Origin: Bacteroidota bacterium
Lineage (GTDB): Bacteria > Bacteroidota > Bacteroidia > Bacteroidales > UBA4417
DNA: 35,068 nucleotides
Reading direction: 5' to 3'
NCBI GenBank assembly: GCA_022711175.1
Contig: JAKLFM010000033.1
Coordinates: forward strand, 1 to 35,068
Below are positions 1 to 35,068 of the stretch, piece by piece. The notes beneath the pieces were generated by a model that was not told the origin of the DNA, did no database searches, and saw only the letters and a program-made list of their open reading frames with translations. The first letter of the stretch is position 1. The number at the start of each line of letters is the position of its first letter. A program made the position numbers and the translations under genes.

Positions 1-1
1 T

Positions 2-268
2 GTGCTTGATTCACTGGTCATTGAAAGAAAAGGCAAGCTTACGGCGTTGGTTTACTTTAACCGCGACGAAATCAAAGAGCGGCATCGCCACCTTTTAATA
101 CACAACCGGAATTATGTTGAGCATGAGATTAGGAAGCTGTGCGTCGAAATTCAAGCTTATGTGAACCACAAGGTAAACAAATACTCACAGATTCAGGCAG
201 TTGTTGTTCAGCCTGAGCCTTTTGAGAAAACAGCTACGCAGAAGATCAAAAGGTATCTCTATACCTGA
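2..268 (+). CDS. Long-chain acyl-CoA synthetase (AMP-forming), C-terminal fragment
   Basis: Partial gene: the reading frame is open to the left edge of the window, so the true start lies outside it. The visible 88 residues look like the extreme C-terminus of a long-chain fatty acid-CoA ligase of the ANL superfamily. They end in a PFEKTATQKIKRYLY motif, which matches the C-terminal catalytic-lysine segment (T-x-T-x-K-I-[KR]-R) used in the adenylation half-reaction. Family members activate fatty acids with ATP and CoA, normally at the inner face of the cytoplasmic membrane. The stop is TGA at 266-268, and no operon partner is visible downstream because the next gene starts 205 bp later behind its own putative promoter. 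The family call is fairly secure, but substrate range cannot be judged from the tail. Confidence 0.75.
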   Translation: MLDSLVIERKGKLTALVYFNRDEIKERHRHLLIHNRNYVEHEIRKLCVEIQAYVNHKVNKYSQIQAVVVQPEPFEKTATQKIKRYLYT

Positions 269-392
269 AAAGTGTTGACGGATCAGCATTATTCCTACCA
301 CGATCGTTATTCGCTCAGGAAGCTGCAAACATCATCATTCGTTCAACAATTACTATAACCCAGACGGTACATCCGTATTTCGATCAGTTCAA

Positions 393-400
393 TAAATTTG
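393..400 (+). promoter_or_regulatory. Putative Bacteroidota -7 promoter element
   Basis: TAAATTTG matches the TAnnTTTG consensus exactly and lies 72 bp before the ATG of the small membrane protein at 473. No clear -33 TTG was found at the usual distance, so support is limited. The rest of the 269-472 gap shows no ORF or strong hairpin. Confidence 0.35.
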
Positions 401-472
401 TTCACTAATCATCAGACACTGCACAATACGGTATCTGTAATAACATAATCCTCCAGCTCTCTATTTCGCACC

Positions 473-877
473 ATGAAAAAACGTATAAACCTGATACTTG
501 GCATCATACAAATCTTTGTCGCCGCAGGCGCATTACCTGCAGGATATGCAATGATGGCTGACCCCAGCGGCGAGGGACTCGGAATGACAACCGAAATGCT
601 GACTCACTCACCCTTTGGCAGTTTCCTTATACCGGGGATTTTCCTGTTTACGGTAAACGGCCTTTTACAACTTATTGCAGGCATTCTTACTTTGAAGCGC
701 AGGAATTATATGTGGCTTCCCGGAATCGGGCTTGGAATCGCTTTACTCATATGGATAATCGTGCAGGTTTTGTCAATCGGGCTGAATTCTGTATTGCAGC
801 CGGTCTATTTTGGTATAGGGCTGATTGAGATAGCCCTGAGCCTGCTTTACAGGAAAGTCGTCAATAGAAGTGCCTGA
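473..877 (+). CDS. Small four-helix integral membrane protein, unknown function
   Basis: 134 residues with about four predicted membrane helices, at roughly residues 5-27, 46-70, 82-105 and 108-128. A Lys/Arg-rich turn (KRRN) between helices 2 and 3 suggests a cytoplasmic loop. There is no signal peptidase motif and no catalytic signature that I recognise. The start ATG at 473 is followed by MKKR, a typical beginning for a membrane protein, and a TAAATTTG promoter-like element sits 72 bp upstream. It is probably transcribed alone, since the next gene runs towards it. I cannot assign a function. Confidence 0.7.
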   Translation: MKKRINLILGIIQIFVAAGALPAGYAMMADPSGEGLGMTTEMLTHSPFGSFLIPGIFLFTVNGLLQLIAGILTLKRRNYMWLPGIGLGIALLIWIIVQVLSIGLNSVLQPVYFGIGLIEIALSLLYRKVVNRSA

Positions 878-894
878 CCAGTGACGGCACTATG

Positions 895-927
895 AAAAAA
901 CTCCCCTTCGTTTTGCCGAAAGGGAGT
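895..927 (-). terminator. Rho-independent terminator of the WG-repeat gene
   Basis: An 11-bp stem with one mismatch (900-910 against 917-927) and a six-base loop. On the minus strand it is followed by a run of six T (895-900 on the plus strand are A). It lies 35 bp past the stop codon of the minus-strand gene ending at 962. There is no T-run on the plus-strand side, so it mainly serves the minus strand. Confidence 0.7.
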
Positions 928-961
928 ATTTGAGCGCTAACAATCGTTTTGATAAGGCTTA

Positions 962-2182
962 TCAATCCTGTCGTAAGATCACAAGTTCTCCGTTACGGTT
1001 AATAAATCCCGACTGGTTTCCTTCTTCGTAAAACTCAACATACGCCCTGTTGTCGCTAAACGATTTGATATCCAAATACATGGCATCGTAGAGCAGTATA
1101 GAACCATTGGGACGCAACACCCTTAGTCCATCCTGTTCTTTGGGCTGATAAACAATTGTTCCGTCAGTATTTACTGTAACGTCTCTGTATGAGTCTTCCA
1201 ACTCCTTTACAATGTTTCCCTGCGTATCAATAACTGCTTTAGTTAACTGGGGGTTATCAATTGTTACGAGTGCAAATCCGTCGTGAAAATCGAAAGAGGC
1301 CAGGGTATAATTGAAACCAAGAGCGAGGTTGCCGTCGGTGTCAATATAGCCTGCCTGGTATTTGCTGTTTTTAACAAGCGCCCGTTTGCACGAAAATTGA
1401 GCCGGCTTTTGCTGGTAATCGAAAGGAACTTTTGTAGCCCCGGTTTTATCAATATATCCCCAGTAAAAATTTGTTGTATTCTGTACGGCACAGCGGTCGT
1501 CAGAAAACGTGGCGGCTTCCTCCCATTTCCTGTTTTCAGGCTTTATTACCCACTTGCCTTTGGTATCAACAAATCCGTAGGAGTTTAATTTATCATCCCA
1601 CATTTTGGTTAAACCATTGCCATAAGGGCCAAACTCAAAAAACCCGCCTGCGAATTTCGGAATTGCAGTACCTGTAAGCACTACGCCCTGGGTATTGATA
1701 AAAGAATAAACCATTGCATGCACAGGCCCGCTTTCTTTTCCTATTACGGCAATGCCGTCATAAAAGGATGAGGCAGCCTGGAAGGTTTGGTTTTTGAAGA
1801 GCTGATTTCCTTTTTTATCAAGGTAAACAGGGACGTTACCAATCCCGTCAGCCGCACGTGTTGCTAACAGGCAGATACCATCAGAGAAAACAGGTGCATT
1901 TTTGCCCCACTGGAAATATTTAGGTTCAATTACCCAGGTTCCGGTGGTGTCAATAAAGCCCCATAATTGATTCTTTTTGAGGGCACAAAGGCCATCATGA
2001 AAGCAATAATCCCCATCCTGGTCGTACTTTAACAACCTGGCCGATGCAATACCAGGTTTGATTGTTCTCATAACGGCATCGCTGCCTGCGCTATGATTAT
2101 CCTGAGCTGACAGCGGTGCCGAAATAAAGGCAACAGTTGATAATAATATGAAGAATGCCAGCGGAAACGATGTTCTGCTCAT
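962..2182 (-). CDS. Secreted WG-repeat protein
   Basis: About 406 residues. I chose the ATG at 2182 because it starts a clean signal peptide (MSRTSFPLAFFILLSTVAFI, cleavage near SAQ-D) and avoids overlap with the upstream gene; the frame stays open to 2266 but that extension would overlap it. The mature protein is a series of WG (KWG) repeats of the form W/YGFIDxxGxWVIxPxY, for example WGFIDTTGTWVIEP, YGFVDTKGKWVIKP, WGYIDKTGATKVP, AGYIDTDGN and a terminal SGFINRNGELVI. WG repeats form beta-rich units at the cell surface or periplasm of many Bacteroidota, and no enzymatic activity is known for them. The gene follows the lipoprotein gene by 34 bp and is probably co-transcribed with it. A strong terminator follows its stop. 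Confidence 0.85.
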   Translation of the reverse strand: MSRTSFPLAFFILLSTVAFISAPLSAQDNHSAGSDAVMRTIKPGIASARLLKYDQDGDYCFHDGLCALKKNQLWGFIDTTGTWVIEPKYFQWGKNAPVFSDGICLLATRAADGIGNVPVYLDKKGNQLFKNQTFQAASSFYDGIAVIGKESGPVHAMVYSFINTQGVVLTGTAIPKFAGGFFEFGPYGNGLTKMWDDKLNSYGFVDTKGKWVIKPENRKWEEAATFSDDRCAVQNTTNFYWGYIDKTGATKVPFDYQQKPAQFSCKRALVKNSKYQAGYIDTDGNLALGFNYTLASFDFHDGFALVTIDNPQLTKAVIDTQGNIVKELEDSYRDVTVNTDGTIVYQPKEQDGLRVLRPNGSILLYDAMYLDIKSFSDNRAYVEFYEEGNQSGFINRNGELVILRQD

Positions 2183-2216
2183 GATCTTTGCTGTTATGGT
2201 TGGAAATTGCTGATTG

Positions 2217-2873
2217 TTAGTTCCAGCCCTTGGCTTTCTTGTAGTCGTCGTAGCTTTTGAACACAAGTTTTTTCATAGCAGCATTGGCAGGATTGATGCT
2301 TACGCCCCCTGTTACCTGGTGGGTTTCACCGGCTTTCATTTCCTTACTAACGCCGAGAATCACCCAATTGTCGTAATTGTGATCTTTGATTATGCTATTG
2401 TTCTCGTCGAGCATAAGCACAGGGACACTTAGCTGTACGTTCTGGCCGCCCGCAGTTTTTTCTGAATCGGTCTTTAGTTCAATGGTAGCTTCTATAGTTG
2501 CCCTGTCCCAGTCGATGGCGGTGATTTTGGCATCTTTCACCACATAACCTGTATTGCCCGTTGAATCGACAAACGGAATAGTGATCGGTAAGCCAAGTTT
2601 GCCGGCTTCGGCTGCAAATTCGGCTTTAGCATCTTCCTCAAGTTTATTGAGTTTTGACTGGAATGCTACCAGGTCATCAGCTGATTTGGCCTCGGTGCGG
2701 GCTTTCGCTGTAAGGGTCGAATCATCAGCTTTGTAATTCATTTTAATGGATACGAGTTTCCCGAAATAGCCTTTGCTTTCGAGTTTCTTGTCGGTGCTTC
2801 CTTTTTCATTGCCGCAGCCAGCAAAAAATGCTATGACCAGCAAAAGAAACATTGCGCTGAGTAGTTTTTTCAT
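2217..2873 (-). CDS. Lipoprotein of unknown function
   Basis: 218 residues starting with a lipoprotein signal (MKKLLSAMFLLLVIAFFAGC) whose lipobox FAGC places the lipidated cysteine at residue 20. The next residues (GNEKGSTDKK) are a hydrophilic tether. A helical, Lys/Glu/Ala-rich stretch (about residues 45-95) is followed by a beta-rich half ending in a KSYDDYKKAKGWN tail. I do not recognise a family. It is the first gene of a minus-strand pair with the WG-repeat protein. A TAGATTTG promoter-like element lies 36 bp upstream. Anchoring in the outer membrane or at the surface is an inference from the lipobox alone. Confidence 0.75.
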   Translation of the reverse strand: MKKLLSAMFLLLVIAFFAGCGNEKGSTDKKLESKGYFGKLVSIKMNYKADDSTLTAKARTEAKSADDLVAFQSKLNKLEEDAKAEFAAEAGKLGLPITIPFVDSTGNTGYVVKDAKITAIDWDRATIEATIELKTDSEKTAGGQNVQLSVPVLMLDENNSIIKDHNYDNWVILGVSKEMKAGETHQVTGGVSINPANAAMKKLVFKSYDDYKKAKGWN

Positions 2874-2908
2874 GGTTTAGATTTTTAATGTTTTACATAA
2901 TTTGCCGG

Positions 2909-2916
2909 CAAATCTA
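2909..2916 (-). promoter_or_regulatory. Putative -7 promoter element of the lipoprotein/WG operon
   Basis: On the minus strand this reads TAGATTTG, a perfect TAnnTTTG match, 36 bp before the ATG at 2873. Its TTTG half lies inside a perfect 12-bp palindrome TTTGCCGGCAAA (2901-2912). Confidence 0.45.
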
Positions 2917-3011
2917 TGACTGGTTCACAGGTGAAAACAAGAATTACCGGTACTGATTTATAAATCACTACAATCAGGATATGTATGCAACTTTATGATA
3001 GGAATAGGGCC

Positions 3012-4961
3012 TCAGGCAACCTGGTGCATTCCGCTGAATTCGGAAGGCGTCATACCTTTGTACTTTTTGAATGCCGCATTAAATGCGCTTTTTGAATTGA
3101 ATCCCACTGAACGGGCGATGCCTTCGATGCTCAGAACATGCCGCCGGTCGCCTGAAAGCATGCGACACGATTCTTCGATCCGGAACTTATTGACATAAGA
3201 ATTAAAATTTGAGCCCGTCATATCGTTTATCACCCTCGAAAGATAACTTGAATTGGTGCCGAGCAGTGTTGCCAGTTCATTCAGACTAAGGTCTGAGCGC
3301 AGGTAACACTTATCATTCTCAAGTAAATTGTTTAATCGATGCCAGATGGTTTCGCGTGCATCGTCGCTCAAATGAATACCATGTTTGGTTGCTATGCCGG
3401 CATCGCCATGAACTTCGGAAACAGGCAAACTTGTGCCGGCCGATTTGTTTTTTATCTTCTTATCCCTGAATGCCCATACTGAAAATACCATAAGCAAAAG
3501 CACAACACCTGCTGCCACTGGCACAGCAGCTTTCCTTAATCCTTGTGCCAGGCTTTGCAAACCCAACCTTTTCTTACTAACGACGGGTGATTTGTCAAAA
3601 AAGTCGTTGCGCATATCAGCATATCGCAGTTCGTTGGATGCTATTTTAAGTGAATCGCCGGCTGCTATATATTTTTTATAAAACAGTAAGGACGAATTTA
3701 CATCACCTGTCGCCTGGTAAAGGTCGGCAACGGCCTTGAGATTTTCGAGCAGCAGGTTCTGGTTAAACGATTCTTTAGCGTACATGATACTCGAATCATA
3801 GCTCGCGAATGCTTCGGTAAACATCTTATTGAGAACCAAAAACTCAGCGTACAAGTTGTAGTAAACACCTGAAGCAAGTTTGTCGCCCGATTTGGCCATA
3901 AACTCGTTTGCTTGTGCAAGTGCAGATGACGTTTCGCCATATTTTCGCAATTCCATGTACACTTCGGCCTTGTTGCAGGCAGCAAAACAAGCACCCTGCC
4001 AATCCGGCACCCTCGAATAACTTTCGACAGCTTTTGAAAAACAGGCTATTGCTTCCCCATAATTCTTCGATCCGTAATAATACGTACCAAGACTGTTGTT
4101 AGCATACCCGAGTCCTTTATCAAAGCGTAGTGCCTCAAAGATAGAAACGGCCTTATTTAAGTATGTATATGTTTCATTGCCATTATTGCCTGCGCCCAAA
4201 ATGCCAGCCACGTTGCAATAGAGGAACCCAAGGTACAAACTGTCGCCGGTGAGTTCACTGGCCGAAGTGGCCTTTACCAGGGCTAGGTCGCCGGTTTCGT
4301 TCATGCCGGCATCTTTATACATGATGCCAATAGTGATCATATCCCTTGCAATAGCAAGTTTTTCGCCGCTGAACATCAGCGACTTTTCGGCATTTCCTAG
4401 GCATTCGGTAAAACTCCTGAAGTCGTCGTTTTTTCTTGCCAGATGCGCCATCAGTATCTGTATCGACGCTGCAGTTGTATATTTTTTTTCTGCTTCAGCT
4501 GATTGCAACGCCAACTGACAGATCGCGGAAGCATTGTCAAAATCGCCTCTTCTGTAATGATATCTGGCAAGACAATAATAATAATCAGCCGAAAGATTAC
4601 TGCCACAGGCAGCAAATGCTTTTCGGGCTTGTAAAAGGTAATATTCGGCTGAATCGTTCTTCACCTCAGGCCGCAGGCTGAGCGCCGCAGCCTGCACATA
4701 AACCTTGGCGAGCAACGATTGGCTATTCAGCCTCCTGGCTTCTCCAATGGCCTGCCAGGTGAGTGTGAATGAGCGCGAAAGCGAATCGGGACTTTGAATA
4801 TTAACCAATTCAAGAAGAATATTTATTTTTTCGGTTCCAGAACTGCGGGGTAACCGATGTAAAAGATCATCTCTTTGCTGACGTATTGTAAATACATTTG
4901 CCGTAAGGCCAAAAACCGAAATAAACGTAAATATTGCAGCAAGTGGCAAGCAGCGTTTCAT
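3012..4961 (-). CDS. TPR-containing, membrane-anchored AraC-family transcriptional regulator
   Basis: About 649 residues from the ATG at 4961, which starts a signal/anchor sequence (MKRCLPLAAIFTFISVFGLT). The frame is open to 5000, but that start would lie upstream of a good -7 element. Residues about 40-450 are degenerate TPR-like helical hairpins (motifs such as ANNSLGTYYYGSKNYGEAIA). A single membrane helix (AAVPVAAGVVLLLMVFSVWAF) sits near 478-498. An AraC-type double helix-turn-helix occupies about 557-645, with DLSLNELATLLGTNSSYLSR as the first HTH and IARSVGFNSKSAFNAAFKKY as the second. This layout (periplasmic TPRs, one helix, cytoplasmic AraC domain) is common in Bacteroidota and implies transmembrane signalling to DNA. 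The gene is divergent from the copper-receptor operon at 5091, so that operon is a candidate target. The ligand is unknown. Confidence 0.88.
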   Translation of the reverse strand: MKRCLPLAAIFTFISVFGLTANVFTIRQQRDDLLHRLPRSSGTEKINILLELVNIQSPDSLSRSFTLTWQAIGEARRLNSQSLLAKVYVQAAALSLRPEVKNDSAEYYLLQARKAFAACGSNLSADYYYCLARYHYRRGDFDNASAICQLALQSAEAEKKYTTAASIQILMAHLARKNDDFRSFTECLGNAEKSLMFSGEKLAIARDMITIGIMYKDAGMNETGDLALVKATSASELTGDSLYLGFLYCNVAGILGAGNNGNETYTYLNKAVSIFEALRFDKGLGYANNSLGTYYYGSKNYGEAIACFSKAVESYSRVPDWQGACFAACNKAEVYMELRKYGETSSALAQANEFMAKSGDKLASGVYYNLYAEFLVLNKMFTEAFASYDSSIMYAKESFNQNLLLENLKAVADLYQATGDVNSSLLFYKKYIAAGDSLKIASNELRYADMRNDFFDKSPVVSKKRLGLQSLAQGLRKAAVPVAAGVVLLLMVFSVWAFRDKKIKNKSAGTSLPVSEVHGDAGIATKHGIHLSDDARETIWHRLNNLLENDKCYLRSDLSLNELATLLGTNSSYLSRVINDMTGSNFNSYVNKFRIEESCRMLSGDRRHVLSIEGIARSVGFNSKSAFNAAFKKYKGMTPSEFSGMHQVA

Positions 4962-4978
4962 AGTTGACCTAGTTGTCA

Positions 4979-4986
4979 CAAAAATA
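4979..4986 (-). promoter_or_regulatory. Putative -7 promoter element of the TPR/AraC regulator
   Basis: On the minus strand this reads TATTTTTG, an exact TAnnTTTG match, 18 bp before the ATG at 4961. It implies a leader of only about ten bases and supports 4961 over the longer start at 5000. The adjacent A/T-rich region (about 4994-5018) repeats ATCAA three times and could hold an operator shared with the divergent operon. Confidence 0.4.
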
Positions 4987-5090
4987 TGAAATTTGATCAA
5001 TAAAAATCAATATCAATTTTCTGATTCTAACGAGTGTATGTTACTAAAAATTCAATTCTGTCGCTAAAAGGAGTACTTTTATTGGTGAAA

Positions 5091-7253
5091 ATGAAAATCA
5101 CACCTAATTTTCGGGCCTTAGAGATGTTTTTTCGAAGAGTTTTACCTGTTATCACCTGCCTGATAAATCTTAGCTTCGGGGTTTATGCCCAGGCTGTTAC
5201 CGATACCATCAACCTGAGTAGCGTTGAAATTGTCGGTTCCATTAGTCCAGTCAGGTTTGCCATCAAAAAATCAGCTGTTGACCTGGCTCCACTCCCCGAC
5301 ATTGGTGTATTGTTGCGAAGCTCACCTGGTGTAAGCGGAATAAGGAAGGGTGGCTCTGCAGTTGATCCCGTGATACGGGGATTCAGGTTCAGCCAGCTGG
5401 CAGTAGTTGCCGGTAACGGCATCAAAGTGGAAGGAGGTTGCCCAAACCGCATGGATCCGGTGACATCGCATTTCGAAAGTGATGATATTGAATCGGTTGA
5501 AATCATCAAAGGCCCGTATTCGTTCACGTTAGGCCCATCGTTAGGCGGACTGGTCAGGCTGAAGTTATATAAACCCAGCCCTTATGACAATTTTCAGGTG
5601 CATGCCAAATTCCGCACTTCAGTGAGTTCGAATCCGGCTGGTTACAACCAATATGTAAGAATAAACGGTGGTTCTCAAAGAGTATATTTCGGTATTTCAG
5701 GCAGTTATAAATCTTTTGGTGATTACAGGGATGGAAACGGAACAAGGGTTTCCGCAGCATTCTCGAAATTCAATTATGGTGCTGCTTTAGGTTTTATACC
5801 CCGCGAAAACCACGAAGTAATCCTGTCATTGTACAGAAATTATGGAAGGGATATACGATACCCCGCTTTGCCCATGGATGAAATTGTGGATAACACAACC
5901 ATTGTGTCGGCTGATTATCATGTGAAATTCATGGGTGGAATAATTCGAAAGTTAGATGTAAGCTTCTATAATTCTGATGTTTACCACGAAATGGATAACA
6001 GGTTCCGTCCGGCATACAGCCAGGTAGTTGCTCCTTACAAAGGCCTCATGCAGGCTGTTGCCAAGGTTGACGCAGCCAACACAGGAGGCCGGTTCGAGGC
6101 TCACCTGGTAACCGGCAACCATGAATTAAGAGCTGGCGCTGACCTTGAAGCAGCTGGCAAGAGTGGTGGCCGGGTAACCACAATGATCATGAACATGAAT
6201 GGTATTGAAACTACTTCGGTAAAGAATACAAATCTTTGGAAAAATGCCAGGCTCCTCAACTCAGGACTTTTTGGTGAATACAGCCTTCAATTGAAGAAAC
6301 TCAAGTTTGTAGCATCAGCCCGGCTCGACTACAATGTGGCATCCTCACGGGATACACTCAGGCTGTTGAAAAACGAGCAAGTCTATTTTGACGAGACCAG
6401 ATCGGATTATGTCAATTTTAGCGCCAATGCCGGAATTTCGAAGCAAATCGGACAAAATATAACACTTAGCATATTCGCCGGTCGCGGTATGCGTAGCCCC
6501 GACCTTACCGAAAGGTTCATCAAATACCTTGTTGTGGGTTACGACAACTACGATTATCTTGGGAATCCCAAACTGCTGCCCGAAAAAAATTATCAAACCG
6601 ATGTTATCCTGAATGTGAATACAATAAAAGCCGGGAAGCTGACACTCTCAGGCTATTATTCAATGGTTCAGGATTTTATCTCAGGAGTTATTCTGCCGGC
6701 TTCGGTTACTACGCCTAAAACCATGGGTGCACCTGGTGTTAAGCAGTTTATGAATACCGGAAATGCATGGTTCACGGGCTTTGAGGCAACGTATCTCACT
6801 CCCGAATACAAAGGGTTTAATGCTGACATTGCCGCTTCGTTTACCTATGGCATTCACGAAAAAACAATCAGAAACTATTTCGAGAATGGACAAGTTATTG
6901 GTACACAACAAATAAGAGATGACGCCATGCAGGAGATAGCACCGTTCGAAGTAAGGACCGTTCTGAATTACACCTTTTATCATCGAAAAATGCAGGCATC
7001 GTTCAGCAGCAGGTTCGTGGCAGCGCAGCGCCATGTTTCTCTGTCGTATTACGAGAGCGCCACCCCCGGATTTGTCTTGATCAACCTGGCATACGATTAC
7101 AAGTTCAATAAAACGGTTCATATGGCGGCAGGAATTCAAAACCTGCTCAATAAGCCTTATTATGAACATCTTAACCGGCGGATTGTAGGAACAACAGATA
7201 AACTGCCCGAACCGGGACGCAACTTCTACCTGAACCTTATTATTGTAATATGA
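5091..7253 (+). CDS. TonB-dependent outer-membrane copper receptor, OprC/NosA-like
   Basis: About 720 residues. The frame opens at a GTG (5034). I give the ATG at 5091; an ATG at 5124 yields the tightest signal peptide (MFFRRVLPVITCLINLSFGV, then AQA) and is equally possible. A plug domain follows (LLRSSPGVSGIRKGG, DPVIRGFRF, IESVEIIKGPYSFTLGPSLGG), then a 22-strand-type barrel ending in an aromatic C-terminus. The plug contains GGCPNRMDPVTSH, with Cys117 and Met121 (codons 5439 and 5451), and the barrel contains YHEMDNR, with His299 and Met301 (codons 5985 and 5991). These match the CxxxM and HxM residues that bind copper in Pseudomonas OprC, where the two halves are 180 residues apart; here they are 182 apart. 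Copper uptake is therefore the favoured role. The stop overlaps the start of the MbnP-like gene (ATGA), so the two are translationally coupled. Confidence 0.88.
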   Translation: MKITPNFRALEMFFRRVLPVITCLINLSFGVYAQAVTDTINLSSVEIVGSISPVRFAIKKSAVDLAPLPDIGVLLRSSPGVSGIRKGGSAVDPVIRGFRFSQLAVVAGNGIKVEGGCPNRMDPVTSHFESDDIESVEIIKGPYSFTLGPSLGGLVRLKLYKPSPYDNFQVHAKFRTSVSSNPAGYNQYVRINGGSQRVYFGISGSYKSFGDYRDGNGTRVSAAFSKFNYGAALGFIPRENHEVILSLYRNYGRDIRYPALPMDEIVDNTTIVSADYHVKFMGGIIRKLDVSFYNSDVYHEMDNRFRPAYSQVVAPYKGLMQAVAKVDAANTGGRFEAHLVTGNHELRAGADLEAAGKSGGRVTTMIMNMNGIETTSVKNTNLWKNARLLNSGLFGEYSLQLKKLKFVASARLDYNVASSRDTLRLLKNEQVYFDETRSDYVNFSANAGISKQIGQNITLSIFAGRGMRSPDLTERFIKYLVVGYDNYDYLGNPKLLPEKNYQTDVILNVNTIKAGKLTLSGYYSMVQDFISGVILPASVTTPKTMGAPGVKQFMNTGNAWFTGFEATYLTPEYKGFNADIAASFTYGIHEKTIRNYFENGQVIGTQQIRDDAMQEIAPFEVRTVLNYTFYHRKMQASFSSRFVAAQRHVSLSYYESATPGFVLINLAYDYKFNKTVHMAAGIQNLLNKPYYEHLNRRIVGTTDKLPEPGRNFYLNLIIVI

Positions 7254-8050
7254 GACACCTCATTCGGGCACTCACTCTACTTCTATTATTATTTGCAGCA
7301 TGCGAACCTGAAATTATTGAATCGCATAAAAATGGCGGAAGGATAGTGCTCGAATTCAGCCATCTCGTTGACGGCAAGGCTTTGATCGCCGATAGCCTTT
7401 TCTACGTAAACAAAGCCGGGAATCAATATGAAATCAATGAAGTAAAATACTTCATCTCAGATGTTTATCTCGTGAATCGCAACGGGAAAAAGGCATTTAT
7501 TGATGACCAAACTGCCATACATTATTATGACATTGATATCCCATCGACACTTGATTGGAATGTATTCGATACTATTGAAGAAGGAGTGTATGACTCGATA
7601 TCTTTTATTTTTGGTCTGAACGAACAGCGTAACATATCCTTTGCATTTGTAAATCCTCCCGAAGTAAACATGTTTTGGCCCGATATCCTCGGCGGCGGCT
7701 ATCATTACCTTATGTTGAACGGAAAATGGAAAAATCCTCAGAACACCACCACTCCGTTTGACTTTCATCTTGGCATAGGGCAACGGTATTCGGGCACATC
7801 CACCTCGGTTGACTCAATCACAGGCTATGTGCACAATTATTTTAAGGTAACCCTTCCTTTGCCGGCAATGCAAATAGAAAACAATTCGTTAAGGACTATT
7901 TCGTTGGCAATGAATATCGACAGTTGGTTTAAAACGCCAAATACGTGGGATTTTAACACTTGGGGAGGCTATATTATGCAGAACCAGCAGGCCATGCAAA
8001 CAGCAAAGGAAAACGGGTTTGATGTTTTTACGGTAATATCAGTGAGATAG
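7250..8050 (+). CDS. MbnP-like lipoprotein, probable copper-binding partner of the receptor
   Basis: 266 residues. The start ATG overlaps the receptor's stop by four bases. A lipoprotein signal (MRHLIRALTLLLLLFAAC) puts the lipidated cysteine at residue 18. The body fits the MbnP-like family: RIVLEFSHLVDGKAL near the N-terminus, a YEINEVKYFISDVYLVN segment, the central GGGYHYLMLNGKW motif and FDFHLGIGQ. MbnP was first described beside methanobactin genes in methanotrophs and binds copper. Homologues occur widely next to TonB receptors or MbnH-type dihaem peroxidases. No MbnH-like CxxCH protein is encoded nearby, so the pairing here is with the receptor only. A role handing copper to or from the receptor in the periplasm or on the surface is inferred. 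Confidence 0.82.
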   Translation: MRHLIRALTLLLLLFAACEPEIIESHKNGGRIVLEFSHLVDGKALIADSLFYVNKAGNQYEINEVKYFISDVYLVNRNGKKAFIDDQTAIHYYDIDIPSTLDWNVFDTIEEGVYDSISFIFGLNEQRNISFAFVNPPEVNMFWPDILGGGYHYLMLNGKWKNPQNTTTPFDFHLGIGQRYSGTSTSVDSITGYVHNYFKVTLPLPAMQIENNSLRTISLAMNIDSWFKTPNTWDFNTWGGYIMQNQQAMQTAKENGFDVFTVISVR

Positions 8051-8147
8051 AGTTATTTTCAGGAAAGATGTTCTGGAAGTGGGCTACGATTTTCTCACTT
8101 GTCACTAGAATGTTATTATCAAATAATCAAAAACAGACAGACGCGTA

Positions 8148-11100
8148 TCAATAAACCGGCATCTTTCTTTTCCGGAATAATTCGGTAAGTTGGTCAAATT
8201 CCTTCCTAAAAATAACACCGACTCCCTGTGTATATGGTGCGCGCCCGGCATTGAGGTCGAGGGAGTTGTTGGCCCGGTTATAGGCTTTGACCCTAAAACG
8301 GCCATCGTCAGTAAGTTTTACTTCCACATTTACATCGCCAACCCATTTGTTACTGGCTTGTGTTGCGGTTGAAGCAGCCCCGGCTCCTGAGTTCATGCCC
8401 ATGCTGCCTTCGATGGTTACACGATCGTCGAACAACTGGGTTGAAAGTGCCAGTTCAAGTTGCTGTGCCGTCACCTGGTCGCCGGGACGGTAATTAACGC
8501 CAATATCAAAATCCTTACTAATCTGCGAAAGCATGCTGCTTAACTGGCTGCTGAGCATATCGAACGATGAGGAGCCGAGGCTCGACGACAATGCTGTTGT
8601 TCCCTGGTTAAAGCTGAAACTGTTGAGCACTAGCAGCGAAATCATCTGTTGATTCATAGCCACCTGGTTGCTGGTATCAATTACACTGTAGATGATTCGT
8701 TGTGTTTCAGGGTCAGCGTCGGGCATTTCGATACTGAACCGCAGATCAGGATTGTACAGGCTGTTGCGCAGTGAGATTATACAATCAATAGGAACCCTTT
8801 TGCCTGATATAGCATCGCCAACTGAAGCGATAAGTCCTTTGAGGTCAGGTTTTACCTTGTAAACAGCACGTAGGTTAATATCAGCATCATAGGGACTTCC
8901 ATTGAATGTGATAATTCCTCCTCGTTCAATTTGGAAGTTACGGCTGAAAATATTTTGCAGTGAGAACAGGAAGTTGCCTTCGTCCATATGATACTGCCCG
9001 TGCATCGTATAATTGCCTTTGGAGTCAACGCCCATGTTTACATTGCCATCGCCACGAACTTTGATGTTCCCCATCTGGTAAGGAAGAATAATTTCGAGCG
9101 CTGCATCGCGGGTTGCCTGAATCTGCATCTGGAGGTCGAGGTTCGAAAATTCAGGAATTGCATCTTCGACCGTTATCGAGTCCTCAGTTTCGGTGTTAAT
9201 GTACCGGATATAGTTATTATCAGAAATGCTCACCGAGTAGCTTATAGGCACGTGAATATCAGTACCTTTCTCAGTTTTGGCATTTATTTTCATCAGAATA
9301 TCATTTACCGGACCGGTAATGGAAATGTCGCCCGAACCAATTGCCTTGCCGTAAAAATATTCGAGTGGGCTGTACACCGTGTTGAGTGCGGCCATCTTAT
9401 CAGCTTTCAGGTTGATATCGAAACTCCAGTCGCTGAAAGCATGATGGTTTATTTTACCGTTTGCCAGCCCGGTATTTCCCAATGAATCGTTAATCGATAT
9501 ATCCTTAAACCACATCACATCCTTGTCGAAATTAAGGTCGCCGGCAAATGAGTACGATGTTTTTGTGTAATCGACCATTAATTGTGTGCGCATCAGATGA
9601 ACGGACCCTGCCAGAACCGGATCAGCAAAATCGCCTTTCAGTTTGATTTTGCCTGTTCCATAGCCCTTTAACTTAGAGAATAACCCGGTGAAGAAAGGTT
9701 CGAACAGCTTAACTTTGAGGTTGTCGGCAGTGAGGTCGATATCGAAATTATTGTGTTTGCGCTGCGGATAAATGCTGCCGTTTACTAACAGCGGATAGTG
9801 TAAACCGGCTGACCCGTGATATGCAATACAACCGTCAATATCAAGTGATTTATTCCCGGTGTTCCACGCGCTGAAAGCTTCAAAATCGCCCAACTGCTCA
9901 TGGTTGAAACCGAAATTCTTTATCTGCAATTGTATAATAGCCTTCGGAATGTTGTAAACTTCCGACAACGAAACATCGCCATTTGCAAGGCCGTCGAAGT
10001 CTATGCCAATTTCTTTGGTAAGAATATCAAGCGCTGACAGGTCAAAGTTCTGAAGGTTCAGCGAGAGTTTATCAAGCGGGTCATGCGAAATGGCTCCGTT
10101 AATACTCAGGCTCTGTTGATTGTTACTGAATTTCAGGTTATTCAACGCTATATAGCCGCTGTCGATCAAAACACTGTTCCCCTGTTGAATTGCCCAACTG
10201 CTGTCGTTTATCAATATGCCCGCTGTTTGTATCGAGGCCATTAGCCGCGGAAATCCGCCAAACGATAATGATCCGGTAATGTTCCCTTTGTTGTGGTCAA
10301 CAACGTCCTGGTCGTTCCAGGTAAGCTGCCAGTTCACACTGTCGTTTCCGGCCAACGCATTGAGCATCAGTCTTTCAATGTGAAATCCTGAGGTATCAGG
10401 CTTTATTCCGCCTGAAAGATCAACATTGCTTGATTGAAGCGCCAGGCTGAATTTATTCTGGCTGGTCGTTCCAGTCATGGTGAAATTCCATAACGAAAGC
10501 CCTGAAATCCTGAGTAGTGGCGAATAAGCATTGATATTGATGAGGCCTGCAGCGGGATCGAAACTGCCCGACAGCAGCGATTGCCTGTCTAATTCCAACG
10601 CCGGTAAAAAAAGCGCGGTAAGTGGTCGTGTATTCTTTAATCTGATGGTATAATCAAAACGGCCTTGTTTCACCTGCGGCTTTATTTGAAGGCCTTTGGT
10701 AATCGAAGGCAGGTAATCGGTAAATATCAGCAAAATGTAATCGCGCAGATCATCGAAAGTGTACAGGCCTGTAAATGTGGCATCTGCAAAGTCGGAGACA
10801 AGAGTCATCTTTTTATTGTCACCTTCGAGCATCTGCGTTTTCAGTTGCAGGTTGTTCATTTCAATGATGTGCCCGTTTTCATAGAATGCAGTATTGTCGA
10901 AATCAAGTGCACCGATAAGGTTGTCGAGCGAATTGCCTGTAAACTGCAATCTCATGGTTGTGGAAATACTCGTCGATGTATCGCGCTGCACAAGATTAAG
11001 CCGCGTGAGTTGAGCATCCGTAACAATAGCATGAAAATCGAAGGACGGCAGGCTGTCGGAGAGGTCAATAACACCATCGAAATCGAGTTTGGCGAGTTCA

Positions 11101-12569
11101 TCAGCCAGTTTTACCTTACCCGAAAAAGCCTCATGTTTAAAAATACCGTCAATCTTAATATTGTTTAGCGTATTGCCTTTAACTTCTACATCTTGCAATT
11201 GTCCTTCAAATGTAAGATCGGCGGTGGCCATAGTCAGCCCCTTACCTTTTACATTTGCCGAAAAGCTGAGAGACCCTACATCCTTATATTCCAGTATTTT
11301 GCCAAGATCGAAATCTTCGGCACTCAGTTTTCCGTCGTATTCAATGATTTGCTGTTGCTTATTGTTAGTGAGCAGGATGTCGGTAGTGAGTTTACCTGCA
11401 TCGGACCAAAAAGCACCATTCGATACAAAATCATTGTAAAAACCTGTAAATCTTCCTTTTACAGTAATCAATCCGAGCCTGTACAACTCTTTTGGCAGTT
11501 TGCCTATGGTTGTGTTACCAGGTAACCCGAATGACGAAATATCGTCGGCAGTGGTGGTGAGATTCTCAATTTTAAAATGCGCGAAAGTCTCCGTCCAGTC
11601 AGGCAGGCCGTTAAGGCTGACATCTCCTTTGTATTTAGTGGAATTGCCGTAGGTGATATCCATGCCCTTACCCTTGAATGATGTTACCGTTCCTTTAAGG
11701 TTTCCGGCAATTCCAAACACTTCGTTCATTCCTTCAATTTCAGGAGCAAAGAATTGAATATCACGCATATCGAGCTTCGAAGGCCTGATTTGTGACACAA
11801 TGCGGACACTGTCGAGAAAGTAATTAAAAGCGTTCCAGTTTGGATATTCAAAAGCGAGGTCGAGTTCCAGGTCACTGTTGTCAGTAATGAGATGAAGCTT
11901 TTGTGCCGAGAATCCCCTTGAAGTAACCAACGCCTGGGTTTCAAATTTCCGGATGCGTAAGCCGCTTTTCTCAACGGCAGTGAGTGACCGTATATTCCCG
12001 GAAATCGAATCTCCCTCTAAGGCGATATTCTTCATCCTGAGGTTAATCCCGGAGACATCAATATCGCTGTAATCCATCCCCTTGTATTTACCGGCTGTGT
12101 TCTGATTGCAATAGTTGAAGTGCGAATCAATGATTTTCAATGTTTTACATCGGAGCGACCAGGGTTTTGTGGTAGTATCAGCAGGTTCGGTTGATGCGAA
12201 ATAGTCGATGATAAACTGCAGGTTCAGCAACGAATCACCCTGGTACTGTATAAGATTCACATCCGCTTTGTTGACCGATATACTGTTAAGCGAGAGCAAC
12301 CTCTTATTGCGGTGGATTTTACCGTATCCGAGTTTGATGTTATGGGCAGCGATAAGGGTTTTATGGTGCCGGTCCCTAATTTTCAGATCTTCAATTGATA
12401 TATTCAGAAACCAGCTGATATCAACTCCGCCAACCGTAACTTCAGTGCCAAGTTTTTCAGAAAGAGAACGGGCTACTTTCGCGGTAATAAAGGTTTGAAC
12501 CGGGCTTAACCTGAGCAACAAATAGGCAGGCAACGGCATGATGAATACCGTGAGGAAGATTCCTATCAA
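8148..12569 (-). CDS. TamB-like translocation and assembly module protein
   Basis: About 1473 residues. An N-terminal membrane anchor (GIFLTVFIMPLPAYLLL) is followed by a long beta-helical AsmA/TamB-like body of repeated 'xLDGxx' and 'GxxxLxG' strands. The C-terminal TamB (DUF490) domain spans about 1080-1450 (DIHVPISYSVSI, GNIKVRGDGNVNMG, IERGGIITFNGSPYDADINL, ending in GVGVIFRKEFDQLTELFRKR). Family members bridge the periplasm and are implicated in outer-membrane protein assembly and phospholipid transport. No BamA/TamA gene lies beside it. The start is uncertain: 12569 is TTG, the frame is open back to a stop at 12609-12611, and that stretch encodes a plausible positive N-terminus (RKSIKKGRSI) but no ATG. 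The first ATG (12539) falls inside the anchor. Confidence 0.88.
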   Translation of the reverse strand: MIGIFLTVFIMPLPAYLLLRLSPVQTFITAKVARSLSEKLGTEVTVGGVDISWFLNISIEDLKIRDRHHKTLIAAHNIKLGYGKIHRNKRLLSLNSISVNKADVNLIQYQGDSLLNLQFIIDYFASTEPADTTTKPWSLRCKTLKIIDSHFNYCNQNTAGKYKGMDYSDIDVSGINLRMKNIALEGDSISGNIRSLTAVEKSGLRIRKFETQALVTSRGFSAQKLHLITDNSDLELDLAFEYPNWNAFNYFLDSVRIVSQIRPSKLDMRDIQFFAPEIEGMNEVFGIAGNLKGTVTSFKGKGMDITYGNSTKYKGDVSLNGLPDWTETFAHFKIENLTTTADDISSFGLPGNTTIGKLPKELYRLGLITVKGRFTGFYNDFVSNGAFWSDAGKLTTDILLTNNKQQQIIEYDGKLSAEDFDLGKILEYKDVGSLSFSANVKGKGLTMATADLTFEGQLQDVEVKGNTLNNIKIDGIFKHEAFSGKVKLADELAKLDFDGVIDLSDSLPSFDFHAIVTDAQLTRLNLVQRDTSTSISTTMRLQFTGNSLDNLIGALDFDNTAFYENGHIIEMNNLQLKTQMLEGDNKKMTLVSDFADATFTGLYTFDDLRDYILLIFTDYLPSITKGLQIKPQVKQGRFDYTIRLKNTRPLTALFLPALELDRQSLLSGSFDPAAGLININAYSPLLRISGLSLWNFTMTGTTSQNKFSLALQSSNVDLSGGIKPDTSGFHIERLMLNALAGNDSVNWQLTWNDQDVVDHNKGNITGSLSFGGFPRLMASIQTAGILINDSSWAIQQGNSVLIDSGYIALNNLKFSNNQQSLSINGAISHDPLDKLSLNLQNFDLSALDILTKEIGIDFDGLANGDVSLSEVYNIPKAIIQLQIKNFGFNHEQLGDFEAFSAWNTGNKSLDIDGCIAYHGSAGLHYPLLVNGSIYPQRKHNNFDIDLTADNLKVKLFEPFFTGLFSKLKGYGTGKIKLKGDFADPVLAGSVHLMRTQLMVDYTKTSYSFAGDLNFDKDVMWFKDISINDSLGNTGLANGKINHHAFSDWSFDINLKADKMAALNTVYSPLEYFYGKAIGSGDISITGPVNDILMKINAKTEKGTDIHVPISYSVSISDNNYIRYINTETEDSITVEDAIPEFSNLDLQMQIQATRDAALEIILPYQMGNIKVRGDGNVNMGVDSKGNYTMHGQYHMDEGNFLFSLQNIFSRNFQIERGGIITFNGSPYDADINLRAVYKVKPDLKGLIASVGDAISGKRVPIDCIISLRNSLYNPDLRFSIEMPDADPETQRIIYSVIDTSNQVAMNQQMISLLVLNSFSFNQGTTALSSSLGSSSFDMLSSQLSSMLSQISKDFDIGVNYRPGDQVTAQQLELALSTQLFDDRVTIEGSMGMNSGAGAASTATQASNKWVGDVNVEVKLTDDGRFRVKAYNRANNSLDLNAGRAPYTQGVGVIFRKEFDQLTELFRKRKMPVY

Positions 12570-12589
12570 TATGGATCGGCCTTTTTTGA

Positions 12590-12597
12590 TACTTTTG
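12590..12597 (+). promoter_or_regulatory. Putative -7 promoter element of tsaD
   Basis: TACTTTTG matches TAnnTTTG exactly, 63 bp before the tsaD ATG. It lies on the opposite strand to the tamB-like promoter element and just upstream of the tamB-like start, so the two leaders would overlap. Confidence 0.4.
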
Positions 12598-12639
12598 CGG
12601 TTTATTTGTCAGCCTTGTGGTAGCCAAACTGTTAAAATA

Positions 12640-12647
12640 CAAAGATA
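12640..12647 (-). promoter_or_regulatory. Putative -7 promoter element of the tamB-like gene
   Basis: On the minus strand this reads TATCTTTG, an exact TAnnTTTG match, 71 bp before the TTG at 12569 and 13 bp from the divergent tsaD ATG. Confidence 0.4.
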
Positions 12648-12659
12648 TTGTCAAATACC

Positions 12660-13676
12660 ATGCCTGTTTACATCCTAGCTATTGAATCCTCGTGCGACGA
12701 CACCTCGGCTGCCGTTTTTGCCGATACCACAATGTTGTCGAATATTGTTGCAAATCAGCAGGTTCACAAGGATTTTGGCGGCGTGGTTCCCGAACTTGCT
12801 TCGCGTGCACACCAGCAAAACATCATCCCTGTCATCAGCAAAGCACTTGATACAGCAAAAATAGATAAAAAAATGCTGCAGGCAGTTGCCTTCACCCGTG
12901 GGCCGGGCTTACTGGGATCGCTGCTGGTTGGAACATCTTTTGCTAAAGCATTTGCACTCGGACTTAATATTCCGCTCATCGAGATTAACCATCTTCAGGC
13001 TCATGTGCTGGCTCATTTTATCCAGGACAAGGATGAACAGCGGGTTGTACCACAATTCCCTTTTCTCTGTCTGACCGTTTCGGGCGGCCATACGCAGATT
13101 GTGCTGGTTCGCGACTATTTCGACATGGAGATTGTTGGACAGACCATTGATGATGCCGCCGGCGAGGCATTTGACAAGTCAGCCAAAATCCTTGGCCTTC
13201 CCTATCCCGGAGGGCCGTATATTGATAAAAACGCAAAGGCTGGCAAACCCGTTTTTACTTTTGCCAAACCATTGGTGCCCGGACTAAATTACAGTTTTAG
13301 CGGGCTCAAGACTTCATTCCTGTATTTTCTTCGCGATCAACTGAAAGAAAACCAGCTATTTATCGAAGAGAATATGAATGATTTGTGTGCCTCGATGCAA
13401 AAGTCAATAATTGACATCCTGATGGATAAACTGCTCAAAGCTGCCAAACATTATAACATCCGAGAGATAGCCATTGCGGGGGGCGTATCAGCCAATTCAG
13501 GATTACGCGAAGCCATTCTCGGCCTGAAAGAATCACACCATTACAATGTCTATATCCCTCAATTTCAATACACTACCGACAATGCAGCTATGATTGCTGT
13601 CGCAGGATACGTCAAGTATCTGCAGGGAAATTTTGCCGGTCAGGAAATGGCGCCTTATTCGAGGGGCGGAATCTAA
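12660..13676 (+). CDS. tsaD: tRNA N6-adenosine threonylcarbamoyltransferase TsaD
   Basis: 338 residues from the ATG at 12660 (MPVYILAIESSCDDTSAAV). An in-frame TTG at 12648 adds four unlikely residues. TsaD transfers the threonylcarbamoyl group from TC-AMP to A37 of ANN-decoding tRNAs, working with TsaB and TsaE. Diagnostic features are the N-terminal ASKHA phosphate loop, the metal-binding NHLQAHVLAH motif with His111 and His115 (the same positions as in E. coli), SGGHTQIVL, DDAAGEAFDKSAKILGLPYPGGP and AIAGGVSANSGLR. Length is typical and no residue is missing. It is divergent from the tamB-like gene and converges with ppnP, whose end is only 12 bp away. Confidence 0.97.
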   Translation: MPVYILAIESSCDDTSAAVFADTTMLSNIVANQQVHKDFGGVVPELASRAHQQNIIPVISKALDTAKIDKKMLQAVAFTRGPGLLGSLLVGTSFAKAFALGLNIPLIEINHLQAHVLAHFIQDKDEQRVVPQFPFLCLTVSGGHTQIVLVRDYFDMEIVGQTIDDAAGEAFDKSAKILGLPYPGGPYIDKNAKAGKPVFTFAKPLVPGLNYSFSGLKTSFLYFLRDQLKENQLFIEENMNDLCASMQKSIIDILMDKLLKAAKHYNIREIAIAGGVSANSGLREAILGLKESHHYNVYIPQFQYTTDNAAMIAVAGYVKYLQGNFAGQEMAPYSRGGI

Positions 13677-13688
13677 TTTCAGAACGAT

Positions 13689-13970
13689 TTATTTATACAG
13701 GCACAGATAACTTACATCTGCCAACGCTTTTACCCTGAACTTCACACCTTTGTCAACGATGAACGTGCTGAAAGGTTCATAGGCTTTCCATTCCGTTTCA
13801 CCCGGCAGCATCACATGAAGCACACCTGAAGTAACTGTCATATACTCAACAGTTGATGTTCCGAATTCATACTCACCCGCAGCCATCACACCAATGGTAG
13901 CCGGGCAGTCAGCGGTGCTGAACGCAAGTGATTTGACATTCCCGCCAAAATATTCGTTTACTTTTATCAT
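13689..13970 (-). CDS. ppnP: Pyrimidine/purine nucleoside phosphorylase PpnP
   Basis: 93 residues, the usual size of this small cupin (formerly DUF1255/YaiE). PpnP splits a broad set of purine and pyrimidine nucleosides with phosphate, giving the base and ribose 1-phosphate. Family signatures are NEYFGGNVKSLAF at the N-terminus, ATIGVMAAGEYEFGTSTVEYMTV in the first cupin strands, GVLHVMLPGE and the closing YEPFSTFIVDKGVKFRVKA. It converges with tsaD at a distance of 12 bp with no room for a separate terminator. The 141-bp gap to its right holds no exact -7 match and no ORF. Confidence 0.92.
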   Translation of the reverse strand: MIKVNEYFGGNVKSLAFSTADCPATIGVMAAGEYEFGTSTVEYMTVTSGVLHVMLPGETEWKAYEPFSTFIVDKGVKFRVKALADVSYLCLYK

Positions 13971-14111
13971 GGTGAATTTATTTTTTCTTGTTTGTAATTG
14001 TCTTTATTGTAATCTGATAATCTGCTGTTTATTGTTAAACTTTAGTTCCTCCAACAAGATGCGATAATCGAAAATAAACATCCGGTATAGGCTTGAGGCC
14101 AACGCGTTCAT

Positions 14112-14984
14112 CTACTTAAGTACTTCGAACCTTTCTTCCACATCGGCAGTAAAAGTTTTAAACCTTTGATCGTAGTGTAGTATGATTCGTTTTGTGGCCC
14201 CTTGCGGCATATTCCGTCGGATATAATCATTGATGAGGAAGTCAGTGAGCAGTTCGGCATGTTTTTTACCTGATGCTTCGGCCATTTTATAGATATCGTT
14301 ATATGTAATCCTTGACACTGTGTTATCGAAGTACATTTTATCATCCCAATTATTGTATTTGAAGCCGCCTAGAAATTCATCTTCGATATAGCCGCTCAGG
14401 TACAACAGTCGTTGCTGACTTTCAGCGCCTTCCAATGCCGTTTCAATCCATGTGTTCATGCCGAAAGTAGTGAGTTCATACTCTTTAACGTAATAGTTGT
14501 CATCAGGATCGTAAGTCTCTTCGGAATAAGGAACAGTTTCTTCCTCGAGTTGCAGTTGTACAAAGTTGATTGACCATTTTGAGCCTCTCTCGTTATTGAA
14601 CTGAACACTGTCAGCCGGCAGATACAGTCTGTATCCGTTTGACTTCAATTCCTGCAGAAAGGTGTTGTAAAACAGTTCGAGGAAAGCCGAGTCGGAGATA
14701 AATTGCAAGTATGTGCTCTGATAAAATCCAACCGAGTCCTTTGCCACCTGGTTTATAAGATTCACAGGATCAGGCTCCTGGTGAGTCAGGTTGGTCTTAT
14801 AAATAAAGTCGGCAGGGATGATCATTAATGCTTCCTGTTCAGCGGATTTAAGGTAGCGGCGCCCCAATTTTTGTTCAACCGAACAAGAGGCCAGACCAAG
14901 AATAAATGCAAGCGATGTAATAATCGCAAAATTCAATTTAAAATTAAATCGCGGCCGTGCTTTGTTATTAATTGAGATAACCAT
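14112..14984 (-). CDS. Lipoprotein of unknown function
   Basis: 290 residues. A rather long positively charged N-region (MVISINNKARPRFNFKLNF) precedes a hydrophobic stretch and a lipobox-like LASC, giving a candidate lipidated cysteine at residue 34. The rest is soluble and mixed alpha/beta. It has acidic patches (QLEEETVPYSEETYDPDDNY) and a C-terminal part with YNDIYKMAEASGKKHAELL and DYIRRNMPQGATKRIILHYD. I do not recognise a family or catalytic motif. It lies 32 bp downstream of fprA on the same strand and could be read from the same transcript, but the two have no obvious shared role. Confidence 0.7.
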   Translation of the reverse strand: MVISINNKARPRFNFKLNFAIITSLAFILGLASCSVEQKLGRRYLKSAEQEALMIIPADFIYKTNLTHQEPDPVNLINQVAKDSVGFYQSTYLQFISDSAFLELFYNTFLQELKSNGYRLYLPADSVQFNNERGSKWSINFVQLQLEEETVPYSEETYDPDDNYYVKEYELTTFGMNTWIETALEGAESQQRLLYLSGYIEDEFLGGFKYNNWDDKMYFDNTVSRITYNDIYKMAEASGKKHAELLTDFLINDYIRRNMPQGATKRIILHYDQRFKTFTADVEERFEVLK

Positions 14985-15016
14985 ACCAAATCATTTACAT
15001 ATCTGCTACTTACAAA

Positions 15017-16240
15017 TCATTCAGCGGTTTCTGCCTTAAAATTGTCATATACCTGTATGGCAAACCTGCGGCCATATTCCTTAGCTTGCTGCAGGGCATC
15101 GTTGTGAGGTGTGAATTTTATAAACAAGCCTTCACCAAAGTATTTGAATTTGAGATTTGTAAGATTGGTTTCAAGCATTTTCATCGCTTCACCGCTCCAT
15201 CCGTACGAACCGAAAGCACCGGCAAGTTTACCCTTGTCGCGGATGGGATTTGCTACTGCAAATAACTGGTAGAGGGGCAAAAGTATGTTTTGATTGATGG
15301 TTGGCGAACCGACTATCAGGGCTGAACAGTTTGAAACATAGTGTTCCATTTTGTCGGGCGGCATTGTTTCGATATCGTGAAGTTCAACATCTACACCCTC
15401 AACAAGGCGGCAACCTTCAGCAATATTCACAGCCAATGCTCCTGTGTTATGATAAGCGGAAACATAGGCAATGAAAATCATCGGCTTGCTGGCCGGCAGC
15501 ATTGTTTCCCTGGCCAACTTCTCCGAAAGATCTACAAATCTCTTCCAGTTTTTTCGCAGCAAAGGTCCATGGCCTGGCAAAACCGCCGATATTTCGAGCG
15601 GTCTTATTTTCTCAATGGCTTTCACCATGAACTTGCTGTATGGTTTTAAAATAACCTCGAAATAATATTTGAAAGCATCGTCCCAGTTTCCTACAAGGTC
15701 ATCAAACATGGCTTCGTGACAATAGTGTGCGCCAAAAGAGTCGCAGGTGAAGAGCAACTGGTCCTCTTCGAGATAGGAATAAATTGAATCGGGCCAATGT
15801 AGATTCGGAGCCCCAATAATACGCAACTTCTTATTTCCCAGATCAATAACATCCTGGTCTTTTACCTGTATATGCTGAAATTCGAATCCCAGCAGATCGC
15901 GCAGGTAACGAATGGCATTACCACTGCCCACTACTTTGGCTTTCGGTGCAACAGCAAGCAATTTGGCCAGGCTTCCGCTGTGATCAGGTTCAGTATGGTT
16001 AACAACGATATATTCGAGTTCCGACGGGTCACAGTATGTCTTCAGTTTTGCAATGAAGGTGTCGAAATATTTCTCTTTAACCGTTTCGACTAGTGTTTTG
16101 TGCTCAGCATTAATGAAATACGAGTTATAGGTTGTTCCGTAGGGTGTGTGCATTACTACATCGAAAGTTACAAGTTCACGATCGAGCACTCCTACCCACG
16201 AAACATCATTCGAAATCGCAAGTGTTTTATTGTCAGGCAT
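15017..16240 (-). CDS. fprA: A-type flavoprotein / flavodiiron protein (FprA family)
   Basis: 407 residues in two domains. An N-terminal metallo-beta-lactamase-like domain (about 1-250) carries the diiron ligands: His82, Glu84, Asp86 and His87 in HTEPDH, then His148 (NLHWPDS), Asp167 (TCDSFGAH) and His224 (LPGHGP). A C-terminal flavodoxin domain (about 255-400) begins with MIFIAYVSAYHNTGALA, the FMN phosphate loop, and contains LIVGSPTINQN and AFGSYGWSGEA. All iron ligands are present, so the enzyme should be active. Flavodiiron proteins reduce O2 to water and/or NO to N2O and protect anaerobes from oxygen or nitrosative stress, which fits an anaerobic or microaerobic lifestyle. There is no fused rubredoxin. 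A GTTTRAA heptad repeat lies directly before the start codon. Confidence 0.95.
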   Translation of the reverse strand: MPDNKTLAISNDVSWVGVLDRELVTFDVVMHTPYGTTYNSYFINAEHKTLVETVKEKYFDTFIAKLKTYCDPSELEYIVVNHTEPDHSGSLAKLLAVAPKAKVVGSGNAIRYLRDLLGFEFQHIQVKDQDVIDLGNKKLRIIGAPNLHWPDSIYSYLEEDQLLFTCDSFGAHYCHEAMFDDLVGNWDDAFKYYFEVILKPYSKFMVKAIEKIRPLEISAVLPGHGPLLRKNWKRFVDLSEKLARETMLPASKPMIFIAYVSAYHNTGALAVNIAEGCRLVEGVDVELHDIETMPPDKMEHYVSNCSALIVGSPTINQNILLPLYQLFAVANPIRDKGKLAGAFGSYGWSGEAMKMLETNLTNLKFKYFGEGLFIKFTPHNDALQQAKEYGRRFAIQVYDNFKAETAE

Positions 16241-16247
16241 ATGAGTT

Positions 16248-16289
16248 GTTTGAAGTTTGAAGTTTAAAGTTTGAAGTTTAAAGTTTCAT
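16248..16289. repeat. GTTTRAA heptad tandem repeat before fprA
   Basis: Six head-to-tail 7-bp units: GTTTGAA, GTTTGAA, GTTTAAA, GTTTGAA, GTTTAAA, GTTTCAT. The array ends 7 bp from the fprA start codon. On the coding strand it reads as a TTCAAAC/TTTAAAC leader. A related array lies at 26144-26172, before pstB. The rest of the 16241-16359 gap is A/T-rich with no exact -7 match. Confidence 0.85.
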
Positions 16290-16359
16290 GTTTTTATTTT
16301 TAGATTGCAACTTTGCATGTTGAAAATCTCGCGGCTGAATTTAATAAAGTGCTAATCCC

Positions 16360-19113
16360 CTAAAAAAGAGTCATTTGCACTCCTGTTGGATCATCCGGTT
16401 CATTTCCCTGTTTCTGATCAATGTCCGGTGCCGGATGTTCTTCAGGCTGTTCCGAAATATCAGGATTGTTATTACCGTTAACTGACTCGCTTTCTGTAAC
16501 TTCCGGTTCTTCCGGTATTTCCGGTTCTTCGATTACAGGTTCTTCGTATGGCAGCGGTTCAAGCCAATATGCATTCTCGACCGGTGCAGCTGACAGTCGT
16601 TTTCCCTTCGCTTTTACCCCCATTACCTCCACAAAGATATCAATCTCAACCGATTGGTTTTCAACAGGTTTCTTAGCACCCTCGTTGTTATAATCAACTT
16701 GTAACTGCGGACGGTAGTCAGTAGATATGAGGTGCAGGCTCACTCCATCCTCATCGGGAACGAAAAAAGTCTTTTTATCGGTAAGTTCAACGAGGAAACG
16801 TTTAACGAAATAGTGGCCTTTGGCAGCATTGAAGTACACGCAGGTGACAGGCTTGTTTGGGTTATATTTTTCGATCACTGCCATATCCTCCTCAAAATGA
16901 TTGGATAAATCGAAGTTCATCAAGCGATAATAACCTGACTTCATGATTGTTAATATCCTGTCATCCTCTTTAAAATCGCCAAGGTATTTTCCGCGCTGGT
17001 CAGTGTTGAGGCGCATTACCGAGTCGTCGTACCAGATGTCGCGTGCGCTGAGGGTCGAAAGCCCCTTTTCGGCCTGCACGATTTTTCGCACCGGGTTTTT
17101 CGAAAGTATATTTCCCTGCGATGATCGTCCTTTAATTGCAATTTCGGCAAAATCGAAGTCAAACTGAATCTTTTTGAGCCGTGGCTTGGGCTTTAGCGAA
17201 ATGCGTATCACTTCCGATTCGCCGTTCGGATTGGCAGTTAAATAAAGTACCGATGACCCTTTTGCACCCTTGGTGAGATTGTACTCCTTATCGCGTGTAA
17301 TGCCGGTTACAGAGAACCGTTTAACATATACGGCGCCAAGCCTGCCATCCTGATAGGCCATATTGTAAACCGTACGATCGTCGTTCTTTTTGAATACATC
17401 AATGTGAATTACGTTTTTACCGACAAAAACCTTTTCGGCAACTTTTGTCACAATAAACGTCCCATCCTGCCTGAAAACAATGATGTCGTCAATATCGGAA
17501 CAGTCGCAAACGTATTCATCCTTTTTAAGCCCTGTACCGGCAAATCCCTCTTCACGGTTAACATAAAGCTTCTGTGTAGCAGCTGCTACAGCGGTGGCTT
17601 CAATTGCTTCAAAATTGCGGATCTCGGTCCTTCGTTGGCGGTTAGCGCCGTATTTGCGTTTTATCTCGAGGAAATAATCAATGGCGTATTCGATAAGGTG
17701 TGCCAGGTGATGTTTCACTTTTTCCATCTCCCCGAGTAGCGATTTGAGCGTATCATCAGCCTTCTTGAGATCAAAACGTGTGATGCTGCTCATAGGCTTT
17801 TCGATAAGTTTGCGGTAATCGTCCTCTTCGATAGGCCTGAAAAACTCTGCGAAAAACGGTTCAAACAGCGAATCAAGTTCCCTGAAAACCATCTCGGAAG
17901 AGGCGGCATTCTCGTACTTTGGGTTTTTGTACATGCCTTCCCTGATGAATATTTTTAGCAGCGTGTTAAAAAACACCTTCTCCATCAGTTCGTTGAGGGC
18001 AATCTGAAGTTCAGCTTTGAGCAGGTTTACAGTCTGCTGTGTCGAAATCCTCAGTATCTCGCTCACACCCATAAAATGCGGTTTTCCGCCCATTATCACG
18101 CATGAGTTGGGCGATTCGCTGCGCTCGCAATCGCTGAATGCATACAGGGCATCTATCATCTGATCCGGCGAAACTCCGGGTAGCAGATGGATAATAATTT
18201 CGACGTTTTGAGCCGTATTATCATCAATTTTCCTGATCTTGATCTTTCCTTTATCATTAGCAGCAATTATAGAATCAATCAGGTCGCCGGTTGTAGTGCC
18301 CCAGGGAATTTCGGTGATTACGAGTGTTTTTTTGTCGAGTTGGTTGATGCGGGCTCTTATCCGCACCTTGCCACCACGCAGACCGTCGTTGTATTTCGAA
18401 AAATCGGCAAGTCCGCCAGTAGGGAAATCAGGCAGAATTGTGAAATCCTCGCCTTTGAGCACTGCGACCGAAGCATCGATCAGCTCATTGAAATTATGTG
18501 ACAGCAGTTTGCTGGCAAGGCCAACAGCAATACCTTCAACACCCTGGGCAAGCAACAGCGGGAACTTGACCGGCAGCGCAACGGGCTCCTTGTTCCTGCC
18601 ATCGTATGAGGCTTTCCATGTTGTAGTTTTTGGGTTAAAAGCCACATCGAGCGCAAACTTTGAAAGACGGGCCTCAATATAGCGCGGCGCCGCGGCACTG
18701 TCTCCGGTAAGTATATTTCCCCAGTTTCCCTGGGTATCAATAAGCAACTCCTTTTGCCCAAGCTGAACTGTAGCATCACCGATAGAAGCATCGCCATGCG
18801 GATGATACTTCATGGTGGTGCCTATAATGTTTGCAACCTTGTTGTAGCGTCCGTCTTCGAGTTCATACATGGCATGAAGAATGCGCCTCTGCACAGGTTT
18901 CAGTCCATCCATTACCTCAGGCACTGCCCTTTCGAGTATCACATAGGATGCATAATCGAGAAACCAGTTTTGATACATCCCCGAAAGGTGCATGGTACGG
19001 TAAAGTTCGCCGGCAGGATTTTCCTCATCAACAGGCAATTCAACCGGTTCACTCTCCTGCCCGGCGGGTTGTTCGTTGTCCTCTTCGTCTAAAATATCGT
19101 CATTCTCTTCCAT
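16360..19113 (-). CDS. parC: DNA topoisomerase IV subunit A (ParC)
   Basis: 917 residues. The type IIA topoisomerase breakage-reunion core starts around residue 36 (GELYRTMHLSGMYQNWFLDY) and contains ERAVPEVMDGLKPVQRRILH, YHPHGDASIGDA (the quinolone-determining region) and the catalytic Tyr145 in APRYIEARL. Beta-pinwheel C-terminal blades follow (YVKRFSVTG, YYRLMNFDLSNHFEEDMAVI). The family is shared with GyrA; the lack of a canonical GyrA box and the Bacteroidota-type HPHGDASIGDA favour ParC. ParC with ParE decatenates daughter chromosomes using ATP. parE is not in the window. Both ends carry unusual acidic, low-complexity extensions: about 36 residues at the N-terminus and a Pro/Glu-rich tail from about 850 onwards (EEPVIEEPEIPEEPEVTES). 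The upstream gap shows no exact promoter match. Confidence 0.93.
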   Translation of the reverse strand: MEENDDILDEEDNEQPAGQESEPVELPVDEENPAGELYRTMHLSGMYQNWFLDYASYVILERAVPEVMDGLKPVQRRILHAMYELEDGRYNKVANIIGTTMKYHPHGDASIGDATVQLGQKELLIDTQGNWGNILTGDSAAAPRYIEARLSKFALDVAFNPKTTTWKASYDGRNKEPVALPVKFPLLLAQGVEGIAVGLASKLLSHNFNELIDASVAVLKGEDFTILPDFPTGGLADFSKYNDGLRGGKVRIRARINQLDKKTLVITEIPWGTTTGDLIDSIIAANDKGKIKIRKIDDNTAQNVEIIIHLLPGVSPDQMIDALYAFSDCERSESPNSCVIMGGKPHFMGVSEILRISTQQTVNLLKAELQIALNELMEKVFFNTLLKIFIREGMYKNPKYENAASSEMVFRELDSLFEPFFAEFFRPIEEDDYRKLIEKPMSSITRFDLKKADDTLKSLLGEMEKVKHHLAHLIEYAIDYFLEIKRKYGANRQRRTEIRNFEAIEATAVAAATQKLYVNREEGFAGTGLKKDEYVCDCSDIDDIIVFRQDGTFIVTKVAEKVFVGKNVIHIDVFKKNDDRTVYNMAYQDGRLGAVYVKRFSVTGITRDKEYNLTKGAKGSSVLYLTANPNGESEVIRISLKPKPRLKKIQFDFDFAEIAIKGRSSQGNILSKNPVRKIVQAEKGLSTLSARDIWYDDSVMRLNTDQRGKYLGDFKEDDRILTIMKSGYYRLMNFDLSNHFEEDMAVIEKYNPNKPVTCVYFNAAKGHYFVKRFLVELTDKKTFFVPDEDGVSLHLISTDYRPQLQVDYNNEGAKKPVENQSVEIDIFVEVMGVKAKGKRLSAAPVENAYWLEPLPYEEPVIEEPEIPEEPEVTESESVNGNNNPDISEQPEEHPAPDIDQKQGNEPDDPTGVQMTLF

Positions 19114-19173
19114 CTGTATAATATGCGGATATAAAGTTCAGTATTGTGAGGGAATATTTGGCAAGTGTTTAAA

Positions 19174-21234
19174 TTAATTTTTAAGAGTCCGCAGTAAAAT
19201 GGCTTCGGCCAGCAGACAAGCTAATGCCAGTAAAACAAACCATTTCCAAAGCGAGATACCATTGTTCATTTCATCAATAATCTGATTTACAGGTTTATTG
19301 TGCGTCTCGAGGATACTCAATCCTGTAACCTCCGATTTATCTATCAGCTCCCTGAGTTCGGCTTTGGTGAGGCACAACAGATCGCTCTCGTTACGGTTGT
19401 AGTTAAACGAAATACCCGTCAGTGCCCGGTTTCCTGATGTAAGCAAATAGTTTCCGGCTTCCTTTACTGATCCGGCTGTAAATACATTGATACCGTTTCC
19501 GGTACGTTGTATCTGCGGTATCATCTCAAAGGAACCCGGTTGCAATTTGAGTCTTGGAGCTTCGTCACCATCAGGGTAAGGAACATTGAGCCAGATGGCA
19601 TTGCTGCTGCCAATCACCGAGTACAACCCGGCGGGCGGACGGCTAAGCAGGGCAATGTTGTACAATACAGGGACAAAAAGCGCCTGCTGTTGAAAATTGC
19701 TGAAATCCCCACTCAGAGGAACACACAGCTGGTACACTTTTCCTTTTCCACAATTTGTCGCAACCAGGAAATCTCTGCCGTTCAGCATTTTCATAACAGG
19801 CATTGAGAGTGTTACAGCTTTTGAGGCAATAGGGAAAAACTTGTTTACAACAGGTAAATCAAGATTTTGAGGTTTTTCACTATTTTCTTTTTCAAATACA
19901 TTGCGAAATACAGGGTCGGTTTCACTGAGGCTTACAACCCTTGAATCGGATGTATCAATAGCCATATAAACCGGGCACTTCAAACCGGTTAACATATTAT
20001 TGTAAGAGGTTAAATCAGCCTTTTCTGTCGGAATAACTGCAACAGCACCACCGTTTGAAATGTACTTACTTAGTTCCTGCCCCATTCCGGATGAGATCGC
20101 CGGCAACTCGTTCAGGATAATGAGGTTGTAATTGGGCAAACTGCTGTAATCCAACTCTTTTTCATCTATATTTTTCATTAATACAGTCGAATCCTGTCCA
20201 AAAAGTGCGTCCAGATAACGATTTGACGCACCCGAGATGATGGTTAGAACTTTAATCGACGATGTGACGTCGAATGATAGAAAGAACTTATCATCGTAGG
20301 TAACCGGATAATCGGTAATCTCAATCACAGCATGTTGTGTCCCGGCCTCGTAAACAGTGAAAGGGATGTTGAGTACGAGGCTTCCTCCTGCTTCGATGTC
20401 GGCAGTGGCGATGGCTTTCTGCGTGCCATTCAGGCTTAGCCTGACCGGAATCTTTTCAAATTTGTTTTCCGATTTGTTTAATATTCGCGCATTGAGCACC
20501 GAAGTCTGTCCTGTTTGCTGCATTGGCAGATCGAACCAGCATGTATCAATATAAAGGTTACCCGACATATTGGCTTGTAATGGCAGCAGGTAACGCTCAA
20601 TTCCCGGCGATTGCAGGGTACCGGTACTTCCGAATGCCGATTTCTGGAAGTCGGAAATCACATAAGCGGTTTTTTGATCTACAACACTACCTTTCAACAG
20701 GTCATCCTGCCTGCTTATTATTTCACCAAAAGTGCGGACTGAAGCAGAAGGCCTGATTTCATCAAGCATCAGTAGGAACTCTTCCCTGGTAACGAGCCGC
20801 TGGTGTTTACCTTCGAAATCGTTGGTGAGCAATTGAAACCTGTCGGAAGGTTTATAAGCGGCGGCTATTTCGCGGGCTTTCCGGCGGGCTTCTTCAAATA
20901 GTGAGCCATTGTCGCCCATGGCTTCCATACTGAATGAGTTATCAACAAATATGCTGACCGAATTGCCGGCTCTCCTGGTTTTTGAAACATCCGAGACCGG
21001 GATATAAGGCTGGGCAAAAGCAAAAACCAGCGATGCTATGGCAAGGATACGCAGTGCGAGAATGAGCAGGTGCCTGAGCTGCGACTGTTTCTGCGTTTCC
21101 TGCCTGATCTCCTGAAGAAACCTTACGTTGGTAAAATAAACCTTGCGGTATCTGCGGAAATTAAACAGGTGAATAATTACCGGAACCGAAACAGCCAACA
21201 AGCCAAAAAGAAACAGCGGATTTACAAACTGCAT
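19174..21234 (-). CDS. BatA-type membrane protein with von Willebrand factor A domain
   Basis: 686 residues. It starts with the N-terminal double-transmembrane BatA domain (MQFVNPLFLFGLLAVSVPVI, then HLFNFRRYRKVYFTN and LRHLLILALRILAIASLVFA). A VWA-like domain follows, with an intact MIDAS-type DxSxS at Asp98-Ser100-Ser102 (SIFVDNSFSM). A Ca-loop or DUF4159-like middle section follows, and a C-terminal membrane helix (WKWFVLLALACLLAEAILL) ends near residue 684. BatA/aerotolerance-type proteins of Bacteroidota normally sit in bat operons with a MoxR ATPase. Here the gene stands apart from such genes, as is usual for this long variant. The function is unproven; envelope assembly or a chaperone-like role is inferred from the family. 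Confidence 0.88.
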   Translation of the reverse strand: MQFVNPLFLFGLLAVSVPVIIHLFNFRRYRKVYFTNVRFLQEIRQETQKQSQLRHLLILALRILAIASLVFAFAQPYIPVSDVSKTRRAGNSVSIFVDNSFSMEAMGDNGSLFEEARRKAREIAAAYKPSDRFQLLTNDFEGKHQRLVTREEFLLMLDEIRPSASVRTFGEIISRQDDLLKGSVVDQKTAYVISDFQKSAFGSTGTLQSPGIERYLLPLQANMSGNLYIDTCWFDLPMQQTGQTSVLNARILNKSENKFEKIPVRLSLNGTQKAIATADIEAGGSLVLNIPFTVYEAGTQHAVIEITDYPVTYDDKFFLSFDVTSSIKVLTIISGASNRYLDALFGQDSTVLMKNIDEKELDYSSLPNYNLIILNELPAISSGMGQELSKYISNGGAVAVIPTEKADLTSYNNMLTGLKCPVYMAIDTSDSRVVSLSETDPVFRNVFEKENSEKPQNLDLPVVNKFFPIASKAVTLSMPVMKMLNGRDFLVATNCGKGKVYQLCVPLSGDFSNFQQQALFVPVLYNIALLSRPPAGLYSVIGSSNAIWLNVPYPDGDEAPRLKLQPGSFEMIPQIQRTGNGINVFTAGSVKEAGNYLLTSGNRALTGISFNYNRNESDLLCLTKAELRELIDKSEVTGLSILETHNKPVNQIIDEMNNGISLWKWFVLLALACLLAEAILLRTLKN

Positions 21235-21340
21235 TCTACCTCATTAATGCGCACAACAGGCAAAATTAGCGAATTCGCCCGATGTGGAAACCGCGTGTGG
21301 ATAAGTTTTGAGGAAAATGAACCGGCGGTACCCTGCCTGC

Positions 21341-22852
21341 CTATTGAAGAATAATTTTTTGAATACCGGTATAATCTGCCAGCTGCCACTTCAGCATGTA
21401 AATTCCACGGGCCAATCCCGAAATATTAATATCAGCACCGGGTTGTGACATTGTACTCATTACTGCGTTGCCCCAGCAATCGATGATTGTAAGGTAGCAA
21501 GAACCTGGCTTTTCAGAATAAAGCCTGATCTTATCTGTGGCAGGATTTGGATAAACAAAAAAGCTGAGATGGCCATTTTCAGGATTAGAAGAAGGGTGCA
21601 ATTGCTCCTTTACTGTTTCGTAACGTTTTTCGAGAAAGGGCTTGATACCATAGGGACTATGATCATCAACTGCCTTTGAAAAGCCATCGTAGAAATCGTC
21701 AACAGTATAGCCGTAGTCCAGTGTGCGGTATGTATCCTCAAGAGCGGCATCTTCAATCAGGTTTTGAAGCGTATCGATATGTGGGAAAATTGAGTCGGGA
21801 TACGTGTAGTTGTTTACGATAGTATCGAGACACATCCTGAACATCTCATCGAACGCCGGCACTTGTAATAACTTGGTAATGAGCGGCCTGGCTTCGGTAT
21901 CGTTATACCAGCTTTTGCAATTACGCGTTGCCCATTCAATTCCAAACCAATCAATACCGAAAGTATTGTCAGTATCGAACGTTACGAAAGAGAAATAGCC
22001 TGACTGGCCCCTGTCATAAAGGAAGTAATTGTTTTTGAGGTAAGCGTAGTCGTCCCAGTTGCCGGTGGCTATATCAATAGCATATGCTTTGAGTACGCCT
22101 GCCACATCAATCTTTTCCTTTATCATTCGGGCGAAGGATGTATCCGCTTCCTGGTCGAGCAGGGTGATGAGTGCCACAAGATCGGAATAATCGTCGGCCG
22201 ATTCGTTGGTTTTCAGGTCATAAGCCCTGTCGCCGGTCTCATAATTGTTGTAAATATCCTTATACGTTTGTTGGTCGGGACCGAAATAAACCAGGCTGGC
22301 AGGATAGGTACATTTATACAAGTTACCATCGTTCTCGTGATAAACCCGGTTCAACCAATCTTTGTCGTACTCTTCGAGATTTGTATAAAGCCCACGGTAC
22401 GAACCATTTATATATACACGTACGAATGAAGTCCTACGTGGTGGCATTCCGGCTTTGTTCCAGATGTCATAAAAGAGCTTCTCACGAATCATAGTCGGAT
22501 CGTTATGCTGGCCGTTGAGGTTCAGTTTCTTAACACCCATGTAACGTCTCCCCTGCGCAAATTCGTTGAAACTTATCTTGAAGGATTTTTTCTGCGATAG
22601 TCTCGAAGTGTTCCCCCTGAGCCTGAACCCTGCATCGTAAACTGTGTCGGCGCCACTTTCGTAATCATATACAAAAACAGCTTTATAATAATGATTGGAA
22701 AAAACATCCTGCATGATCGCTTCGAGCGAATCAGGATGAATGATAATGTGAATTGAATTTACTTTTGACTGGTCGAAAAGGGTATCCTGCGCCCTGAGAA
22801 CCGGGCAGAAAAGCAACAGCATTAAAAATACGTACAAACGCAGAGGCTTCAT
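21341..22852 (-). CDS. Secreted CotH-family protein kinase-like protein with T9SS sorting domain
   Basis: About 503 residues from the ATG at 22852, which opens a signal peptide (MKPLRLYVFLMLLLFCPVLR, then AQD). The CotH domain follows, with FRLRGNTSRLSQKKSFKISF, KLNLNGQHNDPTMIREKL, YRGLYTNLEEYDKDWL, GNWDDYAYLKNNYFLYD and FDTDNTFG, the last two resembling the catalytic Asn and Asp motifs of CotH kinases. Spore-coat CotH phosphorylates Ser/Thr residues of coat proteins with ATP. The last ~75 residues are a type A T9SS sorting domain (FFVYPNPATDKIRLYS to GIYMLKWQLADYTGIQKIIL), so the protein should be exported by the type IX system and attached to or released from the cell surface. Substrates are unknown. 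It is downstream of phoR on the same strand (57 bp), but no functional link is evident. Confidence 0.9.
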   Translation of the reverse strand: MKPLRLYVFLMLLLFCPVLRAQDTLFDQSKVNSIHIIIHPDSLEAIMQDVFSNHYYKAVFVYDYESGADTVYDAGFRLRGNTSRLSQKKSFKISFNEFAQGRRYMGVKKLNLNGQHNDPTMIREKLFYDIWNKAGMPPRRTSFVRVYINGSYRGLYTNLEEYDKDWLNRVYHENDGNLYKCTYPASLVYFGPDQQTYKDIYNNYETGDRAYDLKTNESADDYSDLVALITLLDQEADTSFARMIKEKIDVAGVLKAYAIDIATGNWDDYAYLKNNYFLYDRGQSGYFSFVTFDTDNTFGIDWFGIEWATRNCKSWYNDTEARPLITKLLQVPAFDEMFRMCLDTIVNNYTYPDSIFPHIDTLQNLIEDAALEDTYRTLDYGYTVDDFYDGFSKAVDDHSPYGIKPFLEKRYETVKEQLHPSSNPENGHLSFFVYPNPATDKIRLYSEKPGSCYLTIIDCWGNAVMSTMSQPGADINISGLARGIYMLKWQLADYTGIQKIILQ

Positions 22853-22909
22853 ACCTGAGATTTCCGGCAAAGGTATGTTTTAATGCGGAACAGCGGATTT
22901 ACTAAATCC

Positions 22910-23962
22910 TTAGTTAGCCTGCTTTAATGTAAAGGAGAACGTGGAACCAACACCCGGGGCGCTGCGAACATTCACTGTTTGCCCATGGGCTTCAATGATG
23001 TGTTTCACAATAGCCAGGCCCAGCCCTGAACCGCCACCGCTGCGCGACCGGTGCTTATCAACGCGGTAAAACCGCTCAAAAAGATGGGGAATATGATTAT
23101 CTTCGATGCCTATGCCATTGTCAGAAACCTCAATAAGCATATTTTCGTCCATATCGTAAAAGCTCACTTTAGTGCGGCCCTTTTCGCGTCCGTACTTGAT
23201 GGAATTTTCGACCAGGTTAACCAGCACCTGCCTTATTTTATCCTTATCGGCCAGTACAAACCCGGGTAAATAACTTTCGGAGCCGAAGATGAGGCTGATG
23301 TCCCTTGCTCTTGCTTTTGGTTCAAGAAATTCAAACACTTCGCGCGTAAGTGCCAGTATATCAAAACGCATCATTTCCGGCTTCGCTTCTCCCGATTCAA
23401 GTTTGCTTATCACTTCGAGATCGTTTACAATGGTGATCATCCGCTCGGTGTTTTTCTGCACTTTCTGAAGGTAATCGAGATTAACTGCAGGATCATCAAG
23501 ACCGCCGTCGATGAGGGTCATTGTGAAGCCCTGTATATTGAACAAGGGCGTTTTGAGTTCATGCGAAACATTGGCCAGGAATTCCCTGCGATAGATTTCC
23601 TGTTGCCTCAGATCGTCAATCTCCTGCTTACGTGCGGTGGCCCAATTTGTAACATCATCATTCACTGTATCAAGCACATTGCCTCTTGTGATCTCAAAAG
23701 GGTCTCGTTTTTCTTCCTTCGGGAGTTTGAGATTGTGAATGGTTTTATAGATGAGTTTAATTTTCTCATAAATAAAGGTCTGCAGGAAATATTTGATAAG
23801 AAAATATTGAATAATGAAAAGTATAATAGCAGGAATGGCAAGTGCAAGCCATGAAAAACTGTGGTTGCCGGCCAGCGCCGATATCCAAAATGCAAGGGTA
23901 GCAATTACCGTGAGTGCCGATGCTAATATGAGCGCAAGAAATTTGGGATTTGATGTTTTCAT
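22910..23962 (-). CDS. phoR: Phosphate-regulon sensor histidine kinase PhoR
   Basis: 350 residues. Two membrane helices (about 8-30 and 37-60) are separated by a very short periplasmic loop, then comes a short linker without a PAS domain. The HisKA domain has the phosphoacceptor His134 in FLANVSHELKTPLFNIQG. The ATPase domain has the N-box LVENSIKYG, the G1 box DNGIGIE and the G2 box GGGSGLGLAIVKHI. Lack of a sizeable extracytoplasmic domain agrees with PhoR-type kinases that sense phosphate through PstSCAB and PhoU rather than directly. The ATG overlaps the phoB stop by four bases (ATGA), indicating translational coupling. It is the last gene of the phosphate locus. Confidence 0.93.
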   Translation of the reverse strand: MKTSNPKFLALILASALTVIATLAFWISALAGNHSFSWLALAIPAIILFIIQYFLIKYFLQTFIYEKIKLIYKTIHNLKLPKEEKRDPFEITRGNVLDTVNDDVTNWATARKQEIDDLRQQEIYRREFLANVSHELKTPLFNIQGFTMTLIDGGLDDPAVNLDYLQKVQKNTERMITIVNDLEVISKLESGEAKPEMMRFDILALTREVFEFLEPKARARDISLIFGSESYLPGFVLADKDKIRQVLVNLVENSIKYGREKGRTKVSFYDMDENMLIEVSDNGIGIEDNHIPHLFERFYRVDKHRSRSGGGSGLGLAIVKHIIEAHGQTVNVRSAPGVGSTFSFTLKQAN

Positions 23963-24651
23963 CCTTTCACAAATTTATAGCCAACGCCTTTCATTGTGCG
24001 AATATGATTGCTGCCTGTTTTTTCGCGTATTTTACGAATATGAACATCAATTGTCCTTTCGCCAACTACTACATCGTCGTCCCAAACCTGGTTCAATATT
24101 TCGTCACGGGTGAAAACTCTATCAGGACGGGTTGCAAGCAAGTTGAGTAACTCAAATTCTTTCCTTGCAAGCTGAATTTCCTTTCCTTCCCTGAAGACGA
24201 GGTATTTTTCCTTGTCTATGATTAGGTCGCCGGCCTGGTAAACTTTTGAAACCTGTTTCACCACCTTATGCCTCCTGAGCAGTGAATTCACTTTGCTCAC
24301 AAGCAATGCCGGCTTTATTGGCTTTGTTATATAATCATCGCCACCGGCATCGAGGCTCAGTATTTGGGTAAAATCTTCGCTGCGGGCAGTAAAGAAAACA
24401 ATGATGGTTTCGTCGAGTGCTTTGGTACGTTTGAGTTCGCGGCAGGTTTCCACGCCATCCATTTCGGGCATCATAACGTCGAGCAAAATCAGGTGGGGAT
24501 TAATCCTTAATGCAAGACTCACAGCTTCGCGGCCATTGGTTGCAGTATATACCTTGTAGCCTTCCTTGCGGAGATTGTAACTTACAAAATCAAGGATATC
24601 ATCCTCATCGTCAACCAGCAGGATTACAAATGCATCATTTTCCATAACCAT
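23959..24651 (-). CDS. phoB: Phosphate-regulon response regulator PhoB (OmpR/PhoB family)
   Basis: 230 residues. The receiver domain has the acidic pair DDED near residues 14-17, the phosphorylation site Asp58 in LILLDVMMPEMDG and the conserved Lys in YITKPIKPALL. A winged-helix DNA-binding domain follows (RKEFELLNLLATRPDRVFTR, VVGERTIDVHIRKIREKTG, TMKGVGYKF). PhoB-type regulators bind 11-bp direct repeats, and such repeats are present before the porin gene and pstS in this locus. An alternative start two codons in (24645) is possible. It lies 24 bp after phoU and is coupled to phoR. Confidence 0.94.
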   Translation of the reverse strand: MVMENDAFVILLVDDEDDILDFVSYNLRKEGYKVYTATNGREAVSLALRINPHLILLDVMMPEMDGVETCRELKRTKALDETIIVFFTARSEDFTQILSLDAGGDDYITKPIKPALLVSKVNSLLRRHKVVKQVSKVYQAGDLIIDKEKYLVFREGKEIQLARKEFELLNLLATRPDRVFTRDEILNQVWDDDVVVGERTIDVHIRKIREKTGSNHIRTMKGVGYKFVKG

Positions 24652-24675
24652 GTAATAAGCGCTACCGGTAACAAT

Positions 24676-25350
24676 CTATTTATGCTTGTTGAGTTTGTTA
24701 TGCTTGATAACAATAGCCTCGAAGAGGAAAATCAGCTCTTCGCCAATGTTGAGAACATGATCGCCGGCACGTTCCAACTTTCTGATCACCGTGAAAGTGT
24801 CGAGATGATCCATAACTTTATCATTATTGCGGGTGATAAGCCCGGCGATAGCTTCACCTGAGCTGCTGTTGAACTTATCGAGCTTCTTGTCGAGCTCAAA
24901 GAGGTTCATTACCAGCCTTTTATCTTCGTTCTCAAACGCAGAGAGTGCATCCTGCAGCATGGACTGTACGAGGAAATACATTTCGGCAAGGTGTGTTGTG
25001 CTTAATACTTCTTCACTGAGTGGTTCAGTGTTTTTCTCGGCAATTTTTGCAATGGTATTGGCATAATCGCCAATGCGTTCGAGGTTGTAGTTAATCTTAA
25101 GCACCGAAATCACAAACCGCATATCAATGGCCAAAGGGTTCTTCAGCATCAGAATATTCTCGCTGTCCATGTCAATTTTCAGCTCAAAAGCATCCACTCT
25201 TTTTTCGTTGAGCCTGACTTCTTTTGCCATCGCGTGGTTCGATTCGAGAATGGCAATGCGCGATTTCTCCATCTGGCCAATGACCAGCGTCCACATCTGC
25301 ACGAGGTCGTCTTTCAGTTGATTTATTGCTCTTTCAAGTATTTCGCTCAT
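24676..25350 (-). CDS. phoU: Phosphate signalling complex protein PhoU
   Basis: 224 residues, the normal length for the family, all helical. Two PhoU three-helix repeats are visible, each with the E/DxxxD metal-cluster motif: MRFVISVLKINYNLERIGDYA in the first and VIRKLERAGDHVLNIGEELIF in the second. PhoU is a cytoplasmic negative regulator that couples PstSCAB transport state to PhoR and restrains phosphate uptake. It lies between pstB (34 bp) and phoB (24 bp), the usual order. Confidence 0.95.
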   Translation of the reverse strand: MSEILERAINQLKDDLVQMWTLVIGQMEKSRIAILESNHAMAKEVRLNEKRVDAFELKIDMDSENILMLKNPLAIDMRFVISVLKINYNLERIGDYANTIAKIAEKNTEPLSEEVLSTTHLAEMYFLVQSMLQDALSAFENEDKRLVMNLFELDKKLDKFNSSSGEAIAGLITRNNDKVMDHLDTFTVIRKLERAGDHVLNIGEELIFLFEAIVIKHNKLNKHK

Positions 25351-25384
25351 AGTAAGTTATTGTTATATTGGTTAAATTGAGAAA

Positions 25385-26137
25385 TCAACCGAAACGTCCG
25401 GTTATGTAACTTTGGGTACGTTCGTCGGCTGGATTGAGGAACATTTTTTGTGTTTTATCGTGTTCAATGAGTGAACCGAGGTAAAAGAATCCCGTGTAGT
25501 CACTGATGCGCCCCGCTTGTTGAAGGTTGTGGGTCACGATGATGATGGTATATTGCTGCTTCAGTTCAAAAATCAGGTCCTCAACCTTGGAGGTTGAGAT
25601 CGGGTCGAGCGCCGAGGCCGGCTCATCCATCAAAAGCAGGTGAGGTTCAACGGCCAGTGCCCTTGCAATACACAGGCGCTGCTGCTGACCTCCAGATAAT
25701 GCCATGGCCGATTTCCGGAGATTGTCTTTCACCTCTTCCCACAAGGCTGCTTTTTTCAGCGAGTTCTCAACAACTTCATCGAGAACCGATTTTTTGTTCG
25801 TCCCGTTCACTCTGAGGCCGTAAGCAACATTTTCGTAGATAGATTTCGGAAAAGGATTGGGTTTCTGGAAAACCATTCCGATGCGTTTTCTGATCTCATC
25901 AACCTGCACATCCCTGGCGTAGATATCTTTGCCATCAACAGTAACCGATCCTTCGAGTTTAGTGTTGCCAATAAGTTCGTTCATGCGGTTAAATAGCCTG
26001 AGGAAAGTGGATTTCCCGCATCCCGAAGGGCCGATTAGCGCGGTAACGGTGCTTGGTTCAAATGTCATGCTGATATTTTTCAGGGCATGAAAATCGCCGT
26101 AGTAAAAATTTACGTTTTTGGCTTCTGCCTGTATCAT
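25385..26137 (-). CDS. pstB: Phosphate ABC transporter ATP-binding protein PstB
   Basis: 250 residues with a full ABC ATPase set: Walker [11 protein letters not shown]-loop [20 protein letters not shown] (the PNPFP sequence is typical of PstB), signature [16 protein letters not shown], Walker [14 protein letters not shown] and the H-loop IIVTHN. It powers phosphate import through PstC/PstA. It lies 73 bp downstream of pstA, a wider gap than others in the locus, occupied by a GTTTRAA heptad repeat that ends just before the pstB start. No promoter match was seen in that gap, so it is probably read from the upstream promoters. Confidence 0.97.
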
Positions 26138-26143
26138 TGGGGA

Positions 26144-26172
26144 GTTTGAAGTTTGAGAGTTTAAAGTTTGAC
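26144..26172. repeat. GTTTRAA heptad repeat before pstB
   Basis: Four slightly degenerate units: GTTTGAA (26144), GTTTGAG (26151), GTTTAAA (26159, after one extra base) and GTTTGAC (26166). The array sits 6 bp before the pstB start codon. It is the same family and orientation as the array before fprA at 16248-16289. Confidence 0.75.
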
Positions 26173-26210
26173 GTTAAGTTTATGATTCAGAGGTTTTTGC
26201 AATCCAGTGT

Positions 26211-27065
26211 TTACATTTTTACCCGCTTGCTTAATGTTTTGCGAAGCAAATTTGCCAGGAGGTTTACCAACAGTACTAAAACGATGAGTACGAAAGCTGT
26301 ACCATATGCCATCGGGCGCGATTCCTCCATATTGGTGCCGCTAGTTGCCAGCACATATAAATGGTATGGGAGCGCCATCACCTGATCGTACATGCTTTGT
26401 GGCAGGTTTGGCAGGAAATAGGCTGCCACGGTAAAAAGAATAGGCGCCGTTTCGCCCGAAACCCTGCCGATGGAGAGGATGAGGCCTGTGATGATATTGG
26501 GGAACGCAACTGGGAGAACAACACGGCGAATGGTTTGCAATTTGGTAGCGCCCAGCGCGAGGCTGCCGGTTCGCAGGGAATCGTCAACTGATTTGAGTGC
26601 TTCTTCAGTGGTGCGGATAATCACCGGAAGGCTCAGCAATCCAAGCGTCATAGATCCGGCAATGATCGAATCGCCGAAACCTAAGTAGTTGACAAACAAT
26701 GCCATTCCGAAAAGACCAAAAACAATCGAAGGCACGCCTGCCAGGTTATTGGTCATAAAGTTGATAAACCGCCTTAAACGATTTTGCCCCAGGTATTCAT
26801 TCATGTATATTCCCGACAACACACCAACCGGAAATGCAAAGATCATGCTTCCCACAATCAGGCATCCCGTACCGACTATTGCAGGCAGAATGCCCCCTTT
26901 GGTCATTCCTTCTTCGGGCTTACCCGTAATAAATTCCCAACTAATTACTGAGGCGCCTCTCACAATAATGAATCCCAGAATCACAAACAGAATTGCAACC
27001 ACCACCAGGCTGATCAAGGTAAACGTGGAAAAAGCGATACGCTGGCTGAGTTGTTTCCTGGTCAT
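26211..27065 (-). CDS. pstA: Phosphate ABC transporter permease PstA
   Basis: 284 residues with about six membrane helices, starting with TFTLISLVVVAILFVILGFI. It shows the typical PstA features GGILPAIVGTGCLIVGSMIF, NNLAGVPSIVFGLFGMALFV and the EAA-type cytoplasmic loop SLALGATKLQTIRRVVLPVA, which contacts PstB. With PstC it forms the phosphate channel in the inner membrane. It follows pstC by 35 bp. No unusual insertion is present, unlike in PstC. Confidence 0.96.
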   Translation of the reverse strand: MTRKQLSQRIAFSTFTLISLVVVAILFVILGFIIVRGASVISWEFITGKPEEGMTKGGILPAIVGTGCLIVGSMIFAFPVGVLSGIYMNEYLGQNRLRRFINFMTNNLAGVPSIVFGLFGMALFVNYLGFGDSIIAGSMTLGLLSLPVIIRTTEEALKSVDDSLRTGSLALGATKLQTIRRVVLPVAFPNIITGLILSIGRVSGETAPILFTVAAYFLPNLPQSMYDQVMALPYHLYVLATSGTNMEESRPMAYGTAFVLIVLVLLVNLLANLLRKTLSKRVKM

Positions 27066-27100
27066 GATTAATTCAATAATTTGATTTAGTTTATGTTATG

Positions 27101-28297
27101 CTATTTCTTCTCCCTGTTGCGGATGTATGCGACCGTGAGATTAATGATGATTGTGAAGAGGAAAAGGACAATGCCCAGCGCAAAAAGCGCTTTGAAATGC
27201 AATCCTCCGTAAGGTGCTTCACCAAGTTCGGCGGCAATGGTGGCGGGCAAAGTACGGGCAGGCACCAGGAATGAATGCGGCACATTGGAAGCATTGCCGG
27301 TAACCATAAGCACCGCCATGGTTTCGCCAATAGCCCGTCCGATACCAAGTATTACCGCAGCCGAAATCCCTGACTTGGCATATGGAATGGTAACTTTCCG
27401 GAGTGTTTGCCAGCGGGTAGCACCCAGCGCAAGACTTGCTTCCTTTAGCGAGAGCGGTGTTGTACGCAACGCATCTTCAGCAATCGTAACGATGGTTGGC
27501 AGTGCCATTATGCCAAGCACAATGCTGCCTGCCAGAACGGTTTCACCAACATCGAGTTTAAACAGTCCCTGTATGAGCGGCACAATCACAATGAGTCCAA
27601 AAAAGCCGTAAACAACCGAAGGTATTCCGGCAAGAAGTTCAACAAGTGGCTTTACAAGGTTACGCAAACGGATATCAGCCACTTCGGCAAGGAATAATGC
27701 TGTTGCCAGACCAAGCGGCAGAGCGATCAGCAGTGCACCAAAGGTTACGAGAAAAGTACCGATGATCATCGGCCAGATGCCAAAACTTGGGATGGGCTCG
27801 CTTGTAGGATACCATTGTTTCCCGAAAAGGAAATCGCCAACCGAAATATTCTTTACATGTATGGTGTGTCCATTGAATTTTTTTGGCAGGTATTTTTCGC
27901 TAACATGCATCAGTGCGCCAGGATTAGCCTCTATAAACTCATTCAGCTTCTGAGGAAGGTTCTCGAGCGAGGCACCAAGCTCTTCTTCCGAAAAATAATT
28001 TGTTATATCATTGATTGTGAAGAGAATAATACTATCCTTAACTCCTCCCACCTTCGACCAGTTTGTAATATCCTGGTTAAAAATGGCCTTCAGTTGGTCG
28101 GAACTTAAATCCTGCACAGGATTTTGTTTGCTTACCGCGATAATGAAGTTGTGTTCGAGAGGTGACCTGTTGAATAGCCCTAACCCTTCCCTAAAAAGAA
28201 ACAAAATAATGAGAATAACAGTCAGGCTTGTTATTGTTGAACTTGACAACAATATGCCTTCAATGAATTTTTCAAGTATTCTGCGAAATCGCTTCAT
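27101..28297 (-). CDS. pstC: Phosphate ABC transporter permease PstC with a PstS-like periplasmic insertion
   Basis: 398 residues, about 80-100 longer than a standard PstC. TM1 is at about 20-38. The canonical permease part resumes near 155 (FLFGKQWYPTSEPIPSFGIW, PMIIGTFLVTFGALLIALPLGL) and includes the EAA loop EASLALGATRWQTLRKVTIP. Residues about 45-150 form an extra periplasmic segment. Its part 60-85 (LSSDQLKAIFNQDITNWSKV) closely parallels residues 117-137 of the neighbouring PstS (LTREQLEGIFTGKIKNWKEV), so it looks like a piece of a phosphate-binding protein fold. The phosphate ligand motif of PstS (SRETSSGTYE) is not preserved. The gene lies 83 bp after pstS, with a stem-loop between. 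It may tune docking of PstS, which is inference. Confidence 0.93.
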   Translation of the reverse strand: MKRFRRILEKFIEGILLSSSTITSLTVILIILFLFREGLGLFNRSPLEHNFIIAVSKQNPVQDLSSDQLKAIFNQDITNWSKVGGVKDSIILFTINDITNYFSEEELGASLENLPQKLNEFIEANPGALMHVSEKYLPKKFNGHTIHVKNISVGDFLFGKQWYPTSEPIPSFGIWPMIIGTFLVTFGALLIALPLGLATALFLAEVADIRLRNLVKPLVELLAGIPSVVYGFFGLIVIVPLIQGLFKLDVGETVLAGSIVLGIMALPTIVTIAEDALRTTPLSLKEASLALGATRWQTLRKVTIPYAKSGISAAVILGIGRAIGETMAVLMVTGNASNVPHSFLVPARTLPATIAAELGEAPYGGLHFKALFALGIVLFLFTIIINLTVAYIRNREKK

Positions 28298-28311
28298 CCT
28301 TTTAATGTGAA

Positions 28312-28339
28312 GAAGGTGATCTTTTGAGTAATCACCTTC
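28312..28339 (-). other. Intergenic stem-loop between pstS and pstC
   Basis: Perfect 9-bp inverted repeat GAAGGTGAT / ATCACCTTC with a 10-base loop. On the minus strand it follows pstS by 41 bp and precedes the pstC ATG by 14 bp. No T-run follows, so it is not a classical terminator. Such elements often protect the abundant binding-protein mRNA or limit read-through into permease genes. Confidence 0.6.
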
Positions 28340-28380
28340 AGTTCAACTAACCAACATTCAACACAATTATAACCAACACG

Positions 28381-29202
28381 TTACTGAACCGGGACATACC
28401 CCTCTTTTAAAACTATCTGCTGACCTTCGGGCGATAATACAAATGTAAGAAATGGGCTGACTTTCTTTTCGTTTGTTTTTAGAAAATAGTAGTATAAAGG
28501 GCGGGTGATCGGGTACTTTTTGCTTTTGGCGGTTTCGACCGAGGGAGCGGTGAATGTTTTGCCCTTATCGAAAGATACATCCAGCGCTCTTACACTTTTT
28601 TCGAGATAGGCAAGTCCCACATATCCTATGGCGCCTTTGGTCTGGCTTACACTTTGTACGATTGCTCCGGTAGCAGGCATCAGCAGTGCCGAAGGAGCAA
28701 AGTTTTTCTTGCTTAGCACATGCTCTTTAAAGAATTCGTAAGTACCAGAGCTTGTTTCGCGGGAGTAAACCACAATTTTAAGGTCTTCGCCGCCGACTTC
28801 TTTCCAGTTTTTAATCTTGCCGGTAAAAATGCCTTCGAGTTGCTCACGGGTTAGCTTAGAAATTTTGTTTGCAGGATTTACAATCACCGCCAACGCATCA
28901 TAGGCAATGATTTTTTCGGTAAATGCTTTGCCGGCATCATTCAACTTCATTTTTTCATCGAGTTTGAGGCTGCGTGACGACTGTGCTATATCGGTGGTGC
29001 CGCTGAGCAGTGCCGAAACACCTACTCCCGATCCGCCGCCTGTGACCATAATGGACGACCCGGCATTCTTTTTCATATAGACTTCAGCTTCTTTTTGGGT
29101 CAACGGAAGCACCGTATCGCTGCCCTTAATTTTAAAATTTACTTTTTGTGCAAACACTGATGCCGAAATTGCTACCAGTGCCATCAATAACATCTTTTTC
29201 AT
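28381..29202 (-). CDS. pstS: Periplasmic phosphate-binding protein PstS
   Basis: 273 residues. A signal peptide (MKKMLLMALVAISASVFAQ) has no lipobox, so the mature protein is soluble in the periplasm. The PBP-like fold shows the phosphate ligands of the family: IKGSDTVLPL near the N-terminus, GGGSGVGVSALLSGTTDIAQSSR and SRETSSGTYEFFKE. The hinge-region motif LTREQLEGIFTGKIKNWKEV is also typical. It delivers phosphate to PstCA. It has its own promoter region: three 11-bp direct repeats and a TACTTTG element between the porin stop and the ATG, so it can be induced separately from the porin. Confidence 0.95.
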   Translation of the reverse strand: MKKMLLMALVAISASVFAQKVNFKIKGSDTVLPLTQKEAEVYMKKNAGSSIMVTGGGSGVGVSALLSGTTDIAQSSRSLKLDEKMKLNDAGKAFTEKIIAYDALAVIVNPANKISKLTREQLEGIFTGKIKNWKEVGGEDLKIVVYSRETSSGTYEFFKEHVLSKKNFAPSALLMPATGAIVQSVSQTKGAIGYVGLAYLEKSVRALDVSFDKGKTFTAPSVETAKSKKYPITRPLYYYFLKTNEKKVSPFLTFVLSPEGQQIVLKEGYVPVQ

Positions 29203-29219
29203 CTTTTTCTATTTTTTTA

Positions 29220-29226
29220 CAAAGTA
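29220..29226 (-). promoter_or_regulatory. Putative -7 element of pstS
   Basis: On the minus strand this reads TACTTTG, which has the TA and TTTG halves of the -7 element with one base fewer between them than consensus. It lies 17 bp before the ATG. The end of its TTTG is 29 bp from the edge of the putative Pho box, the same distance as at the porin promoter. Confidence 0.45.
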
Positions 29227-29248
29227 CGTGTGGTCGTATTAGCCATTC

Positions 29249-29275
29249 TTTAAGGCAATGTTAAATTATTGTTAA
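29249..29275 (-). promoter_or_regulatory. Putative PhoB box before pstS (three 11-bp direct repeats)
   Basis: On the minus strand: TTAACA-ATAAT-TTAACA-TTGCC-TTAAA. The repeat cores begin at plus-strand positions 29249, 29260 and 29271, an exact 11-bp period. TTAACA with about 5-bp spacers is the known PhoP box form of Bacillus and is close to the cyanobacterial Pho box. It sits between the porin stop codon and the pstS -7 element. Confidence 0.7.
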
Positions 29276-29281
29276 GTGTTC

Positions 29282-30616
29282 TTAGAATTTGTACTGTATT
29301 CTGAATGTGAACACATTGTCTTTCAAATCTTTAGTGAAATTATTAGTAGAGTTGACGCCTGTGATGCCTGTAGTTTCGTTCTTAACAATATCGTAATACG
29401 CGGTAAATTTTATGTGGGTATTAAACCTGTAATTCCAACCCAATCCGATTGTATTGTATTTGATGTCGGCTGCAGATAATCCGGTGCTCTTACCTTCTGA
29501 GTTCTTGCTTTTTATTTCATTGCCATTAACATCGGTATTTGGATCATACCAATCGTATTTGGCAACAAACTGATGTTTGGTCTGGCCGATATTCTGGATA
29601 AAGTAAATATATCCGCCGCTGACTTCCCTCAAATATGTATCATAATCGGGAGCTGTGCCTGTCGCAATGCTAACATTGCTGCTCTTGCTGCCGGGTTGTT
29701 TACCAGTTATATATTCGGCCCTGAGGGTGCTGAGGCCAATAGCTGAAAAGAGGCTGAGCTGAAGATCGGCGCCCATATATTGCCTGCGGGCAAAATCATA
29801 TTTATTGTTTGAAGTTGAATCGACTATGAATCCTAAAGTTGACCCATCAGGCAGCGTGCCTGGTGAATAAACGAATTTTGTACCCTGAAGAGTGCCACCA
29901 TTGTAGTAGGATAAGCCAAGCCCAAACTTAAAGTTCTCTGCTTTGTTCGCTTTACTCATTCCGAGCCTGCCGATAAAATCCTTGTGGCTATCGAACTCAG
30001 CGTTGATACCATTACCTGCGAACAGGCCTGCATCGAGTTTTATAAAATCGAAACGGCTTCCTTTCCTGGGCTGGAGAGTGATTTTGGCGCCAAGATCGCG
30101 CTCGCCCGGAAACAGCGATTGGAAGATACGCGAACGTTCAGGTGTTTCGCGCGTGCTTGAGGAATAGCTGATTTCATAACCAAACGGACGATCGAATACG
30201 CCTGCGGTAAGCGTTGCGAATTCAGCCCAGGGTTCGCGCACGGCGAGGTAAGCATCCTTCACCCCAACGCCTTTTTCAGTAGCGTCCAATTGTACCACAA
30301 AGGTTGACAGTTCATTCTCATAAGTAAATTTCACCCTGCCTCTTCTAATACCAAAGCGGTTATCGGAATATTTTGGAAAATTGCCACCGGCGTATGACGA
30401 AATTCCAATGGTATCGGCTTTTTGCCATTGAGCCTGTATGTATCCTGTAACCTTTAAACGGTTCATTAATCCGATTTCGCTTCTCGAATTTTCAATTTTT
30501 GCATTCAGGGTATCAGCGAGTACTTCAGGATCGAACTCCTGTGCCATAGCTGATCGCAGCGATAATTTCAGTGAAAGGAATGGTAATAAAACCAGCAGTA
30601 GTAAATACTTTTTCAT
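29282..30616 (-). CDS. Phosphate-selective porin of the OprP/OprO family
   Basis: 444 residues. A signal peptide (MKKYLLLLVLLPFLSLKLSL, cleavage near AMAQ-E) is followed by a beta barrel of about 16 strands ending in a C-terminal aromatic (FRIQYKF). Family signatures are KVTGYIQAQWQ, RFGIRRGRVKFTYENELSTF, DATEKGVGVKDAYLA, GVFDRPFGYEISYSSSTRETPERSRI and FPGERDLGAKI. OprP-type porins pass anions, preferring phosphate or polyphosphate, across the outer membrane. The position ahead of pstS and a putative Pho box 57 bp before the start support phosphate uptake under starvation. Key OprP lysines cannot be aligned by eye, so anion selectivity is inferred. Confidence 0.9.
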   Translation of the reverse strand: MKKYLLLLVLLPFLSLKLSLRSAMAQEFDPEVLADTLNAKIENSRSEIGLMNRLKVTGYIQAQWQKADTIGISSYAGGNFPKYSDNRFGIRRGRVKFTYENELSTFVVQLDATEKGVGVKDAYLAVREPWAEFATLTAGVFDRPFGYEISYSSSTRETPERSRIFQSLFPGERDLGAKITLQPRKGSRFDFIKLDAGLFAGNGINAEFDSHKDFIGRLGMSKANKAENFKFGLGLSYYNGGTLQGTKFVYSPGTLPDGSTLGFIVDSTSNNKYDFARRQYMGADLQLSLFSAIGLSTLRAEYITGKQPGSKSSNVSIATGTAPDYDTYLREVSGGYIYFIQNIGQTKHQFVAKYDWYDPNTDVNGNEIKSKNSEGKSTGLSAADIKYNTIGLGWNYRFNTHIKFTAYYDIVKNETTGITGVNSTNNFTKDLKDNVFTFRIQYKF

Positions 30617-30643
30617 TGTCGATTTTTTTGTTTGTTATCGCTG

Positions 30644-30651
30644 CAAAGAAA
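30644..30651 (-). promoter_or_regulatory. Putative -7 element of the phosphate porin gene
   Basis: On the minus strand this reads TTTCTTTG, one mismatch from TAnnTTTG, 27 bp before the ATG. The TTTG end is 29 bp from the edge of the Pho box, identical to pstS. Confidence 0.4.
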
Positions 30652-30653
30652 AA

Positions 30654-30672
30654 ACGGGCGCTTTACGCCCGT
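30654..30672 (-). other. GC-rich palindrome between the Pho box and -7 element of the porin gene
   Basis: Perfect 7-bp inverted repeat ACGGGCG / CGCCCGT around a 5-base loop. On the minus strand it runs into TTTTTC. It may be a second terminator that insulates the phosphate locus from gdhA, or an operator in the promoter spacer. The sequence alone does not decide. Confidence 0.55.
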
Positions 30673-30699
30673 GTTAAGTCTAGGTTAAGAAAATGTTAA
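30673..30699 (-). promoter_or_regulatory. Putative PhoB box before the phosphate porin gene
   Basis: On the minus strand: TTAACA-TTTTC-TTAACC-TAGAC-TTAACA. Three GTTAA cores on the plus strand start at 30673, 30684 and 30695, an exact 11-bp period. The structure equals that before pstS. Confidence 0.75.
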
Positions 30700-30711
30700 T
30701 CCTCGAGCCTG

Positions 30712-30744
30712 AAAAAAAAGGCTGCCCTGTTGAGGGGCAGCCTT
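30712..30744 (-). terminator. Rho-independent terminator of the glutamate dehydrogenase gene
   Basis: Perfect 10-bp stem AAGGCTGCCC / GGGCAGCCTT (30718-30727 and 30735-30744) with a 7-base loop, followed on the minus strand by eight T. It begins about 25 bp past the stop codon. Confidence 0.9.
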
Positions 30745-30769
30745 CCTTAGCTTTGGTCAGGATAGTATA

Positions 30770-32107
30770 TCAGAGCACTCCAAGGTCAAGCATTGCGTTG
30801 GCAACTTTCATAAAGCCGGCAACATTGGCGCCTTTTACATAGTTCACATACCCGTCGGGTTGCTTGCCATATTTCACGCAGTTTTCGTGAATATTAACCA
30901 TGATCTGGTGCAGTCGCTGGTCAACTTCAGCCGATGCCCAGCTCAGCTTCATGCTGTTCTGGCTCATTTCGAGTCCCGAAGTGGCAACACCGCCTGCATT
31001 CACGGCTTTACCGGGAGCAAAAAGGATTTTGGCTTCCTGGAGAACCTCTATTGCTTCGGGAGTAGAAGGCATGTTGGCGCCTTCAGCAACACAGATCACA
31101 CCATTTTTCACCAGGTTTTCGGCATCTTCTTTACCAAGTTCATTCTGAGTGGCACAGGGCAATGCAATGTCGCATTTCACTTCCCATGGTCTTTTTCCCT
31201 GGATGAACTGTGCGTTCGGGAATTCATAAGTATATGGTTTAACAATATCCTGGTTGGATGAACGGAGTTCGAGCAGGTATTGAATCTTTTCACCGCTGAT
31301 ACCATCGGGATCATAAACATAACCGTCAGGTCCTGAAATAGTTACAACCTTTCCTCCCAATTCGTTAACCTTAGTAACTGCGCCCCATGCCACATTTCCG
31401 AAGCCTGAAACAGCAACTACTTTACCTTTGAAATCGAGGCCTTTGGTCTTGAGCATTTCATTGGCAAAATATACGGCACCAAAGCCTGTAGCTTCGGGAC
31501 GTATGAGGCTGCCGCCCCAATTGATGCCTTTTCCGGTGAGAACGCCGGTATGTTCGTGGGTTAGCTTTTTGTACATGCCATACAGGAAGCCGATTTCGCG
31601 GCCGCCAACGCCTATGTCACCGGCAGGAACGTCGGTTTCGGGACCGATGATCTTCCAGAGTTCCAGCATAAACGACTGGCAGAAACGCATAATTTCATTG
31701 TTCGATTTACCTTTGGGATCGAAATCAGAACCTCCTTTGGCACCACCCATAGGTAGTGATGTGAGGCTGTTTTTAAAGATTTGTTCAAATCCCAGGAACT
31801 TCAGAATTGAAAGGTTAACACTCGGGTGGAAACGCAAACCGCCTTTATAAGGGCCAATGGCATTGTTGAATTGTACCCTGTAGCCAAGGTTCACGTTTAC
31901 CTTGCCGTTGTCGTCAACCCAGGGAACTTTGAACGTTAAAATACGGTCCGGTTCAACCAAACGGTCAATGATACCGGCTGACTCGAACTGCGGATTTTCG
32001 TTGCAAACGTCTTCAATTGATTCGAGGACTTCGCGAACTGCCTGTAAGTACTCAACTTCTCCCGGATGTTTTTTCTCCAGGTTCGACATGATTTTTTCGA
32101 CTTCCAT
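30770..32107 (-). CDS. gdhA: Hexameric glutamate dehydrogenase, GdhA family
   Basis: 445 residues, the length of the small hexameric class. It interconverts glutamate with 2-oxoglutarate and ammonia using NAD(P). Substrate-side motifs are GPYKGGLRFH (Lys88), LPMGGAKGGSDFDPKG (catalytic Lys124) and PAGDIGVGGREIGF (catalytic Asp). The coenzyme domain has SGFGNVAWGA and, after the next strand, SGPDGYVYDP. Phe236, Pro260 and Asp261 match the residues (Phe238, Pro262, Asp263) that define NAD preference in the Clostridium symbiosum enzyme; NADP enzymes such as E. coli GdhA have small or Ser residues there. Annotation as NADP-specific by homology may therefore be wrong. An exact -7 element lies 64 bp upstream and a strong terminator follows, so it is monocistronic. 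Confidence 0.95.
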   Translation of the reverse strand: MEVEKIMSNLEKKHPGEVEYLQAVREVLESIEDVCNENPQFESAGIIDRLVEPDRILTFKVPWVDDNGKVNVNLGYRVQFNNAIGPYKGGLRFHPSVNLSILKFLGFEQIFKNSLTSLPMGGAKGGSDFDPKGKSNNEIMRFCQSFMLELWKIIGPETDVPAGDIGVGGREIGFLYGMYKKLTHEHTGVLTGKGINWGGSLIRPEATGFGAVYFANEMLKTKGLDFKGKVVAVSGFGNVAWGAVTKVNELGGKVVTISGPDGYVYDPDGISGEKIQYLLELRSSNQDIVKPYTYEFPNAQFIQGKRPWEVKCDIALPCATQNELGKEDAENLVKNGVICVAEGANMPSTPEAIEVLQEAKILFAPGKAVNAGGVATSGLEMSQNSMKLSWASAEVDQRLHQIMVNIHENCVKYGKQPDGYVNYVKGANVAGFMKVANAMLDLGVL

Positions 32108-32170
32108 GACAAAAAAAGTTTAGAAATGATTGTGTATTTTTGGTAATACTTTGTTATTCAATTAACAGTA

Positions 32171-32178
32171 CAAAGGTA
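32171..32178 (-). promoter_or_regulatory. Putative -7 promoter element of gdhA
   Basis: On the minus strand this reads TACCTTTG, an exact TAnnTTTG match, 64 bp before the ATG. A TTG (in CAATTG) lies 22 bp further upstream, at a usable -33 distance. Confidence 0.5.
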
Positions 32179-32243
32179 TTCTTTTAAGTAAATCACGTAA
32201 CAATTGACCGAAATTTATTTTGTGTCAAAATAAGATTACCTTG

Positions 32244-32900
32244 TCAGCGCTTATCAGGTTTTGCGACACTGACGACTTTACCTTTATCGTAAACTATTGT
32301 TTCAATGATAGTTCCATTAATATTATATACAATTTCTTTGCCCTGTTTTAGGTTGTTCTCATAATTGATAACCCTGCTCACGCTTCCATTTGCATGGAGT
32401 GCTGTCAGTTTGCCATTACCTTTCACATACTGCCCCTCACCCACCTTAACACCGGTTTCGTTATAATACTCCCATTTGCCATCATATAAACCCTCTCTAA
32501 AACTTCCGGATATTTTTATCATCCCTGTTGGGTACCAAAAAGCGTAGGAACCATTGAGTGTATCATTGACATAATATTTTTCGTCAACCTTATTGCCATT
32601 CTCGTCCCAGGTTATTGATTTTCCATTTTTCAGGCCATTTGCATAGGTTTCTTCGCTCTGTTTAACTCCATTAGCGTACCATCGCGACATCAATCCGTCT
32701 GGCTTATCTCTTTTATATATGGCTTCCTGCTGTTTCGCACCGTTTTCATAAAACCAAATTGCGTTACCGCTGATTTTCTTACCAGTGTATTCAATTACTG
32801 ACATCACTTTACCCGAAGGATAATAAGTGGTTTTCGTCTCCGTACAACCGGCTGCTATCAGTACTATCAGTCCAACTATCAGTATTCCAGGGTTTTTCAT
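32244..32900 (-). CDS. MORN_2-repeat (YwqK-like) lipoprotein
   Basis: 218 residues. A lipoprotein signal (MKNPGILIVGLIVLIAAGC) places the lipidated cysteine at residue 19. The rest consists of about eight MORN_2-type repeats of 20-24 residues, each with a Y/WxxNGxKxxExxYxxxxxxG pattern: YYPSGKVMSVIEY, WFYENGAKQQEAIY, RWYANGVKQSEETY, TWDENGNKVDEKYY, FWYPTGMIKISGSF, YYNETGVKVGEGQY, LHANGSVSRVINY and YNINGTIIETIVY. Databases often name this family 'YwqK family antitoxin', but no toxin gene is present here, so a structural or binding role at the cell surface is more likely. It starts 25 bp after the GT39 gene on the same strand and is probably co-transcribed with it. Confidence 0.85.
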   Translation of the reverse strand: MKNPGILIVGLIVLIAAGCTETKTTYYPSGKVMSVIEYTGKKISGNAIWFYENGAKQQEAIYKRDKPDGLMSRWYANGVKQSEETYANGLKNGKSITWDENGNKVDEKYYVNDTLNGSYAFWYPTGMIKISGSFREGLYDGKWEYYNETGVKVGEGQYVKGNGKLTALHANGSVSRVINYENNLKQGKEIVYNINGTIIETIVYDKGKVVSVAKPDKR

Positions 32901-32925
32901 AACTAATGGTGAAAATTCATTGTTC

Positions 32926-34854
32926 CTATTTTATCTTCTCAACTGAAAGTTTCATTTCATCAACCAGGAAATTTTCTTTCCCTTTGTTCCAGATATAGGT
33001 TTTCAGAACAGCTCCGTTATCCGGCTTTTCCGGCAGAGTAAATGTCTGCCTTACTTTATACCATCCAAAAGCATCAGCATAGTCCCTGATCAATGCTCCT
33101 TTCCAGATCAACGGTTCGTTTCCGGGTATTTCGAGCGATACAACAAATACAGCTGCAGTTGGCAATTTGTCAAAATACACCCATGCATCGGATACTACGC
33201 GCAAATTTTGTTGAAAATCAATACCCTGCAAAGGTATTTTAATGTTCGGACCATATTCCATCACCGAATCGATGCTGAAAGAGCCAGAACCGTGCTGAGT
33301 ATTCAGTTGATTTATCTTTTCAGGAGGAACATCGGGTTGCGCTTCATCAAAAGTTTTTAACGACGTTGAGATCACCTGATCAGCCTGATAGCTGGTTGCC
33401 GGTTTATTCCTGGCAAAAAGAGTAAAGGAAGACAATCCTTCATAATCCTTATTATCAACAATATACGGGTATGACGCCATGATCATATCTACAGCCTCGG
33501 GCGGTGATGGTTTCGTCCATGAATAGCTTAAATAAGCAGTTCCGCAATTCCGTACCAGCCGTCCCAGTGATTCAAGGCTGTCGGCAGTAATGTTTGTCAT
33601 GTCCAGTGTAATACTATCTTGTTGCCTGTCAAAGTAATACTGCAGATAATAAGGATTGTTGGCGCTCACTACATTGGTCAAATTTTTATACCCATAAGTT
33701 TTTGATGCTTGCGAAATACGGGCAGCCACATCTTTAAATTCACCAAAATGCTGTTTGTGATAATACCTGCCATATACAACGGTTGAAAATATTCCTGCCA
33801 GTAAAAAGAGCGCTAAAATTGCTGAATGTAAGCGTGTTAGCTTTTCTCCGGCAAATGAGAAAATAAAAAGAAGCAGAAACGGGAAAGAAAATATCAGCAC
33901 CGGATGTTGCAGAACCGGGTTAACCGCGAGGCTGTAAATATAACCAGTCAGCATTGGAGCCAGAAAAAAAACGAGCATCAACACCCTGAACTTGTTACAT
34001 GTCAGGTTATTACGGTTCAACCAGGCAAGTATCGCCGCGACCATGATAGAAATCACGAGCAACCACCACTGGTTATTGAAAATGAAAACAAGATGATCCG
34101 GGATCCAGGAGGGCGAAGGCTTGCCGAGCCATAACCCTACTCCTTTATATGTAAGGTGATTAAGCGTAATATACAGGTGAGGCAGGAAGAGCAGACAAGC
34201 AAGCAACCCGGCGATTATATATTGGGGCAATCTGTTTCTTTTAACTATAAAAACACCTGCTATTCCAACAATTACAGCCAAAAGAAAACTGAAATAATGA
34301 TTGTACATGCACAAAACCACGCCAAGCGTGAAACCTGCAAGATTCAAGTATCGCTTTTTGGCTGGTTCAGTGTCAGTGTTTTCGATAACCCTGATCCAAA
34401 ACCATGTCATCAACAGGCCAAAAAACAAACCTGATCCGTAGGGCCGGGCAATCTGACTATACAGCAGCGGGAACTCAAGAAAGGTTAGCGCCGTGGCCGC
34501 AAACAATCCGGCCACTTCTCCAAACAAGCGTTTGCCAATAAGGAAAGCAAGAAGCACCGAAAATATCCCAAAGATAACGAATGGCAGGCGCAACGATGCT
34601 TCGGTGACGCCAAACAGTTTTACCCAATACCACAGCATAACCTGGATGCCTCCGGGATGACCGTCAACATAAAAACCCTTGTCAACCAACTCATGAAATG
34701 TATTGAACCTTAGGCGGTTAATTGCACTTAACTCGTCGTTTGAAAACGAAAACGCGGCGTAATGGTAGAAACGCAGTATGGATGCAACTACCAGCAGGAA
34801 AATCAGCCACAGATAAACCGGATCTATACGCTGAAAGGATTTTGATTGTGGCAT
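32926..34854 (-). CDS. Membrane glycosyltransferase of the GT39/ArnT-PMT type
   Basis: About 642 residues from the ATG at 34854. The longer frame to 34995 would overlap the gene fragment to its right, so I reject it. An N-terminal helix (DPVYLWLIFLLVVASILRFY) leads to a first periplasmic loop with the acidic pair Asp40-Glu41 in FSNDELSAINRL, the catalytic position of polyprenyl-phosphate-dependent GT-C enzymes. Then come GHPGG, RLPFVIFGIFSVLLAFLIGK and about ten more helices, and a soluble C-terminal domain of about 230 residues with a jelly-roll-like end (WYKVRQTFTLPEKPDNGAV). Such enzymes move a sugar from undecaprenyl- or dolichyl-type phosphate carriers onto lipid A, protein or glycans on the periplasmic side. 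Acceptor and donor are unknown. It is followed by the MORN_2 lipoprotein gene. Confidence 0.85.
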   Translation of the reverse strand: MPQSKSFQRIDPVYLWLIFLLVVASILRFYHYAAFSFSNDELSAINRLRFNTFHELVDKGFYVDGHPGGIQVMLWYWVKLFGVTEASLRLPFVIFGIFSVLLAFLIGKRLFGEVAGLFAATALTFLEFPLLYSQIARPYGSGLFFGLLMTWFWIRVIENTDTEPAKKRYLNLAGFTLGVVLCMYNHYFSFLLAVIVGIAGVFIVKRNRLPQYIIAGLLACLLFLPHLYITLNHLTYKGVGLWLGKPSPSWIPDHLVFIFNNQWWLLVISIMVAAILAWLNRNNLTCNKFRVLMLVFFLAPMLTGYIYSLAVNPVLQHPVLIFSFPFLLLFIFSFAGEKLTRLHSAILALFLLAGIFSTVVYGRYYHKQHFGEFKDVAARISQASKTYGYKNLTNVVSANNPYYLQYYFDRQQDSITLDMTNITADSLESLGRLVRNCGTAYLSYSWTKPSPPEAVDMIMASYPYIVDNKDYEGLSSFTLFARNKPATSYQADQVISTSLKTFDEAQPDVPPEKINQLNTQHGSGSFSIDSVMEYGPNIKIPLQGIDFQQNLRVVSDAWVYFDKLPTAAVFVVSLEIPGNEPLIWKGALIRDYADAFGWYKVRQTFTLPEKPDNGAVLKTYIWNKGKENFLVDEMKLSVEKIK

Positions 34855-34891
34855 AATAGCAGTTTGGTAGGGAATTTTTAGGAATGCCGGT

Positions 34892-35068
34892 TCATTTTTT
34901 GGGAAGCAAAGGTAACAATCGCACGCATACATCATCGGCCATAAGTTGTTCATCACCTTGTGGAAGGTAGAAATAAACCAACAGGGTATCAACATCGATG
35001 TGTGGGGGCAAAACGGCCTCGTGCAACAATTCTACCCATCTGCCTTTCTCGTTTATACTCCTCAGATA
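34892..35068 (-). CDS. C-terminal fragment of a second GT39-type protein (probable tandem paralogue)
   Basis: The minus strand is open from the right edge for 58 codons to a TGA at 34892-34894, 37 bp before the GT39 start. It lacks a start codon because the gene begins outside the window. The fragment contains RWVELLHEAVLPPHIDVDTL, then VYFYLPQGDEQLMADDVCVR. This mirrors the end of the neighbouring GT39 protein, where WYKVRQTFTLPEKPDNGAV is followed by KTYIWNKGKENFLVDEMKLS, in the order of aromatic, LP, hydrophobic-Y, G and acidic residues. I infer a tandem paralogue or at least a shared C-terminal jelly-roll domain. The identity of the catalytic part cannot be seen. Confidence 0.6.
   Translation of the reverse strand, partial: YLRSINEKGRWVELLHEAVLPPHIDVDTLLVYFYLPQGDEQLMADDVCVRLLPLLPKK

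Follow-up and report, generated by a model that had tools for sequence, protein, structure and literature searches.

A domain resembling lobe 2 of PstS in the phosphate permease PstC of many Bacteroidia

In the maltose importer, the P2 domain of MalF and the P1 domain of MalG occupy the loop that follows the first core transmembrane segment (TM) of their permeases, and the fold of MalF P2 is immunoglobulin-like. Among Pst permeases, DUF3708 (PF12501) and DUF3333 (PF11812) are the N-terminal regions of some proteobacterial PstC and PstA proteins. In the anatomy of PBP-type receptors, lobe 2 of PstS is the sequence-contiguous lobe, and both of its ends meet at the hinge. The MalF and MalG loops touch MalE, with MalF P2 contacting its binding protein (PMC3150292), importers of the GlnPQ/OpuA type carry fused substrate-binding domains (SBDs; PMC8025302, PMC11065425), and pstC of B. 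fragilis is regulated by PhoB (PMC3547664, in the main text of which the word "domain" does not occur). PstC of E. coli, seen in the cryo-EM structures of PstSCAB (PDB 9k3s, 9k3x, 9k3y), has 319 residues and no periplasmic lobe between TM1 and TM2.

We analyzed a stretch of 35,068 nucleotides from a Bacteroidales genome (contig JAKLFM010000033.1 of GCA_022711175.1, called the window below), in which, unlike in E. coli, PstC carries an extra domain at this place. The protein belongs to the PstC family (298.4 bits with TIGR02138, curated cut-off 196.45), has the permease core fold, and is adjoined by PstS, PstA, PstB and PhoU, the context of a pst operon (Table 1). Of 80 corresponding stretches from relatives, 73 contain PstS and 77 contain PstA. 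The Pfam search of the window's PstA returned the permease domain only. A K/R-rich N-terminus precedes TM1 of PstC, and for this reason the loop after TM1 is presumably periplasmic. The insert would hang from the TM1-TM2 loop of the permease core, the loop that follows the first core TM.

Two other genes of the neighborhood deserve mention. A 444-aa protein is encoded directly upstream of pstS (29282-30616, minus strand). Neither Pfam nor NCBIfam gave a match for it at E <= 0.001; to the eye, it looks like an outer-membrane barrel of the porin type, and it might be a phosphate-linked porin. A CotH-kinase-domain protein with a Por secretion-system sorting tail (21341-22870, minus strand) also adjoins the operon.

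Table 1. Positions in the window of the pst genes and of the PstC and PstS segments discussed in the text.
Feature	Positions	Strand	Details and basis
PstC, phosphate ABC transporter permease, insert-bearing	27101..28297	-	398 aa
TM1, about residues 11-43 of PstC	28169..28267	-	hydropathy, charge count; predicted helix 2-43
Inserted PstS lobe-2-like domain, PstC residues 44-152	27842..28168	-	Pfam, hhalign, predicted structure, loop lengths
IFNQDITNW, PstC residues 72-80, fold signature common to PstS	28058..28084	-	alignment
FTINDITNYFSEEELG, PstC residues 93-108, former phosphate-loop site; loose D...YY.EEELG-type motif replaces SGT	27974..28021	-	alignment, motif counts
PstS, phosphate-binding protein, same operon as PstC	28381..29202	-	273 aa; TIGR02136 264 bits, PF12849 156 bits
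PstS lobe 2, residues 99-201, counterpart of insert	28600..28908	-	hhalign columns
S-G-T, PstS residues 152-154, phosphate-loop residues absent from PstC lobe	28741..28749	-	alignment
PstA, partner permease without such insert	26211..27065	-	284 aa; TIGR00974 298.7 bits
PstB	25385-26137	-	part of pst operon
PhoU	24676-25350	-	part of pst operon

The relationship of the insert to PstS was seen with several methods. The Pfam profile PF12849 (PBP_like_2) scored 32.9 bits on the whole protein and 36.1 bits on the insert alone (gathering cut-off 27). This profile is borderline among relatives, as 94 of the 120 closest relatives listed were labeled with both PF12849 and PF00528 and the other 26 with PF00528 alone. 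The NCBIfam profile for PstS, TIGR02136, matched PstC at E 3.2e-7, with 29.8 bits far under its family cut-off of 206.6. Using phmmer against the PDB, residues 51-155 of PstC could be aligned to 105-208 of the chain in 1twy, the phosphate receptor of Vibrio cholerae (E 3.4e-5). Comparison of 16 inserts with 20 PstS proteins by hhalign gave a probability of 99.1 and an E-value of 7.6e-19, and aligned positions 3-95 of the insert to PstS 99-201. The profile match spans only this part of PstS, and Pfam found no match to lobe 1 of PstS in PstC; the two-lobe cleft of a complete receptor is thus not present. In a single-chain prediction, the insert folds as an isolated PBP lobe, similar to the fold of PstS/PBP_like_2 proteins (PF12849, e.g., 1twy and 4exl). 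The lobe alignment comprised 131 PstS lobes and 117 inserts, of which 113 and 99, respectively, were distinct sequences. The tryptophan of IFNQDITNW (W133 in PstS) was conserved in all lobes and all inserts.

From the alignments we conclude that the PstC segment is homologous to PstS lobe 2. A sequence-only reading of the window had noticed about 100 extra residues in PstC (27840-28170, corresponding to residues 44-152 or 27842-28168), had described them as PstS-like, and had suggested profile-profile comparison and structure prediction. The similarity in Pfam, phmmer and hhalign is indeed far beyond chance, with a significant profile-profile match to PstS, and the predicted structure is that of a PBP lobe. 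The same reading saw in the segment a captured piece of a binding protein. Capture fits the trees described below, but the segment is no fragment: it is the whole of lobe 2, which in PstS forms the uninterrupted middle of the sequence.

The length of the loop after TM1 is bimodal. Among 149 PstC sequences, reference residues 43 and 156 are separated by 106-124 residues in the 117 insert-bearing ones, in agreement with the number first noticed, versus 7-8 residues in 26 insert-free ones. The other six consist of one truncated sequence and five with unrelated loops (L032, L047, L056, L059, L061), which form one separate clade with a support of 100. Two of these, L047 and L056 (query 9-395, 38-39% identity), had been candidates for insert-bearing proteins and were rejected, because by eye their extra loop is of low complexity and PESYDPN-like, as in L061. 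All three have PESYDPN/PEIYNP-like repeats, the loops of L032 and L059 are shorter, and none looks related to the PBP lobe. Since this separate Bacteroidota clade carries an extra loop of its own in the same position, the post-TM1 loop of PstC seems to accept insertions repeatedly.

A survey of its phylogenetic range, also suggested by the sequence-only reading, found the insert to be widespread in Bacteroidia and not an oddity of this genome. PstC was present in 94 of the 296 Bacteroidia genomes sampled, and the insert in 46 of these 94, so that about half of the PstC-bearing Bacteroidia in the sample are without it. The 46 comprise 36 strong profile matches (E <= 7.1e-20) and 6 matches that were weak (E 7.9e-15 to 1.2e-5) but lay in the PstC frame. 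A further 4, closely related to these, were assigned by frame length and position; inspection of the 10 weak or kin sequences showed loops of 106-123 residues. In a sample of the phylum, 46 of 392 genomes had a match at E <= 1e-12, a threshold that would miss divergent inserts. Seven of the matches were strong (E <= 4.8e-40), all from the same class and with the source genome included. The other 39 (E 4.9e-16 to 9.7e-13, frames of 268-449 aa) were taken as PstS from their size, and the two longest were inspected. A 356-aa frame of genome G184 is PstS and not an insert-bearing PstC. The match in G045 (L159) was likewise rejected as a PstC: it is a free-standing, degenerate PstS-like lipoprotein without a permease, in which the ITNWKELGG signature is present and the SGT loop is, by eye, absent from its usual PstS site. 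Judged by this sequence, it is apparently another non-binding relative of PstS.

Outside the Bacteroidota, the search consisted of a plasmid collection and a pattern scan of genome contigs. The scan confirmed 203 places, some of them possibly PstS, and the best 80 of the 203 came from Bacteroidales, Phocaeicola, Bacteroides, Parabacteroides, Flavobacterium, Rufibacter, Chitinophagaceae and a few records named "uncultured bacterium". Of the plasmid records with at least 80% query coverage, one from Monoglobus (H4, query 53-398) was discarded, as its annotated PstC (855 bases, about 284 aa) is insert-free and a single tblastn piece had bridged the adjacent substrate-binding gene into pstC. The other three are Bacteroidales: one is unannotated, and the lengths of the annotated pstC in the remaining two, 1197 and 1188 bases, match those expected of an insert-bearing gene. 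One insert-bearing PstC of 555 aa (P0058) has an internally duplicated permease part, probably an assembly artefact. For the architecture itself, a chimeric contig, read-through or misannotation is to all practical purposes ruled out, given that the gene is a single open frame here and that the architecture recurs in many genomes obtained independently, those of Phocaeicola vulgatus ATCC 8482 and of Flavobacterium species among them.

Two trees bear on the origin of the insert. On a core tree of 105 of the 149 PstC sequences, calculated with the insert columns excluded, the insert corresponds to one state change, a count that is the same for a gain and a loss. The lobe tree (89 sequences) has a 100/100 branch between inserts and PstS proteins, and this split recurred in all 200 bootstrap trees tested. 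Together, these results suggest a probable single capture of the lobe, in a common ancestor of many Bacteroidia. Against a single capture, the most divergent insert clade (seven sequences) joins the main clade of the core tree weakly (SH-aLRT 16), and the change count fits loss as well as gain. The inserts nest within no sampled PstS group of the lobe tree, which thus points to no particular donor. On a long branch in both trees lies one family (f121, L145-L151; genome size about 2 Mb), whose inserts of about 106 residues have diverged strongly and lack an EEELG-type motif.

In PstS, S152 and G153 of the phosphate loop were found in 131 of 131 sequences and T154 in 127 (serine in the other 4). 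All 117 inserts have gaps where PstS has G153 and T154, a result that depends on where the aligner places a three-residue gap; the string SG[TS] occurs in a single insert (L140), close to its C-terminal end. As aligned, the insert is therefore without the S-G-T loop of a functional PstS, which bears out the earlier observation that the SRETSSGTYE motif is lost and agrees with the proposal that the segment does not bind phosphate. A new block occupies the former site. In 87 distinct sequences of the main clade, its conservation is 84% for D97, 82% for E104, 86% for E105, 80% for L107 and 100% for G108. Of the 117 inserts, 34 have the strict motif D...[YF][YF].EEELG. A relaxed version is found in 94, and neither version in the 11 divergent inserts (L142-L151, L153). 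Because the replacement motif sits at the old site, and because position 94 is arginine in 57 of 117 inserts, one could imagine a lobe that has acquired a new mode of binding for phosphate or some other anion and acts as a low-affinity waypoint. We consider this highly unlikely, since the loop glycine and threonine are gapped in every insert, a second lobe to close on the ligand is absent, and position 94 is threonine in 38 of 117 inserts, the window's own among them.

The insert is the least conserved of the three parts that we compared. At 75 loci with PstS, the insert had a median identity to the window of 0.42, compared with 0.68 in the PstC core and 0.75 in PstS lobe 2, and it ranked last in 75 of 75 comparisons with each of the other two. 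The insert had a median dN/dS of 0.072 (at most 0.33 in any pair), compared with 0.028 in the core, based on 122 usable of 340 pairs (finite dS in both parts, insert dS > 0.1) that have common ancestry and count some genomes twice. By these sequence comparisons, the insert is under purifying selection. A worn-down, functionless PstS-PstC fusion would account for an insert that evolves faster than the core; such a relic has very little to commend it in view of a dN/dS of about 0.07, a near-constant length, conserved positions and a single state change over the 105 sequences of the core tree.

We infer a role for the insert beside PstS. The reading that we favor over a lid, a signaling element, ligand binding or a relic, and hold with moderate confidence, is that PstC has a domain homologous to PstS lobe 2, probably captured once and devoid of the S-G-T loop, which likely serves as a periplasmic docking or retention arm for PstS. 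As lobe 2 is contiguous and its ends meet at the hinge, one insertion can give a self-standing folded domain in a loop, and the old hinge strands would be its anchors. The lobe would hold or orient PstS above the PstC/PstA entrance; phosphate-loaded PstS would thereby stay local, and its closed-to-open changes would couple to the gate. Several points speak against such an arm. The structures predicted are those of single chains, so that a contact between PstS and the lobe is presumed, the low conservation of the insert relative to the core and PstS lobe 2 leaves any interface loosely constrained, the replacement motif is loose as well, and about half of the sampled PstC-bearing Bacteroidia manage without the insert. 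Also, MalF P2 apparently has another fold, so that the parallel is one of position only.

The former hinge ends anchor the lobe directly between TM1 and TM2, and this, together with the loose new motif that occupies the old ligand site, would also suit a lobe that covers the PstC/PstA entrance, blocks leak when no PstS is docked, and swings off upon docking. This is unlikely, as insert-free PstCs need no lid. Even less is to be said for a lobe that reports the occupancy of PstS to PhoU/PhoR via the conformation of the transporter. The PhoR-like kinase of the window (22910-23962, minus strand) has only 350 aa, much shorter than the Bacteroides PhoR model with 583 positions; Pfam finds only HisKA and HATPase_c in it, and by eye a sizeable extracytoplasmic sensor is absent. 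E. coli PhoR has been proposed to sense the conformation of PstSCAB (PMC5775613), yet the proposed signaling operates there with an insert-free PstC, and the insert is missing from about half of the PstC-bearing Bacteroidia. As a long shot, the PstC lobe might take over from PstS lobe 2 as the partner of lobe 1 in docked PstS, pry the receptor open, and pass phosphate into the PstC/PstA channel. If so, a binding-protein lobe would have become a working transporter part that unloads its own parent protein.

Compared with the known systems, the PstC domain is like MalF P2 in its place, since each is an extra periplasmic domain that one of the permease subunits carries in the loop behind its first core TM; it probably differs in fold. 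A MalF chain was absent among the Foldseek/VIA matches listed for the insert, an absence that excludes nothing. As in GlnPQ and OpuA, a domain derived from a binding protein is covalently joined to a permease. Their SBDs are whole and ligand-binding, and capture the substrate, whereas the PstC domain is a single lobe without the binding loop, next to a separate PstS. From PstS it differs as a single lobe that is part of a permease and has lost S-G-T. DUF3708 and DUF3333 are similar in that they, too, add an N-terminal or periplasmic region to Pst permeases. The window's PstC had no Pfam match to PF12501 or PF11812 at E <= 1, and PF12501 was not found in the whole source genome. Since Pfam labels both domains automatically in 94 of the 120 relatives listed, the architecture itself is already in databases. 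We regard it as a PstC with a domesticated receptor lobe, of which a literature search (subscription journals outside its scope) returned no description.

In PstC, a lobe of a soluble receptor has visibly been domesticated by the membrane subunit that the receptor serves, at the same loop as the apparently unrelated MalF P2. If the lobe does dock PstS, periplasmic domains that assist the receptor would have arisen at one spot along different paths. In many Bacteroidia, gut commensals and flavobacteria among them, the Pst system would then hand over phosphate in another way than in E. coli. With insert-bearing and insert-free PstCs in one class, Bacteroidia offer a natural comparison for the communication between binding protein and importer.
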